This document shows positions 1-64,000 of a DNA stretch of 64,000 bases, piece after piece (the stretch's first letter is position 1; each line of letters opens with the position of its first letter). A program made the position numbers and the translations under genes. The stretch is taken from assembly GCF_002285285.1 (NCBI RefSeq), contig NZ_NSJF01000006.1:62001-126000 (forward strand). Direction: 5' to 3'. Below the pieces are notes generated by a model that searched no databases, was not told the origin of the DNA, and was given only the letters and a program-made list of their open reading frames with translations. Origin of the DNA: Vandammella animalimorsus (lineage in GTDB: Bacteria > Pseudomonadota > Gammaproteobacteria > Burkholderiales > Burkholderiaceae_C).

Positions 1-30
1 TCTGTGCTTCATTCAGCGCATGAATCCGCC

Positions 31-1086
31 TCATGCGCCTGGGCTGTCCGTCACTTCCACCAGCTCGGTGGGGCTGGAACCCATGTGGAAAACCCGGCAG
101 CGCATGTCCAGCAACACGCGCTTTTGCGCCTCTGCCTGCTCGCGGTTGAGAAAGACAAAGCGCACCTCCTTCAGTGGTTCGCCCTTATCCAAGCGCTTGT
201 TGAAGCGCCAGTGCAAAATCTGCGCCACTTCACGCGGGGCAATGTCAATGCCCGGATCGGCCCAGGCGGTCACATCCAGCGTCTGCGTTTCGGCCTGGTA
301 GTGCATGGACTGGATAATGCCTTGGCCCTGCTGGAAATAGTCTTGCTCCTCGGGATTCACAGAAAAACCCGTCATGCCACTGGCCAACGCTCCGTAGGTG
401 GTCAGCTTCGGCTTGGCGGCTCGCGCCATTTGCCATTGCGCGGGGTATGTTGCCTGCTTGAAGGCCAACTCATCAATGATCGCGGGCGCGCGGCCCACCA
501 GCATCCGTCCGTCCCCCAGATCACGCTGCGTGGACCAGGCTTGCCAGTACACCGATGGGTCTTCGTAAGCGGTCTCCACCTCGCTCTTGCGCACGATGCG
601 AATCAGATCGCCGATATAGGCCAGCGGCGGGCTGGGGGCAAAGCCGTTACGACCCCGATCCATCACCAGATCCAACACATCGAAGTGGTCACAGAGAAAG
701 TCCACCAGCGAGTGGGCCGCTGCAAAACTGGTTTGCGCTCGAGACAGTGCTTGATCATCCAGAAAGTCGGTTAAATCAAGGGCGATGCAGTGAGCGTGAC
801 CAAAGGTATTTCTTTGCTTGTCACCACGCCGTTGCTCGTCGTAGGTAAGCAGAAAAATTTTCCCGAACTGATCTGGTGAGGAGAAAAGCAAGTCTCTTAA
901 AGCGGGGTTGGTGTATATGTCCGGCGTGGGCGGGCCTTCTTTTTCGGTTTTGCCGTACTCCAATTTTCCATTGGCCTTCAAGTTGTGTGCAGGCATCCAC
1001 TGCTCAATCAGCGCAGTCGCCACCTCGGCCAAAGTGTACCGAGGCGACAAGACGCATTGCATGCGAATCAAAAATGGGGGCCTCAT
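31..1086 (-). CDS. Conserved hypothetical protein with a broken paralog beside it
   Basis: I do not recognise the family. The product is about 351 residues, soluble, with no signal peptide or membrane segment. The start is taken at the ATG at 1086, which has GGAA six bases upstream; an in-frame ATG at 1098 and a TTG at 1107 are alternatives. Residues 7-45 (IRMQCVLSPRYTLAEVATAL and following) align with the broken paralog directly upstream at 1147-1407, so this is the intact member of a tandem duplication. Tandem copies of unknown soluble proteins are common for immunity genes of contact-dependent toxins, but no toxin gene is visible and the window edge is 30 bases beyond the stop, so that role is only a guess. 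Confidence 0.7.
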   Translation of the reverse strand: MRPPFLIRMQCVLSPRYTLAEVATALIEQWMPAHNLKANGKLEYGKTEKEGPPTPDIYTNPALRDLLFSSPDQFGKIFLLTYDEQRRGDKQRNTFGHAHCIALDLTDFLDDQALSRAQTSFAAAHSLVDFLCDHFDVLDLVMDRGRNGFAPSPPLAYIGDLIRIVRKSEVETAYEDPSVYWQAWSTQRDLGDGRMLVGRAPAIIDELAFKQATYPAQWQMARAAKPKLTTYGALASGMTGFSVNPEEQDYFQQGQGIIQSMHYQAETQTLDVTAWADPGIDIAPREVAQILHWRFNKRLDKGEPLKEVRFVFLNREQAEAQKRVLLDMRCRVFHMGSSPTELVEVTDSPGA

Positions 1087-1146
1087 TTTTATTTCCATAA
1101 AAATCAATACTCTAATTGGGCTCCACTCTACCCAGAATAATGGCTT

Positions 1147-1407
1147 TCAGCGTAGCTTTGGAGGCAAATGATCTGCCACCATGAAGCACAGCTTTCGGGT
1201 GTTTGGATTGGCATAAATATCTCGAATGGGCGCTTTTTAGGTCTCAACCCATTTTTCGTCGCGCTCGTAATCAAAACCACCCTTGGCCACGAATTGATGC
1301 TCAGGCCTCCATTTTTCTAACAGGGCTGTGGCCACATCTGCCAAAGTGTGCTTGGGTGCCAGTGCGCAGCGAATGCTGATGTGATGGGGGTTTCTGACAT
1401 GCTTCAT
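1147..1407 (-). pseudogene. Truncated, nonsense-interrupted paralog of the preceding hypothetical gene
   Basis: An open frame from the ATG at 1407 reads MKHVRNPHHISIRCALAPKH and continues through TLADVATALLEKWRPEHQF. It aligns with the N-terminus of the intact gene at 31-1086 and stops at a TAA at 1237-1239 after 56 residues. In the same frame past that stop the homology resumes (DIYANPNTRKLCF against DIYTNPALRDLLF) until a TGA at 1147-1149. A full-length family copy has therefore lost its 3' two thirds and gained an internal stop. A short product of about 56 residues could still be made, but nothing suggests it is functional. Confidence 0.7.
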
Positions 1408-1595
1408 TTGCTTGAAGGCTCCAATGTGATGGCCCGCTTCAATGGCTTGCTGGCAGTCTGCAGCCCATCCCCAATCGATTCTTTCCCTCCCCCGCGCCAA
1501 GATGCTGAAGCGGTTTTGAGACGCGATCGATCAGGCAGCAGGCCTGCCGCCAATGGGCGGCCTGCCTGCAACCAGCGCCGCCAGGGCAGGCGGCC

Positions 1596-2375
1596 TCATT
1601 CGCCCAGGTAGGCCGCGCGCACTTTGGGGTCGTGCAGCAGTTGCGCGGCTGGGCCTTGCAGGATGACCTGGCCCGATTCCATGACGTAGCCGCGCTGGCT
1701 CAGCTGCAGCGCCAGTTTGGCGTTTTGCTCGATGAGCAAGATGGTCACGCCCGATTGGGAGATGCCGCGCACGACTTCGAAGATTTTCTCGACCATGATG
1801 GGCGCCAGGCCCATGGTGGGCTCGTCCAGCAGCAGCAGCCGGGGCTTGGCGAGCATGGCTCGGCCCATGGCCAGCATTTGCTGCTCGCCGCCCGAGAGGG
1901 TGCCGGCCGTCTGGCGGCGGCGTTCGGCCAGGCGCGGGAACATGGCATAGACGTGCTCAGTGTCCTGCGCAATGGCGGCCTGGTCGCGGCGGCTGTAGGC
2001 GCCCATGAGCAGGTTTTCCTCGATGGTCAGCTGAGGGAAGATGCCGCGCCCCTCGGGCACCATCACCAGGCCCTGGCGCACCAGGGTGTAGCTGGGTTTG
2101 CCAAGCAGGCTTTGGCCCAGGTAGCGGATGTCGCCGCTGGCGGCGGGCACCAGGCCGCAGATGGCGCGCAGCGTGGTGCTTTTGCCCGCGCCGTTGGCGC
2201 CGATGAGGGCCACCAGCTCGCCCTGGTGCACGTGCAGATCGAGCTGGCGCACTGCACGGATGCCACCGTAGGCCACGTCCAGGCCGGAGATTTCCAGCAT
2301 GGGCTGGCCAGTGTGCGCCGCGGCGGTGCTGGCCGAGGCCGTGGTCGCTGCTGTTGCGGTAATGCTGTCAGCCAT
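1596..2375 (-). CDS. livF: Branched-chain amino acid ABC transporter ATPase LivF
   Basis: One of two cytoplasmic ATPases that power high-affinity branched-chain amino acid import. Walker A (GANGAGKST) lies near residues 59-67, the signature LSGGEQQ near 160 and Walker B with LLLDEP just after. The length of 259 residues is slightly long because about 25 Ala/Thr-rich residues precede the usual family start. The ATG at 2375 is chosen because GGAGGG lies seven bases upstream; a GTG at 2384 and an ATG at 2300 are alternatives. The start overlaps the end of livG by 8 bases, so the two are translationally linked. It is the last gene of livKHMGF on the minus strand. Confidence 0.95.
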   Translation of the reverse strand: MADSITATAATTASASTAAAHTGQPMLEISGLDVAYGGIRAVRQLDLHVHQGELVALIGANGAGKSTTLRAICGLVPAASGDIRYLGQSLLGKPSYTLVRQGLVMVPEGRGIFPQLTIEENLLMGAYSRRDQAAIAQDTEHVYAMFPRLAERRRQTAGTLSGGEQQMLAMGRAMLAKPRLLLLDEPTMGLAPIMVEKIFEVVRGISQSGVTILLIEQNAKLALQLSQRGYVMESGQVILQGPAAQLLHDPKVRAAYLGE

Positions 2376-3261
2376 GGCGCGCACCCTCCTCTGCTGCGGC
2401 GGCAGCGTCGCTGGCGGGCAGCAGGCCCAGCTCCTGCGCCGCGCCCTTGCCCAGGTAGGCTTCGATGACGGCCGGGTTGCGCTGCACGGTCTGGGGCTCG
2501 CCTTGGGCCAGCACTTTGCCGTATTCCAGCACCAGCACCTGGTCGCACAGGTTCATGACGAGTTTCATGTCGTGTTCGATGAGCAGCACGGTGATGCCAC
2601 TGGCGCGGATCTTCTCGATCAACGCGCGCAGTACCAGGGTTTCCGATGGGTTCATGCCGGCGGCTGGCTCGTCCAGCGCCAGCAGCGTGGGCTCGGTGGC
2701 CAGCGCGCGGGCGATCTCCAGGCGGCGCTGGTCGCCATATGAGAGCGAGGCGGCCACTTCATTGGCGCAGTGGGCAATGCCCACATAGTCCAGCAGCTGC
2801 AGCGCCCGCGCTTCGATGCGCGCTTCCTCGGCGCGGGTGCGCGGCCCGCGCAGGATGGCGCCCAGCACGCCGGCGCGGGTGCGCAGGTGCTGGCCGATCA
2901 TGACGTTTTCCAACGCACTGAGGCTGGAGAACAGCCGGATGTTCTGGAAGGTGCGCGCCAGGCCTTGCTGGGCGATCTGGTGCGGCTTGAGCCGCGTCAA
3001 GTCCACGCCCTGGAACAGGCAGCTGCCCGCCTCGGGCACGTACAGCGCGGTCATGACGTTGAACAGCGTGGTCTTGCCCGCGCCGTTGGGGCCGATCAGG
3101 CCGAAGATCTCGCCCTGACGGATGGTGAAGCCCACGTCATCGAGCGCCTGCAGGCCGCCAAAGCGCTTGCTCAGGCCGCTGGCCACGAGCAGCGGCTGGC
3201 CGATGGCCGGGCGCGCCGGGCTGGCGCTGGCTGCGGTGGTGGTGGTCGATGCCTGCATCAT
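2368..3261 (-). CDS. livG: Branched-chain amino acid ABC transporter ATPase LivG
   Basis: Second ATPase of the branched-chain importer, 297 residues. Walker A (GPNGAGKT) is near residues 57-64. The signature reads LSYGDQRRLEIARAL, the LSYG form typical of LivG rather than LSGGQ, followed by LLALDEPAAGMNP. The C-terminus carries the KVLAQGEP segment seen in LivG proteins. Its ATG overlaps the livM stop codon (ATGA at 3258-3261). An Ala-rich N-terminal extension of about 20 residues resembles the one on LivF and appears lineage-specific. Confidence 0.95.
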   Translation of the reverse strand: MMQASTTTTAASASPARPAIGQPLLVASGLSKRFGGLQALDDVGFTIRQGEIFGLIGPNGAGKTTLFNVMTALYVPEAGSCLFQGVDLTRLKPHQIAQQGLARTFQNIRLFSSLSALENVMIGQHLRTRAGVLGAILRGPRTRAEEARIEARALQLLDYVGIAHCANEVAASLSYGDQRRLEIARALATEPTLLALDEPAAGMNPSETLVLRALIEKIRASGITVLLIEHDMKLVMNLCDQVLVLEYGKVLAQGEPQTVQRNPAVIEAYLGKGAAQELGLLPASDAAAAAEEGARHG

Positions 3262-4382
3262 GCTCCGCGCCCCCCTTGCTGGTTGGCGTGCAGCTCACGC
3301 TTGCGCACGGCCGAGGGCCACAGGCCTTCGGGGCGGAAGATCATCACCAGCACCAGCGCCAGGCCAAAGAGCAGCATGCGGATGGCGTCCGGGTCGATCA
3401 CCACGGCGCCAAACAGGCTGTGCTGCAGCGGCTCGACCACGGCGCGCAGGAATTCCGGGAACACGGCCAGCAGCAGCGCGCCGACGATCACGCCAGGCAC
3501 GTGGCCCATGCCGCCGAGCACCACCATGCACAGGATGGCAATCGATTCGGTCAAGCCGAAGCTCTCGGGGCTGACGAAGCCCTGCATCGAGGCGAACAGG
3601 CAGCCGGCCACGCCGCCAAAAGATGCGCCCATGGCAAAGGCCAGCAGCTTGATGTTGCGGGTGTTGATGCCCATGGCCTTGGCGGCCACTTCATCCTCGC
3701 GCACGGCCTCCCAGGCGCGGCCGATGCGCGAGTTCTGCAACCGCACGCAAATGAAGACGATCAGCAGCACCAGCGCCATCAGCAGGTAGTAGTACTTCTC
3801 CGGCCCGGTGATGCGCCAGCCCAGGATGGTCTCGGCCCGGCCGAAGGCGAAGTCGCCGACGCGGAAGGTGTCGATGCGGTTGATGCCCTGCGGGCCGTTG
3901 GTGATGTTGACCGGCGCATCCAGGTTGTTCATGAAGATGCGGATGATTTCGCCAAAGCCCAGCGTGACGATGGCCAGGTAATCGCCGCGCAAGCCCAGCA
4001 CCGGAAAGCCCAGCAGCATGCCCGCCAGCGCCGCCAGCATCACGCCCAGCGGCAACACGACCCAGAACGGCAGATGCAGGCCAAAGTGCGGCGAGGCCAG
4101 CATCGCCCAGACGTAGGCGCCCACGGCATAGAAAGCGATGTAGCCCAGGTCGAGCAGCCCGGCAAAGCCCACGACGATGTTCAGCCCCAGTGCCAGCATC
4201 ACGTACAGCAGCGCGAAGTTCAGGATGCGCACCCAGCCCTGGCCGGCCACGCTGCCCAGCACGAAGGGCAGCACCAGCAGCACCGCGCCGATGAGCAGCG
4301 TGCCCAGCCAGACGCGAGCCGGAATGGCCCGGCGCTGCGGCGCGCCGGGCTCGGGTCGAGAGGGATTGGATACAGCGCTCAT
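3258..4382 (-). CDS. livM: Branched-chain amino acid ABC transporter permease LivM
   Basis: Inner-membrane permease, 374 residues, about ten hydrophobic segments starting near residue 25. The family motif GYIAFYAVGAYVWAMLAS occurs near residues 81-98, and the coupling loop EDEVAAKAMGINTRNIKLLAFA near residue 220 contacts the ATPases. It forms the pore with LivH. Both ends overlap neighbours by four bases (ATGA with livH upstream and livG downstream), so expression is coupled. The substrate is presumed to be leucine, isoleucine or valine from the family; the sequence alone cannot exclude other amino acids or amides. Confidence 0.95.
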   Translation of the reverse strand: MSAVSNPSRPEPGAPQRRAIPARVWLGTLLIGAVLLVLPFVLGSVAGQGWVRILNFALLYVMLALGLNIVVGFAGLLDLGYIAFYAVGAYVWAMLASPHFGLHLPFWVVLPLGVMLAALAGMLLGFPVLGLRGDYLAIVTLGFGEIIRIFMNNLDAPVNITNGPQGINRIDTFRVGDFAFGRAETILGWRITGPEKYYYLLMALVLLIVFICVRLQNSRIGRAWEAVREDEVAAKAMGINTRNIKLLAFAMGASFGGVAGCLFASMQGFVSPESFGLTESIAILCMVVLGGMGHVPGVIVGALLLAVFPEFLRAVVEPLQHSLFGAVVIDPDAIRMLLFGLALVLVMIFRPEGLWPSAVRKRELHANQQGGRGA

Positions 4383-5308
4383 GCCCGGTCTCCTGCACGC
4401 TCACCCAGCAGGCCGGATGGGCGGAAAATCAATACCGCGATCAGCACGATGAAGCTGAACACGTCCTGGTAATGGCTGCCGAACACGCCGCCAGTCAGAT
4501 CACCGATGTAGCCCGCGCCCAGGGCCTCGATCAGGCCCAGCAGCAAGCCGCCAAGCATGGCCCCGGGCAGGTTGCCGATGCCGCCGAGCACCGCCGCCGT
4601 GAACGCCTTGAGGCCAAGCATGAAGCCCATGGTGTACTGGGCCACGCCGTAGTAGGCGGTGATCATCACGCCGGCCACGGCCGCCAGGGCCGAGCCGATC
4701 AGGAACGCAGCGGAGATCACGGTATTGATGTTCACGCCCATCAGCCCGGCCACCTCGCGGTTTTGCGCCGTGGCGCGCATGGCCGTGCCCAGCCGGGTCT
4801 TGAGCACCAGCAGCAGCAACGCGCCCATGATGAGCGCGGCGCTGGCGATGATGCCGATTTGCAGCAGGCTGATGCGCGCCTGGCCCAGCTGCAGCACCAC
4901 CGGCTCGATGACGTGCGGGAAGTTCAGATAGCCGCGCCCCCAGAACATCATGGCCAGGTTCTGGATGATGATGGACACGCCGATGGCGGTGATCAGCGCC
5001 GCCAGCCGTGGCGCGCGGCGCAGCGGGCGGTAGGCGTAGCGCTCGGCCGTCCAGCCGATGGCCATGCACACCGGGATGGCCGCCAGCAGCGCCAGGCCCA
5101 GCAGCGCCAGCGCCGGCCAGGCCGCGCCGCCGCCGGCCAGCGCCAGCACCACGCTGGTGGCCACCATGGCGCCCACCATGACCACATCGCCATGCGCGAA
5201 GTTGATCAGGCCGATGATGCCGTACACCATGGTGTAGCCCAGCGCCACCAGCGCATAGACGCTGCCGACCGTCAGCCCATTGATGATTTGTTGCAAAAAG
5301 GTATCCAT
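4379..5308 (-). CDS. livH: Branched-chain amino acid ABC transporter permease LivH
   Basis: Inner-membrane permease partner of LivM, 309 residues. The N-terminus MDTFLQQIINGLTVGSVYAL is the classic LivH start, and NREVAGLMGVNINTVISAAF is the cytoplasmic coupling loop. The ATG at 5308 is chosen over a frame that remains open to 5407, because the extension (RRFSFVFFLLVVFFRCG and beyond) is not family-like and GGAG lies upstream of 5308. It is separated from livK by 183 bases holding a strong hairpin (5416-5460). Confidence 0.95.
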   Translation of the reverse strand: MDTFLQQIINGLTVGSVYALVALGYTMVYGIIGLINFAHGDVVMVGAMVATSVVLALAGGGAAWPALALLGLALLAAIPVCMAIGWTAERYAYRPLRRAPRLAALITAIGVSIIIQNLAMMFWGRGYLNFPHVIEPVVLQLGQARISLLQIGIIASAALIMGALLLLVLKTRLGTAMRATAQNREVAGLMGVNINTVISAAFLIGSALAAVAGVMITAYYGVAQYTMGFMLGLKAFTAAVLGGIGNLPGAMLGGLLLGLIEALGAGYIGDLTGGVFGSHYQDVFSFIVLIAVLIFRPSGLLGERAGDRA

Positions 5309-5415
5309 GCGGGAGCGCTCCAGGCCCCGGGGCCGCAGACGGCCACAGCGGAAGAAAACGACGAGAAGAAAAAAGACGAAAGAAAAGCGCCGCCAGGGCG
5401 AGCCCATCCATCAGA

Positions 5416-5460
5416 GCTGCCCGCTGCCGCCACGCAAAGTGCGCAGCGGCAGCGGGCAGC
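5416..5460 (-). other. Strong hairpin in the livK-livH spacer
   Basis: Perfect 15-base arms (GCTGCCCGCTGCCGC and its complement) flank a 15-base loop. The hairpin follows the livK stop in the direction of transcription and lacks a U-run. It is therefore better read as an mRNA-stabilising or attenuating structure than a full terminator. Such an element would let the binding protein be made in excess over the membrane parts, as is common for ABC importers. That function is inference. Confidence 0.55.
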
Positions 5461-5491
5461 TTCGTGCAGCAAGATCAATGCGGCGGCGGGC

Positions 5492-6634
5492 TTATTTGGC
5501 CGAATCCACCATGGTCTTGACCATCTCCCACTTGCCGTCCTTGACCTGGTAGATGGTCACCGACACCTCGTTGAGATCGCCGCGCTCGTCGTAGGCGATG
5601 TTCTCGCTGGTCGCGCCGCTGCGCTTGAGGCCGGCGAGCTTGCTCAGGTACTTCTCGGGCTTGGCCGAGCCGGCCTGCTGCATGGCGCTGATCATGTTCC
5701 AGGCGCCGTCGTAGGCATAGGGCGAGTACACGCCAGGCTCCTTGTTGAAGCGCTTCTTGTAGGCCTCAGCGAACTTGCCGCCCTGGGCCATGCTGTCGAT
5801 GGGCACGCCCGCCAGCGAGGCATAGGTGCCGTTGGCCGTGTCGCCGGCCAGGCGCAGGAAGGTGTCGCTGCGCGTCATCTCGCCCGAAACCAGCGGGGCC
5901 TTGATCTCCAGCGTGGCCATCTGGCGGCGCATCGGGCCCGATTGCGCATCCAGCCCGCCGAAGAAGATCGCATCGGCGTTCTTGGCCTTGATGTTGGTCA
6001 GGATGGCGGTGAAGTCGCTGGCCTTGTCGGTGGTGTACTCACGCGCCACGACGGTGCCGCCAGCGCGCTGCACGGCCTTGGCCACCTGGTCGGTCAGGCC
6101 CTGGCCATAGGCGGTGCGGTCGTCGATCAGGGCAATGTTCTTGGCGCCCAGATCCTTGACCATGAACACGCCCACGGCCGCGCCCTGCTGCGTATCGCTG
6201 GTCATCATGCGGAAGGTCGTGTCGTAGCCCTGCTGGGTGTACTCGGGCGAGGTCGCCATGGCAATCTGCGGCAGGCCCGCGTCGTTGTAGATGCGCGAGG
6301 CCGGGATGGTCGTGCCCGAGTTGAAGTGGCCCAGCACGCCCTGCACGCCTTCATCGACGATTTGCTGGGCGACCTGCACGGCCGTGCGCGGGTCGGCCTG
6401 ATCGTCCTTGGAGACCAGCTCGAACTGGGCCTTGGAGCCATCGAGCTCAATGCCTTGCGCATTGGCCTCCTCCAGCGCCAGCTGCAAGCCGTTGCGCATG
6501 TCTTCGCCATAGTGGGCCTGCGGGCCAGTCAGCGGCGCGGCAAAGCCCAGGCGCACAGTCTCGGCCTGGGCCGGGGCGGCCAGCGCGCAGGCTGCGGCCA
6601 TGCTGGTGGCCAGCAGTTTGAATGTCGTCTTCAT
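5492..6634 (-). CDS. livK: Branched-chain amino acid ABC transporter periplasmic binding protein
   Basis: Periplasmic binding protein of the Leu/Ile/Val family, 380 residues. The start at 6634 has AAAGGAG upstream and begins a Sec signal peptide (MKTTFKLLATSMAAACALAA, cleavage after PAQA). The mature part opens VRLGFAAPLTGPQAHYGEDM, the ligand-domain start of the type I fold, and contains GHFNSGTTIPAS and SPYAYDGAWNM motifs. It is the first gene of livKHMGF. It delivers the amino acid to LivHM. The open frame extends to 6694 but lacks a signal sequence before residue 21. Confidence 0.95.
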   Translation of the reverse strand: MKTTFKLLATSMAAACALAAPAQAETVRLGFAAPLTGPQAHYGEDMRNGLQLALEEANAQGIELDGSKAQFELVSKDDQADPRTAVQVAQQIVDEGVQGVLGHFNSGTTIPASRIYNDAGLPQIAMATSPEYTQQGYDTTFRMMTSDTQQGAAVGVFMVKDLGAKNIALIDDRTAYGQGLTDQVAKAVQRAGGTVVAREYTTDKASDFTAILTNIKAKNADAIFFGGLDAQSGPMRRQMATLEIKAPLVSGEMTRSDTFLRLAGDTANGTYASLAGVPIDSMAQGGKFAEAYKKRFNKEPGVYSPYAYDGAWNMISAMQQAGSAKPEKYLSKLAGLKRSGATSENIAYDERGDLNEVSVTIYQVKDGKWEMVKTMVDSAK

Positions 6635-7004
6635 GGTCGTTGACTCCTTTGATGCAAGGTGAAAAGCCCACGGGCATGGCCGCAGGCATGGCAATGAGGG
6701 AAGCGATTATGGCCTTGACGGGGTGCGCCGCACGCATAGCCAAGGCGCGCTCATAGGGAAAGCGAGGATGCCCTTGCCCTGCCATCCGGCCTTCAGAGGC
6801 AGCCGTAATCCCTCCATGGCCACAAATGCCTTGCGGCGTATTGCGAAAAGGTGAAAAATCCAAAGGCCGCTTTGCAGCAGCCCCTTCGGGGCAGTTCGGC
6901 ATTGCTCCAAAAGCATTGCCTCAATGCCCAATCAAAATAAAAACCATAACAATAAAATTAATTCTTAACCAATGAAAACCTTTTGATATTCCCATGGATT
7001 CAAG
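6635..7004. other. 370-base spacer between livK and a divergent secreted-protein gene
   Basis: No convincing gene is seen. The left part must carry the livK promoter on the minus strand. The right end (about 6935-6995) is A/T-rich, unlike the flanks, and probably holds the promoter for the plus-strand gene at 7005. A small GCCCCTTCGGGGC hairpin with a UUCG loop lies near 6880-6894; it has no U-run and no assigned role. Confidence 0.5.
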
Positions 7005-7514
7005 ATGACTTCATCCAATATTCTGCACAAACCATTCCTGGCAGGCGCATTCCTGAGCATTTTCGCTGGAGTGACGATCGCGCAAGTACAAGTGTACAAA
7101 TGCGGCAACACCTACAGCCAGACCCCTTGCGGCCACAATGCAGAAAAAATCGTGGTGACTCCGGCCTACCAATCGCCGCAACAGACTGACCACCAAGATT
7201 CCTACACGCCAACGAGCCGAACCGAGAAGCTGCACCAGCAAATTCGCGCCAGCCAAGACAAACGGCGGCTGCATGACTTGCAAAACCATCTGATTCCCAA
7301 CCTGAGGCGAAAAATCGCCGCAGACACCGAGGCGTGCGAGAAATCCATTTCTGATCGGGACAGAAGCAAAATCTATTGGCTAAAAAATGTGGCCAAGCAA
7401 AACAAAAAAGAAATGGAAGAAATGCTCAATCAATGCCAAAAGAAGGCCGATGCCATGACGGCCAAGCTGCGCCGCCTGGAGGAGGAGGCGCAGGGCTTGT
7501 CCTTATCAAAATAA
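7005..7514 (+). CDS. Secreted DUF4124-like protein, first of a tandem pair
   Basis: 169 residues. An N-terminal hydrophobic signal (FLAGAFLSIFAGVTIAQ) is followed by VYKCGNTYSQTPCG, the short beta motif that opens DUF4124-type periplasmic proteins. The rest is highly charged, helical and probably coiled coil (residues 70-165), with two further cysteines (ACEKS, NQCQK). Function is unknown. The next gene is a close paralog, and the last 76 bases of the two genes differ at only three positions. The DNA is clearly less GC-rich than its neighbours, suggesting transfer or relaxed selection. Confidence 0.8.
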   Translation: MTSSNILHKPFLAGAFLSIFAGVTIAQVQVYKCGNTYSQTPCGHNAEKIVVTPAYQSPQQTDHQDSYTPTSRTEKLHQQIRASQDKRRLHDLQNHLIPNLRRKIAADTEACEKSISDRDRSKIYWLKNVAKQNKKEMEEMLNQCQKKADAMTAKLRRLEEEAQGLSLSK

Positions 7515-7636
7515 TTTCCAAGAAGTCGGCGGCATAGGGCTGCCTTCTTGCCTCTTGCTGCCTGCATTTTTACAAGCATTCATCATAAGACAGAATTTTT
7601 CAACATCCAAAACAAGAGACTTCTCGGGGAATCAAA

Positions 7637-8140
7637 ATGCCTTCATTGAATTTTTGCCACAAAAATTTCTTGACCAGCGCATTGCTGATTGCTCTCGCTG
7701 AAGCTGCAGGCGCACAAGTTTACAAATGCGGCAATACCTACAGCCAGACTCCCTGCGGGGAAAACTCACAAAAAATAGCGATTTCCCCAACCAGCTCATC
7801 GCAGCCACCATCAGATGATCAAGGCGTCCAGCCACAAACCACCCAAGCCGAGAAGCTGCGCCAGCAAATCCGCGCCAGCCAAAACAAGCGGCGACTGCAT
7901 GATTTGGAAAATTACCTGATTCCCAACCTCAAAAGAAAGATCGCTGCAAACAGCGAAAAATGCAATCAAGCCATTTCCGATCTAGAGAGCAGCAAAATCT
8001 ATTACATGAAAAATGTCGCCATATTGAATGCCAGAAAAATGCATGACATCACCCAACAATGCCAAAAAAATGCCGATGCCATGACAGCCAAGCTGCGCCG
8101 CCTGGAGGAGGAGGCGCAGGGCTTGTCCTTATCGAAATAA
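7637..8140 (+). CDS. Secreted DUF4124-like protein, second of a tandem pair
   Basis: 167 residues, paralog of the gene 122 bases upstream. It has a signal peptide (FLTSALLIALAEAAGAQ), then VYKCGNTYSQTPCGENSQKI and a charged helical C-terminal two thirds ending LRRLEEEAQGLSLSK, identical to the first copy. The four cysteines are conserved between copies, consistent with two disulfides in the periplasm. GGGGAA lies a few bases before the start. Whether the pair forms an operon or uses separate promoters cannot be decided. It converges on putA across 96 bases in which I see no clear terminator. Confidence 0.8.
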   Translation: MPSLNFCHKNFLTSALLIALAEAAGAQVYKCGNTYSQTPCGENSQKIAISPTSSSQPPSDDQGVQPQTTQAEKLRQQIRASQNKRRLHDLENYLIPNLKRKIAANSEKCNQAISDLESSKIYYMKNVAILNARKMHDITQQCQKNADAMTAKLRRLEEEAQGLSLSK

Positions 8141-8236
8141 TCTCCAAAAGGCAGGATGGGCCAGGGCTGCTTTTTGCGCTTTGCAGGCCATGCCCAAACA
8201 CTTCTTCTCATTCACACCGAGATCTTGATCAAACCC

Positions 8237-11200
8237 TCAGCCATGCCCTGATGGCGCGTCGATGCTCATCAGGCTGGCATTGCCACCGGCAGCGGCCGTG
8301 TTGATGCTGATGGCCACTTCGCGCAGCAGGCGCTCATGGCGGTAGTGCGCGCCCTGGGCCAGTTCTTCAGCGCTCAGGCCCTGCACTGCCAGCAGCGGGC
8401 CGCTGCGCTGGGCGGCTTCAGTTTGGAAGGCCAGCAGCTCGTCGGCATCGCCCTCGAACAGCGCGGCCTGCAGCGGCAGCGCGGCGATCTCATCGGGGCG
8501 GCACCAGTGCAGCGCCACGTCCTGCGCGGCTTGACCAGGCGGCGCCTCTTGCGCCATCCCTTGCAGCCATTGCGCATACAGCTCGCGCAGTGCCTGGGTG
8601 TCGGCCAGCACCATGCCATTGCCCGATTGCGCGCAGGCCTGCCACTGGCGCTGCAAGCCCATCAGGCTTCGCGGCAGGCACCAGACCTGGCCGCGCGGCA
8701 GCAAGCGGTAGCGGTTGAATTCGCCAGTGGGGCCTTGCAACGTCCACTCTGCGCCGGGGCGCAGCACTTGCGCGCCAGGCTGCGGCCCGCGCACCAGACG
8801 CGGCAGGTACAGCGGCCCGCCGGCCTTGGGGCCGGTGCCCGAGAGGCCTTCGCCGCCAAAGGGCTGCACGCCGACCACCGCGCCGACGATGTTGCGGTTG
8901 ACGTACAGGTTGCCGGCCTGGATGCGTGCGCTGACCTGGGCGATGGTTTCGTCCAGCCGGGTGTGCACGCCAAAGGTCAGGCCAAAGCCCAAGGCATTGA
9001 TTTGCGCAAGCAGCGCATCGAAGCCGCTGCGCGGGTAGCGCAGCACGTGCAGCACGGGACCGAACACTTCGCGCTGCACGTCGGCCACGCGCTGCACCTC
9101 GATCAGCGTGGGGGCCACGAAAGTGCCCTGGCGGCACACGGCATCGAGCTGCAGGCGCTGCACGCCAAACCCAGCCTCGCGCATCTGCGCCACGTACTGC
9201 TCGATCTCGGCCTGGGCCTGGGCGTCGATCACCGGGCCGACGTCGGTGTTGAGCTGATCGGGCCGGCCCACGCGCAGCTCCTGCATGGCGCCGCGCAGCA
9301 TCTGCAGCAGGCGCTCGGCGCAGTCCTCCTGCACGCACAGCAGGCGCAGTGCCGAGCAGCGCTGCCCGGCCGAGTCGAAGGCCGAGCTGAGCACGTCGGC
9401 CACGACCTGCTCGGCCAGCGCCGAGGAATCGACCACCATGGCATTGATGCCGCCGGTCTCGGCAATGAGGGGGATGGGCTTGCCGTGCTCGTCCAGCCGC
9501 GCGGCCAGGCTGCGCTGGATGCTCTGGGCCACGGCGGTGGAGCCGGTGAACACCACGGCCTTGACCTCAGGGTGCGCCACCAGCGCCGCGCCCACGGTCT
9601 CGCCCGGCCCGGGCAGCAGCTGCAAGGCGTCGGCGGGCACGCCGGCGCGGTGCAACAAGGCCACGGCCTGGGCGGCGATCAGGCAGGTTTGCTCGGCCGG
9701 TTTGGCCAGCACCACGTTGCCCGCAGCCAGCGCCGCGGCAATCTGGCCAACGAAGATGGCCAGCGGGAAGTTCCAAGGGCTGATGCACAGCACTGGCCCC
9801 AGCGGCGCGCCCTGCAGCGGCTGCGCGGGCGGCAGCGCCGGTGTGTCAGACGCCCCAAGCGCCCCAGGTGTGCCGGGCGCGCTGGCTGCATCGGGTGCGC
9901 CGCCCTGGGCCGACGGGGGCGGCGGCTGCAGCCCCAGCTGCCAGCCCTCTTCGGCCTGGCGCGCGTAGTAGCGCAGAAAATCCACGGCCTCGCGCACCTC
10001 GGCAATGGCGTTGGGCAGGGATTTGCCGGCCTCGCGCACCAGCAGGCCCATCAGCGGCTGCAGCTGGTCTTCCAGCCATTGCGCCGCGCGCAGCAGGGCC
10101 TGGGCGCGCTCGGCCACGGGCGTGGCCTGCCAGATCGGCGCGGCAGCCACGGCACGCGCCACGGCCTGCTGGGCCTGCTCGGGCGTGGCCATGCGCACGT
10201 GGCCGACGAGGTCGAAACGGTCGGCCGGGTTGCGCACCTCCTGCAGGGCCGTGCCGTCCTGGCCATCCTGGGCCTCGTCGCCAGCGGAGCCGGCCGGCTG
10301 CGCCAGCCAGCGCTGCTCGGCGCTGGCCAGCAGCGCGGCCGAGAGCGAACCCAGGCGCTGCTCGTTGCTCAAGTCCAGGCCCATGGAGTTGCGCCGTCCC
10401 TGGCGCTGGTACAAATCCACCGGCAGCGCGATGCGCTCGTGCGGGCGGCCCAGCGGCTGCAGCTGCAACGCGGCCTGCACGGGGTCGGCCACCAGCTGCT
10501 CGATGGGGATGGACTCGTCGCCAATCTGGTGCACAAAGGAGCTGTTGGCGCCGTTTTCCAGCAAGCGCCGCACCAGGTAGGCCAGCAGGGTTTCGTGCGA
10601 ACCCACCGGCGCGTAGATGCGGCAGGGCCGCCCGAGCTTGCCTTGCGCCACAGGGCCGACCACCTCTTCATACAGCGACTCGCCCATGCCGTGCAGGCAC
10701 TGGAATTCGTACTGGCCAGGATAGTAGTTCTGCCCGGCCATGTGGTAGATGCTCGCCAGAGTCTGCGCGTTGTGCGAGGCAAACTGCGGGTACACCGCAT
10801 CGGGCGCGGCCAGCAGCTTGCGCGCGCAGGCCAGGTAGGCCACATCGGTGTGCAGCTTGCGGGTGTAGACGGGGTAGCCCTCCAGGCCGTCGAGCTGGGC
10901 GCGCTTGATCTCGCTGTCCCAGTAGGCGCCCTTGACCAGCCGCACCATCAGCCGGCGGCGGCTGCGCCGCGCCAGCTCGATCAGCCAGTCGAGCACGAAG
11001 GGCGCGCGCTTCTGGTAGGCCTGCACCACAAAGCCAATGCCATTCCAGCCCGCCAGGCTGGGCTCCAGGCACAGGCGTTCGAGCAGGTCCAGCGAGAGTT
11101 CCAGCCGGTCGGCCTCCTCGGCGTCGATGTTCAGGCCCACGTCGTACTGCCGCGCCAGCTGCACCAGCGCCAACAGGCGCGGGTAGAGCTGCTGCATGAC

Positions 11201-12235
11201 GCGCTCGCGCTGGGCGCGGCTGTAGCGCGGGTGCAGCGCCGAGAGCTTGACCGAGATGCCTGGCCCCTCGTAAATGCCCCGGCCCTGCGCGGCCTTGCCG
11301 ATGGCGTGGATGGCCTGCTCGTAGGACTGCAGGTAGCGCAGCGCATCGGCCTCGGTGGCCGCGGCCTCGCCCAGCATGTCGTAGGAGTAGCGAAAGCCTT
11401 TTTCCTCCCACTTGCGGCTGTTGGCCAGCGCTGCGGCAATGGTCTGGCCGGTGACGAACTGCTCGCCCATCATGCGCATGGCCGTGTTCACGCCCTGGCG
11501 GATCAGCGGTTCGCCGCCTTTGGCGATCAGGCGCGTGAGCGCCGCGCCCAGGCTGCGCTCGCTGTGCACGGCCACCAGCTTGCCGGTGATCATCAGCCCC
11601 CAGGTGGCGGCATTGACGAACATCGAGGGCGAATCGGCATGGGCCTTCCAGTCGCCCTGGCTGATCTTGTCGCGGATCAGCGCATCGCGCGTGGCCCGGT
11701 CGGGGATGCGCAGCAGCGCCTCGGCCAGGCACATCAGCGCCACCCCCTCCTGGCTGGAGAGCGAATACTCCTGCACCAGCGCCTCGACACCGCCGCTGCG
11801 CTTGAGGCGCTTGGCGCGCAGCGCCTGCACCAGGCGCGTGGCCAGCGCGCGCACCTGCTCGGGTTGCTGGGCGCGCGCAGCCTCGATCAGCACCGGCAGG
11901 CACTCGGTCTCGGGGCGGCGGTAGGCGGCCGTGATGGCCGCGCGCAGCACCGATTGCGGCTGCACATCCTGCGCCAGGGCCAGAAAGGGCGCGCTGCTCT
12001 CCACCAAGGCCGGCAAGGCCGCCGCCTCGGCATCGCCACTGGGCTGTGCCGCGCCCTGGCCCTGCTGCTGCCAATACGCCAGCTCCGGCGGCAGCACGCC
12101 TTTTTCGATGGCTTCGATATAAGCCAGCAGCGCCTGCTTGTGCAGCCAATGCGGCGAACAACCCAGCTGCTGCGCCGCCTGGCGCAGGCGCTCACGAATG
12201 CTTTCATCGACCTTGATGCCCAGCGTCGTTCCCAT
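8237..12235 (-). CDS. putA: PutA: DNA-binding proline dehydrogenase / P5C dehydrogenase
   Basis: Trifunctional flavoenzyme, 1332 residues. It oxidises proline to P5C with FAD and quinone, then oxidises glutamate semialdehyde to glutamate with NAD. Residues 1-46 form a ribbon-helix-helix domain (TTLGIKVDESIRERLRQAA), so the protein can also repress its own gene. The proline dehydrogenase barrel follows (GPGISVKLSALHPRYS, NIDAEEADRLE, and the GRRNSM segment at its end). The aldehyde dehydrogenase covers about 640-1140, with FTGSTAVAQ, general base Glu926 (ETGG) and catalytic Cys960 (GQRCSALR). The C-terminal 190 residues match the extra domain of long PutAs. Three phased repeats upstream (12281-12334) are likely its operator. 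Confidence 0.97.
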   Translation of the reverse strand: MGTTLGIKVDESIRERLRQAAQQLGCSPHWLHKQALLAYIEAIEKGVLPPELAYWQQQGQGAAQPSGDAEAAALPALVESSAPFLALAQDVQPQSVLRAAITAAYRRPETECLPVLIEAARAQQPEQVRALATRLVQALRAKRLKRSGGVEALVQEYSLSSQEGVALMCLAEALLRIPDRATRDALIRDKISQGDWKAHADSPSMFVNAATWGLMITGKLVAVHSERSLGAALTRLIAKGGEPLIRQGVNTAMRMMGEQFVTGQTIAAALANSRKWEEKGFRYSYDMLGEAAATEADALRYLQSYEQAIHAIGKAAQGRGIYEGPGISVKLSALHPRYSRAQRERVMQQLYPRLLALVQLARQYDVGLNIDAEEADRLELSLDLLERLCLEPSLAGWNGIGFVVQAYQKRAPFVLDWLIELARRSRRRLMVRLVKGAYWDSEIKRAQLDGLEGYPVYTRKLHTDVAYLACARKLLAAPDAVYPQFASHNAQTLASIYHMAGQNYYPGQYEFQCLHGMGESLYEEVVGPVAQGKLGRPCRIYAPVGSHETLLAYLVRRLLENGANSSFVHQIGDESIPIEQLVADPVQAALQLQPLGRPHERIALPVDLYQRQGRRNSMGLDLSNEQRLGSLSAALLASAEQRWLAQPAGSAGDEAQDGQDGTALQEVRNPADRFDLVGHVRMATPEQAQQAVARAVAAAPIWQATPVAERAQALLRAAQWLEDQLQPLMGLLVREAGKSLPNAIAEVREAVDFLRYYARQAEEGWQLGLQPPPPSAQGGAPDAASAPGTPGALGASDTPALPPAQPLQGAPLGPVLCISPWNFPLAIFVGQIAAALAAGNVVLAKPAEQTCLIAAQAVALLHRAGVPADALQLLPGPGETVGAALVAHPEVKAVVFTGSTAVAQSIQRSLAARLDEHGKPIPLIAETGGINAMVVDSSALAEQVVADVLSSAFDSAGQRCSALRLLCVQEDCAERLLQMLRGAMQELRVGRPDQLNTDVGPVIDAQAQAEIEQYVAQMREAGFGVQRLQLDAVCRQGTFVAPTLIEVQRVADVQREVFGPVLHVLRYPRSGFDALLAQINALGFGLTFGVHTRLDETIAQVSARIQAGNLYVNRNIVGAVVGVQPFGGEGLSGTGPKAGGPLYLPRLVRGPQPGAQVLRPGAEWTLQGPTGEFNRYRLLPRGQVWCLPRSLMGLQRQWQACAQSGNGMVLADTQALRELYAQWLQGMAQEAPPGQAAQDVALHWCRPDEIAALPLQAALFEGDADELLAFQTEAAQRSGPLLAVQGLSAEELAQGAHYRHERLLREVAISINTAAAGGNASLMSIDAPSGHG

Positions 12236-12280
12236 GGCGTTTCACTCCATCCAAGCCTTGACAGGCTGGCATTGTAGAAA

Positions 12281-12334
12281 GGTTAACCATCCAAACATCT
12301 GGAGTTAACCATTAAGAAAATCCTGGTAAACCAT
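12281..12334. promoter_or_regulatory. Three 22-bp-phased repeats, likely PutA operator
   Basis: GGTTAACCAT at 12281-12290, AGTTAACCAT at 12303-12312 and GGTAAACCAT at 12325-12334 are direct repeats with exact 22-base periodicity, that is two helical turns. They lie 46-99 bases upstream of the putA start. Ribbon-helix-helix regulators bind short repeats on one DNA face, and PutA carries such a domain, so autoregulation is the simplest reading. The motif differs from the GTTGCA core known for enterobacterial PutA. Confidence 0.6.
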
Positions 12335-12361
12335 CGCTGTTGCCTGCACCCAGACAAGCCA

Positions 12362-12382
12362 AAGCCCCCTGTAAGGGGGCTT
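12362..12382 (-). terminator. Hairpin downstream of the minus-strand PepSY gene
   Basis: AAGCCCCCT, loop GTA, AGGGGGCTT: nine perfect base pairs located 90 bases past the stop of the PepSY gene at 12474 in its direction of transcription. Only a short T-run follows, so termination may be partial. It would insulate putA from upstream transcription. Confidence 0.5.
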
Positions 12383-12473
12383 GTCGGAAGTAGCGACGTC
12401 AGAACGACCGGCCGCCCCGCTCAGCCTGCAGGCCATCCGGAGCGGCAGCGTCATCTGCCGATCAATCTCGCAA

Positions 12474-13184
12474 TCAATCGTCGCGCTTTTCACGCAGCAC
12501 GGCGCCAGTGCGCGGATCCAGGCGCAGATCGACCCGCAGCCCGGCCGGGTTGATGGCCTCAGCCTCCCAATAGCCGTCGTCGAAATCCAGATCGTGGATG
12601 TGGCGGTAGCCTGCACGCTGCAGGCGCGCAATCACCTCACTGGCCGGCAGCACGCCTTGCGGGCCCCAGGCTGGCTGCTGCACTTGTGGTGCGACTGGCG
12701 GGCGGTGGCGGTCGTCATCGCCCACTTCACTGAGCAGTTCCAACGTCACCGGATGCAATGTCAGATCCACAGACACCCCACGGCGGTTGATGGCATCGGC
12801 AGTCCAGAAGCCGTCGTCCATTTCCACATCTCGCACATGCTGGTAACCCAGGCTGTGCAAGCGTTGCAGCACGTCCTGCACCGAAGCAATCTGGGCCTGG
12901 CTGGCGGGGTTGCCCACTTCGGCCACGCGGCCAGCGCCATCGAGCAACAGCTGCACGCGCGTGCCGCCCTGGGTAGTGGCTTCGGCCGTCCAGTGCTGGT
13001 GCTTGAATTCCAGATCATGGATGGCCACATAACCCTGGTCTGTCATGGCCTGCACTGCCTGCGAGGCATTGCCGGCAGCCTGCACAGGGCTGGCCAACAG
13101 CGCCGCGGCCAGCAAAGCGGCGGCGCCAGCGCCCGCCCGGCGGGCGCGTACAGCGTTCAGGGCAAAGGGGAATGCGGTGTTCAT
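12474..13184 (-). CDS. Periplasmic protein with tandem PepSY-like repeats
   Basis: 236 residues. The ATG at 13184 is preceded by AAAGGAAA and opens a signal peptide (FALNAVRARRAGAGAAALLA, cleavage near PVQAAG). Three repeats of about 65 residues follow, each with a pattern such as GYVAIHDLEFKHQHWTAEA, GYQHVRDVEMDDGFWTADA and GYRHIHDLDFDDGYWEAEA, then a sequence ending VDLRLDPRTGAVL. These are PepSY-type folds. The role is unknown. It is divergent from another PepSY protein, a response regulator and a kinase, so it may be sensed by or controlled through that system. An open frame extends upstream to 14198 but is only antisense shadow. Confidence 0.85.
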   Translation of the reverse strand: MNTAFPFALNAVRARRAGAGAAALLAAALLASPVQAAGNASQAVQAMTDQGYVAIHDLEFKHQHWTAEATTQGGTRVQLLLDGAGRVAEVGNPASQAQIASVQDVLQRLHSLGYQHVRDVEMDDGFWTADAINRRGVSVDLTLHPVTLELLSEVGDDDRHRPPVAPQVQQPAWGPQGVLPASEVIARLQRAGYRHIHDLDFDDGYWEAEAINPAGLRVDLRLDPRTGAVLREKRDD

Positions 13185-13397
13185 ACGGGTTTCCTTTCTT
13201 TCAAGTGTGAGGGCAGCCTTGTGATGGGCATGGGCAAGATTGTGAAAAGCCCTGCCTAAACACCGCCTGAAGCCAAGGTTCATCATTGGTTTAGACTGCC
13301 GCCCCCACCATTGCCGCCCATGCTTGCCCGCCGCCTGCCTTGCCCCTCTTTCGCCCCCGCGCGCGCTGCCCAGCCAGAGCCTGCCGGGGGCTTTGCC

Positions 13398-14135
13398 ATG
13401 CCCTGGCTGCGCGCAACCGCGCTGGCCTGTGCACTGGCCTGTGCAGCGCTGAGCCCGGTCGCTGCACAAACCGATCAGCAGCGCAGCGTGCGCGAGGCCG
13501 TCTCCAGCGGGCGCTACAAGCCGTTGGCCGACATCCTGCGCATTGCCGAGCAGCACATCCCCGGCCGCGTGCTGGAGGTGGAGATGGAAACCAGCCGCGT
13601 CTACGGCCCGGTCTATGAGATTGAAGTGCTCGACCACAACAACCGCAAGCGCGAAATCAAGCTCCAGGCCGAAACCGGCCAGCTCGTGGAACTGGACGAC
13701 ACCCCCGTGGCCCAGTCGGGGCTGATGCCACTGCCAAGCATCCTGCGCCAGCTGGCGCAGCAGCACCCGGGCCAAGTCGTCGAAGCGGAGCTGCAAGCCT
13801 CGCAACAGCAGCAGGCGGTGTACGAGCTCAAGCTGCTGCAGCCGGACGGCCAGCAACAGGCGCTGGTCGTCGATGCGCGCAGCGGCGCCATCCTGCGCGG
13901 CGCGCCCAATCCAGGCCAGGCTGCCGGCCAGATGCTGCCGCTGGAGCAGATTCTGGAGCGGCTGCTCGATCAATTTCCAGGCACGGTCATGGAAGTCGAA
14001 CTCGAGCGCGAGCGCTCGCACAGCGGCGATACTTGGTACTATGAAATCGACATCCGGCTGCAACAAGGCGGCACCATGGAACTGCACGTGGATCCGCACA
14101 ATGCCGCCGTGCTGCGCCAAAAGCGCAAAGAGTGA
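13398..14135 (+). CDS. Periplasmic PepSY-repeat protein preceding a two-component system
   Basis: 245 residues from the ATG at 13398, which begins a good signal peptide (MPWLRATALACALACAALSP, cleavage after VAAQ). The frame is open from 13311, but that start would bury the signal sequence. Three PepSY-like units follow: residues 40-100 (LADILRIAEQHIPGRVLEVE), 110-170 (LPSILRQLAQQHPGQVVEAE) and 180-245 (LEQILERLLDQFPGTVMEVE), each ending in a VDxxxGAxL-like strand. PepSY proteins of this type often sit beside OmpR/kinase pairs and may inhibit or present ligands to the sensor. It is 124 bases upstream of the regulator on the same strand. Confidence 0.85.
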   Translation: MPWLRATALACALACAALSPVAAQTDQQRSVREAVSSGRYKPLADILRIAEQHIPGRVLEVEMETSRVYGPVYEIEVLDHNNRKREIKLQAETGQLVELDDTPVAQSGLMPLPSILRQLAQQHPGQVVEAELQASQQQQAVYELKLLQPDGQQQALVVDARSGAILRGAPNPGQAAGQMLPLEQILERLLDQFPGTVMEVELERERSHSGDTWYYEIDIRLQQGGTMELHVDPHNAAVLRQKRKE

Positions 14136-14258
14136 TTTGCCCATCGCCACCATTGCCGCGCCCGGCTTGAACGCGCGCGGCACAGCCTTGGCATTCACAG
14201 TTTCTGGCCATGCTGCCGACCATCCCCATCACGCAGCCCCACCCCATTCCATCACCGC

Positions 14259-14980
<722 letters not shown>

Positions 14981-14984
<4 letters not shown>

Positions 14985-16381
14985 TGCAGCGCCTGGGGCT
15001 GACAGCCCGCCTGCTGGCCCTGGGCCTGCTGCCCAGCCTGGCGGCGCTGCTGCTGCTGGGCGCGCTGCTGCAAGCGAGCATGCGCGACAGCCTGCACACT
15101 GGCCTGGCCCAGCGCCTGGGCGACAGCGCCGACCGCATCCAGGCCCATCTCAGCTTGGCTGCAAACGGCCAGTGGCGCTACAGCGAAAGCACCCCGGGCG
15201 GGGCCTTCAATCAAATTTTCTCTGGCGCCTACTGGGTCTTGCAGGCACCGGACCAAACTCTGTATTCGCGCTCGCTGTGGGATGCCAGCCTGCAACCCCA
15301 GGCCCCTGCTGGCCGCAGCGGCCTGCTGCGCAACCGCGACCCGCGCGGCCGCGCGCTGCTCGGCCTGGAGCGCCCCATCGAGCAAGATGGCCAGCAAGCC
15401 ACGCTGCGGGTGTACGTGCTGGCCGAGGAGACCGACCAGGCCCTGGCACGCATCCAGCGCATCCTCTTCATGGGTTTGGGCGCGCTGTTCATCGGAGCGG
15501 CGCTGACCACCGTGCTGCAAGTGCGCTGGGGCCTGCGGCCGCTGGCGCGCCTGCAGCGACGTCTGGCCGGCATGCACGGCGCCGCCCCCACAGACTCCAT
15601 GCCCAGAGGCGACACTGGGCACACAGCGCTGGGCAGCGGCTATGGCCCTGACCTGGATCCGCTGGCCCATGAGATCGACGCCCTGCTCGAACGCAACACG
15701 CGCATGCTGGCGCGTGGCCGCGCCCATGCCGCCGACCTCAGCCATGCGCTCAAGACCCCGCTGGCGCGCCTGAGCGCCGAGGCCAGCCAAAGTCCCCAGG
15801 TGCCCAGCTCGCTGGTGCTGGCGCAAGTACAGAGCATGAACGGTCTGATCGAGCGCCACCTCAGCCGCACCAGCAGCAGCGGCGACGAGCATGCTGCCAG
15901 TGCCAACCGCCAGGCTGTGCCTGTGTATGAGGTGCTGCAACAGCTGATGCAACTGATGCAACACATCCGCCCGGAAAGAGGCCTGCACTGGCAACTCGAC
16001 GCCGATCGCAATGCCCAAGCCCTGCGCTGGCGTGGCGACCGCTCCGACCTGGAAGAAATGGTCGGTAACCTGCTGGACAACGCCAGCAAATGGGCCAGCC
16101 GCCGCGTGCACATCCAGCTTCAGGCCCCTACCCCCTCCAGCAGCCCCGCCCTGCCACGCCCGGCGCTGTGCATCAGCATCGCCGACGATGGCCCAGGCAT
16201 CGCCGCAGAAGATCTGCAACACGCAGGTCAGCGTGGCCAGCGCTTCGACCAAAGTACCCCTGGCAGTGGCCTGGGCCTGTCCATCGTGGCCGACATTGCC
16301 CACAGCTGGAATGGCCTGCTGAAGCTCAGCCCCAGCCCTGCACTGGGCGGCCTGCAAGCGCAGCTCTGGCTGCCCGCCTGA
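14981..16381 (+). CDS. Membrane sensor histidine kinase
   Basis: 466 residues. TM1 lies at about 8-32 (LLALGLLPSLAALLLLGALL), then a periplasmic sensor region to about 160 and TM2 (FMGLGALFIGAALTTVL). A HAMP-like linker leads to the H-box with His255 (ADLSHALKTPLARLSAEA). The ATPase domain has the N-box (NLLDNASKWA), G1 (ADDGPGI) and G2 (GSGLGLSIVADIAH). It autophosphorylates and signals to the response regulator translated just upstream. The PhoQ/QseC-like layout does not reveal the ligand. The last 30 residues complete the usual fold, so the protein is full length. Confidence 0.93.
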
Positions 16382-16751
16382 GGCCCATCGCACTGTACGA
16401 CCCCTCCTTCAGCGATTTACAAGCCCGCCTCGCCCGCCCACGCAGGCCGGCGGGCATTGGTCGTGCTGCTCAGGTTAGGGGAAGACCACGGCCATTCCTG
16501 AGCGCCAAGCGCCACACACAGCCGCATCCAACTTTCCGCCTTTTGCGCCCATCCTGGGATTCTGGCCAGCAAAAATTTAGCAAAAACTATACTTTTATTA
16601 GCAGATGCTATAAATTCGCGGTTTTCTTGATTCTGCCTACAAGCCTCCTGCTGCCGGCAGGGCCGAACTGGCCGGAGCGCTCGTAAGGCGAGGGCCCGGC
16701 CAGCGCAGTGTTGGGGCTTTCTTCTTTGTGCATCCATCCCAAGGAGTTTTC
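16382..16751 (+). other. 370-base spacer before the cysteine-motif TonB receptor
   Basis: No gene is seen. An A/T-rich stretch at about 16568-16616 contains TATAAA at 16609-16614, a plausible -10 box for the receptor gene, but no good -35 at the right distance. I found no Fur-like palindrome here. A GC-rich CTGCCGGCAG palindrome near 16650 lies in the leader. AAGGAG at 16741-16746 is the receptor ribosome-binding site. Confidence 0.45.
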
Positions 16752-18935
16752 ATGTCTTGCCGTGACAGTCAACGCAACGCCAGACTTCACACCGCCTCCC
16801 CCGTTTGCGCTGCCGCCCTGCTGTGCCTGCTGGCCAGCGCGCCGCTGGCGCACGCTCAGGCCCAGCAGAGCGCTGATGCGGAGCGCACGTTGCCAACCGT
16901 GAACGTCAGCGTCGAAGAACGCAGCAGCCAAGGCTCGATGCGCCCGGGCGCGTTGCGCGACGAGATCGTCAAAACCGAATCCATCAGCGCCCGCACCATC
17001 GAGCGCAGCGGCGCGAGCAACCTCAACGAGAGCGTGGACAAGAAGCCAGGCATTGCCGTGCAGGTCGAGTGCTCGATCTGCAATGTGCGCAATGTGCTGC
17101 TCAACAACCTGCCCGGTCGCTACACCACGTTGCTGATCGACGGCATTCCGATGTATTCCTCCGTGTCCTCGGCCTACGGACTCGACAGCGTGAGCGTGCA
17201 CGGCGTGGAGCGCATCGACGTGGCGCGCGGCGCCGGCGCCAGCCTGATCGCGCCCGAGGCCCTGGCCGGCACGGTCAACGTGGTGACCAAGCGCCCGCTG
17301 CGCAACGAGGCGCACCTGCGCACGCAGCTGGGCAACATGGGCTCGCGCCAGGCCGATGCCTATCTGGCGCGGCCGCTTGATGGCGGCGCGCTCAGCGCCA
17401 CGCTGAACTACAACCGCCACGACGCCTGGGACGGCAACGGTGACGGCATTTCCGAATACACCGGCTACGACCGCCGCCTGGCCGGGCTGGGCTTTTTTGC
17501 CGATGACGCCGGCGGCTTCAAGCTGCGCGGCAGGCTGGATCTGGTCAACGAGAAACGCGGCGGCGGCGCGCTGGAGACCTACCGCCGCCCGGGCAGCGTG
17601 CAGGCCGATACCAGCGGCAATCCGTTCGACTTCAGCGCCGGCGCGGGCGGCTCGCCCATCGCGCACGGTTGGGTCAACCCTGCCGATGGCTCGCTGGTCG
17701 ATTACGACCTGGGCAGGCTGGGCTATTCGGAATACATCCACACCCGGCGCGAGCAGTTCGTGCTCTCGGGCACGCGCCCATTGGGCGCTGGCGCGCTGCG
17801 GCTGGCACTGGGCACTGCGCGCCATCGCCAGGAGAGCTTTTACGAGTTCTCCGACTACCAGGCGCGCCAGGCTCAGCATTACGCCGAGGCCAGCTACCAG
17901 CTGCCCGTCAACGGCTGGCTGCTGACCGGCGGCCTGAACTACCGCTATGAGAACCTGCGCAGCCATGGCATCACCGAGGCGCGCGAGCATGTAGACGGCG
18001 TGGACAACTACCGCTATGAAGTTCCGGCCCTGTTCGTGCAGGCCTACAGCACCTTCCTGGACGACCGGCTGGAGCTCAACGGCTCGCTGCGCTACGACCG
18101 CCACAACGTCTATGGCGGCATCGTCTCGCCGCGCCTGAATGCGCTGTACCAGCACACCGGCCATGTCTCCAGCCGCTTTTCCGTCGGCAAGGGCTTTCGC
18201 GCCCCCACCAGCTTCTTCGAGCAGGACCACGGCATTCTGGACACCATCCGCATCGAGCGCCAGCTGGACAAGCCCGAGGTCTCGCACAACCTGAGCTATG
18301 CGCTGAACTACGCCGATGAGCGCCTGGCCGTCACCGGCTCCTACCACTACAACCGCATCAAGAACTTCGCCCTGCTCGACCTCAGCCACACCGATGCTGC
18401 GGGCAACCCGGTCACGCTGTTCACCAGCTCGCCAGGCAAAGTCGTGGTGCAGGGCGCGGACGTGAACCTGTCTTACCTGCTCACGCCCGCGCTGACGGTC
18501 TCGGCCGCGGCCGAAGTCTTCAACTACCGCTTCCCGGCCGGCACGCTGGTATTCGCCCGGCCAAAATCGCGCGCCTTCCTCTCGCTGGACTACGAGCGCG
18601 GCCCATGGGAAGCCATGGCCCGCGTCAACTTCACCGGTCCAATGGATTTGAACCGCTTCCACGACGACGGCTCGGGCAACCAGAACCGCTACAACTTCGA
18701 TGGCACGCCCAAGCTGAAGAAAAGCCCCAGCTTTGCCACCTTCGACGCCCGCGTGCAATACAACCTGCATCGCAATGTTTCCCTGTTCGTCGGCGTGGAC
18801 AACCTGTTCGATTACTACCAGAGCAAGAAGGAAAGCCCGCTGTGGGTGGACGCCGAAGGCGGCTACGACGTGACGCACATCTGGGGCCCGATGCGCGGGC
18901 GCTACGTCTATGCCGGCGCGAAGTTCTCCTTCTAA
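16752..18935 (+). CDS. TonB-dependent outer-membrane receptor with a CxxC plug motif
   Basis: 727 residues. The start at 16752 has AAGGAG five bases upstream and gives a signal peptide ending LAHAQ. There is no STN signalling domain. The plug (about 35-170) holds CSICNVRNVLLNNLPGRYTT near residue 105, an unusual C-x-x-C in a region that normally lacks cysteine, followed by LLIDGIPMYSSV and VERIDVARGA. The barrel runs to the terminal AGAKFSF, ending in the aromatic residue expected for BAM insertion. The C-terminal plug-barrel region matches ferric, heme and vitamin receptors generally. The cysteine motif suggests a thiophilic metal or thiol ligand, which is inference. The downstream thioredoxin-like gene overlaps its end. 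Confidence 0.9.
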   Translation: MSCRDSQRNARLHTASPVCAAALLCLLASAPLAHAQAQQSADAERTLPTVNVSVEERSSQGSMRPGALRDEIVKTESISARTIERSGASNLNESVDKKPGIAVQVECSICNVRNVLLNNLPGRYTTLLIDGIPMYSSVSSAYGLDSVSVHGVERIDVARGAGASLIAPEALAGTVNVVTKRPLRNEAHLRTQLGNMGSRQADAYLARPLDGGALSATLNYNRHDAWDGNGDGISEYTGYDRRLAGLGFFADDAGGFKLRGRLDLVNEKRGGGALETYRRPGSVQADTSGNPFDFSAGAGGSPIAHGWVNPADGSLVDYDLGRLGYSEYIHTRREQFVLSGTRPLGAGALRLALGTARHRQESFYEFSDYQARQAQHYAEASYQLPVNGWLLTGGLNYRYENLRSHGITEAREHVDGVDNYRYEVPALFVQAYSTFLDDRLELNGSLRYDRHNVYGGIVSPRLNALYQHTGHVSSRFSVGKGFRAPTSFFEQDHGILDTIRIERQLDKPEVSHNLSYALNYADERLAVTGSYHYNRIKNFALLDLSHTDAAGNPVTLFTSSPGKVVVQGADVNLSYLLTPALTVSAAAEVFNYRFPAGTLVFARPKSRAFLSLDYERGPWEAMARVNFTGPMDLNRFHDDGSGNQNRYNFDGTPKLKKSPSFATFDARVQYNLHRNVSLFVGVDNLFDYYQSKKESPLWVDAEGGYDVTHIWGPMRGRYVYAGAKFSF

Positions 18936-19578
18936 ACCCGCACGGCCCGGCCCCGGCAGGCCCCGCCTGCACCTGCACCTGCGCCTGGCGGCCCGGCTGA
19001 CGCCAGGCTGGGGCGGCGCGGTGCTGCTGAGCTGCGCCGCCACGCTGGCACAGCCAGCCTTGGCGCAGGCGCGGGCCTCCCAAGCAACCAGCGCCCAGCC
19101 GAGCGCAGACGCGCCCACCCGGCCTGCAATCCAGCCTGCGACCCGGCCCTGGTCCTTCGAGCTGGCCGCGCTCGACGGCAGCCGCTTCGTGCGCGCCAGC
19201 GACTTCGCCGGCCCAGTGCTGCTCAACTTCTGGGGGCGCGACTGCCCGCCCTGCATTGCCGAGCTGCCCATGCTGGAGCAATTCGCCCGCAGCCACCCGC
19301 AGTGGACGGTGCTGCTGGTGGCCACCGACACGCCGCGCCAGGCGGCGCAGTTTCTGGAACGCCGTGGCATCACCCTGCCCGCGCTGCGCGGCGGGGCACA
19401 GGTCGGGGCGCTGATGAAATCCGCTGGCAACCCGCGCGGCGCCCTGCCCTTTACCGTGGCCCTGCAAGGCCGCGCCATCTGTCGCACGCACACGGGCATG
19501 CTCAGCACCGCCGAGCTGCAAGCCTTGGCTGCGGACTGCGCAAATCCGCAGCAGCTGCCCACCGCGCAGGGATTTTGA
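18910..19578 (+). CDS. TlpA-like periplasmic thioredoxin-fold protein
   Basis: 222 residues. A long basic N-terminus (1-35) leads to a hydrophobic export segment (WGGAVLLSCAATLAQPALAQ), so the protein is periplasmic or membrane-anchored. The redoxin domain (about 78-205) has the active site FWGRDCPPCIAELPMLEQF with the CPPC motif of TlpA/ResA-like proteins and a cis-proline region ALPFTVAL. It overlaps the 3' end of the TonB receptor by 26 bases, implying coupled translation. Reduction of the CxxC in that receptor or of its ligand is an attractive but untested role. Two further cysteines (ICRTH, DCANP) occur near the end. Confidence 0.85.
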   Translation: MPARSSPSKPARPGPGRPRLHLHLRLAARLTPGWGGAVLLSCAATLAQPALAQARASQATSAQPSADAPTRPAIQPATRPWSFELAALDGSRFVRASDFAGPVLLNFWGRDCPPCIAELPMLEQFARSHPQWTVLLVATDTPRQAAQFLERRGITLPALRGGAQVGALMKSAGNPRGALPFTVALQGRAICRTHTGMLSTAELQALAADCANPQQLPTAQGF

Positions 19579-19620
19579 ACAGATTCAAAGGAGGGCGATC
19601 GGCTGCCTGCCTGCGCTAAG

Positions 19621-19737
19621 GGTTGTTGAGATTTAGGACCTGTTCACACTATGCAAGGCGGTTTTCGAGGTAAAAGCCGCAGCTGCTGCGCAGTTTTGAT
19701 CGAAGCCACCGCTGCAACACTGAATCTCAACAGCCCT
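19621..19737 (-). repeat. Dispersed intergenic repeat, long copy A
   Basis: 117 bases bounded by GGTTGTTGAGATT and its near complement AATCTCAACAGCCC. Read on the minus strand it shares GTGTTGCAGCGGTG and then TTCGATCAAAAC with copies at 40992-41070 and 57624-57700, but has about 40 extra bases in the middle. It lies between the convergent ends of the thioredoxin and DUF455 genes. Confidence 0.6.
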
Positions 19738-19745
19738 TGGCCAGC

Positions 19746-20612
19746 TCAGCCCGCCCCACCCGGCGGGTTTTCACTGCCCCATTGCAGATATTCGAGCTCT
19801 TGCTCGGTGAAACCTGCCGCGCGGCGCGCGTCCAGGTTCAGCGGCGGCTTGGGGCGCGGCGCCTCATACTGCGCCACCAGCTGCGGGTACAGGGCCACTG
19901 CGTCCAGCCCGCGCTGGTGGCACAGCCAGCGGTACCAGTAATTGCCGATGGCCACATGGCCCACTTCCTCTCGCAGGATGATGTCGAGCACGGCGCAGAT
20001 GGCGTGCGCGTCCTCGGTATCGACCTGGCGCAGCTTGTGCTGGATCAAGGGCGTGGCGTCCAGGCCGCGCGCCTCCAGCGTGCGCGGCACCAGCGCCATG
20101 CGCGCCAGAATGTCGTGCCTGGTCTTGCTGCACATGGCCCACAGCCCTTGGTGCGCGGGGAAGTCGCCATAGTCAAAACCCATGGCCTGTAGCTGCGCGC
20201 GCAGCAGCTGGAAGTGACGCGCTTCCTCGGCGGCGATCTTCAGCCAATCGCCATAGTACGAAGCGGGCATGCCGGCAAAGCGCCACACGGCGTCGAGCGC
20301 CAGGTGGATGGCGTTGTACTCAATGTGCACGATGGCGTGCACCAGCACCGCACGCCCTTGCAATGTGGCTGGCGAACGCCGCGCCACCTCGGTGTGCGGC
20401 GCCAGCCGCAGGCCAGGCGGCATGCCCGGCTCATCGGGCTCGGGCGCGGCCAGGGCCTGCTGCACGTCCAGCTCCATATGGGCCTGGCTGGCGTGCAGCT
20501 GCAGCACGGCCTCGGCCTTGGCGGTGGGGTCTTGCCACTGCAGCAGCTGCCGCGCCCGCTGGCGCAGGCAGGCCGCTTCGGTAGCAGTGGGGGTCTGGCA
20601 GGCCTGGGTCAT
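19746..20612 (-). CDS. DUF455 ferritin-like protein
   Basis: 288 residues, cytoplasmic. The motifs HIEYNAIHLALDAVWRFAGM and WLKIAAEEARHFQLL, with a later EDAHAICAVLDIILREEVGH, supply the Glu/His ligands of a four-helix di-iron fold, placing it in the DUF455 family related to MiaE-like and ferritin-like enzymes. The reaction is not known. It is divergent from the gamma carbonic anhydrase gene across 151 bases. A C-terminal KPPLNLDARRAAGF segment is typical of the family. I see no truncation. Confidence 0.9.
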   Translation of the reverse strand: MTQACQTPTATEAACLRQRARQLLQWQDPTAKAEAVLQLHASQAHMELDVQQALAAPEPDEPGMPPGLRLAPHTEVARRSPATLQGRAVLVHAIVHIEYNAIHLALDAVWRFAGMPASYYGDWLKIAAEEARHFQLLRAQLQAMGFDYGDFPAHQGLWAMCSKTRHDILARMALVPRTLEARGLDATPLIQHKLRQVDTEDAHAICAVLDIILREEVGHVAIGNYWYRWLCHQRGLDAVALYPQLVAQYEAPRPKPPLNLDARRAAGFTEQELEYLQWGSENPPGGAG

Positions 20613-20763
20613 GGGCGGCGATTGTAGGGGGCGTTCTGGGCGATGTTCTGGACGGCGGCAGGCTGTGCAGGCTCCCTACAATCGCAGACTCATGCAAGCA
20701 AACGCTGCCCACGCAGGGCAGTCTCCAGCCCCACTGCTACCCCCACCACACGAGGAGAAACCC

Positions 20764-21288
20764 ATGGCCCTGTATGAACTCGACGGCATCCGCCCCACCC
20801 TGGAGCCCGGCAGCTGGGTGGCCGACTCGGCCACGGTGCTGGGCCATGTCACGCTGGAGGCGCACAGCAGCGTCTGGTTCGGCGCCGTGATCCGTGGCGA
20901 TGGCGATCACATCCGCGTCGGCGCGGGCAGCAACGTGCAAGACGGCAGCGTGCTGCACGTCGATCCAGACAAGCCGCTGGACATTGGCCGTGACGTGACC
21001 ATCGGCCACCAGGTCATGCTGCACGGCTGCACGATCGGGGACGAATCGCTCATCGGCATCGGAGCCGTGGTACTCAACGGCGCCAAGATTGGCAAGAATT
21101 GCCTGGTCGGCGCGCGCGCGCTGGTCACCGAGAACAAGGAGTTTCCCGACGGCTGCATGATCCTGGGCAGTCCGGCCAAGGTGGTGCGCATGCTCACGCC
21201 GCAGGAGATCGAAGGCCTGCGCCGCAGCGCGCGCCACTACCGCGACAACGCACAGCGCTTTGCCCAAGGCCTCAAGCGCGTGGACTGA
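20764..21288 (+). CDS. Gamma carbonic anhydrase family protein
   Basis: 174 residues from the ATG at 20764, preceded by CGAGGAGAAA; the longer open frame upstream is not family-like. The protein is a left-handed beta-helix made of hexapeptide repeats (VTLEAHSSVWFGAVIRGDGD onwards) and a C-terminal helix. Zn ligands are His65, His82 and His87, matching the spacing of the archaeal Cam ligands. It belongs to the YrdA/PaaY-like branch, whose members vary in activity, so catalysis is not certain. Neighbouring genes give no pathway. Confidence 0.92.
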   Translation: MALYELDGIRPTLEPGSWVADSATVLGHVTLEAHSSVWFGAVIRGDGDHIRVGAGSNVQDGSVLHVDPDKPLDIGRDVTIGHQVMLHGCTIGDESLIGIGAVVLNGAKIGKNCLVGARALVTENKEFPDGCMILGSPAKVVRMLTPQEIEGLRRSARHYRDNAQRFAQGLKRVD

Positions 21289-21432
21289 GGTCGGGCTCCA
21301 AGGCCCGCGACCAGCGCCCGCGAGCGACTTGCGCGGCATCCTTGAAAACAGCTGGCCCAACACCATCTGTGCGGCATTCCTTTGCCCAGGCGCTGCCGCG
21401 CTCCCCGCTACCGCGCCCCATCTGTCCGCCCC

Positions 21433-22437
21433 ATGTCCGAAATCCAGAAATTCCTCTTTGAAGGCCTGCCCGTGCGCGGCTCCATCGTGCGTCTCGACGC
21501 CCCCTGGCAGGAGATGCTGGCGCGCCGCGCCGCCAACACAGAAACCGGGCCCTACCCCGAATGTGTGGCTCAGCTATTGGGTGAGATGAGCGCCGCAGCC
21601 CTGTTGATGCAGGCCAATATCCAATTTGACGGCGCGCTGGTGCTGCAAATCCAGGGCGATGGCCCGCTGCGCCTGGCCGTGGCCGAGGTCAAATCCAACC
21701 TGCGGCTGCGCGCCACGGCCCAGCTGGCCCCCGATGCCGCTGCCGCGTTGCAGGCCCTGCCAAGCCCCGATCTGCAGGCGCTGTGCAATGCGCACGGCCA
21801 AGGCCGTTGCGCCATTACCCTCGATGCCGAGCACAAGCAGCCCGGCTACCGGCCTTACCAGGGCATCGTCTCGTTGACCGACGCTCAGGGCCAGACCCTG
21901 CCCTCGCTGGCGGCCACGCTGGAGCAGTACATGCAGCAGTCCGAACAGCTCGACACCGTGCTGCTGCTGGCCGCCGATCAGCGCGTGGCCGCCGGGCTGC
22001 TGCTGCAGCGCATCCCCGTCAAGGGCCAGGCCAACCTGGGCGGCGCACTGCAAAACACCGACGAAGAAGACGCGCAAGGCCAGAACGAGCACTTCAACCG
22101 CATTGCCACGCTGGCGCGCAGCCTCACGCGCGAGGAATTGCTGACGCTGGACAGCGCCACCATCCTGCGCCGCTTGTTCTGGCAAGAGCAGCTGCAGCCG
22201 CTGGACACTGCCGGCCTCGCGCCGCACTTTGGCTGCCAATGCAGTCGTGAGCGCGTAGCCGCCATGCTGCAATCGCTGGGGCAGGCCGAAGTACAAGCCA
22301 TGCAGCAGGAGCAGCCAGGCCAGCCGCTGGAGATCGGTTGCGAATTCTGCGGCGCGCAATACCGTTTTGACGCTGTGGACACCGCCCAGCTATTCACTCC
22401 GCTGGCCACACCTGGGCAGCAGGACCAGCGGCATTGA
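21433..22437 (+). CDS. hslO: Redox-regulated chaperone Hsp33
   Basis: 334 residues from the ATG at 21433 (MSEIQKFLFEGLPVRGSIVR). Hsp33 is a cytoplasmic holdase activated by oxidation. The N-terminal domain carries NxxFDGALVLQIQG-type strands and a GYRPYQGIVSL segment. The C-terminal zinc site has Cys268-x-Cys270 (GCQCSRERV) and Cys303-x-x-Cys306 (GCEFCGAQ), the redox switch of the family. The length is slightly above the usual 290. It lies 61 bases upstream of a metal-exporting ATPase on the same strand and might be co-transcribed. Confidence 0.95.
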   Translation: MSEIQKFLFEGLPVRGSIVRLDAPWQEMLARRAANTETGPYPECVAQLLGEMSAAALLMQANIQFDGALVLQIQGDGPLRLAVAEVKSNLRLRATAQLAPDAAAALQALPSPDLQALCNAHGQGRCAITLDAEHKQPGYRPYQGIVSLTDAQGQTLPSLAATLEQYMQQSEQLDTVLLLAADQRVAAGLLLQRIPVKGQANLGGALQNTDEEDAQGQNEHFNRIATLARSLTREELLTLDSATILRRLFWQEQLQPLDTAGLAPHFGCQCSRERVAAMLQSLGQAEVQAMQQEQPGQPLEIGCEFCGAQYRFDAVDTAQLFTPLATPGQQDQRH

Positions 22438-22497
22438 AAGCCACGCTGGGTTTGTGCGCAACATCCGTGGGGCATACTAGCCGCTTTTGCCCGGATC

Positions 22498-24873
22498 ATG
22501 CCCATGAGCCCAGCCCCCAGCACGCCATCGCCCCAGTCCCAGGCCCAAGCAGCCGGCGCCAAGGCGCAATCAAGCAGCAGTTGCTGCGCTTGCCAAAGCG
22601 GCTGTGTCGGCAATGCCCCGCCCAGCGGCGCAAGCAACGACGCAAGCAGCAGCGCTGGCAGAGAAAGCGATGCGCAGCCAGCACTCCAAGACCATGCCAA
22701 TGGTCAGAGCTGGCACTATTTGCGCATTCCCGACATGGACTGCCCCAGCGAAGAGGCCCAAATCCGTCAGGCGCTTGCAGGCATTAGCGGCATTGCACAG
22801 CTTCAGTTTCGGTTTGGCGAACGCCTGCTGGGTCTGGCCGCGCCAGCTGCGCAACTGCCTGCTGCGCTGGCCGCCATCCGCGCCGCGGGCTTCAAAGTCG
22901 AGCACCTTTCTGCAGCTTCCTCTGCAATTCCTAACGCACGCAGCCGCTTATGGGCCGGCAGCGGCCGGCTGCTGCTGGCGCTGGGCCTGGCCATCGCGGC
23001 CGAGCTGCTGTTCTTCACGCACCACGCGCCCGGCAGCGCGCTGACGCAGGGCAGCATGTGGCTGGGCATGGCCCTGGCCGCACTGGCCATTGCCCTGGCC
23101 GGCAGCGCCACCTACCGCAAGGGCCTGACGGCGCTGCGCCAGGGGCGGCTGAACATCAACGCGCTGATGACGGTGGCCGTCACCGGCGCCTTTCTGATCG
23201 GTCAATGGCCCGAAGCAGCCATGGTCATGAGCCTGTACGCACTGGCCGAAGCGCTGGAGGCTCGCGCCGTGGATCGCACGCGCCAGGCCATCCAGGGCCT
23301 GCTGGCGCTGGCCCCGCAGCAGGCCGAGGTGCAGCAGGCCGACGGCCAGTGGCTGCTCCAACCGGTGGCGGACATCGGCCCCGGCGCCCTGCTGCGCGTG
23401 CGCCCGGGCGAGCGCATTGCCCTGGACGGGCAGGTCGAGCGCGGCCACAGCACGGTGGACCAATCGCCCATCACGGGCGAGAGCCTGCCGCTGGACAAAG
23501 GCCCAGGCGATGCCGTCTATGCCGGCACCATCAATCAGGCCAGCGAACTGCAGGTGCGCGCCAGCGCCCCGGCCACAGACAGTACGCTGGCACGCATCAT
23601 CCTCGCCGTCGAGCAGGCCCAGGCCACGCGCGCGCCCACGCAACAACTGGTCGATCGGCTGGCCGCCATCTACACCCCAGCGGTATTCGCCATCGCCCTG
23701 GCCGTGCTGCTGCTGTTGCCACTGCTGGGCCAGGCCAGCTGGCTGCAGGCGCTCTACCAGGCACTGGTGCTGTTGGTCATCGCCTGCCCCTGTGCGCTGG
23801 TCATCTCCACGCCGGTGACGGTGATCAGCGGGCTGACGGCCGCCGCACGCCGCGGCGTCCTCATCAAAGGCGGTGCATACCTGGAGGGCGCGCGCCGCAT
23901 CCGCGCAGTGGCGCTGGACAAGACCGGCACCATCACCACCGGCAAGCCGCAGCTACTGCTTGCCCAATGCCTGGACGATGCCGCAGACCACGCCGCCACG
24001 CACCGCCTGGCGCGCAGCCTGGCGCAGCGCTCGGACCACCCAATTTCGCAGGCCATCGCCCAGGGCCTGGCGCAGGCCACCCAGGATGCGGACTGGCCAG
24101 TCGAGGACTTTCAGGCCGTGGCCGGGCGCGGCGTGCAGGGGCGCATTGGCGCGCAGCCCTATGTGCTGGCCAATGCCCGCTGGCTGGACGAGCGCGGCCA
24201 ATACCCGGCCGAGCTGGCCGCGCTCGTGCAAGCGCAAACGCAGCAGGGCCACAGCGTTACGCTGTTGGCCGATGGCCAGCGCGCGCTGGCGCTGTACGCC
24301 GTGGCCGATGCCATCAAGCCCAGTTCGGCCCAGGCCATTGCCGCGCTCAAGGCCCAGGGAGTACACACCGTCATGCTCAGCGGCGACCATCTGGCCGCAG
24401 CACGCCACATCGCCACGCAAGCCGGCATCGACGCCGTGCATGGTGAATTGCTCCCCGAGGACAAGCTGCAGGCCATTGCCGCGCTGCAGCAGCGACTGGG
24501 CCCAACAGCCATGGCCGGCGACGGCATCAACGACGCCCCGGCCCTGGCCCAGGCCGACATCGGCTTTGCCATGGGCGGCATGGGCACCCACGTGGCCATG
24601 GAGGCGGCCGACGTGGTGGTCATGAATGACGACCTGCGTCGCCTGCCCGAGACCATTGCGCTGTCGCGCCGCACCCACGCGCTGCTGTGGCAGAACATCG
24701 CCCTGGCCCTGGGCATCAAGCTGCTGTTTTTGCTGCTGGCCATGACCGGCCAGGCCAGCATGTGGATGGCCGTCTTTGCCGACATGGGCGCCAGCCTGCT
24801 GGTACTGGCCAATGGCCTGCGGCTGCTGCGCCCGGCGCGGGCCTGGGCCGATGACGACAGACCCATCCAGTAA
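22498..24873 (+). CDS. zntA: Zn/Cd/Pb-type P1B ATPase
   Basis: 791 residues. The N-terminus is disordered with a cysteine cluster (SSSSCCACQSGC, about 26-37), then an HMA-like domain with MDCPSEE in place of the copper MxCxxC, the form found in Zn/Cd/Pb exporters. Later motifs are TGES, the membrane metal site Cys430-Pro-Cys432, phosphorylated Asp474 (DKTGTITTGKP) and GDGINDAPAL. It exports soft divalent cations with ATP. No MerR or ArsR regulator is adjacent. The symbol follows motif type; cadA would serve equally well. The gene is followed by a perfect bidirectional terminator. Confidence 0.93.
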   Translation: MPMSPAPSTPSPQSQAQAAGAKAQSSSSCCACQSGCVGNAPPSGASNDASSSAGRESDAQPALQDHANGQSWHYLRIPDMDCPSEEAQIRQALAGISGIAQLQFRFGERLLGLAAPAAQLPAALAAIRAAGFKVEHLSAASSAIPNARSRLWAGSGRLLLALGLAIAAELLFFTHHAPGSALTQGSMWLGMALAALAIALAGSATYRKGLTALRQGRLNINALMTVAVTGAFLIGQWPEAAMVMSLYALAEALEARAVDRTRQAIQGLLALAPQQAEVQQADGQWLLQPVADIGPGALLRVRPGERIALDGQVERGHSTVDQSPITGESLPLDKGPGDAVYAGTINQASELQVRASAPATDSTLARIILAVEQAQATRAPTQQLVDRLAAIYTPAVFAIALAVLLLLPLLGQASWLQALYQALVLLVIACPCALVISTPVTVISGLTAAARRGVLIKGGAYLEGARRIRAVALDKTGTITTGKPQLLLAQCLDDAADHAATHRLARSLAQRSDHPISQAIAQGLAQATQDADWPVEDFQAVAGRGVQGRIGAQPYVLANARWLDERGQYPAELAALVQAQTQQGHSVTLLADGQRALALYAVADAIKPSSAQAIAALKAQGVHTVMLSGDHLAAARHIATQAGIDAVHGELLPEDKLQAIAALQQRLGPTAMAGDGINDAPALAQADIGFAMGGMGTHVAMEAADVVVMNDDLRRLPETIALSRRTHALLWQNIALALGIKLLFLLLAMTGQASMWMAVFADMGASLLVLANGLRLLRPARAWADDDRPIQ

Positions 24874-24883
24874 AAATGCGCCC

Positions 24884-24920
24884 ATGAAAAAGCCGCCCCT
24901 TGAAGGGGCGGCTTTTTCAT
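24884..24920. terminator. Bidirectional terminator between zntA and the CsgG-like lipoprotein
   Basis: A perfect 17-base-pair stem (ATGAAAAAGCCGCCCCT and complement) with a TGA loop. A-runs on one side and T-runs on the other serve both convergent genes. Confidence 0.9.
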
Positions 24921-24965
24921 GGGCGCTGGCCGTGCCGGTTCAGCGTTCCGGCATGGGAGCCATGC

Positions 24966-26012
24966 TTACTGAGCCAGAGCGGCGGCCGTGGCCTGATCCA
25001 GGCGGCCGGTGACGGCCAAGCCATTGTCACGCTGGAAAGTGCGCAGCGCGTTGGCCGTGCGCTGGCCCATGCGGCCATCGGCCGTGCCAGCGTTGTAGCC
25101 CAGCTCGTTCAGGCGCGCCTGGGCGGCGCGCAAGTTCATGCGGCCGCCGGCAGCAGCGGGCTCGCCGGCGCGAGTTTGCGAAGGGGCCACGCCGCCATCA
25201 ACGCCGAGGCGGCCGCCGCCGCCCAGGCCCTGACCCTGCACGCTTTGCGAGCTGTAGCCGCGCAGCGAAACCACCATCTGGTTGTAGGCGTCCATGAACG
25301 CGGCGGTAATGACCTTGCCCTGCGGCGTGCTGCTGTAGCCGCCCAGGCCGCCGCCAGCGCGGCCAAACAGCCCGCCAAAGCCGCCGATGTCCATCTTGGA
25401 GGCGCTGCCCTGCGCCGCAGCCACCTGCACGCCCGAGCGGTTGTCCACCAGCGTCAGCATGGCGGCAGCTTCGCGGCGCTGGGTGCCCGCGCCAATGGCA
25501 GCCAGGGCACGGCCGCTGCCGCCGCCGATCAAACCGCCCACTGCGCCCATCAGCGCGCCGGTGTTGTCATCGCTGAAGATGATCTCGGGCGAAAGCGCGT
25601 AGTCCGAGGCCACGACCTGACCACGACCAAAGTTGCTGCCACGGCGCATTTCGCCGCTTTGCATCAGCTCACGCTCACGGCTCATGGCGTTCATGCCGGC
25701 AGCGCCGCGCTCGACCACGACGAAGCAGTTGGACTGCTGGATCATCAGACGCAGCAGGTTGGCCGTGGGCGGCAGGCGATATTCATTGCGCAGGATGGTG
25801 TACCAGCCGGCGGCCTCGTTTTCCACCAGCGATACCGTACCCAGCGGCGAGTCGCAGCGCTCGAGCTGGGTGTTGGCGCCCGTGGCATTGCCACCGGCCG
25901 CGCCACCCGTGGCCACGGTGTTGCCGCCGCCCAAGTTCATCCCCATTGTCTGGCACCCGGCCAACGTCAATGCGGCCGCACAAGCCACACCCAAAATACC
26001 GATACGCTGCAT
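24966..26012 (-). CDS. CsgG-like lipoprotein with a C-terminal peptidoglycan-binding domain
   Basis: 348 residues from the ATG at 26012. MQRIGILGVACAAALTLAGC is a lipoprotein signal with the lipobox LAGC. The middle (about 65-260) resembles the CsgG/HfaB outer-membrane secretion fold: SNCFVVVERG, YALSPEIIFSD, LTLVDNRSGVQVAAAQG. The C-terminus (about 285-348) is a PG_binding_1 domain (LRAAQARLNELGYNAGTADG, TANALRTFQRDNG). A glycine-rich stretch joins the domains. It may form or support a cell-wall-attached outer-membrane pore or amyloid-type exporter, but no curli genes are nearby. Role is inferred from domains only. Confidence 0.85.
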   Translation of the reverse strand: MQRIGILGVACAAALTLAGCQTMGMNLGGGNTVATGGAAGGNATGANTQLERCDSPLGTVSLVENEAAGWYTILRNEYRLPPTANLLRLMIQQSNCFVVVERGAAGMNAMSRERELMQSGEMRRGSNFGRGQVVASDYALSPEIIFSDDNTGALMGAVGGLIGGGSGRALAAIGAGTQRREAAAMLTLVDNRSGVQVAAAQGSASKMDIGGFGGLFGRAGGGLGGYSSTPQGKVITAAFMDAYNQMVVSLRGYSSQSVQGQGLGGGGRLGVDGGVAPSQTRAGEPAAAGGRMNLRAAQARLNELGYNAGTADGRMGQRTANALRTFQRDNGLAVTGRLDQATAAALAQ

Positions 26013-26139
26013 AAAGAAATGCCTCACTAAGAAAGTTGTTGAATGGTTTGCCGTGCGCAGGGCCACTTGCCAGGGCCAGGCCTTCACACGCGAACACCGA
26101 AGCGGCACTGCGCAGCACACAACAGCACGCTGCGCTGGC

Positions 26140-27264
26140 TTACTTCGGCGAACGGCGAGCGATTCTAGCGGCCGGGGCTGGCTGCGCGAACAGTGCAAAC
26201 AACATGTTACGCAACCAGCGCGCGCCCTCATCCCGGTGAAAACGCGGATGCCAGAAGCAATAGGTGCGCAGCACCGGGGCCTGTCGCCCCAGGCGCAACT
26301 GCCAAGCCCGCAGCGGCAAAACGGCCGAAAAAGTGCGTGCCAATTGCGCCGGCACCAGCGCCACGGCATCCGATTGCGCCACCAGCAGCGGCAGCGTCAA
26401 CAGGCTGGCGCAGCGGTAGTGGGCCGGCTCTGCCCCTTGCTTCGCGCTGGCCACAGCCTGCACCGTCACATCAGCTCCCCGTCGTTGACGCCTGGCGGCG
26501 CTGCCTGCCAGCGCCAACAGGGCCTGCTGTGCTTGTGCATAAACGCCCTGCGGTTGTTGCAGCAGCGCGCAGGCAGCACCAGCCAGGCAGGCGGCGTCCA
26601 GCTGCGGCTGCTGGGCCAACCAGTGGCCCAACGGCAGCGGCTGGACGGCGCGGGCCGCGCGGCTGCGGGCCGGGTCAGGGCCGGGCGTGGCGGCATCGGG
26701 CAGAGCCGGGTGGCCGCTGCGCGCCAGCAGCACGAAGGGTTGCTCGAACAGCAGCTGCTGCAGCGCGCCTTGCGGCATGTCTTCAAAAGCGCCGATGGCC
26801 AGATCCACCGTGCCTTGCAAGAGCGCGGCCTGCACGCCGCCTGCGGCCTGCAACGGCGTTTGCACGGCAATGCCAATGCGCGGCGCATGGCGCTGGCAGT
26901 GCGCGACCAGCGCGGGCATGAAGTGCGCCTCGGCCGCATCGAGCATGGCGATGGTGAACTGGCGCTGGCTGCGCGCCGGGTCGAAGTCGGCGCGCACGCG
27001 CATGCTGCGGCTGATGCCGGCCAGCGCATCGGCCACCGGGCCGGCCATTTGCTCGGCCAGCGGGGTGGGCTGCATGCCGCTGCGGCCGCAGCGCACAAAC
27101 AGCGCATCGCCCACCGCCTGGCGCAGGCGCGCCAGCGCCGCACTGACGGCCGGTTGCGACATGCCCAGCGCCTGCGCCGCGCGCGAAACGCTGCGCGTAT
27201 CCATCAGCGCATGAAAGATCAACAGCAGGTTCAGGTCGAAGCGGCGCAGGCTGTCCAACGACAT
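26140..27264 (-). CDS. LysR-family regulator divergent from hmgA
   Basis: 374 residues. An N-terminal winged helix (FDLNLLLIFHALMDTRSVSR, SQPAVSAALARLR) is followed by a substrate-binding domain. The protein is about 70 residues longer than usual, with an Ala/Gln-rich insertion around 195-260. It is divergent from hmgA, with a palindromic site between the two genes, so it probably controls homogentisate degradation in response to a pathway compound. I have not matched it to a named regulator. Confidence 0.88.
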   Translation of the reverse strand: MSLDSLRRFDLNLLLIFHALMDTRSVSRAAQALGMSQPAVSAALARLRQAVGDALFVRCGRSGMQPTPLAEQMAGPVADALAGISRSMRVRADFDPARSQRQFTIAMLDAAEAHFMPALVAHCQRHAPRIGIAVQTPLQAAGGVQAALLQGTVDLAIGAFEDMPQGALQQLLFEQPFVLLARSGHPALPDAATPGPDPARSRAARAVQPLPLGHWLAQQPQLDAACLAGAACALLQQPQGVYAQAQQALLALAGSAARRQRRGADVTVQAVASAKQGAEPAHYRCASLLTLPLLVAQSDAVALVPAQLARTFSAVLPLRAWQLRLGRQAPVLRTYCFWHPRFHRDEGARWLRNMLFALFAQPAPAARIARRSPK

Positions 27265-27283
27265 AGGGGCAAATCCAAGGTTG

Positions 27284-27302
27284 ATTCATCAGCTTGATGA
27301 AT
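27284..27302. promoter_or_regulatory. Palindromic LysR-type operator between the regulator and hmgA
   Basis: ATTCATCA-GCT-TGATGAAT: eight perfect base pairs around a 3-base centre, containing the T-N11-A pattern of LysR sites. It lies 20 bases from the regulator start and about 120 from hmgA, suiting autoregulation and activation of hmgA. Confidence 0.65.
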
Positions 27303-27420
27303 AGTATTTATAACGCCATCTTTATTGCCAATAACCAGAGCCTGGCCACAATGGCTAGTTCTGCTGCGCCCAAAGCAAGGAATGCAGCACCACATCCAAG
27401 GGAATACAAGGAGACACCCC

Positions 27421-28740
27421 ATGCCCACCACCACCGATGCGCCGCTGCAATACCTGAGCGGCTTTGCCAATGAATGGGCCACCGAGGCCCTGCCCGGCGC
27501 GCTGCCCGTTGGCCAGAACTCGCCGCAGACCTGCCCCTACGGCCTGTACGCCGAGCAGATCTCCGGCACGGCCTTTACCGCGCCGCGCCGCGCCAATCGC
27601 CGCACCTGGTTCTACCGCATGCGTCCGGGCGCGGCACACCAGCCCTTCGAGCGCATGGGCAACGGCGGCATCACGCAGGACTTCCTCGAGCAGCCCACCA
27701 CGCCCAACCAGTTGCGCTGGGATCCGCTGCCGCTGCCGGCCGAAGGCCAGGCGGTGGACTTCATCGATGGCCTGCACACCATGGCCGGCAATGGCGATCC
27801 GCACGCGCAAAGCGGCTCGGCCATCTACATCTACGCCATCAACCGCAGCATGCAGGGGCGCTTTTTCTACAACGCCGATGGCGAAATGCTCATCGTGCTG
27901 CAGCAGGGCCGGCTGCGCTTTGCCACCGAATGCGGGCTGATCGAGGCCGAGCCACAGGAGATCGTCGTCATCCCGCGCGGCATCCGCTTTCGCGTCGAGG
28001 TGCTCGATGGCAGCGCGCGCGGCTACATCTGCGAGAACTACGGCGTGCCCTTCCAGCTGCCCGACCTGGGCGTGATCGGCTCCAACGGCCTGGCCAACCC
28101 GCGCGACTTCCAGACCCCTGTGGCCTGGTATGAGGACGTGGAGGGCGACTTCGAGCTGGTGGCCAAGTTCATGGGCAACCTCTGGCGCGCCAAGATCGGC
28201 CATTCGCCGCTGGACGTGGTGGCCTGGCATGGCAACTTCGCGCCCTACAAGTACGATCTGCGCCGCTTCAACACCATCGGCTCGATCAGCTACGACCACC
28301 CGGATCCGTCGATCTTCCTGGTGCTGCAGTCGCCCTCGGACACCGCAGGCTGGGACAACATCGACTTCGTGATCTTCCCGCCGCGCTGGCTGGCCGCCGA
28401 AAACACCTTCCGCCCGCCCTGGTTCCACCGCAACATCGCCAGCGAGTTCATGGGCCTGATCCACGGCGAATACGACGCCAAGGCCGATGGCTTCCGGCCC
28501 GGCGGCGCCAGCCTGCACAACTGCATGAGCGGGCACGGCCCCGATGCAGCCACCTATGAAAAGGCCACCCGCATCGACACCAGCACGCCGCAGAAGGTGG
28601 ATGCCACCATGGCCTTCATGTTTGAGACGCGCCACGTCATCCGCCCCACCAAGGCAGCGCTGGCCTCAGCGCAGCTGCAGGCCAACTACCATCAGTGCTG
28701 GCTGGATGTGAAAAAATACTTCAATCCCGAGCAGCGCTGA
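27421..28740 (+). CDS. hmgA: Homogentisate 1,2-dioxygenase
   Basis: 439 residues. It opens the ring of homogentisate, the tyrosine and phenylalanine catabolic intermediate, to maleylacetoacetate using Fe(II) and O2. The start at 27421 has AAGGAGA upstream. The N-terminus [19 protein letters not shown] is the family signature. Fe ligands are His336, Glu342 ([10 protein letters not shown]) and His372 (MSGHGPD), in the same spacing as the characterised human enzyme. It is the first enzyme of the local pathway, followed by fahA; no maleylacetoacetate isomerase gene is in the window. Confidence 0.97.
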
Positions 28741-28763
28741 GCTGCGGCCAGCAGCGCAACGAC

Positions 28764-28791
28764 AAGCCAAGGCCTGGCGCCTTGGCTTTTT
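28764..28791 (+). terminator. Terminator after hmgA
   Basis: AAGCCAAGGC, loop CTGGC, GCCTTGGCTT with T-run. It lies between hmgA and fahA, so fahA may need readthrough or its own promoter. Confidence 0.8.
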
Positions 28792-28845
28792 GCTGCTTTG
28801 TGTTGCTCTCTGTATTGCTTCGCGCCGCGCTGCCCCTGATACCCC

Positions 28846-30168
28846 ATGACCTTGGACACCGCCATGAACCCCAGCCTGAACATCGACCACACCCACGACG
28901 CCAGCGCCACCAGCTGGGTGGCCTCGGCCAACTCCGCAGGCGCTGACTTCCCGCTGCAAAACCTGCCCTGGGGCCGCTACCGCGAAGCCGGCAGCCAGGC
29001 TGCCTGGTGCATTGGCGTGGCCATTGGCGACCAGATCCTCGACGCGCGCGCCGCCGGCGTTATCGACACCGACGACATGAACGCCCTGATGGCCTTGCCG
29101 CCTGCCCAGCGCCTGGCACTGCGCCATGCGCTGTTCGATGGCCTGCGCAGCGGCAGTGCCAAGCAGCAAGAGTGGCAGGCGCTGCTGCTGCCCCAGGCCC
29201 AGGCCGAAATGGCCCTGCCCTGCCGCATTGGCGACTACACCGATTTCTACACCGGCATCCACCACGCCACGGCCGTGGGCCGGCTGTTCCGCCCCGACCA
29301 GCCGCTGATGCCCAATTACCAATGGGTGCCCATCGGCTACCACGGCCGCAGCTCCTCCATCGGCGTGAGCGGCCAGAACGTGCGCCGCCCCAACGGCCAG
29401 ACCAAGGCCCCCGATGCCAGCGCCCCGGCCTTCGGCCCCTGCCAGCGGCTGGACTATGAATTGGAGCTGGGCTTTTTCGTCGCGCAAGGCAATGCGCTGG
29501 GCGAGCCCATCGCGCTGGAGCAAGCCGAGGCGCATTTCTTCGGCGTGGTGCTGCTCAACGACTGGTCGGCGCGCGACATCCAGGCCTGGGAATACCAACC
29601 GCTGGGGCCATTCCTGGCCAAGAACTTCGCCTCCACCATCTCGCCCTGGATTGTCACCAGCGAAGCCCTGGCGCCGTTTCGCCGCCCCTTTGTCCGCCCG
29701 GCCGCCGATCCCCAGCCTCTGCCCTATCTGGATGGCGCGACCAACCGCGCCAAGGGTCAGCTGGCCATCACGCTGGAAGTGCTGCTGCAGACCGAGGCCA
29801 TGCGCCAGGCCGGCGAACCGGCCGCGCGCCTGACGCTGGGTCGCGCCGACCAGGCCGCCTACTGGAGCGCCGCGCAGCTCATCACCCACCACAGCTGCGG
29901 CGGCTGCAACCTGCAACCCGGTGACCTGCTGGGCTCGGGCACCCTCTCTGGCCCGCAGCGCGAGGAGGCCGGCTCGCTGCTGGAGCTGACCGAAGGCGGC
30001 AAGCGCCCCATCACCTTGCCCAACGGCGAGGAGCGCCGCTTCCTGCAAGACGGCGACTGCCTGATCCTGCGCGCCTGGTGCGAGGGCGAAGGCGCACGGC
30101 GCATCGGCCTGGGCGAGGCCCGCGCCACGGTGCTGCCTGCACCCGCCCTGCCTGCAGCGCAGGTTTGA
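28846..30168 (+). CDS. fahA: Fumarylacetoacetase
   Basis: 440 residues. It hydrolyses fumarylacetoacetate to fumarate and acetoacetate, the last step of homogentisate breakdown. Visible family motifs are [32 protein letters not shown], the metal-binding ELELGFFV pair of glutamates and [15 protein letters not shown] with its aspartate, then [19 protein letters not shown]. The start at 28846 is tentative; an ATG at 28864 (MNPSLN) is equally possible and neither has a strong Shine-Dalgarno. It is downstream of hmgA but separated from it by a terminator. Confidence 0.95.
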
Positions 30169-30204
30169 GGCGCCTGCCGCACCAACCACCCTGCACAACT
30201 GCCA

Positions 30205-30233
30205 AAGCCGCCCGGCCCAGCGCCGGGCTTTTT
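30205..30233 (+). terminator. Terminator after fahA
   Basis: Stem GCCCGGC / GCCGGGC around a CCAGC loop, followed by TTTTT. It ends the homogentisate unit before katA. Confidence 0.75.
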
Positions 30234-30276
30234 ACTATCATCGAATTAATTATTTTCAATCAGAAAACCAACAACG

Positions 30277-30298
30277 ATAGATCAAAACTAAATACAAT
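30277..30298 (+). promoter_or_regulatory. OxyR-like site and -10 box upstream of katA
   Basis: ATAGATCAAAACTAA (30277-30291) fits the OxyR half-site pattern ATAG-n-T-nnn-A-n-CTAT except for its final base. TACAAT at 30293-30298 is a reasonable -10, with no recognisable -35, as expected for an activated promoter. A second half-site at the usual spacing is not evident. The whole region is A/T-rich and starts about 75 bases before katA. Confidence 0.45.
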
Positions 30299-30374
30299 CT
30301 CGCCATCCCAGCGCAGACTATGGCCTGGCGCCCCTACCCAACCACCCAGCAACCACACCACTAAAGGGTTTCCC

Positions 30375-31895
30375 ATGAACGACCAAACCAAAAAGTGCCC
30401 CGTCACCCACCTCACCACCGCCTTTGGCGCGCCCGTGGTGGACAACCAAAACAGCCTCACCGCCGGCCCGCGCGGCCCGCTGCTGGCACAAGACCTGTGG
30501 CTGAACGAAAAGCTCGCCAACTTCGTGCGCGAAGTCATCCCCGAGCGCCGCATGCACGCCAAGGGCTCTGGCGCCTTCGGTACCTTCACCGTCACCAAGG
30601 ACATCACCAAGTACACCCGCGCCAAGATCTTCAGCGAAGTGGGCAAGAAAACCGAGATGTTTGCCCGCTTCACCACCGTGGCCGGCGAGCGCGGCGCGGC
30701 CGATGCCGAGCGCGACATCCGCGGCTTTGCGCTGAAGTTCTACACCGAGGAAGGCAACTGGGACATGGTGGGCAACAACACCCCCGTGTTCTTCATGCGC
30801 GACCCGCGCAAGTTCCCTGACCTGAACAAGGCCGTCAAGCGCGACCCGCGCACCAACATGCGCAGCGCCACCAACAACTGGGACTTCTGGACGCTGCTGC
30901 CCGAGGCCTTCCACCAAGTCACCGTGGTGATGAGCGACCGCGGCATCCCCGCCAGCTACCGCCACATGCACGGCTTTGGCAGCCACACCTACAGCTTCAT
31001 CAACGCGCAAAACGAGCGCTTCTGGGTCAAGTTCCACTTCCGCACCCAGCAGGGCATCAAGAACCTGACCGACGCCGAGGCCGAAGCCCTGATCGGCAAG
31101 GACCGCGAAAGCCACCAGAAGGACCTGTTCGAAGCCATCGAGCGCGGCGACTTCCCCAAGTGGACGATGTACGTGCAAATCATGCCCGAGCTGGACGCCG
31201 AGAAAGTGCCCTACCACCCCTTCGACCTGACCAAAGTCTGGCCGCACGCCGACTACCCGCTGATCGAAGTGGGCGAGTTCGAGCTGAACAAAAACCCGGA
31301 AAACTTCTTCCTCGACGTGGAGCAATCGGCCTTCGCGCCCAGCAACGTCGTGCCCGGCATCAGCGTCAGCCCTGACCGCATGCTGCAAGCGCGCCTGTTC
31401 AACTACGCCGACGCACAGCGCTACCGCCTGGGCGTGAACCACCACCAGATCCCGGTGAACGCCGCGCGCTGCCCCGTGCACAGCAACCACCGCGATGGCA
31501 TGGGCCGCGTGGACGCCAACTACGGCGGCCGCATCCACTACGAGCCCAACAGCTTTGGCCAATGGCAAGACCAGGCCCAGTACAAGGAGCCGCCACTGAA
31601 AATCAGCGGCGACGCCACCCACTGGGACTTCCGCGAGGACGATAACGACTACTTCAGCCAGCCGCGCGCGCTGTTCAACCTCATGAACGCCGAGCAAAAG
31701 CAGGCCCTGTTCGACAACACCGCCCGCGCCATGGGCGACGCGCTGGACTTCATCAAGCACCGCCACATCCGCAACTGCCACGCCTGCGACCCGGCCTACG
31801 GCGAAGGCGTGGCCAAGGCCCTGGGCATGACCGTGGCCGACGCCCTGGCCGCCCGCGACAGCGACCCAGCCCAAGGCCAGCCTGGCCTGCTGTAA
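30375..31895 (+). CDS. katA: Monofunctional heme catalase
   Basis: 506 residues, a small-subunit catalase that dismutates hydrogen peroxide in the cytoplasm. The start at 30375 follows AAAGGG; the frame is open further upstream but non-coding. Distal His61 ([14 protein letters not shown]) and proximal heme ligand Tyr344 ([14 protein letters not shown]) are present, with the [20 protein letters not shown] block between. No flavodoxin-like C-terminal domain is present. An OxyR-like motif upstream suggests peroxide induction. It sits alone between two terminators. Confidence 0.97.
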
Positions 31896-31956
31896 TCAAC
31901 AAAGGGGCGCCCACCAAGCCCCTCCCGAGCTTGGGCCATCGCAGCCCCAATGAATG

Positions 31957-31990
31957 CCCCGGCGCACCCTACAGCGCCGGGGCTTTTTTT
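31957..31990 (+). terminator. Terminator after katA
   Basis: CCCCGGCGC, loop ACCCTACA, GCGCCGGGG then CTTTTTTT. It shows that the open frame beginning at 31950 cannot be the real start of the next gene. Confidence 0.9.
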
Positions 31991-32030
31991 CGTTGGCAGC
32001 ACAGGGCGCGCCCGCATCCTGCCTCATCCA

Positions 32031-32972
32031 ATGGCCTACGATGCGCGCCATCCCCAGCAAAACCGCCGCCCCATGCCCCACGCCGCCCGCCCGCTGGGCT
32101 TTTACGCCCGCCTGTCCATCGCCGCCGCCCTGGCCACCATGGCCCTCAAAGGCACGGCCTGGCTGCTGACCGGCTCGGTCGGCCTGCTCTCGGACGCGAT
32201 GGAATCGCTGGTCAACCTGGCCGGCGCCGTCATGGCGCTGTGGATGCTGGGCATTGCCGCGCGCCCGGCCGATGCTGAGCACGCCTTTGGCCACAGCAAG
32301 GCCGAATACTTCGCCAGCGGTTTCGAGGGCTTTCTCATCATGGGCGCAGCCTGCGCCATCGCCTGGGCCGGGGCCCAGCGCCTGCTCTCGCCCGCGCCGC
32401 TGCACGACGTAGGGCTGGGCCTGCTGGTCTCGCTGCTGGCTTCGGCCATCAATGGCGCCGTGGGCATGGTGCTGCTGCGCGCCGCGCGCCAGCACCGCTC
32501 TATCGCGCTGGAGGCCGATGCCCGGCACCTGTTTGCCGACGTCTGGACCTCCGCGGCCGTGCTGCTGGGCCTGCTGGCCGCCTGGGCCAGCGGCTGGTGG
32601 TGGCTCGATCCACTTCTGGCGCTGCTGGTGGCCGTGCACATCGTGCGCGAAGGCCTGCGGCTGGTGCAACGCTCAGTCTCCGGCCTGATGGACCAGGCCC
32701 TGCCGCCGCACGAGATCGGAGCCATCGAGCGCGTGCTGGACACCTACCGCACCCAGGGCATCGAGTTTCACGCCCTGCGCACGCGCCAGGCCGGCGCGCG
32801 CAGCTTTGCCGCCATGCACGTGCTGGTGCCCGGCGCCTGGACAGTGCAACAAGGCCACGACCTGCTGCATGCGCTGGAGGCCGCCTTGCAGCAGGCCGTG
32901 CCCCAGCTGCACGTCATCACCCACTTGGAGCCTATCGAAGACCCAGCCTCATTCAATGAGCCAGGCCTGTAG
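32031..32972 (+). CDS. Cation diffusion facilitator family transporter
   Basis: About 313 residues. The frame opens at 31950, but that start lies in the katA terminator, so 32031 or 32073 is used; neither has a strong Shine-Dalgarno. Six membrane helices are followed by a cytoplasmic domain (about 225-300). TM5 has the expected HxxxD (ARHLFADVWTS). In TM2 the usual D/H-xxx-D pair reads ESLVN (SDAMESLVNLAG), an E/N variant of the metal site, so the metal is uncertain. It exports a divalent cation by proton exchange. The AlkB-like gene begins shortly downstream. Confidence 0.88.
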   Translation: MAYDARHPQQNRRPMPHAARPLGFYARLSIAAALATMALKGTAWLLTGSVGLLSDAMESLVNLAGAVMALWMLGIAARPADAEHAFGHSKAEYFASGFEGFLIMGAACAIAWAGAQRLLSPAPLHDVGLGLLVSLLASAINGAVGMVLLRAARQHRSIALEADARHLFADVWTSAAVLLGLLAAWASGWWWLDPLLALLVAVHIVREGLRLVQRSVSGLMDQALPPHEIGAIERVLDTYRTQGIEFHALRTRQAGARSFAAMHVLVPGAWTVQQGHDLLHALEAALQQAVPQLHVITHLEPIEDPASFNEPGL

Positions 32973-33068
32973 ATGGCCCGGCCCAGCCTGCTTGAGCGTT
33001 GGAGCACCGCCCATTGCAGTGATTGCAAAAAAACGCAGCCACTACTGCCAACGGCCCCATCCCTCCCC

Positions 33069-33713
33069 ATGAACACCCTTGACCTCTTTGCCAGCGCGCC
33101 CGAGCCAGCGGCCAACCTGCTGCCGTGCGATGGCATCGTCAATGATTATGGGCTGCTCTATCCCGCCGATGAGGCCGACCGGCTATTGCAGCTGCTGCTG
33201 ACGCAGATCTCCTGGCGGCATGACGAGGCGGTGATTTACGGCAAGCGCATCGTCACCGCGCGGCAGGTGGCATGGTATGGCGATGCGGCGTTCGACTACC
33301 GCTACTCCGGCACGACCCGCATGGCGCTGCCGTGGACGGATGCGCTGCTGGCCATCAAGGCTCGGGTGGAGGCGGCGATTGCCGCGATCAGCCCCACGCG
33401 CTTCAACTCCTGTCTGTTGAACCTCTACCGCGACGGCACTGAAGGCATGGCCTGGCACAGCGATGACGAAACCGAGCTGGGGCCGGAGACGGTGATTGCC
33501 TCGCTCAGCCTAGGTGCCACGCGCAAATTCGCCTTACGCCACCGGCGCAGCGGCGAGAAGCGCGAGTTGCAGCTGCAACACGGCCAGCTGATCGTGATGC
33601 GCGGCGCCACGCAAACGCACTGGCAACACGCGCTGATGAAGTCCGCGCGCGTGCATGCGCCGCGCGTGAACCTGACCTTCCGAACCTTTCGCAGCTTGTC
33701 GTCCAGCAGTTGA
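33069..33713 (+). CDS. AlkB-like Fe(II)/2-oxoglutarate dioxygenase
   Basis: 214 residues from the ATG at 33069 (MNTLDLFASAPEP). The double-stranded beta-helix has the iron site His130-x-Asp132 (WHSDDETELG) with His184 or His187 (QTHWQHAL) and the 2-oxoglutarate arginine in RVNLTFR. The segment YNSCLLNLYRDG-like (FNSCLLNLYRDGTEGMAWHS) is typical of the bacterial AlkB/ALKBH2-3 group that demethylates alkylated DNA or RNA. It ends 23 bases before the convergent ABC permease gene. Confidence 0.92.
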   Translation: MNTLDLFASAPEPAANLLPCDGIVNDYGLLYPADEADRLLQLLLTQISWRHDEAVIYGKRIVTARQVAWYGDAAFDYRYSGTTRMALPWTDALLAIKARVEAAIAAISPTRFNSCLLNLYRDGTEGMAWHSDDETELGPETVIASLSLGATRKFALRHRRSGEKRELQLQHGQLIVMRGATQTHWQHALMKSARVHAPRVNLTFRTFRSLSSSS

Positions 33714-33736
33714 GCGCCGAGCCAGCGGCTCTGGCT

Positions 33737-35185
33737 TCAGTGCGTCTCCAGCCCGGCCATTTCCAACTGCGCCACGCGCTGGCGCCAGGCGCGCCAGACC
33801 AGCAGCGCCATGCCGCCCAGCTGCAGGGCCAGCGCCAGCCAGTGCAGCGCATCGAGCCGCAGCGGCGGCATGAATGGCGCCAGCCAGGGTTGCACGGCCA
33901 GCGCCAGAGGGAAGTTCCTCGCACCCAGCAGCATCAGGGGCAGCATGATGCCCAGCGCCACCCAGCCAAAGCTCAGCGCCGGGCCCAGGCGGCGCATCCC
34001 GATGGGCTGCAAGGCCCACAGCAGGACGAAGCCCGCATCGCGCAGCAGCGCCAGCAGCAGCAAGGGCAGTGCGCGCTGGAATGTGCCGGAGCCCGCGCCG
34101 GCAGCCGGCCACAGCAGCAGGGCCAGCGTTGCGGCGGCTGCCAGGCACCAGCTCACCGGCCACAAGGGCATGGCCTGCAAGCCGGCCAGCCAGCGCTGCT
34201 GGCCCCAGCAGACCTGCACGCGCCGCCATTGCGCAAAGGCCGTTTCGCGCTGGCTCAGGCAGGTCAGCAGGCTGCAGCCCAGGGCCAGGTATGCCGTCAC
34301 GACCAGCCAGTGCCGGGCACCGGGCGCGTGCGGCCACAGGCCGGCCAGCATGGCCGCGGCCGCCATGCAGCCCAGCGGCATGGCCCAGGGCAGCGCCGGC
34401 ACATCCAGGCGCATGCCCATGGTGCGCCACAGGGCCAGCAGGTTCAGGCCCAGCGCGGCCAGGCCAAACAGCCAGCCCAGTTCGAAAAAGCCCAGCGGCT
34501 GGCCCCACCAGCGTTTGAGGCCGAAATCCAGTATTTGCTCTTGCTGCAAGGTCGAGAACAGCATCCAGGCCAGCATGACCAGCACGGCCACGCGCATGCC
34601 GGGCTGATTGCGGCGCTGGCGTTCGGTGTCGATCTTCATCGGCGCGCTGGCCATGGCAAAGGCCTGCAGCGCCAGGCCCCACAACAGCGCCAGCAGGGCC
34701 AGCTTGGGCACCAGCCAGACCAGCTCGGCCAGGTGGGCATGGGCCTGTATCGGCTCGGCCAACAGCGGCGCCCAGGCGCCACCCTCTTGCGGCAGGCTGG
34801 CCAGGCGCCAGTGCCCGAACCAGGCCAGCGCCTGCGCCAGCGCGGCGCACACCAGCGCCAGCAGCCACATCGGCAGCGTGCTGCCCAGCAGCTTGCCCCA
34901 GGCCACTTGCCAGGGGCCCAGCGCGCTCAGGCGCTGCCAATCCCAGGTGTTTTGCACCAGCTCTTCCTGCAGGCTTCTGCCCGCCGTGCTGGCCCCGGGG
35001 AACACCGGCGCCAGGCACATGGTGAGCAAGGCCACGCCCAGCACGTTGCGCAGGCGCTCGCCGGGGGCGGACAGCACGGCCACCACCAGCGCAGCCAGGG
35101 CCACGAACAGCAGCAGCCACAACCCATGCCAAGGGCCCCAGCGCAGCCAGAGCTGGCGTTGGAATTCAGGGTTGCCAAGCATCAT
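33737..35185 (-). CDS. ABC exporter membrane subunit
   Basis: 482 residues with about ten to twelve hydrophobic segments and no ATPase domain. Start ATG at 35185 overlaps the stop of the ATPase gene (ATGA), with GGAGAG upstream. The N-terminal part (GNPEFQRQLWLRWGPWHGLW) and the long periodic hydrophobic body suggest an ABC-2-like permease, but I cannot name a subfamily. It probably forms an efflux or export complex with the upstream ATPase. Substrate is unknown; no other subunit is nearby. Confidence 0.75.
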   Translation of the reverse strand: MMLGNPEFQRQLWLRWGPWHGLWLLLFVALAALVVAVLSAPGERLRNVLGVALLTMCLAPVFPGASTAGRSLQEELVQNTWDWQRLSALGPWQVAWGKLLGSTLPMWLLALVCAALAQALAWFGHWRLASLPQEGGAWAPLLAEPIQAHAHLAELVWLVPKLALLALLWGLALQAFAMASAPMKIDTERQRRNQPGMRVAVLVMLAWMLFSTLQQEQILDFGLKRWWGQPLGFFELGWLFGLAALGLNLLALWRTMGMRLDVPALPWAMPLGCMAAAAMLAGLWPHAPGARHWLVVTAYLALGCSLLTCLSQRETAFAQWRRVQVCWGQQRWLAGLQAMPLWPVSWCLAAAATLALLLWPAAGAGSGTFQRALPLLLLALLRDAGFVLLWALQPIGMRRLGPALSFGWVALGIMLPLMLLGARNFPLALAVQPWLAPFMPPLRLDALHWLALALQLGGMALLVWRAWRQRVAQLEMAGLETH

Positions 35186-36354
35186 GGACGCTCTCCTGCG
35201 TGTGGGGGCTGATCGGTCGGCCACGGGCTGGGCGGCTCGGTTTGCAAGCTGCGCGCGTAGCGCTCTTGCAGGCGCTGACGCAGCGGCCACAGCCCGGCCA
35301 CCGGAAGGCCTGCGGCCACCAGCTGCTGCACGAGCTGGGCGCGCGCGGCCGCTGCGGCGGGCAGCCAGAGCTGCCATTGCAGGCTGGCCGCAGGTTCTGC
35401 GCCATTGGGGGGCAAGTGGGCCTGCCCTGCTGGCAATGGCGACAGGGCCAATGGCGGCGATGCCGGGGCATGGCGCGCTGGCGAGGGCAAGCCCTGGCTG
35501 TGCGGCAGCTGGGCCCAGACGGCTTCGAGCCGGGCTTGCAGGGTCTGCTCCTGGCCGGGCGCGCAGGCCAGCTCCAGCAGGTGCGGATAAAGATGCTGGC
35601 GCTGCGGCGCGTCTGCGGCCTCTGGCGCAGGCGGCGCCACATCCCCGCCTGCGCCGGCCTCACCCGGCCCAGCAGGCTGGGGCCAGTGCAGGCTGGCGCG
35701 CAAATCCTCATGGCTGACGATGCGGCCCTGGCGGATGCTGAGGATGTGGGTGCTGTATTCGTCCAGCTCACTCAGGATGTGGCTGGAGACCAGCAGCGTC
35801 ATGCCCTGCGCCTGCAGTTGGCGAAACAGCGCCGCCAGGCTGCTGCGCGCCTGCGGGTCCAGGCCACTGGCCGGCTCGTCGAGCAACAGCACCTGCGGGC
35901 TGTGGATGATGGCCTGGCCAATGGCCAGGCGCTGGCGCTGCCCGCGCGAGAGCTCGCCCGGGCGGCGCTGCAGCAACGCCGTCAAGTCCATGGCCTGCGC
36001 CACCTGCGCCACGCGCCCTGGCAGCTGCTGCCGCGCCACCCCCACGGCCAGCGCGGCATAGGCCAGGCATTGCCGCACGCGCAAGCCTTCGTACAGGCCG
36101 AAGAAGTCCGAGAGATAGCCCAGCTTGCGGTGCACCTGGCGCGGCGCATCGATCACCGAAATGCCATCGATGCGGATCTGCCCGGACAGCGGCGTCTCCA
36201 GTCCGGCCATGCAGCGCAGCAAGGTGGACTTGCCCGCCCCGTTGGGCCCCACCAGCGCCGTGACGCTGCCGCGCTCCAGGCGCAGGCTGACGCCATCGAG
36301 CGCGCGGTGCCCAGGGTATTCGAATACCAGTTGGTCGATCTCGATCAAGGCCAT
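35182..36354 (-). CDS. ABC exporter ATPase with a long C-terminal extension
   Basis: 390 residues from the ATG at 36354, preceded by AGGAGGAGC. Walker A (GPNGAGKST) is near residues 38-46 and Walker B (LLLDEPASGLDP) near 160. The signature reads LSRGQRQRLAIG, with Arg in place of the usual Gly of LSGGQ, a form seen in some ABC-2 exporters. After the ATPase core (about 220) come some 170 Pro/Ala-rich residues, then a possible small domain. The permease is translationally coupled downstream. Substrate cannot be read from the sequence. Confidence 0.88.
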   Translation of the reverse strand: MALIEIDQLVFEYPGHRALDGVSLRLERGSVTALVGPNGAGKSTLLRCMAGLETPLSGQIRIDGISVIDAPRQVHRKLGYLSDFFGLYEGLRVRQCLAYAALAVGVARQQLPGRVAQVAQAMDLTALLQRRPGELSRGQRQRLAIGQAIIHSPQVLLLDEPASGLDPQARSSLAALFRQLQAQGMTLLVSSHILSELDEYSTHILSIRQGRIVSHEDLRASLHWPQPAGPGEAGAGGDVAPPAPEAADAPQRQHLYPHLLELACAPGQEQTLQARLEAVWAQLPHSQGLPSPARHAPASPPLALSPLPAGQAHLPPNGAEPAASLQWQLWLPAAAAARAQLVQQLVAAGLPVAGLWPLRQRLQERYARSLQTEPPSPWPTDQPPHAGERP

Positions 36355-36482
36355 GGCCTTTTGCTCCTCCTCATGGCCTGGCCCGTGGTTGGCGACTTCC
36401 GCCGCCCACCTGCCGCCAACAAAAGCCGGACAAACGACAAACAACAGCGGGGCATTGTGCCAGCGCCGCCGCTCGGCTTTGC

Positions 36483-38363
36483 TCAGCCCAGGTCGCCGGC
36501 TGCTGGTTCGCTGCGGGGCTCGGCTTCAGGCTCGCTGGCGCGCAGCAGTTGCTGCATCAGCAGCGCGGTTTGCGCTTCCATTTCGCGCAGCCGCGCCGTC
36601 AGCGCCTCATTGGCATAGGCAGGCAGCTGAGGGTCGTGCATCTCGGCCAGCACCTGCAGACGGTGCTCGCTGCGCTCGGTGTAGAGCTCGGCCAGCTCGC
36701 GCGCCTTGGCCGGCTCGATGCCCAGGGCCTGCAGCGCCAGCCGCGCGCTGCGCATGGCGGCGTCGAAGGTTTCGCGGATCACGTGGTCGGCCCCGGCGCG
36801 GTGCAGCTCGTAGCCATTGCTCTGGTCGTAGGCGCGGGCGATGATGGGCAGCTTCGGGTAGTGGCGCCGCACGAACTGGATGATCTCCAGCGCGCGACTC
36901 TGGTCGTCAATGGCCACGATCAACAGCTTGGCATTGTGCAGCCCGGCCGAGGCCAGCAGCTCCGGGCGGTTGGCATCGCCGTAATAGGTTTTCAGGCCAA
37001 AGCGGGTCAGGCCCTCGACGGTCTCGGCGTGGTAGTCGATCACCGTCGCGTGAAAGCCGCAGGCGGCCAGCATGCTGTTGACCTGCACCCCAAAGCGCCC
37101 ATGGCCCAGCAGGATGATGGGCTTGTCGCCACCGATCTCGTCGTGCGGCCGCTCCTGCGCGCCCTCGGGCTGCGCGCCACGCGCGGCCACCCAGTCGTAG
37201 AGCAAGAACAGCAGCGGCGTGGCCAGCATCGACAGCGCGATCACCAGCAGCAGGCGGTCGCCAATCAGCGGCGGCAGCAAGTGGCTTTGCTTGCTGATGG
37301 ACAGCAGCACGAAGCCGAACTCACCGGCCTGCGCCAGGCTGAACACGAACAGCGTATTGGCCGCGCGGGGCAGGCGAAAGGCCCGGCCCAGCACATACAG
37401 CACCAGCATCTTCAGCAGCAGCAGGCCCAGCGTCAGGCCCACGATCAGCCACAGCTCCGCGCCCAGCAGCCGGAAGTTGATGCCCGCGCCCACGGTGATG
37501 AAGAACAGCCCCAGCAGCAGGCCCTTGAACGGCTCCAGATGGCTTTGCAGCTCGTGCCGGTAGGCGCTCTCGGCCAGCGCCACCCCGGCGATGAAGGTGC
37601 CCAGCGCGGGCGACAGGCCAATGACCGACATCAGCTCGGCAATGCCCACCACCAGCATCAGGGTGAACAGGGTGAACATCTCGCGCAGCCCGGTGCGGCC
37701 AATGTGGCGCAAGGCTGCCGGCACGATGCGGCGCACGCCCAGCACAATCGCCAGCAGCATCAGCGCCGTGGCCAGCGCCTGCAGCCAGACCGGCTCGCCA
37801 GCCAGCAGATTGATAGAGTGATCGACCCCCTCGGCCTGGGCCGCCGCGCCGGCCGCGCCCAGCAGCGGCAGCAGCGCCAGCATTGGGATTGCCGCCACGT
37901 CCTGAAACAGCAGCACCATGAAGCTGGCCTGCCCGCCCTGGCTGGACAGCAGGCCCTTCTCGCCCAGGGTTTGCAGCACGATCGCGGTGGAGGACAGCGC
38001 CAGAATGCAGCCGGCGGCCACGCCGATCTGCCAGCTTTGCCCCAAGAGCACCGTCACGGCGGCAATCAGCGCCGCCGTCAGCCCCACCTGCAGGCCGCCC
38101 AGGCCCAGCAGCTTGCTGCGCAAGGCCCAGAGCTTGTTGGGCGCCAGCTCCAGACCGACCAAAAACAGCATCATCACCACGCCGAACTCAGCCACCTGCT
38201 GGATGGTTTGCAGCTCCTTGCCCACCAACCCCAACACCGGGCCGATGGCAATGCCCGCCACCAGATAGCCCAGCACCGAGCCCAGGCCAAAACGCTTGGA
38301 AACCAGCACTGCGGCCACCGCCGCGAACAAATAAATAAAGGCGTAGAGCAGGATCTGGGTCAT
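36483..38363 (-). CDS. Kef-type K+/H+ antiporter with RCK domain
   Basis: 626 residues. The N-terminal CPA2 exchanger domain has about 12 membrane helices (VLGYLVAGIAIGP, GVVMMLFLVGLEL, ALSSTAIVLQTL). The cytoplasmic RCK/TrkA-N domain begins near 410 (PIILLGHGRFGVQV) and binds nucleotide. The C-terminus is a charged helix ending in an acidic tail. It resembles KefB/KefC, but no ancillary KefF/KefG gene is adjacent, so glutathione gating is not supported. Start chosen at 38363; the frame is open to 38489 without family similarity. Confidence 0.92.
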   Translation of the reverse strand: MTQILLYAFIYLFAAVAAVLVSKRFGLGSVLGYLVAGIAIGPVLGLVGKELQTIQQVAEFGVVMMLFLVGLELAPNKLWALRSKLLGLGGLQVGLTAALIAAVTVLLGQSWQIGVAAGCILALSSTAIVLQTLGEKGLLSSQGGQASFMVLLFQDVAAIPMLALLPLLGAAGAAAQAEGVDHSINLLAGEPVWLQALATALMLLAIVLGVRRIVPAALRHIGRTGLREMFTLFTLMLVVGIAELMSVIGLSPALGTFIAGVALAESAYRHELQSHLEPFKGLLLGLFFITVGAGINFRLLGAELWLIVGLTLGLLLLKMLVLYVLGRAFRLPRAANTLFVFSLAQAGEFGFVLLSISKQSHLLPPLIGDRLLLVIALSMLATPLLFLLYDWVAARGAQPEGAQERPHDEIGGDKPIILLGHGRFGVQVNSMLAACGFHATVIDYHAETVEGLTRFGLKTYYGDANRPELLASAGLHNAKLLIVAIDDQSRALEIIQFVRRHYPKLPIIARAYDQSNGYELHRAGADHVIRETFDAAMRSARLALQALGIEPAKARELAELYTERSEHRLQVLAEMHDPQLPAYANEALTARLREMEAQTALLMQQLLRASEPEAEPRSEPAAGDLG

Positions 38364-38488
38364 GGGGCAATCATCGGGCAAGCCAGCACAGAGCCAGGCC
38401 AAAACCAACGCAGCCAGTCGGCCATCGCGCAGCGGCAACATGCCAGATTCCATCACCTGCGCAGCACATGGTCTGCATGCCGATTCCA

Positions 38489-38545
38489 TCTAGAGCGTGT
38501 TATGCACTTTTAGCCCCCCGCAAAAAGTGCATAACACGCTCTAGA
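38489..38545. repeat. Perfect 23-base inverted repeat between kef-type gene and vapB
   Basis: The arm TCTAGAGCGTGTTATGCACT plus TTT (38489-38511) and its exact complement (38523-38545) flank an 11-base loop. It lies between two divergent genes, so it is not where a simple terminator is expected. A strong operator, a recombined terminator or a small mobile repeat are all possible. Confidence 0.75.
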
Positions 38546-38643
38546 ATTTGCGCCATTCCGTCCAGGAAGGTCTGCACCAATCCGCCAGCCCAGTGTGCGC
38601 TGCGCCGCGTGCAGCCTTCCTTCAACCGCAAGGAGCGCCCATC

Positions 38644-38922
38644 ATGAGCACCAGCTGGCCAATGCAAGAAGCCAAGAGTCGCTTTGGCGAAGTGATCGAG
38701 CGCGCCTTGCGCGAAGGCCCGCAGACCGTCACGCAGCGCGGCAAGCCTGTGGTGCGCGTGGTGGCTGTGGCCGGCGCTGACGCGCCGCCTGCACCAACGG
38801 CTTCGCAGGCAGGCGATTTTCTGACGTTCTTGTTGCACATGCCCAAAGTGCAAGGCGGCCTGCCTCACATGCCACGCCAGCGCAGTGCGGGCCGCCCGCC
38901 GCTGTTTGCCGATGATGAATGA
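38644..38922 (+). CDS. vapB: Phd/YefM-type antitoxin
   Basis: 92 residues from the ATG at 38644 (AAGGAG upstream). The N-terminus SWPMQEAKSRFGEVIERALR is the Phd/YefM DNA-binding fold, followed by GPQTVTQRGKPVVRVVAV. The C-terminal part (PHMPRQRSAGRPPLFADDE) would wrap the toxin. It is overlapped by the toxin gene (ATGATGAATGA, 38912-38922), so antitoxin and toxin are co-translated. The pair probably autoregulates. The symbol is functional shorthand; phd would be as accurate. Confidence 0.9.
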   Translation: MSTSWPMQEAKSRFGEVIERALREGPQTVTQRGKPVVRVVAVAGADAPPAPTASQAGDFLTFLLHMPKVQGGLPHMPRQRSAGRPPLFADDE

Positions 38923-39352
38923 GCCCCCCCTGCAGGCACGCTGGCTGCTGGACACCTGCGCCATTTCGGAGCTGAGCAAGCCGCACCCCGACGAGGGGCT
39001 ACGCCAATGGCTGATGCAATACGCTGACCAGTGCGTGCTGTCCTCCGCATCGCTGGGGGAAATTCACTACGGCATCGCCTGTCTGCCCACAGGCGCCAAG
39101 CGCAACCAGCTCTACGCCTGGGCCAACTTGCTGGCGCAGCAATTCTCGGGCCGCATCATGAGCACCGACGACAACACCTGGAAATGCTTTGGCGAGCTCA
39201 AGGCCTCGCTGCGCGCCATGGGCCGCATGCAGGATGCGCTGGACATCGTCATTGCAGCCACCGCCATGGCGCATGGCCTGACCCTCGTGACCCGCAACAC
39301 CCGCCATTTCACCGATACCGGCATTGCGCTGATCAATCCCTGGAAACCATGA
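38912..39352 (+). CDS. vapC: PIN-domain (VapC/FitB-like) toxin
   Basis: 146 residues from the ATG at 38912, inside the antitoxin end. PIN-nuclease acidic residues are present in LLDTCAISELSKP, SLGEIHYGI, DALDIVIAATA and the TRNTRHF segment. It probably cleaves RNA. Its stop overlaps the thrC start (ATGA, 39349-39352), an unusual linkage of a toxin to a biosynthetic gene. The frame begins at 38885, but the first ATG with an antitoxin-coupled start is 38912. Confidence 0.9.
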   Translation: MMNEPPLQARWLLDTCAISELSKPHPDEGLRQWLMQYADQCVLSSASLGEIHYGIACLPTGAKRNQLYAWANLLAQQFSGRIMSTDDNTWKCFGELKASLRAMGRMQDALDIVIAATAMAHGLTLVTRNTRHFTDTGIALINPWKP

Positions 39353-40782
39353 ACTACCTCTCCACCCGTGGCGACGCCACCCCCCGCCAGTTCTGCGACA
39401 TCCTGCTCGAAGGGCTCGCGCCCGATGGCGGCCTGTACCTGCCCGAGCGCTATCCGCAGCTGAGCACCCCCGATCTGGCGCGCCTGCGCGGCGTGTGGCA
39501 GCAGCAAGGCTATGCCGCGCTGGCGTTCGAGATCCTCAGCCTCTACATCGACGACATCCCCGCCGCCGATCTGCGCGCCATTTGCGACAAGTCCTACACA
39601 CAGCAGGTCTTCGGCACGCCTGAAATCACGCCGCTGAAGAAGTTGAGCGACGGCTTTTATCTGGAGGCCCTCTCCAACGGCCCCACGCTGGCCTTCAAAG
39701 ACATGGCCATGCAACTGCTGGGCAACCTGTTCGAGTACGAACTGGCCCGGCGCGGCCAGCAACTCAACATCCTGGGCGCCACCAGCGGCGACACCGGCAG
39801 CGCCGCCGAATACGCCATGCGCGGCAAGCAGGGCATCCGCGTCTTCATGCTCAGCCCGCACGGGCGCATGAGCGCCTTTCAGCAGGCGCAGATGTTCAGC
39901 CTGCAAGATGCCAACATCCACAACATCGCCATCGAGGGCGTGTTTGACGACTGCCAGGACATCGTCAAGGCCGTGAGCAATGACTTGGCCTTCAAGCGCC
40001 AGCATCAGATCGGCACCGTCAACTCCATCAACTGGGCGCGGCTGTTGGCGCAGGTGGTTTACTACTTTGCAGGCTACTTCCAGGCCACGCGGGTCGATGA
40101 CGAGCCAGTCGACTTCACCGTGCCCAGCGGCAACTTCGGCAACGTCTGCGCGGGCCACGTGGCACGCATGATGGGCCTGCCCATTGGCCAGCTCGTCGTC
40201 GCCACCAACGAAAACGACGTGCTCGACGAATTCTTCCGCACCGGCCGCTACCGCGTGCGTGGCAGCGCCGACACTTACGAGACCAGCAGCCCCAGCATGG
40301 ACATCAGCAAGGCCAGCAACTTCGAGCGTTTTGTGGCCGACGTGCTAGGCCGCGACGGCGCGCGCGTCAAAACCCTGTTTGCCGATGCGCTGGCGCGCGA
40401 TGGCCAATTCAGCCTGCCCGCCGAGCTGCAAGCCTGGCGCGATCGTGGGCAAGCCTGGGCCAGCGGCAAAAGCACCCATGCCGACCGCCTGGCCACCATT
40501 CGCAACGTGTACGAGCAGCACGGCGTGATGATCGACACCCACACCGCCGACGGCGTGAAAGTCGCCCGCCAGCACCAGCGCCCCGGCGTGCCCATGATCG
40601 TGCTGGAGACCGCCCTGCCCATCAAATTCGCCGCCACCATCCGCGAAGCCCTGGGCCACGAGCCCGAGCGCCCCGCGGGCCTGGAAGGCATCGAAAACCT
40701 GCCGCGCCGCGTGCAGGTGCTGCCCGCCGATGCAGCGCAGGTCAAGGCGCTGATCGCCCGGCACTGCGCCCAGCACGAGTAA
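39349..40782 (+). CDS. thrC: Threonine synthase
   Basis: 477 residues. It converts O-phosphohomoserine to threonine with PLP. The N-terminus MNYLSTRGDATPRQFCDILL is family-typical. PLP lysine is Lys117 (PTLAFKDMAMQLLG), with the phosphate-binding GATSGDTGSAAEYA and SGNFGNVCAG later. It starts four bases inside the vapC stop, so it depends on the toxin message unless an internal promoter exists. No homoserine dehydrogenase gene is next to it, unlike many relatives. Confidence 0.97.
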   Translation: MNYLSTRGDATPRQFCDILLEGLAPDGGLYLPERYPQLSTPDLARLRGVWQQQGYAALAFEILSLYIDDIPAADLRAICDKSYTQQVFGTPEITPLKKLSDGFYLEALSNGPTLAFKDMAMQLLGNLFEYELARRGQQLNILGATSGDTGSAAEYAMRGKQGIRVFMLSPHGRMSAFQQAQMFSLQDANIHNIAIEGVFDDCQDIVKAVSNDLAFKRQHQIGTVNSINWARLLAQVVYYFAGYFQATRVDDEPVDFTVPSGNFGNVCAGHVARMMGLPIGQLVVATNENDVLDEFFRTGRYRVRGSADTYETSSPSMDISKASNFERFVADVLGRDGARVKTLFADALARDGQFSLPAELQAWRDRGQAWASGKSTHADRLATIRNVYEQHGVMIDTHTADGVKVARQHQRPGVPMIVLETALPIKFAATIREALGHEPERPAGLEGIENLPRRVQVLPADAAQVKALIARHCAQHE

Positions 40783-40834
40783 CGCGCCCGATGCGACTGC
40801 CCTGCCGCAAAGTTTCGATGAAGGAGGATGCACC

Positions 40835-40981
40835 ATGCCCGACCAACAACCACCCCAATCCGCCTGGGCCCGCTTCTGGCAGGGCCTGTTCACCTACCTG
40901 TCGGCCGAAATCATCGTCAAGGGCCTCATCGCCATTGTCAGCGTCGTCATGCTGTTCTGGTTTCTGCGCGGGGGGCGCTGA
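40835..40981 (+). CDS. Small single-span membrane protein
   Basis: 48 residues, starting MPDQQPPQSAWARFWQGLFT, with one membrane helix (about 25-44, ending FWFLRGGR). AAGGAGGATGCACC lies directly before the ATG, a strong and well-spaced ribosome-binding site, 53 bases after thrC. It is too short for routine ORF calls. A Trp-rich amphipathic N-terminus precedes the helix. Role is unknown; co-transcription with thrC is likely. Confidence 0.75.
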   Translation: MPDQQPPQSAWARFWQGLFTYLSAEIIVKGLIAIVSVVMLFWFLRGGR

Positions 40982-40991
40982 AGCTGCACCA

Positions 40992-41070
40992 GGGCTTGTG
41001 GAGATGACGTGTTGCAGCGGCGGTGTTTTCGATCAAAAAACCGCTTCGCCCACCCAATCTCAACACCCCC
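40992..41070 (+). repeat. Dispersed intergenic repeat, copy B
   Basis: 79 bases from GGGCTTGTGGAGATG to AATCTCAACACCCCC, with GTGTTGCAGCGG, CGGTGTTTTCGATCAAAAA between. Same orientation as copy C (57624-57700). It forms the leader of the Na/Pi transporter gene, so the earlier ATG at 41009 of that frame lies inside the repeat. Confidence 0.65.
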
Positions 41071-41110
41071 TAAGCCCACGCTGAAGCCGCACCGCCATTC
41101 CAACGTTTCC

Positions 41111-42706
41111 ATGTTCGCTACCCTCAGTCTGCTCGCAGGCGGCATTGGCCTGTTCCTGCTGGGCATGGTGTTGATGTCCGACAGCCTCAAGGCCATGGCC
41201 GGCGAATCGCTGCGCACCGGCCTGGCTCGGCTGACGGGCCGGCCCTTCAAAGCCATGCTCGCCGGCATGGGGGCCACGGCCGCCGTGCAGTCCTCCACTG
41301 CCACGACCATGGCCACCATTGGTTTCGTCAGTGCCGGCCTGCTGAGCTTTCAGAACGCCATCGGCGTCATCATCGGCGCCAACATCGGCTCCACCAGCAC
41401 GGGCTGGATCGTGGCGCTGCTGGGCATGAAGTTTTCCATCTCCAGCCTGGCCATGCCGCTGTTGGGCCTGGGCGCAATCATGAAGCTGCTGGGCAAGCAC
41501 CGCATGGCCCTGGTGGGCCTGACCATGGCCGGCTTCGGGCTGATCTTCGTGGGCATCGACTTCTTGCAACAGGCCATGGCCGACATGGCCCAGCGCGTGG
41601 ACTTCACCCCGTTTTCCGACTCCAGCTGGCGCACGCGCCTGGTGCTGGTGGCCATCGGCATCATCATGACGATTCTGTTGCAGGCCTCCAGCGCCGCGCT
41701 GGCCACCACGCTGGCGGCGCTCTCCAGCGGCACCATCGACTTTGATCAGGCCACCTCACTGGTCATCGGCCAGAACATCGGCACCACCGCCACCGCGCTG
41801 CTGGCAGCCACCGGCGGCAGCGCCAGCGCCAAGCGCACCGCACTGGTGCATTTGCTGTTCAACCTGTGCTCGGCGGTGCTGGCCCTGCTGGCGCTGCAAC
41901 CGCTGTTTTTGTACGCCATGCAGACCTGGGCGCCCGCCATGGGCGGCGTCAACACCGCCATGGCGCTGGCGGCCTTTCACACCGCCTTCAGTGTGCTGGG
42001 CGCGCTGGTGTTCTTGCCGCAAACCTCGCTGCTGGCGGGCATGGCCAGCCGCTTGGTCAAAGAGTCGGCCCCGCCGGCGCTGCGCTATCTGGACAACTCC
42101 CTGCAATCGGTGCCTGCGCTGGCCATTGCCGCCGCAGAAAAAACCCTGTGCCTGGGCCTGGCCGATAGCTGCACCCTGCTGGCGCACCGCCTGCAAGGCC
42201 AGCCGCTGACGCCCAGCAAAAGCGGCATGCCGCTGGACAAGCTGCTCATCGCCGTCGATGCCTACCTGGCCACGCTGCCCGTGCCGCAATCGAGCAGCGA
42301 CCAGCAGCGCCTGATCCATCTGCTGCTGCTGATGGATCAGACCCGCGTGCTGCGCGACGATCTGGAGAGCATCGAGCACGCCGAGGTGCTGCGCGAGCGC
42401 CCTGCCCTGGCCGAGCTGGCCCAGCGCCTGGCGCCAGTGCTCGAGCGCAGCGCCCAATGGCTGGCCGACGACGCCCTGGCCCTGCGCGAAGACGTGACCG
42501 AAGAGCTGCGCCAGATCAGCGCCTGGGTCAATGAGCAGCAGGGCGCAGCGCGCCGTGCCGTGGTCGAGGGCGCAGCCAATTACCGCGTCAGCGCCGCCGC
42601 CGCCCTGGAGCAGCTGACCGCACAGCGCTGGCTGGAGCGCGTGACCAAGCACATGACGCGCATTGCCAATACCTTGGGCGAGGCCCGTGCGCTGTATGGG
42701 GGATGA
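41111..42706 (+). CDS. Na+/phosphate cotransporter family protein with PhoU-like tail
   Basis: 531 residues from the ATG at 41111 (MFATLSLLAGGIGLFLLGMV). Two inverted membrane halves contain the QSSTATTMATIGFVSAG and QASSAALATTLAAL motifs that bind substrate in NptA/SLC34 proteins. The C-terminal 170 residues are helical and PhoU-like. It imports phosphate with sodium or, in some relatives, another solute. The repeat copy B lies just upstream, so the frame's earlier start at 41009 is rejected. Confidence 0.9.
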   Translation: MFATLSLLAGGIGLFLLGMVLMSDSLKAMAGESLRTGLARLTGRPFKAMLAGMGATAAVQSSTATTMATIGFVSAGLLSFQNAIGVIIGANIGSTSTGWIVALLGMKFSISSLAMPLLGLGAIMKLLGKHRMALVGLTMAGFGLIFVGIDFLQQAMADMAQRVDFTPFSDSSWRTRLVLVAIGIIMTILLQASSAALATTLAALSSGTIDFDQATSLVIGQNIGTTATALLAATGGSASAKRTALVHLLFNLCSAVLALLALQPLFLYAMQTWAPAMGGVNTAMALAAFHTAFSVLGALVFLPQTSLLAGMASRLVKESAPPALRYLDNSLQSVPALAIAAAEKTLCLGLADSCTLLAHRLQGQPLTPSKSGMPLDKLLIAVDAYLATLPVPQSSSDQQRLIHLLLLMDQTRVLRDDLESIEHAEVLRERPALAELAQRLAPVLERSAQWLADDALALREDVTEELRQISAWVNEQQGAARRAVVEGAANYRVSAAAALEQLTAQRWLERVTKHMTRIANTLGEARALYGG

Positions 42707-42795
42707 GTGAGGTTTTGGGCGCGGCCGCTTGAGCTGGGGCCTGTGCCCGGCCCCTGCCGCCCGCACCGCACAGGCCCGGCAAAAAAATCAGCAAA

Positions 42796-42827
42796 AAAAC
42801 TGTCCGGTTCTGCACGGCTGTTTCGTC
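42796..42827 (+). promoter_or_regulatory. Possible ECF-type promoter of the siderophore receptor
   Basis: AAAACTGT around 42796-42803 and TTCGTC at 42822-42827, spaced 18 bases, resemble the AAC/CGTC pattern of FecI-like promoters. It is 70 bases before the receptor start. Weak evidence, but the cognate sigma gene lies directly downstream of the receptor. Confidence 0.3.
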
Positions 42828-42896
42828 TTCACGGTTGTACCGCTGGCCGCAAACCCCGGCCCACACTGGCCCAACCGCTTGAAAGGACAAGACAGC

Positions 42897-45470
42897 ATGC
42901 CTTCCACCGCCTCGCCCTTCCCGCTCGCACCCGCCCTTGAACCTGCTTCAAAAGCAAGCCCTTCGCCCGCCGCCCTGCCGCACAGGCGGCAGGCCTGGGC
43001 CTGCACCGCCGTGGCTTCGGCCTGCGCCTGGCTGGCGCTGACGGCGGCTGCGGCTGCGCCAGCACAGGCGCAAGCCCAACCCAACGCAGCCGCCCCGCAG
43101 GCCCAGCGCGTACACGCCATTGCCCTGCCCGCGCAGGATCTGGCCCAGGCCCTGAACGCACTGGCGCGGCAGACCGGCCAGGCCATCTCGGCCGACCACG
43201 CCCTGATGGTGGGCAAAACCGCCCCCGCCGTGGCCGGGCAGCTCACCACCGCCCAGGCGCTGCGGCAACTGCTGGCCGGCAGCGGCTTACAGGCCGAAGC
43301 CGTCGCGGGCGGCTGGGTGGTGCGCCGCGCCCCAGCCGCCACACCGGCCCAACCCGCCGCTGCCGCCACGCGAGGCGAGGCCCAAACCCTGCCCGCCGTC
43401 ACCGTCAGCGCCGCGCCCGACTTGAGCGGCACCACCGAAGGCACGCGCTCCTTCACCACCCGCGCCATGGCCAGCGCCACCGGCCTGGCGCTGTCGCCGC
43501 GCGAGACGCCGCAGTCGGTCAGCGTCATCACGCGCGAGCGCATCGAGGCCCAGGGCCTGGGCACCTTGAGCGATGCCGTGATGGCCACGCCTGGTGTTCA
43601 CACCATGCCAAACGACGTGCGCGGCGACCGCATGAGCGCGCGCGGCTTTGAAATCAACAACTACCAGATCGACGGCGTGTCGCTCAACTGGCCCCGGCAA
43701 TGGGACGCGGGCGAAACCCGCAACAACCTGGCCATGTACGACCGGGTGGAAGTGGTGCGCGGCGCCACCGGCCTGCTGACCGGCGCGGGCGAGCCTTCGG
43801 CCAGCATCAACATGGTGCGCAAGCGCGCCGAATCGGACGTGTTCACCGGCCAGGTGCAGGGCGAACTGGGTTCGTGGCAGCACCGCAGCGGCATGGCGGA
43901 TGTGTCCGCCCCGCTCAACGCCAGCCGCAGCGTGCGCGCCCGCGTGGTGGCCCAGGCCACCAGCCGCGACACCTTCCAAGACCGCGAGCACATCGACAGC
44001 CAGCTCTTTTACGGCACGGTAGAGGCCGACCTGAGCCCTGGCACCCGCCTGACCCTGGGCGGCGATTGGCAAAACTTCAAGCCGCGCGGCGCACCTTGGA
44101 GCGGCCTGTTGCTTTGGGACAGCGAGGGCCGCCGCATCACCGATTGGCCGCGCGGCTACAGCCTCGCGGCCAATTGGGGCGGTTGGGCCAGCACGCAAAA
44201 AACCTTGTTCGCCAAGCTGGAGCACCGCTTCAACGACGACTGGACGCTGAAGCTGGACGCCCAGAACGCCGACAACAATGCCGACCTCAAGCTGAGTTGG
44301 CCTGAGGGCGCGCCAGACCGCCGCACGGGAACCGGCGTAGAGCTTTCAAACTATTACGACCAAAGCAAGCACAACCAGAAGAATGTGAACCTTCGCCTGA
44401 ACGGCGCTTTCAATGCCTGGGGCCGCCGCCACGAGCTGATGACCGGCCTGAGCTGGGCGCGCCAGCGCTGGTGGGCCGAGGCGACCCATGAGGGCGAGTA
44501 CGCGCTGCCCAACGTCTGGGCCTTTGACGGCACGGTGCCCGAGCCGCCCCGGCTGGCCGAACCTGAGCTGGCGGGCGATGTGCGCAGCACGCAGCGCGCC
44601 GCCTACGTGGCCACCCGCCTGCACGTGGCCGAGCCGCTCAAGCTCATCGTGGGCGCGCGCGTGACCGACCTCAAGCGCACCGGCGCCGCCGGGGCCATCG
44701 GGCATTACGCGTTCCAGACGCACGACAAACACGTGTTCACGCCCTACATCGGCGCGGTGTACGACCTGGGCGGCAGCTACTCGGCCTATGCCAGCGCCAC
44801 GCGCATCTTCAAGCCGCAGGAAGATCGCGACCGCCACGGCCAGCCTCTGCCCTCGCTCCAGGGCCGGAACCTGGAAGCGGGCCTGAAGGCCGAATGGCTG
44901 GACGGCCAGCTCACCGGCAGCCTGGCCGTGTTCCAGACCACACAGGACAAGCTGGCGGTGCCAGACGGCAACCTGATCGTGCCCGGCACGGTGGACGAAC
45001 AGGCCTACCGCGCCGCGAACAACGTGAAAACGCGCGGCTACGAGCTGGAACTGACGGGCCGCCTGGCCCCCGGTTGGGACGTGAGCCTGGGCTGGACGCA
45101 ATTGAGTACCAAGGAAGCCGATGGCGCGCGTGTGCGCCCCCAGCACCCCAGCCGCATGCTCAAGCTCTATACCCAGTACCGCCTGCCTGGCGCGTGGAAC
45201 AAGCTCACGCTGGGCGGCGGCCTGAACTGGCAAGGCCGCACTTACACAAACACGGAAAACCCCGTCACCGGCGCACCCGAACAACTGCGCCAGAACGCCT
45301 ACGCGCTGCTCAGCCTGAACGCGCGCTACCAGTTCACCCCGCAACTGAGCGCGCGCCTGGCCGTGAACAACGTGCTGGACAAGCGCTACCTGTCCAACGT
45401 TTCGGCCTTCGACCGCCTGCAATACGGCGCGCCGCGCAGCGTGATGCTGACGGTGGATTACCGCTTCTGA
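42897..45470 (+). CDS. TonB-dependent siderophore receptor with STN signalling domain
   Basis: 857 residues from the ATG at 42897, preceded by GAAAGGAC. Signal peptide about 30-58 (AWACTAVASACAWLALTAAA). The STN domain (about 70-145: LPAQDLAQALNALARQTGQA, LTTAQALRQLL) signals to a FecR. Plug (about 180-310) has ETPQSVSVITRERIEAQGLG and DRVEVVRGATGLLTGAGEPS; barrel ends VMLTVDYRF. It imports a ferric siderophore, most like FhuE/FpvA/FoxA receptors, but the ligand is not known. fecI and fecR follow on the same strand, the reverse of the common order. Confidence 0.95.
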   Translation: MPSTASPFPLAPALEPASKASPSPAALPHRRQAWACTAVASACAWLALTAAAAAPAQAQAQPNAAAPQAQRVHAIALPAQDLAQALNALARQTGQAISADHALMVGKTAPAVAGQLTTAQALRQLLAGSGLQAEAVAGGWVVRRAPAATPAQPAAAATRGEAQTLPAVTVSAAPDLSGTTEGTRSFTTRAMASATGLALSPRETPQSVSVITRERIEAQGLGTLSDAVMATPGVHTMPNDVRGDRMSARGFEINNYQIDGVSLNWPRQWDAGETRNNLAMYDRVEVVRGATGLLTGAGEPSASINMVRKRAESDVFTGQVQGELGSWQHRSGMADVSAPLNASRSVRARVVAQATSRDTFQDREHIDSQLFYGTVEADLSPGTRLTLGGDWQNFKPRGAPWSGLLLWDSEGRRITDWPRGYSLAANWGGWASTQKTLFAKLEHRFNDDWTLKLDAQNADNNADLKLSWPEGAPDRRTGTGVELSNYYDQSKHNQKNVNLRLNGAFNAWGRRHELMTGLSWARQRWWAEATHEGEYALPNVWAFDGTVPEPPRLAEPELAGDVRSTQRAAYVATRLHVAEPLKLIVGARVTDLKRTGAAGAIGHYAFQTHDKHVFTPYIGAVYDLGGSYSAYASATRIFKPQEDRDRHGQPLPSLQGRNLEAGLKAEWLDGQLTGSLAVFQTTQDKLAVPDGNLIVPGTVDEQAYRAANNVKTRGYELELTGRLAPGWDVSLGWTQLSTKEADGARVRPQHPSRMLKLYTQYRLPGAWNKLTLGGGLNWQGRTYTNTENPVTGAPEQLRQNAYALLSLNARYQFTPQLSARLAVNNVLDKRYLSNVSAFDRLQYGAPRSVMLTVDYRF

Positions 45471-45729
45471 GCGCGCCACAAAAATCCGCCCACGCGCCCT
45501 TGGCCTGGGCGCACTTGCCCTTCATGCCTGGCGCTCTTTGCAGGCATGGAGGGCAATTTCCTTTGTGGAGATAGGCTCTTCGGGAAAATCGCAATCTCTC
45601 TTTGGGAGGGCGGCAACAGAAAATTAATAGAATGCAAACCCTTCCTATTTAGATTGCACGCATCGCGCGTGCTTTTTGCAGCCTGGGCCGCCCAACCCTT
45701 CTTGGCTTGCCTTTTTGCTTTGCACGCGC

Positions 45730-46284
45730 ATGTCTTTCACCCGCCATTACGACGAATTGCTGGGCCACTTCACCCGCGCCACGGGCGACCGCGAGGCCGC
45801 GCGCGATCTGGTGCAAGAGAGCCACGCCCGCGCCTGGGCGTTGGGGCCGAGGCTGGATGCGGTGCTGGATTTGCGCGCGCTGCTGTTTCGCATCGGCCGA
45901 CATTTGGTGATCGACGAGGCGCGCCGCCGCCGGGCCGAGGCCCAGGCGCTGCACAACCTGGCGCTGCTGTGCGAGCAGGACGCCGCCCCCAGCGCCGAGC
46001 GCTGCTGCGCGGCCAGCCAGCAGCTCGAACGTCTGAGCGCGCGGCTGGCGCTGATGCCGCTGCGGCGGCGCACGGCCTTCATCCTGGTGCGGGTGCATGG
46101 CTTCAGCCATGCCGAGGCCGCAGCCCACATGGGCGTGAGCGTGGCCGGCATTGAAAAACACGTGGTGCGCGCCACGCTGGACTTGGCCCCGCGCGCGCTG
46201 CTGGCGGCAGCACGCGCAACTGAGTCGCACCAGGCGGATTCCACCGCTGCGGCCGCAGCCCCTGCCGTTATGGCGCAGCCATGA
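45730..46284 (+). CDS. fecI: FecI-like ECF sigma factor
   Basis: 184 residues. Region 2 (about 1-75) has LLGHFTRATGDREAARDLVQ and LFRIGRHLVIDEARRRRAE. Region 4 (about 105-160) has LALMPLRRRTAFILVRVHGF and GVSVAGIEKHVVRA. It directs RNA polymerase to the siderophore-receptor promoter when FecR signals. It starts 259 bases after the receptor and overlaps fecR by four bases (ATGA at 46281-46284). I see no clear Fur box immediately before it. Confidence 0.92.
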   Translation: MSFTRHYDELLGHFTRATGDREAARDLVQESHARAWALGPRLDAVLDLRALLFRIGRHLVIDEARRRRAEAQALHNLALLCEQDAAPSAERCCAASQQLERLSARLALMPLRRRTAFILVRVHGFSHAEAAAHMGVSVAGIEKHVVRATLDLAPRALLAAARATESHQADSTAAAAAPAVMAQP

Positions 46285-47354
46285 AGATGCCGCTGCCCCA
46301 CGCCGCCGTGGCGCATGACAGCTTGACGGATGAGGCTTTGATGGATGAGGCCCCGAGCAACGATGCCCTGGTCAGCGAAGCGCTGTTGCTGCTGGCGCGC
46401 AGCCACGGCGGCGATGCACAGCAGGCGCAGGCGGCCCAGGCCGAGCTGCAAGCGCGCAGCGCGCGCGAGCCGGCCTTTGCCGCCGCCTGCCAGGCGGCGC
46501 GCCAAATCTGGCAGGCCACGGACGGCAGCGCCCTGCGCGAGAGCCTGAGCCTGCCGCCCAGCGCCCGCGAGCGCCAGGGCGCGCCGCGCCGCGCCGTGCT
46601 GGGCCTGATGGGCGTGGCGGCGCTGACGCTGGGGCTGGGCGCAGCCGGGCGCTGGCTATGGCTGCGGCCGACTTTTGCGCAGGCGCTGGCCACCGGCCAG
46701 GGCGAAATCCAACGCCTGAGGCTGCCCGATGGCACCGAGCTGGCGCTGGATGCGCAAACGCGCGTGCGCGTGAGCCTGTATCGCCAGCGCCGCGAGCTGC
46801 ACCTGGAGCGCGGCGAAATTCACCTGCAAGTGGCCCCGGATGCAGACATGCCGCTGACGGTGTTCACCGCCCAGGGCCGGGTGCAGGTGCTGGGCACGCG
46901 CTTTAGCGTGGCCGTGCGCCAGGCGCACATGCACGTGGCTGTGGCCCAAGGGCGCGTGGCCGTGTGGGCGCAGGCCGATGCCCCGGCCGCCCAGGTCGAA
47001 CCAAGCGCGCCGCTGGCGGAGCTGGGCGCGGGCCAGCAATTGCGCCTTGGCGCAGGCCACAGCGGCCAGCCCCAGCCCATCGACGCCGCCGACGTGGGCG
47101 CATGGCAAGGCGGTATGGAGGGTGGCTGGCTGGTGTTCCACGCCACGCCGCTGCCGGAAGTGGTGGAGCGCTGGAATGGCTACCTGCGCCCCGGCCTGCG
47201 CCTGGCGGGCAACGCCCAGCGCCTGCAAGCGCAGCGGCTGACGGGCAGCTTTCCCATCCGCGATCCGGGCGCTTTTCTGGCCAGCCTGCCGCGCACGCTA
47301 CCCGTGCGCGTACAGCGCCAGGGCGACGGCGCCTGGCTGATTGCGCCGCGCTGA
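46281..47354 (+). CDS. fecR: FecR-like transmembrane regulator
   Basis: 357 residues. The cytoplasmic N-terminal domain (1-105) with DALVSEALLLLARSHGG is the anti-sigma part. A membrane segment follows (about 106-128, RRAVLGLMGVAALTLGLGAA) with a twin-arginine before it, as reported for E. coli FecR export by Tat. The periplasmic FecR domain has LRLPDGTELALDAQTRVRVS and GRVQVLGTRFSVAV, and the C-terminal region contacts the receptor STN domain. It relays receptor occupancy to FecI. Confidence 0.93.
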   Translation: MKMPLPHAAVAHDSLTDEALMDEAPSNDALVSEALLLLARSHGGDAQQAQAAQAELQARSAREPAFAAACQAARQIWQATDGSALRESLSLPPSARERQGAPRRAVLGLMGVAALTLGLGAAGRWLWLRPTFAQALATGQGEIQRLRLPDGTELALDAQTRVRVSLYRQRRELHLERGEIHLQVAPDADMPLTVFTAQGRVQVLGTRFSVAVRQAHMHVAVAQGRVAVWAQADAPAAQVEPSAPLAELGAGQQLRLGAGHSGQPQPIDAADVGAWQGGMEGGWLVFHATPLPEVVERWNGYLRPGLRLAGNAQRLQAQRLTGSFPIRDPGAFLASLPRTLPVRVQRQGDGAWLIAPR

Positions 47355-47445
47355 TGTATGGCGTTGATGCAACGCATTGATTCGCCGCTTTCAGGCCCTG
47401 CTCTGAAACGGCCGTTTTCAAAGCGCACATGTGCGCGATCAAAAA

Positions 47446-47805
47446 TCAAAAAACAGCGCGCCACAGCCAAGGCCACAGCGCCGCCAGCAGGCAGGCAGCC
47501 ACGCCCCAGGCCACAAAGCGGTTGGCCCGGGCACTGGCGTAGGTCAGCAACAGGCCCAGGGCCAAGGCGGCAAAAGTCAGCAGCCCCAGCCAGACCAGCA
47601 CTGCCAGCGCCGCAGGCCATTGGCTCAGGCACAGCAGCAGCGCCAGGCCCAGGGCGGCTGCGCCCTGCCCCCGCCTGCGCCGCAAGCTGCCCAGCCAAGG
47701 GCTGGGCGCAAACTCATCGCAGTGGCGCTGCATGGCGCTGGCCAGCAGCACGAAACCCGTAAAACTCAAGGCCAGGATCAAGGGCATGGCGTGCCAGGTG
47801 CTCAT
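47446..47805 (-). CDS. DUF3325 membrane protein of an iron-uptake cassette
   Basis: 119 residues with about three to four membrane helices (LILALSFTGFVLLASAMQRH, AAALGLALLLCLSQWP, LVWLGLLTFAALALGLLLTY). The start overlaps the stop of the PepSY gene (ATGA at 47802-47805). DUF3325 proteins recur beside ferric-siderophore genes; activity is unknown. It converges on fecR across 91 bases. Confidence 0.85.
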   Translation of the reverse strand: MSTWHAMPLILALSFTGFVLLASAMQRHCDEFAPSPWLGSLRRRRGQGAAALGLALLLCLSQWPAALAVLVWLGLLTFAALALGLLLTYASARANRFVAWGVAACLLAALWPWLWRAVF

Positions 47806-49565
47806 GCGCTGGGCTCCTGGGCAGCGATGCTGGCGGCTGTTGCCGCAGTGCTTGCCGCAGTGGTTACCTTGGATGAGGCAGCAGCCTTGGCAGGCCGCGC
47901 CTGGGCCTTGGCGCGGCTCAGCCACCAAGCCACTGCGCCGCAGGCAGCGGCCATCAGCAGCGCAATCGCATCCACGCTGGCCACGCCCCATTGCTGGCGC
48001 GCCAAGGCAAACGGCCATGCGACGCCGCCCGTCAAGGGGTTGAGCAGTGGCAGCAGCGCAAACAGCAAGGCCGCTGCGCTCATTTGCTCTTGCCAAGCAC
48101 GGCCGTGGCTGCGCAGCCAGGGGTGCAGGGCGCACAGCAGCCAGACCAGGAAAAAGCCGCGAATTTCCCACAGCGCGCGATCGGCCAGGCTGGCAGGCAG
48201 CAGGCGGTTGAGCCAGAAGTAGCTGGCCGTGGCCACGCACAGCCCGGCGATGGCGGCGACGTTGAGCCGCTCGACCAGCCGGTGCCCGCGCGGGGTATGG
48301 CCCTGCTTGGCGCGCTGGGGCAGGCGTTTGACGACCCAGAGCACCATGCCGCTGCCGACCATCGCACAGCCCAGCAAGCCGGAGAGAAACAGCAGCCAGC
48401 GCACGGCAGGCTCGGCAAAGCGGCCCAGGTGCGGGGCCACGAGGATGTTGTAGCTGGCCCGCACCCAGGAGGGCTTGGCCGGCGCGGCGACTGGCAAGGG
48501 CGTGCCGTGGGCGTCAAAACGCAGGCTGCGGGCGTTGTGGTTGCGCGCGCTCAGGTGCTCGCCCCCGCCTTCGCGCAGCTCCACTGTGGCGCTGGGCGAG
48601 TAAGGGGCCTGGATGCTGATGCGGCCCACGCCGCGCTCTGGCCATTGCGACTGGGCCTGCGCCAGCAGGTTGTGCAAGGTGGCGGCGCTGATGGCCGGGG
48701 CATCCAAACGCTGCTGTGGCTGCTGTGCGCTGGTGCCTTGCACCGCCCCAGGCGCGGCCGATGCGCGGCCTGCTGTGGCTGGCGAGCCGAGCACTGGCCC
48801 CAGCCCGAGCGACTCCATGAAGTACGCGTTGGTATCGCCTTTGTAAACGGCCTGGGTCGGCCAAGGCATGAGCTGGCTGGCAAGCAGCAGCAGCCCGCTG
48901 AAGGTGATGACGATGTGAAAAGGCAGGGCCAGCACAGCGCTGGCGTTGTGCGCATCCAGCCAGGAGCGTTGCCCTTTGCCAGGTCGAAAAGTGAAAAAGT
49001 CGCTGAAGATTTTCTTGTGCGTGATGACGCCGCTGAGGATGGCCACAAACATCATCATGGTGGCAATGCCCACCAGCCAGCGCGCCCACAGGCGCGGCAG
49101 GCCGTACAGCTCGAAGTGAAAACGGTAGAGAAAGCTGCCCCCGCGCGTCTGGCGCGGCGTCAGCGGCTCGCCCGTGGCGGCGTCCAGGTAACGGGTGATT
49201 TGCCCTGCCCGGCCAGGCGGCGCGCTGCCTGCCGCTGCCGCCGCTGCGCCAGAGCGCTGGGGGACGCGCCAACTGACCGCCAGCGCCGTCTGCCGGGCGC
49301 TGGGCAGGGCAATCGCCCAGCTGTCGGCCTGTGGGGCCAGCCGCTGCAAAGCCTGCAAGGCATGGCCGACCGCCTGCGCTGGCGGCGTGGCAGGCGATGA
49401 GGCATGCAGCTCGGGCCGCATCCAGTCATCGATTTCGCTGCGCATGTAGCTGAGCGTGCCAGTGAAAAAAATGGCAAACAGCAGCCAGCCCAGCAGCAGG
49501 CTGCTCCAGGTGTGCAACCAGGACATGGCCTGGCGCAAGCCCTCGGGTTTTCCATCGGGCCTCAT
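47802..49565 (-). CDS. PepSY-type membrane ferric reductase-like protein
   Basis: 587 residues. PepSY_TM family: TM1 near 20-42 (WSSLLLGWLLFAIFFTGTLS), further helices at about 190-220, 240-265, 380-400 and the C-terminal 150 residues, with the HTKKIFSDF-like HKKIFSDFFTF loop. Members such as FoxB/PiuB are proposed to reduce ferric siderophores in the periplasm or inner membrane. It is flanked by DUF3325 and DUF3649 with four-base overlaps both sides, and faces fecR. Confidence 0.9.
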   Translation of the reverse strand: MRPDGKPEGLRQAMSWLHTWSSLLLGWLLFAIFFTGTLSYMRSEIDDWMRPELHASSPATPPAQAVGHALQALQRLAPQADSWAIALPSARQTALAVSWRVPQRSGAAAAAAGSAPPGRAGQITRYLDAATGEPLTPRQTRGGSFLYRFHFELYGLPRLWARWLVGIATMMMFVAILSGVITHKKIFSDFFTFRPGKGQRSWLDAHNASAVLALPFHIVITFSGLLLLASQLMPWPTQAVYKGDTNAYFMESLGLGPVLGSPATAGRASAAPGAVQGTSAQQPQQRLDAPAISAATLHNLLAQAQSQWPERGVGRISIQAPYSPSATVELREGGGEHLSARNHNARSLRFDAHGTPLPVAAPAKPSWVRASYNILVAPHLGRFAEPAVRWLLFLSGLLGCAMVGSGMVLWVVKRLPQRAKQGHTPRGHRLVERLNVAAIAGLCVATASYFWLNRLLPASLADRALWEIRGFFLVWLLCALHPWLRSHGRAWQEQMSAAALLFALLPLLNPLTGGVAWPFALARQQWGVASVDAIALLMAAACGAVAWWLSRAKAQARPAKAAASSKVTTAASTAATAASIAAQEPSA

Positions 49566-49912
49566 GCCGCACCCGCCCCGGCCTGCGCCCACCACAGCAG
49601 CGCCGCGCACGCCAGCGCGCCCGCGCCCAGTACGCGCCAGACGCGCCAGCCACTGGAGCAGGCAAAAGCCCATAGCAGCGCGCAGGCGTAGAGGATGAAG
49701 GCCAGCATGACCGCGAGGGTGACGGCATCGGCGCGCGGCAGGCCCAGCGCCTGCCACAGCAGCGCCAGCAGCGAGGCCGCCTGGGCTGCCAGCACGTACC
49801 CCAGGCCCACGCCCGCCAACGCGCGCGAGGCCACGGCCAGTCGATAGCGCCAAGGCAGTGCGGGGGCCGCAGGCCGTGCAACGGCAAAAGATGGGGGGTT
49901 GCTTTGCATCAT
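49562..49912 (-). CDS. DUF3649 membrane protein, first gene of iron cassette
   Basis: 116 residues with three to four hydrophobic helices (SRALAGVGLGYVLAAQAASL, AVTLAVMLAFILYACALLWA, LGAGALACAALLWWAQ). Start at 49912 or 49909 (two adjacent ATGs). It is the first gene of the DUF3649-PepSY-DUF3325 unit and overlaps the next gene by four bases. A perfect Fur-like palindrome lies 144 bases upstream. Confidence 0.85.
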   Translation of the reverse strand: MMQSNPPSFAVARPAAPALPWRYRLAVASRALAGVGLGYVLAAQAASLLALLWQALGLPRADAVTLAVMLAFILYACALLWAFACSSGWRVWRVLGAGALACAALLWWAQAGAGAA

Positions 49913-50055
49913 GGTGTTCTTGTGCCTGCCTGCACCCATATGCGCCAAGGCAGCGCGCACTGTGTCTGAGTGCCTATGCAGGGCATGCGCTTTCCTTCCC
50001 AGGAACAAAAAAACTGTGCCAGCGTCGCTGACTGACACATTCTTTTTCAAATCAT

Positions 50056-50072
50056 ATAAGAATTATTCTTAT
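50056..50072. promoter_or_regulatory. Fur box
   Basis: ATAAGAATTATTCTTAT is a perfect 17-base palindrome, two symmetric changes from the ATGAGAATnATTCTCAT form. It lies in the promoter region of the DUF3649 operon and implies repression by Fur with iron. Confidence 0.7.
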
Positions 50073-50267
50073 TCTTGATAACTTTCAATAAAATTTTTCT
50101 GCGTGTCCCGCAGCTGCGCACGGCGCTTGGGTGCCTGTGCACGAATCAAGCCAAAAATCCCCCCTGTTGCGCCTGCACGCAGCATCTGAGGGTTTGCACG
50201 ACCTGCCAAGGCGGCATGTGCTTGCTAGGATAGCGCCCGGCCTGAGCAGGGGTCACCCGCCCCGTGA

Positions 50268-51692
<1,425 letters not shown>

Positions 51693-51694
51693 AC

Positions 51695-52708
51695 ATGGCC
51701 AAGATGACAATGATTCAAGCGCTGCGCTCGGCCATGGACGTGATGCTCGAGCGCGACGACAACGTGGTGGTCTATGGCGAGGACGTGGGCTACTTTGGCG
51801 GCGTGTTCCGCTGCACTGAGGGCCTGCAGGCCAAGTACGGCAAGAACCGCGTGTTCGATGCGCCGATCACCGAAAGCGGCATCGTCGGCGCCGGCGTGGG
51901 CATGGCCGCCTACGGCCTGCGCCCGGTGGTGGAGGTGCAGTTTGCCGATTACGTCTATCCGGCGCTGGACCAGATCATGAGCGAGGCGGCGCGGCTGCGC
52001 TACCGCTCGGCGGGCGATTTCTCCGCGCCGATGGTGATCCGCATGCCCTGCGGCGGCGGCATCTACGGCGGGCAGACGCACAGCCAAAGCCCCGAGGCGC
52101 TGTTCACGCACACCTGCGGCATCCGCACCGTGATGCCCAGCAACCCGTATGACGCCAAGGGCCTGCTGATCGCAGCCATCGAGAACAACGACCCGGTCGT
52201 GTTCCTGGAGCCCAAGCGCCTGTACAACGGCCCGTTCGACGGCCACCATGACCGCCCGGTCGTGCCCTGGTCCAAGCATGAGCTGGGCGAGGTGCCCGAC
52301 GGGCATTACACCGTGCCGCTGGATTCGGCCAAGATCGTGCGCCCAGGCAAGGCCGTGACGGTGATCGCCTACGGCACCATGGTGTTCGTGGCCGAGGCCG
52401 CGGCGCAGGAGTCGGGCATCGATGCCGAAATCATCGACCTGCGCAGCCTCTGGCCGCTGGATCTGCCCACCATCGTGCAGTCCGTGCAAAAAACCGGCCG
52501 CTGCGTCGTCGTGCACGAGGCCACGCGCACCGCTGGCTTTGGCGCTGAGCTGCTGTCGCTGGTGCAAGAGCACTGCTTCTACCACCTGGAAGCGCCCATC
52601 GAGCGCGTGGCCGGCTGGGACATCCCCTACCCGCACGCACAGGAATGGTCGTACTTCCCCGGGCCCGAGCGCGTCGCCCAGGCCCTGAAGAAAGTGATGG
52701 AGGCATAA
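51695..52708 (+). CDS. bkdA2: Branched-chain 2-oxoacid dehydrogenase E1 beta
   Basis: 337 residues from the ATG at 51695; a GTG at 51689 overlapping the bkdA1 stop is an alternative. E1 beta carries MTMIQALRSAMDVMLERDDN, VVYGEDVGYFGGVF and the C-terminal LRSLWPLDLPTI and VVHEATRTAGFGAEL segments of the transketolase-like fold. It pairs with BkdA1 in an alpha2beta2 enzyme. It lies two bases after bkdA1 and four bases before bkdB. Confidence 0.95.
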   Translation: MAKMTMIQALRSAMDVMLERDDNVVVYGEDVGYFGGVFRCTEGLQAKYGKNRVFDAPITESGIVGAGVGMAAYGLRPVVEVQFADYVYPALDQIMSEAARLRYRSAGDFSAPMVIRMPCGGGIYGGQTHSQSPEALFTHTCGIRTVMPSNPYDAKGLLIAAIENNDPVVFLEPKRLYNGPFDGHHDRPVVPWSKHELGEVPDGHYTVPLDSAKIVRPGKAVTVIAYGTMVFVAEAAAQESGIDAEIIDLRSLWPLDLPTIVQSVQKTGRCVVVHEATRTAGFGAELLSLVQEHCFYHLEAPIERVAGWDIPYPHAQEWSYFPGPERVAQALKKVMEA

Positions 52709-52712
52709 AGCA

Positions 52713-54056
52713 ATGGGTATTCACATCATCAAGATGCCGGACATCGGCGAGGGCATCGCAGAGGTCGAGCTGGTGGCCTGGCATGTGCAGGTCGGCGACA
52801 CGGTGCGCGAGGACCAGAACCTGGCCGACGTCATGACCGACAAGGCCGCCGTCGAAATCCCCTCGCCTGTGGCTGGCAAAGTGCTGGCCCTGGGCGGCAA
52901 GCTGGGCGAAATGATGGCCGTGGGCTCGGAGTTGATCCGTCTGGAGGTCGAAGGCGAAGGCAATGTCAGCGCCGACGAGGCCGCCGCCCCCGCTGCGGCT
53001 GCCCCGGCCACAGCTGCCGCTGCCACGCCCCCTGCACCGGCAGCGGCCCCTGCAACCCCAGCGGCCCAGCCAGCAGCTGCACCGGCCCCCGCCGCCAAGG
53101 CCCCGGCCAGCGCACCGCGCCCGGGCAGCGCCGCCCCGGTTGCCCAGGCAGCTCCTGCCGCGCGCAACTTTGGCGAAGCGCCGCTGGCCTCGCCTGCGGT
53201 GCGCCGCCGCGCCTGGGATCTGGGCATCGAGCTGCAGTTTGTGCCCGGCAGCGGCCCGCACGGGCGCATCCTGCACGAGGATCTGGACGCCTACATGCAG
53301 CGCGCCAGCGGCCAGGGCGGCCCGGCCAGCCATGCCGGCAGCGGCTACGCCATGCGCACCGGCGTGCAGCAGGTGCCCGTCATCGGCCTGCGCCGCAAGA
53401 TCGCCGAGAAGATGCAGGAATCCAAGCGCCGCATCCCGCACTTCACCTATGTGGAGGAGGTGGACGTCACCGAGCTGGAAGCCCTGCGCGGCAAGCTCAA
53501 CGCCCAGTACGGCAAGGAGCGCGGCAAGCTCACCATGATCCCCTTCATCGCCCGCGCCATGGTGGTTGCGCTGCGCGACTTCCCGCAGATCAATGCGCGC
53601 TTTGACGACGACGCCGGCATCGTCACCCGCTACGACGGCGTGCACCTGGGCATTGCCGCGCAGACCGACGGCGGTCTGGTCGTGCCTGTGCTGCGCCATG
53701 CCGAATCGCGCGACTTGTGGGGCAATGCCGCCGAAGTGGCGCGCCTGGCCGAAGCGGCCCGTGCGGGCAAGGCCACGCGCGACGAACTCAGCGGCTCGAC
53801 CATCACCCTCACCAGCCTGGGCGCGCTGGGCGGCATCGTCAGCACCCCGGTGATCAACCACCCCGAGGTGGGCATCGTCGGCGTCAACCGTCTGGTGGAA
53901 AAACCCGTGGTGCTGGGCGGCCAGATCGTGATCCGCAAGACCATGAACCTGTCCTCCTCGTTCGACCACCGCGTGGTGGACGGCATGGACGCGGCGCGCT
54001 TCATCCAGGCCATCCGCGCCCTGCTGGAAACCCCGGCGCAGCTGTTCATCGACTGA
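52713..54056 (+). CDS. bkdB: Branched-chain 2-oxoacid dehydrogenase E2, dihydrolipoyl acyltransferase
   Basis: 447 residues. A single lipoyl domain (1-78) has the lipoylated Lys44 (VMTDKAAVEIPSP). A long Ala/Pro linker (about 85-150) leads to the E1/E3-binding domain (ASPAVRRRAWDLGIEL, GPHGRILHED). The catalytic domain (about 215-447) ends in SSSFDHRVVDGMDAARF with active His419. It transfers the acyl group to CoA and forms the complex core. GGAGGC lies upstream. Confidence 0.96.
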   Translation: MGIHIIKMPDIGEGIAEVELVAWHVQVGDTVREDQNLADVMTDKAAVEIPSPVAGKVLALGGKLGEMMAVGSELIRLEVEGEGNVSADEAAAPAAAAPATAAAATPPAPAAAPATPAAQPAAAPAPAAKAPASAPRPGSAAPVAQAAPAARNFGEAPLASPAVRRRAWDLGIELQFVPGSGPHGRILHEDLDAYMQRASGQGGPASHAGSGYAMRTGVQQVPVIGLRRKIAEKMQESKRRIPHFTYVEEVDVTELEALRGKLNAQYGKERGKLTMIPFIARAMVVALRDFPQINARFDDDAGIVTRYDGVHLGIAAQTDGGLVVPVLRHAESRDLWGNAAEVARLAEAARAGKATRDELSGSTITLTSLGALGGIVSTPVINHPEVGIVGVNRLVEKPVVLGGQIVIRKTMNLSSSFDHRVVDGMDAARFIQAIRALLETPAQLFID

Positions 54057-54067
54057 CCCACCAAGGG

Positions 54068-54100
54068 CGGGCGGGCCTGGCCCTTGCCAGAGCCCGCCCG
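54068..54100 (+). other. Hairpin between bkdB and lpdV
   Basis: CGGGCGGGC and GCCCGCCCG around a 15-base loop. No T-run follows, so transcription likely continues into lpdV, possibly with lower level. Confidence 0.4.
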
Positions 54101-54128
54101 GCACCACTGAAGCGATACCAGACTCTTT

Positions 54129-55547
<1,419 letters not shown>

Positions 55548-55578
55548 GGGGCTGTTCAATACAGCTTGCCCTGTTGAC

Positions 55579-55615
55579 AGCCTCGGCCGAGTCCACGGGG
55601 CCCGGCCGAGGCTTT
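55579..55615 (+). terminator. Terminator after lpdV
   Basis: AGCCTCGGCCG and CGGCCGAGGCT (11 base pairs) around a 13-base loop, then a short T-run. It ends the bkd operon and separates it from parDE. Confidence 0.7.
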
Positions 55616-55711
55616 GCAACGCCGCAGAAGACCGCCCAAGTCCGCTTCATCGCCCGCCATGTAGAGGCTTTGAACAGGCTCTCAAGCTCAACACCGCCAA
55701 AGCCCAAGACA

Positions 55712-55740
55712 TTGACCGGCTGGCGGACGCCACACACAAT
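55712..55740 (+). promoter_or_regulatory. Probable parDE promoter
   Basis: TTGACC (55712-55717) and CACAAT (55735-55740) are separated by 17 bases, a reasonable sigma-70 promoter 31 bases before the parD start. Confidence 0.45.
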
Positions 55741-55770
55741 CGCTGCAGCCAACCACCAGGAGGATGTGCC

Positions 55771-56028
55771 ATGCCCATCAATGTCGCCCTCGGCAATCAC
55801 TTCGAGGCCTTCATCCGCGATCAGGTGCAAAGCGGTCGCTTCAACAACATCAGCGAAGTCGTGCAGGCAGGATTGCGCCTACTGCAAGAGCAAGAGGTGC
55901 GCAGGCAGCTCGAGCTCCAAGCCCTGCGCGAAGAAATCGCTGCAGGCCACGCCAGTGGCACTGCCCAGTGCGCCGATGCGGTGTTCGAGCGCCTCGAAAC
56001 CAAGTACGCCTCGCAAGCCGATCGCTGA
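55771..56028 (+). CDS. parD: ParD-like antitoxin
   Basis: 85 residues from the ATG at 55771, after CAGGAGGATGTGCC. The ribbon-helix-helix start (INVALGNHFEAFIRDQVQSG) leads to SEVVQAGLRLLQEQEVR, the ParD/CC2985-type fold, then a charged tail (LREEIAAGHASGTAQCADAV) that binds the toxin. The stop overlaps the toxin start by one base (TGATG). Since the toxin is frameshifted, the antitoxin is orphaned. Confidence 0.92.
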   Translation: MPINVALGNHFEAFIRDQVQSGRFNNISEVVQAGLRLLQEQEVRRQLELQALREEIAAGHASGTAQCADAVFERLETKYASQADR

Positions 56029-56338
56029 TGCGCCTGGCCCTTACCCCGCTGGCCGAGCAAGACCTCGAAGCCATTGCTGATTACATCGCGGCCGACAACC
56101 CCGTACGCGCCCTGAGCTTTGTGCGCGAGTTGCGCGCGCGCAGTGCCAGCGCATTGCCCTCAGTCCACGCAGCTATCGCCTGCGTCCCGAGCTGGGCAAA
56201 AGCATCCGTTCATGTGCCCATGGCCGCTACGTCATCTTCTTCGAGTCTGACGAGCACGATGCCGTGCTGATCGTGCGCATCCTGCACGGCGCACGTGATC
56301 TGCCCGCCTTGTTCCAGGCAGGTGAACCCGGGGATTGA
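56028..56338 (+). pseudogene. parE: Frameshifted ParE-like toxin
   Basis: The frame from the ATG at 56028 gives MRLALTPLAEQDLEAIADYI and reaches RELRA, then becomes nonsense. Deleting one GC unit of the (GC)5 run at 56132-56141 restores QCQRIALSPRSYRLRPELGK and GRYVIFFESDEHDAVLIVRI to a TGA at 56336-56338, a complete RelE/ParE-like gyrase or RNA-targeting toxin of about 102 residues. As written, the product ends early and scrambled. It may be a real inactivation, a phase-variable switch or a sequencing error in a GC run. Confidence 0.8.
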
Positions 56339-56403
56339 ACCACTGAGCGTTCGCAGCCTGCCAGGCAAACGCAATAGCCGGGCCGCCCGCTGCCCCGGCA
56401 GAT

Positions 56404-56447
56404 GAAACAAACCCCTGTGCGCCAATGGCGCACAGGGGTTTGTTTTC
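56404..56447. terminator. Bidirectional terminator between parE and EF-hand gene
   Basis: A 20-base-pair perfect stem (AAACAAACCCCTGTGCGCCA and complement) with one unpaired base, A-run and T-run at the two ends. It serves the convergent genes. Confidence 0.9.
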
Positions 56448-56504
56448 AGGCCTCACCACAACGGGCCGGTGCAAGCGGCCCGCTGTGATGGTCAAAGAGC
56501 AGGT

Positions 56505-57515
56505 TTACTTCTTCTTGGCCTTGGCCGGGTCTTTCTGGCCTTCTTGCTGGCCGGCTGCGCCTTCGCCGCGCTTGGGCGCGGGCAGCGAGGCATCGACCTG
56601 ATCGACGCGGCCATCGCTGTTGCGGTCGACGCGCTGGAACATGCGCATGCCGCTTTGGACGAATTCCTCGGCCTCCAGGAAGTCGCTCTTGTCGGCGTCG
56701 AGGATGCCAAAGCGCACGCGCGCCTGGGTCATCTGCCGTGCCATGAGTTCGCTCACGCCTGCGTCAATGCGCAGATCGAACTCGGTGGCGTATTCGCCCA
56801 GGCTCAGGCGCCCGTCGCCATTGACGTCGGTGCGCTTGAATTGCTCTTCGCGCACTTTGTCAAACTCCTCGCGCGTGAGCTTGCCATCGCGGTTGAGGTC
56901 GTACAAGGCCATCATGCCAGCCTTGCTGTGATTGGTGGGCATGGCCAGCATGTTGGGGCGCTGCTGGCCTTGGCCTTTCTCGGCCTTGTCGCCATGGCCA
57001 TGCGCTTGGCCTTGGCCCTGTTTGCTGGCAGAGAGCTTCTCCGGCAACTTGCCCTGCGCGAAGGCGGCGAAGGCGCGCTCGCTGGCCTGGTCGTAGCGGC
57101 TGCGGCTGACGTGGCTTTGCCCCTCGCCGGCCAGGGAGTTGAAGCGCACCAGCGTCATGCGGTCGATTTCTGCGCGATCGGCCACCATGCCGGCTTGCAG
57201 ACGCTGTTGGAATTCGCTCACGTACTCCTGAATGTCGATCTTGCCGTCGCGGTTGGCATCGACGCGCTGGAAGTGCTCCATGCGCTGGGCGCGCACCTCC
57301 TCGGCAGTGACAGCGCCATCCTTGTTGCCATCCATGACCTGGATGTATTCACCAATGTCATTGCCATGGCCGACGGAGGCTGCGGGCCGGCTGCCCTGTA
57401 CGGGGGTGGCCTGCTTGTGCTGCTCGGCCGGGGCCTGCGGCTGGGTGCTGGCGCAAGCGGCCAGCAACATGGGCAGCAAGGCGAGGGCAAGGTGACTTGG
57501 TTTGCGTGTGGGCAT
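56505..57515 (-). CDS. EF-hand lipoprotein with six calcium-loop motifs
   Basis: 336 residues from the ATG at 57515 (AAGGAG upstream). Lipoprotein signal ends LLAACAST. Six loops fit the DxDxDG EF-hand: DGNKDGAVTAEE, DANRDGKIDIQE, DLNRDGKLTREE, DVNGDGRLSLGE, DADKSDFLEAEE and DRNSDGRVDQVD; the fifth has Asp in place of the central glycine. A Gln/His-rich linker (QGQGQAHGHGDKAEKGQGQQ) separates pairs. It probably binds calcium or another divalent cation in the periplasm; the role is unknown. Confidence 0.88.
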   Translation of the reverse strand: MPTRKPSHLALALLPMLLAACASTQPQAPAEQHKQATPVQGSRPAASVGHGNDIGEYIQVMDGNKDGAVTAEEVRAQRMEHFQRVDANRDGKIDIQEYVSEFQQRLQAGMVADRAEIDRMTLVRFNSLAGEGQSHVSRSRYDQASERAFAAFAQGKLPEKLSASKQGQGQAHGHGDKAEKGQGQQRPNMLAMPTNHSKAGMMALYDLNRDGKLTREEFDKVREEQFKRTDVNGDGRLSLGEYATEFDLRIDAGVSELMARQMTQARVRFGILDADKSDFLEAEEFVQSGMRMFQRVDRNSDGRVDQVDASLPAPKRGEGAAGQQEGQKDPAKAKKK

Positions 57516-57951
57516 GGCTGTAGAACTCCTTGTCGTTGATGGAAAAACTGTGTCGCAACCGGCAGCGTTGCCACCTGGGCTGCTGGCCTTTCGGCCTGTC
57601 CTCAAACTCCTCGCGCCACACCTGGGGTTGTTGAGATGCTTAGTGTTGCAGCGGTGTTTTCGGTCAAAACCCGCTTTGCAGGCCAAATCTCAACACCCCC
57701 TTGTCCGAGGCATGGCGCTACGAGCGGTGCGAGGCGCTTGGGAGGACAGGAAAAGCAGGCGTTTATTTTTCAAATTGTACAGAACAATATCAATGCTTAT
57801 TCTCATTTGTATTTTTGAGCATTGAGCGCTGGCTCCGCAAGCTCAAAAGACCAAGCTGCGCGGCGCATGCGGGTTTTGCAGGAATGCTTCTGCACAAGCA
57901 GCCTGCCAAAATGGCTGGGCACACCACAACTGTAACGGAGCGCATCTTGCC
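57516..57951. other. 436-base spacer between EF-hand gene and acyltransferase
   Basis: Contains repeat copy C (57624-57700) and an A/T-rich region (about 57765-57825) that could promote the acyltransferase. A Fur-like half site, AATGCTTATTCTCATT (57792-57807), lies there. No coding gene is supported. Confidence 0.55.
57624..57700 (+). repeat. Dispersed intergenic repeat, copy C
   Basis: 77 bases from GGGGTTGTTGAGATG to AATCTCAACACCCCC, with GTGTTGCAGCGGTG and TTTTCGGTCAAAACC between. Near-complementary ends and a central palindrome TTTTCGGTCAAAA suggest a hairpin or a small mobile element. Orientation as copy B. Confidence 0.65.
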
Positions 57952-59055
57952 ATGTCTGGTGCCCCGCCCGATTCCACACAGTCGCTCATTGGCAGCGTTG
58001 CAGAGCGGCCTGTTCACAGCGTCTGGATCGACAACGCCCGGCTGCTGGCCTGCGCCGCCGTGGTGCTGCTGCACGTGGCTGCCAGCGCCGTGGTCTATGC
58101 ACCGCTGGGCTCGGCAGACTGGTGGGCCGGCAATGCCTGGGATGCGGCCATGCGATGGAGCGTGCCGGTGTTCGTCATGCTCAGCGGCTGCCTGCTGCTC
58201 ACGCCGCACAGCGCCGCTGCCAGTTGGCAGGCGCAACGCCGGCGCATGGCACGTGTGCTGGCGCCGCTGCTGTTCTGGGGCCTGTTCTACAACGCATGGC
58301 TGTTGCTGCAGCAGGCCCAGCTGCCAAGCAGCCTGAGTGCGGCCTGGCAGGCTCTGGCGGCCGGCCTGGCGCGATCCTGGCTGGCTGGCGCGCCGCACTT
58401 TCACCTGTGGTTTCTGAGCATGCTGGCCGGGCTGTACCTGCTCACCCCCTGGCTTTCGCGCCACAGCGCTGCCATGCCTACGGCACAGCGTCGCGCCCTT
58501 TCCTTGGCCCTGCTGGCCATTGCCGCCATGCTGAGCTTGGTGCAGCACGGTGGCCTGCGCCTGCTGCCAGCGCTGTTCTTCACCCTCTGGCTGCCTTTTC
58601 TGGGCTACTACCTGTATGGCAGTACGCTGCAGCAGGCACCAGCAACGGCGCCGCGCCGGTCGGCCGCAGCGCCGCTGCTGTTTGGCTTGGCCATGTTGGC
58701 CACCATGTTTGGCCTGTATGCCGTAGCGCTGCGCCATGGCCTGGCTGCCGGCCTGTACTTTTACGATTACTTCAGCCCCGGCGTCATCGCCATGTCGCTG
58801 GCGGCAGTGCATCTGCTGCGCCGCCTACAGCGCCCCTTACTGGGCAGAGCAACCAGTGCCGTGGCACGCCACACGCTGGGCATTTACCTGCTGCACCCGC
58901 TGGTGCTCGACGCCATCGGCAGCTATCGCCTGCTGCGCCCCGACGCGCTGACGCAATGGGCATTCATCCCGCTGGTTGCAGCCTGCACGCTGCTGATCTC
59001 ACTGCTGCTCAGCGCCCTGCTGGCCCGCCTGCCAGGCCTGCGCTGCGTGGTGTGA
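57952..59055 (+). CDS. Acyltransferase 3 family membrane protein
   Basis: 367 residues with about ten membrane helices. The N-terminus holds WIDNARLLACAAVVLLHVAA, where the conserved His of the family is preserved, and the barrel-like order of helices fits OafA/WecH-type O-acyltransferases that modify sugars or glycans at the inner membrane. The partner substrate is not evident. A Fur-like half site upstream and a fused FecI-FecR gene 113 bases downstream on the same strand hint at iron-linked expression, which is weak. Confidence 0.88.
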   Translation: MSGAPPDSTQSLIGSVAERPVHSVWIDNARLLACAAVVLLHVAASAVVYAPLGSADWWAGNAWDAAMRWSVPVFVMLSGCLLLTPHSAAASWQAQRRRMARVLAPLLFWGLFYNAWLLLQQAQLPSSLSAAWQALAAGLARSWLAGAPHFHLWFLSMLAGLYLLTPWLSRHSAAMPTAQRRALSLALLAIAAMLSLVQHGGLRLLPALFFTLWLPFLGYYLYGSTLQQAPATAPRRSAAAPLLFGLAMLATMFGLYAVALRHGLAAGLYFYDYFSPGVIAMSLAAVHLLRRLQRPLLGRATSAVARHTLGIYLLHPLVLDAIGSYRLLRPDALTQWAFIPLVAACTLLISLLLSALLARLPGLRCVV

Positions 59056-59143
59056 GCCAGCCCCTCTCAGGGCTTTCCTGCCCCTCTGGCCTTCTGCGCA
59101 GCGCTGCAGCCCCGGCCATCCCAGGCAAAAAACAGACATAGAA

Positions 59144-59160
59144 TCAAGAACGATTCTCAT
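59144..59160. promoter_or_regulatory. Possible Fur box upstream of the FecI-FecR fusion
   Basis: TCAAGAACGATTCTCAT matches 11 of 16 positions of the AATGATAATCATTATC model on the minus strand (GATGAGAATCGTTCTT) and ends eight bases before the ATG, so it would block initiation. Confidence 0.5.
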
Positions 59161-59168
59161 CCCTGAAA

Positions 59169-60677
59169 ATGCTTGGCGCCCACCCCACCTCCCCACAGCC
59201 CATGACTGCCGGCGCAGCGCTGGCGGTGTTTGGCCAGCACTATGAAGGCCTGGTGCGCTTTTTGCGCCAGCGCACTGGCTGCAGCGATGCCGCGCACGAG
59301 CTGGCGCACGAGACCTGGCTGCGCCTGGTCGTGCGTGCCGATGCCAACAGCGCCCAAGACAGCCCTTGCAGCACAGCACAGCCCATACTGGCTGGCCGCT
59401 GGCCCGAGGAGGCAGGCGCTGCCGCCCAACACGATTCGGCTCGGGCCTATATCTATGCCGTAGGCGCACGGCTGGCGCTCAACCGCCTGCGCGATCAGGG
59501 CAGGCAACAGCAGTGGATCGAAGTGGCCGGGCAGGAAGATACCGAGCAGCCCTGCCACTGGCCACAAACTCACGCCAACCCGGCCCGCGCCCATGAGTTG
59601 CGCCAGGCCTTGGCTGCGATCGACCAGCACCTGGGCCAGCTGGGCCAGCGTCAGCGCCAGGTGTTGTTGGCCCATCGGCTCGATGGCCTGCCCCAGGCCG
59701 AGCTGGCGCAGCAGCACGGCGTCTCCATCAAAACCATTGAGCGCGACATTGCCGCAGGCATGGCGGCCATTGAAGCTGCGCTGTACCAATGGCGTGGCGA
59801 AGCGCCAGCGACGCTGACTGCGCCCAAAGCCTCAGCCTCAGGCGCAACAGCCACGGCACCCCAGCCCACCATGTCAACCGCGCGCCGCCACGGCGGGCGG
59901 CGCCAAGCGCTTTCTGCCCTTCTGGGGCTGGGTGCGATGGGCGGACTGGCGCTCTTGCTGCGCCCCTGGCTGCTGCGCCAGGGCGGGCTGGGCGCGCCGC
60001 AATGGACGCTGGCGCTGGACAGCGGCATCGGTCAACTGCAGCGGCAAGATCTGCCCGACGGCAGCCAGCTCACGCTGGATGCCGCCAGTCACGTAGTGCT
60101 GCGCTATTTCAGCACCGAGCGCCAGGCCCAGCTGCACCGTGGCAGCGCCTTCTTCGCCGTCGCGCCCGATGCGCAGCGCCCCTTCACCGTGCATACCACG
60201 CTGGCCCACATCACCGTACTGGGCACCCGATTTGGCGTGGAGTGGCAAGGCACGCCCCAGTCACCACAGCTGCGCATCGCCGTGCAAAGCGGCCAGGTGC
60301 GAGTGCAGCCGCTGCCTGGCTCCCCCGATCAGCCCCGTCCTGCCCCCTTGCTGCTGGGCGCGGGCCAGCAAGTCATGATCGATGCCCATGGCCAGGCCCA
60401 CCACACCCAGCTGGAGCGCCCCGAGGACGCGGCCGCCTGGCAGCACGGTTGGCTGCTCTTTGACGGCGAGCCACTGGCCGCGGCTGCGCAGCGCCTGGCG
60501 CGCTACCACCACGCCCCCATTCGCGTTGCCCCAGGCGCCGCTGCATTGCCGGTGCTCGGTCGCGTGCGCATCGCCATGGCCTACGAGTGGTTGCGCCTGC
60601 TGCCCCAATCCCTGCCCGTGCGCGTCCAACGCGCCAGCGACGGCGGCATCGACATCCTGCCCGCGCCGCAGGGCTGA
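59169..60677 (+). CDS. Fused ECF sigma factor / FecR-like transmembrane protein
   Basis: 502 residues in one frame. Sigma region 2 occupies about 15-115 (FGQHYEGLVRFLRQRTGCSD, AHETWLRLV, AVGARLALNRLRDQGR) with a roughly 30-residue insertion in it. Region 4 is about 145-210 (LGQRQRQVLLAHRLDGLPQA, QHGVSIKTIERDIAAGMAAI). A 30-residue Ala/Thr-rich linker leads to a membrane helix at 247-266, preceded by twin Arg (GGRRQALSALLGLG). The FecR periplasmic domain (270-502: LPDGSQLTLDAASHVVLRYF, VLGTRFGVEW) follows. The FecR cytoplasmic anti-sigma domain seen in the protein at 46281-47354 is missing. Pseudomonas putida IutY is the known precedent for a sigma/anti-sigma hybrid. No receptor is adjacent. 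Confidence 0.9.
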   Translation: MLGAHPTSPQPMTAGAALAVFGQHYEGLVRFLRQRTGCSDAAHELAHETWLRLVVRADANSAQDSPCSTAQPILAGRWPEEAGAAAQHDSARAYIYAVGARLALNRLRDQGRQQQWIEVAGQEDTEQPCHWPQTHANPARAHELRQALAAIDQHLGQLGQRQRQVLLAHRLDGLPQAELAQQHGVSIKTIERDIAAGMAAIEAALYQWRGEAPATLTAPKASASGATATAPQPTMSTARRHGGRRQALSALLGLGAMGGLALLLRPWLLRQGGLGAPQWTLALDSGIGQLQRQDLPDGSQLTLDAASHVVLRYFSTERQAQLHRGSAFFAVAPDAQRPFTVHTTLAHITVLGTRFGVEWQGTPQSPQLRIAVQSGQVRVQPLPGSPDQPRPAPLLLGAGQQVMIDAHGQAHHTQLERPEDAAAWQHGWLLFDGEPLAAAAQRLARYHHAPIRVAPGAAALPVLGRVRIAMAYEWLRLLPQSLPVRVQRASDGGIDILPAPQG

Positions 60678-60778
60678 TGCGGCGCCAGAGAAGAGCATCC
60701 CCATTGCCAAGGGCTCGCGCCTGAGCGCCCTTGCCTACAATCGCGCGCTGTGACTCAACGCCCCATCAAAAGAACGAT

Positions 60779-62278
60779 ATGAAAGACGGTGAACGCTTGG
60801 CCGCTGTGGATCTGGGCTCCAACAGCTTCCGGCTGGAAATCAGCATCCTGCACAACGGCCACCTGCAGCGCGTGGACTATTTGAAGGAAACCGTACGCCA
60901 AGGCGCAGGGCTCGACGCCGACAGCTGCCTGGACGAAGCGGCCATGCAGCGCGGCTGGCAATGCCTGGCGCGCTTTGGCGAGCGGCTGCGCGACTTTGCC
61001 CCCAACCAAGTACGGGCGCTGGCCACACAAACCCTGCGCGAGGCGCGTAACCGCGCGCAATTTCTCGAACGCGGCGAACAACTGCTGGGCCACCCCATCG
61101 AAGTCATCTCCGGCCAGGAGGAAGCGCGCCTGATTTACCAGGGCGTGACCTATCTGCTGCCGCGCAACGTGCAGGAGCAGCGCCTGGTGATCGACATCGG
61201 CGGGCGCTCCACCGAGCTGATCGCCGGCATCGGCCAAACGCCCCTGGAGGCCGTGTCCTTCCCCTTCGGCAGCGTTTCCTGGTCACAGCGCTTCTTCAGC
61301 GACGGGCGCCTGAGCGCCAAGGCCTTCGCCAAAGCCGAGCTGGCCGCCAGCGCCATCATTGAGGAGCACCTGGCGCGCTTTGCCCGCTACCCGCGCGAAT
61401 GCGTCTATGGCGCATCGGGCACCATGGGCGCGGTGGCGCAAATCCTGCATCAACTCGGCGACGCACCACAAACCATCACCCGCAGCAGCGCCGAGCAGCT
61501 CAAGGCCAGGCTGATTGCTGCCCAGCACGTGGATCGGCTGTGCTTTGAAGGTTTGCGCGAAGACCGCAAGCCCGTCATCGGCGGCGGCATTTCCGTGCTG
61601 CTGGCATTGATGCAAATGCTGGACATCGAGCGCATGCAAATCTCCGACGGCGCCCTGCGCCAGGGCGCGCTGCTGGACCTGATCCAACGCGATGACCACG
61701 ACGCCAAGCAGCGCGACATCCGCCACAACTCCGTGGCCAGCCTGCTGCAGCGCTTCGGCTACGACCGCCAGCAAGGCCAGCGCGTGGCCGAAGCGGCCAC
61801 GCACATCTGGGCCGCGCTGGACCCCGGCCACTGGGGCCAGGACGATCTGCAGGTGCTGCAATGGGCCGCGCAGCTGCACGAAATCGGCATCAGCATCGCC
61901 TATGAGCGCTTTCACCACCACGGCGCCTACATCCTGCGCCATGGCGATTGCCCGGGTTTTCTGCCCTCCGAACGCGAGCGCCTGGCGCGGCTGATCGTAG
62001 GGCATCGGGGCAAGCTCAAAAAAGTCGCCGAGGACATCAGCGGCCAGCCCGTCTTCACCCGCCAGCTGCTGTGCCTGCGCCTGGCCGCCCTGCTCTGCCA
62101 CGCCCGCCAGCGCCCCCAGCTGGACACGCTGCAGTGGACGCTGCGCAAAAACGGGGCTCTGCGGCTGAGCCTGCCGCAAGCCTGGGCGCAACAACACCCG
62201 CGCTCTTTCTATCTCCTGCAGGAAGAAGCCGCCGCCTGGGACAAATTCGGCCTGCACATCGCCATAGAGGCCCAATGA
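60779..62278 (+). CDS. ppx: Exopolyphosphatase / pppGpp phosphohydrolase family protein
   Basis: 499 residues from the ATG at 60779 (MKDGERLAAVDLGSNSFRLE). The ASKHA fold shows DLGSNSFRLEI, the activity loop with SGQEEARLIYQGV and phosphate-binding VIDIGGRSTELIAG, then YGASGTMGA. A C-terminal HD-like helical part (HEIGISIAYERFHHHGAYIL, IVGHRGK) is present, as in Ppx and GppA. It hydrolyses polyphosphate chains or pppGpp; sequence alone does not decide. It starts 102 bases after the sigma/FecR fusion and may be co-transcribed. Confidence 0.95.
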   Translation: MKDGERLAAVDLGSNSFRLEISILHNGHLQRVDYLKETVRQGAGLDADSCLDEAAMQRGWQCLARFGERLRDFAPNQVRALATQTLREARNRAQFLERGEQLLGHPIEVISGQEEARLIYQGVTYLLPRNVQEQRLVIDIGGRSTELIAGIGQTPLEAVSFPFGSVSWSQRFFSDGRLSAKAFAKAELAASAIIEEHLARFARYPRECVYGASGTMGAVAQILHQLGDAPQTITRSSAEQLKARLIAAQHVDRLCFEGLREDRKPVIGGGISVLLALMQMLDIERMQISDGALRQGALLDLIQRDDHDAKQRDIRHNSVASLLQRFGYDRQQGQRVAEAATHIWAALDPGHWGQDDLQVLQWAAQLHEIGISIAYERFHHHGAYILRHGDCPGFLPSERERLARLIVGHRGKLKKVAEDISGQPVFTRQLLCLRLAALLCHARQRPQLDTLQWTLRKNGALRLSLPQAWAQQHPRSFYLLQEEAAAWDKFGLHIAIEAQ

Positions 62279-62329
62279 TGCAGTGATGGCGCGCCCGCCT
62301 CCAGCCCTCCCCCACCTGAAAGGATCCCC

Positions 62330-62740
62330 ATGTTCAATCACATCATGCTTGGCTCCAACGACATCGATCGCTCCCAGCGTTTTTACGATGCCGTGCTCGG
62401 CGTGCTTGGCGCGGCTGCGGCCACGCGCAATCAAGCAGCCAGTGGCCAATGGCGCTTGTTCTACCGCCACGATGGCGGCACCTTCGCCCTGACCGAGCCA
62501 CTCAACGGCCAGCCAGCCACGGCCGCCAACGGCGGCACCATCGGCTTCAAATGCCAATCGCCTGAGCAGGTGCAGGCCTTCCACGACGCCGCTGTGGCCC
62601 ATGGCGGCCAATCTGTCGAAGACCCTCCCGGCCTGCGCGACACCCCCATGGGCCCGCTGTACCTGGCCTACGTGCGCGACCCCGACGGCCACAAGCTCTG
62701 CGCCATCCACCGCCCTGCCGCCGCGCCGGCCAAGGGCTGA
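62330..62740 (+). CDS. VOC-superfamily (glyoxalase-like) protein
   Basis: 136 residues. Two beta-alpha-beta-beta-beta modules: FNHIMLGSNDIDRSQRFYDA and then a C-terminal LYLAYVRDPDGHKLCAIH. His4 is a usual metal ligand, but the C-terminal module has Leu-Cys where many members have Ile-Glu, so metal binding may differ. Function is unknown; relatives act in detoxification or antibiotic resistance. AAAGGATCCCC is upstream. Confidence 0.9.
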   Translation: MFNHIMLGSNDIDRSQRFYDAVLGVLGAAAATRNQAASGQWRLFYRHDGGTFALTEPLNGQPATAANGGTIGFKCQSPEQVQAFHDAAVAHGGQSVEDPPGLRDTPMGPLYLAYVRDPDGHKLCAIHRPAAAPAKG

Positions 62741-62746
62741 GCCCGC

Positions 62747-63624
62747 TCAGCCAATCTCCAGGCCTTTGCTGCCGTTGCGGATGCTGCCCTCCAAGCCCAT
62801 CTGGCGCAGCGCCGCCTTGGCATCGTGCATGCGGGCGTTGAGCTCCTGCGTGTTGCCGGTCTTGACCGCATCCACGTAGATGCCCAGTTGCAGGCTGCCC
62901 ATCCAGTACAGGGTTTCGGCCATGCGCTGCTTCTGGGCCGCATCCATGCCGGCCACGCTCTGTTCGCCGGCCATGGCCGTCTGCAGCTGCTTGACCAGTG
63001 GCTGCATGCTCAAGCGATTCAAGTCCTGCTGCTGGGCGATGCCATAGTTCACCAGCACCCAGAAGGCCATGGCCGTGGCCAGGCTGTGCGGCTCATAGCC
63101 ATCGGCGCGCAGCGCCTGATGCACCTGCTGCACGAAGCCAGCCTGCTGCAAGCCTTGCAGGCGCTGCTCGGCCTGGGCATCCAGGCGCCCTTGCTGGCGC
63201 AGGTAGTCGCGCAGCGATTGCACCATCTCGCCACTGACTTGCCGGGCCACGGCCTCGCTGTGCTGGTAGCGGTGCGCGTCGGGCCGCGCCGGGCGCTTGG
63301 CGCTGCCCATCGCCTTGCCTGGCTTGGCCGCGCCATAGAGCTGCCGGTACTGCGCGCTGCCTTCTGCCTGGGGCTTGCGCGCTTGGTGCCTGCGGCGGTT
63401 TTGTTCGTTGAGCAGCTTGTTCTGCTCCAGCGTGCGCCGATAGGCATCCTCAATCATCCAGGTCGGGTTGATGTAGGCGTCCACATACGCCTGCGCAGGC
63501 TGCAGCGGCAGGGTCAGCGCCAAGCCCAGGGCCAGCGCAGCCGCCTGCTGCCGCCTGCACGTTTGCTCTGGGTGACAGCCCTGGCTTCGACGACATGGCC
63601 GCGCGCTTGAAGTGCTTCTTGCAT
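62747..63624 (-). pseudogene. Secreted protein (DUF6683-like) with an apparent frameshift in its signal region
   Basis: The body (about 258 residues, from 63523 down to 62747) has YVDAYINPTWMIEDAYRRTL and AFWVLVNYGIAQQQDLNRL, which I tentatively place in DUF6683. In its own frame there is no ATG or GTG upstream, only a TTG at 63523 inside the hydrophobic run ALALGLALTLPLQPAQA. An ATG at 63624 with an excellent GAGGAGG ribosome site opens MQEALQARGHVVEAR...SKRAGG in another frame. One base added within the GCAGGCGGCAGCAGGCGGC region (about 63547-63566) would join them into a normal signal peptide. Either the sequence has an error there or the gene is damaged. Confidence 0.6.
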
Positions 63625-63739
63625 GATGTGTCCCTCCTCGGCTTGACGATCAAGAGCCTGCCATTGTCTCTGCACTGGGCTTGTGCCGGGCATCATTTAC
63701 ACTGCCCGTTCCTTTTAATTAGCCTAGGAGGCTCTTGCC

Positions 63740-64000
63740 ATGAAACCCATTCAATTGATTGCCCTGACTGCCTTGGCTGCAGCCCTGACTGCCTGCGGCA
63801 GCGCCCGCAAACCGGCCGAGCCGCAGCAGGAAATTGCCAACGTGCCCGTCAGCCCGACCCAAGCCACCGATGGCGTGCTCATCGGCCCCAAGGGCATGAC
63901 GCTCTACACCTTCGCCAAGGACAAGGCGCACAGCGGCACCTCGGTGTGCAATGACCAGTGCGCCATCAACTGGCCGCCACTGGGCGTGGACAGCAAGGCC
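63740..64000 (+). CDS. COG4315-type lipoprotein, cut by the window end
   Basis: 87 residues are visible. Lipoprotein signal MKPIQLIALTALAAALTACG with lipobox LTAC; the start has TAGGAGG upstream. Then VLIGPKGMTLYTFAKDKAHS and SVCNDQCAINWPPL, the repeated unit of the COG4315 secreted-repeat family. The family usually has two such units, so the second probably lies beyond the window. Function is unknown; the two cysteines probably form a disulfide. Confidence 0.88.
   Translation, partial: MKPIQLIALTALAAALTACGSARKPAEPQQEIANVPVSPTQATDGVLIGPKGMTLYTFAKDKAHSGTSVCNDQCAINWPPLGVDSKA

Follow-up and report, generated by a model that had tools for sequence, protein, structure and literature searches.

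How would an ECF sigma factor that is fused to its own FecR-type periplasmic domain receive a signal when no receptor gene lies beside it? The question is raised by an open frame at 59169-60677 of the window, the whole stretch of 64,000 nucleotides of Vandammella animalimorsus DNA analysed here (GCF_002285285.1, contig NZ_NSJF01000006.1, positions 62,001 to 126,000). A preliminary description, made from the letters alone, took the product for an orphan sigma/FecR protein lacking the usual anti-sigma domain, and set it apart from IutY of P. putida by the absence of an adjacent receptor and by an insertion in sigma region 2. We consider it highly probable that the protein is an IutY-type regulator released by RseP, and that its signal comes from a FhuA/FoxA-like receptor, chimeric and not linked to it, which is encoded on another contig (C9).

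IutY is a sigma/anti-sigma hybrid of the aerobactin system with 374 aa, in which sigma region 4 extends to residue 164 and almost reaches the membrane helix; a 168-residue form is already without the transmembrane segment, and forms of fewer than 237 residues retain ~50 periplasmic residues (passages of PMC5411451 and PMC9249621). The IutY sigma domain is freed by Prc and RseP, truncation results in constitutive activity, and the protein is termed unique (passages of PMC5411451). A passage of PMC8999054 calls IutY the only characterised ECF sigma factor with activation of such a kind, and another gives the same mechanism for "certain members" of ECF243.

Results

The product is a single-chain hybrid of the IutY type

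The gene and its product have the following features, in window coordinates.

59169-60677, plus strand: sigma/anti-sigma hybrid gene, 502 aa (open frame, Pfam, orthologues; alternative in-frame ATG at 59202)
59202-59528, plus strand: ECF sigma region 2, residues 12-120 (Pfam Sigma70_r2 at 21-58; model helices at 14-120)
59343-59426, plus strand: disordered insertion within sigma region 2, residues ~59-86 (comparison of hybrids, structure model)
59580-59795, plus strand: ECF sigma region 4, residues 138-209 (Pfam Sigma70_r4_2 at 150-200; model helices at 138-209)
59796-59897, plus strand: disordered linker towards the membrane, residues 210-243, without DUF4880 (Pfam, model, dN/dS)
59898-59903, plus strand: twin arginine R244-R245 (conserved as RR in all 32 hybrids of the alignment)
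59907-59981, plus strand: predicted membrane helix, residues 247-271 (AlphaFold2 model)
60003-60662, plus strand: FecR-type periplasmic domain, residues 279-498 (Pfam FecR at 288-378; pLDDT mostly >90; PDB match 6ovk)
60222-60227, plus strand: Gly352-Thr353 (GT pair conserved in all 32 aligned hybrids; counterpart of Gly181-Thr182 in E. coli FecR by alignment)

All three Pfam matches score above their cut-offs. The structure was modelled with AlphaFold2 from a 10-sequence alignment (mean pLDDT 73.9, pTM 0.48); sigma-like helices extend up to residue 209, and pLDDT falls below 50 in the insertion (residues 62-86) and over residues 211-261, which cover the linker and the first part of the helix. 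The top PDB match of the model was PupR complexed with the PupB signalling domain (6ovk; E 1.8e-18, TM 0.84 on target length), followed by a putative anti-sigma factor of Parabacteroides and then by ECF sigma factors. Pfam and the model agree on the architecture first described, namely one uninterrupted frame with sigma regions 2 and 4, a disordered linker, a twin arginine, a helix and a FecR domain. The insertion of ~30 residues noted in sigma region 2 was recovered as well and is predicted to be disordered; it is absent from a second hybrid of the window genome, and an orthologue in a relative (G009) carries an insertion of similar length and other sequence.

The cytoplasmic domain of FecR is missing, as had been proposed: a Pfam search of the 502-aa chain found no DUF4880, and the 37 residues between the end of sigma region 4 (residue ~209) and the membrane helix, predicted to be disordered, are not enough to form a folded anti-sigma domain. 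The window gene thus encodes a single-chain hybrid without a separate cytoplasmic DUF4880, unlike the classical FecR anti-sigma factor. The FecR protein at 46281-47354, which had been held up as a classical one with its cytoplasmic domain, gave no DUF4880 match at E ≤ 0.01; it has ~100 residues before its membrane helix. Two other FecR proteins of the window genome, on contigs C1 and C8, do match DUF4880. The missing domain does not distinguish the hybrid from IutY, which lacks it too, and the architecture is of the IutY type, an already known design.

The sigma domain is probably tethered to the membrane by the helix and released by proteolysis. Gly181-Thr182 is the bond cleaved in E. coli FecR (a passage of PMC9249621), and the aligned Gly352-Thr353 is a candidate self-cleavage site of the hybrid's periplasmic domain.

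The gene is kept in one frame under selection

Orthologues in single frame are present in two genus relatives, at 96% identity in G007 and at 61-65%, depending on the method, in G009. By the Nei-Gojobori method, dN/dS over the whole gene was 0.17 against G007 and 0.34 against G009. Within the gene, the G009 comparison gave 0.22 in the sigma part and 0.36 in the part made up of the membrane helix and periplasmic domain, and the linker, at 0.94 over 28 codons, evolves almost freely. These values and the single-frame orthologues indicate that the hybrid gene is under selection and does not contain a frameshift. A frameshift between two genes, the objection raised beforehand, is contradicted by orthologues in one frame at 96% and ~63% identity. 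Completeness was 99.6% for the window genome (G000), 80% for G008 and 77% for G009.

Over the final 600 bp of the gene (60100-60677), mismatches to G007 amounted to 6-13 per 100 bp, compared with 0-4 before. The periplasmic half may have been exchanged by recombination, or it may be fast-evolving.

Iron control had been suggested by a Fur-like site at 59144-59160. Fur-like sites were scored as 19-mers on both strands against a consensus.

59146-59164, minus strand: weak Fur-like site immediately upstream of the hybrid gene (11 of 19 consensus matches; block kept in G007 and G009)

The best 19-mer at this site scores weakly (11/19, compared with 12-13 for nine other 19-mers of the window), but it falls in the best-conserved upstream block of G009, where the score is 13/19. 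The top Fur-like palindrome of the window (50055-50076, 12-13/19) lies far from the hybrid gene.

A rearrangement accounts for the missing receptor neighbour

The acyltransferase gene upstream of the hybrid gene and ppx downstream of it were both confirmed by Pfam. That no TonB receptor gene adjoins the hybrid gene holds for the window genome, but it reflects a local rearrangement: in G007 and G009 a receptor gene follows the hybrid gene.

60678-60727, no strand: rearrangement junction (the part homologous to the hybrid locus of G007 ends with the hybrid stop codon; the ppx side starts at 60705 against G009 or 60727 against G007)

In G007 the hybrid gene is followed by the receptor gene, and an iron-type alcohol dehydrogenase gene (Fe-ADH) is followed by ppx. 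The window genome has ppx after the hybrid gene and, on contig C9, a receptor gene after the Fe-ADH gene. The two junctions of one genome are reciprocal to the two of the other. At the C9 junction (locus L016) the dehydrogenase homology ends at L016:6941 and the hybrid-locus homology begins at 6872, leaving a gap of ~68 bp.

Hybrid and receptor were probably neighbours in the ancestral state, because they adjoin in G007, in G009 and at the loci of 25 hybrids outside the genus. In G009 the EF-hand gene is directly followed by ppx, with neither acyltransferase nor hybrid gene between, and the wider gene order in G000 points to the same position of ppx. The G009 order speaks against a simple history, and an exchange with reciprocal junctions would take at least two steps within a single chromosome. 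The C9 receptor gene and the window are on separate contigs. Orphan status does not appear to be a property of the regulator, as a receptor follows its orthologue in two relatives and a matching STN domain and promoter are found on C9 (below); the hybrid appears to be an orphan by position only, separated from its receptor by chromosomal exchange.

The receptor on C9 carries the matching STN domain and promoter

Profile searches of the window genome gave 5 FecR domains and 6 STN matches, one of which is a secretin, probably PilQ-like. Four STN receptors adjoin a FecR protein, which in one case is the second hybrid. This leaves the window hybrid and one receptor unpaired, and the search recommended earlier, for an STN receptor lacking a FecR of its own elsewhere in the genome, thereby found a candidate.

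G000:C9:211293-213830 (L016:4294-6831), minus strand: unpaired STN receptor (STN search; no FecR of its own)

Pairing by elimination alone was discarded, as it is undercut by the neighbourhood of the second hybrid in G007, which has a C9-like barrel and a PepSY gene. The ambiguity was resolved by comparing the receptors domain by domain. The STN domain of the C9 receptor shares 92% identity with its counterpart in the receptor that follows the G007 orthologue and 83% with the one that follows the G009 orthologue, compared with 42-49% for six other STN domains. With up to 3 mismatches allowed, the promoter TGAGGGATWWGCCGCGCTGSGGTGTTGTA has one match each in G000, G007 and G009, positioned before the C9 receptor gene in the first and before the receptor gene behind the hybrid in the other two. 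It was absent at this threshold from G006, a genome without an orthologue of the window hybrid, and the reversed pattern, used as a control, gave 0 matches in the four genomes. STN domains of the C9 type (E ≤ 1e-4) occur in 3 of 10 genus genomes, the same three that have the window hybrid; an identical set of 3 in 10 would arise by chance with a probability of 1/120, a figure that ignores kinship and the incompleteness of G008 and G009. We infer from these sequence comparisons that the C9 receptor is the cognate receptor of the window hybrid.

A true relic, that is, a hybrid which lost its receptor and has no more signal input, is improbable. The absence of an adjacent receptor and the end of the homology to the G007 hybrid locus at the stop codon would both fit it; however, the frame is intact, dN/dS is at the values given above, and the matching promoter and STN domain are retained on C9. 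We give still less weight to the possibility that the hybrid hears another receptor, either the one at 42729-45470 of the window or one on C8. These two resemble the G007 hybrid-linked receptor in plug and barrel (61% and 64% identity), but their STN domains are 47% and 42% identical to its STN domain, each adjoins its own FecR, and the promoter search yields C9 alone.

The C9 receptor is a chimera

The plug and barrel of the C9 receptor share 22-23% identity with those of the hybrid-linked receptors of G007 and G009, and 88% with those of the receptor near the second hybrid's orthologue in G007. In a comparison of barrels, C9 has 24% identity to either hybrid-linked receptor, and these two have 63% to each other. 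From the promoter as far as ~L016:6381, where the STN domain ends, informative sites of the C9 receptor gene match the hybrid-linked parent, except that they are mixed at 6700-6621 (the signal peptide); they are mixed again at 6380-6341, and the other parent prevails from 6340. The C9 receptor gene is chimeric, with the promoter and STN domain of a hybrid-linked receptor and a FhuA/FoxA-like barrel behind the STN domain.

A pairing of the C9 receptor with the second hybrid (on C1), whose G007 orthologue is near a receptor with the same barrel, also has little probability, about as little as the use of another receptor by the window hybrid. The 88% identity of the barrel and the PepSY gene common to both loci speak for it; against it, the C9 STN domain is 47% identical to that of the second hybrid's receptor compared with 92% to that of the first's, and the C9 promoter is of the first-hybrid kind.

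By NCBIfam, the C9 barrel assumed to serve the window hybrid is closest to FhuA, with FoxA near, at scores below the equivalog cut-offs and above the TonB-siderophore cut-off. The G007 hybrid-linked barrel is closest to FauA and FhuE. The C9 receptor gene has a PepSY_TM gene on its downstream side. The C9 receptor probably takes up a hydroxamate-type siderophore, and replacing the barrel would have changed the input class of the hybrid.

Joint transfer of hybrid and receptor, considered for their similar dS against G007 (0.22 for the hybrid's periplasmic half, 0.17 for the C9 STN domain), was set aside as not discriminating, because the C9 barrel and PepSY gene against their own G007 counterparts also give 0.18-0.19. 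On the far side of the PepSY gene, as seen from the moved receptor, there is a reverse transcriptase gene (L016:692-2356, plus strand, on G000:C9); its 3' end overlaps ~360 bp that are 84% like L043:4382-4744 behind the G007 hybrid-linked receptor.

Hybrids recur in the family, and STN domains and barrels are mixed

For a survey, a 10-row profile was run over 299 family genomes with up to 5 candidates scored per genome; its tenth row is a frame of G002 that is possibly another kind of fusion. Full-length hybrids were defined as single-frame and stop-free from model position ≤20 to ≥443. At least 30 such hybrids were found, 5 in 3 genus genomes and 25 in 20 other genomes. The window hybrid is thus not the isolated oddity it had seemed, as at least 23 of the 299 family genomes carry a full-length one. 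In all 25 listed hybrids outside the genus, a TonB-receptor-like frame in the same orientation follows no more than 0.9 kb downstream (split over two frames in loci L097 and L112). Within the genus, a receptor is downstream of hybrids in G003-G007 and G009, with gaps of 1.4 and 1.9 kb in G006 and one G007 pair. A frameshift fusion of fecI and fecR, or a misassembly that put ppx after the hybrid gene, is the least probable of the alternatives: the junction is merely ~30-50 bp long and was seen in one assembly only, but the gene is in single frame in three genus genomes and in the 25 listed hybrids of other genera, both junction pairs have G007 counterparts, and ppx is near the EF-hand gene in G009 too.

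In a class-wide sample of 369 genomes searched with the same profile (E ≤ 1e-60, up to 4 candidates scored per genome), the matches listed came from 2 genomes, the window genome and one with an internal stop, and no further single-frame hybrid was among them. A scan of genome contigs with the single hybrid protein returned one locus only and was too strict to serve as a survey.

The second hybrid of the window genome (L012:6575-8152, minus strand, on G000:C1) has 525 aa and adjoins an STN receptor. Between its G007 counterpart and the receptor there, genes for a TacA-like antitoxin and a GNAT acetyltransferase (L044:12042-12898, minus strand) form a toxin-antitoxin-like pair. A frame in G002 (L051:8348-9928, 526 aa) matches FecI and FecR, including part of the cytoplasmic side, and is possibly a FecI-FecR fusion that keeps the anti-sigma domain.

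Hybrid-receptor pairs were compared at 32 loci, without L097 and L112 (split receptor frame) and L050-L053 (no clear hybrid). Identity between hybrids correlated with identity between their STN domains for both the sigma part (r 0.76) and the FecR part (r 0.73), compared with r 0.49 for FecR part and barrel and r 0.40 for STN domain and barrel, the pairs not being independent. These data fall short of demonstrating contact-driven coevolution, as the sigma part tracks the STN domain as well as the FecR part does. The correlation therefore indicates inheritance of the whole hybrid with the STN domain, which is largely explained by close linkage. The C9 receptor appears to differ from the linked pairs in that its STN match has outlasted the loss of linkage. 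STN domains were at least 65% identical in 22 locus pairs, and in 11 of these 22 the barrels were less than 50% identical. We lean towards the view that in Comamonadaceae the hybrid, the promoter and the STN domain form a portable unit, with barrels swapped repeatedly through recombination right after the STN domain; in the window genome this unit would function even with its parts at unlinked loci.

Discussion

In the mechanism we propose, the ECF sigma domain would be kept at the inner membrane, in the absence of a signal, by the hybrid's own C-terminal FecR-like half. This half probably cleaves itself at Gly352-Thr353, the pieces staying together, and would be docked by the STN domain of an outer-membrane TonB receptor. 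The contact between this STN domain and the FecR-like half would alter on siderophore transport, a periplasmic protease would then trim the FecR part, and RseP would cut in or near the membrane helix. The freed sigma domain would transcribe the receptor promoter. The cognate receptor would be that of C9, with the promoter and STN domain that directly follow the orthologous hybrid in relatives, and a chromosomal exchange would have cut the regulator from its neighbour, with the input barrel replaced. The STN domain is said to set pathway specificity (a passage of PMC5411451).

The RseP gene is present in the window genome. A search of that genome for PF17804, the N-terminal domain of Prc/Tsp, gave no match, and a C-terminal processing protease (TIGR00225), which we label CtpA-type, is encoded by a 505-aa frame. 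In P. aeruginosa, signalling goes up without CtpA and down without Prc (a passage of PMC11637429). In the window genome the TIGR00225 protease or another one may make the first cut.

As in IutY, compared by its published architecture, the sigma domain of the hybrid is joined straight to one helix and a FecR-type periplasmic domain without a cytoplasmic anti-sigma tail, the receptor gene is adjacent in relatives, and the genome encodes RseP. The hybrid differs from IutY in its length (502 rather than 374 aa), the insertion in sigma region 2, the longer linker, the unlinked and chimeric receptor and a genome with no PF17804 match. With FecI/FecR/FecA it shares the periplasmic FecR fold, the GT site, the twin arginine before the helix and the STN receptor; in contrast to that system, sigma factor and regulator are in one chain, and DUF4880, the FecR cytoplasmic domain, is absent.

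The laboratory chimeras of PupA and PupB likewise placed one receptor's signalling domain on another's barrel, and one of the two lost signalling (Koster et al. 1994, in a passage of PMC9249621). The C9 chimera, in contrast, is natural, and the promoter and leader came with the signalling domain. Among the open-access titles and starts of abstracts listed, none deals with TonB receptors that exchange signalling domains in nature or with sigma/FecR hybrids in Comamonadaceae, which is weak evidence of novelty.

In the present data the IutY design recurs in one family, and an apparent orphan regulator becomes a named pair. The bold part of our reading is a natural exchange of the receptor barrel under a constant regulator and signalling domain. 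It would be the natural counterpart of the laboratory receptor chimeras, in which regulator, promoter and STN domain stay constant and the barrel differs. The partners of orphan regulators might be traced through the STN domain and the promoter when the gene neighbourhood fails.
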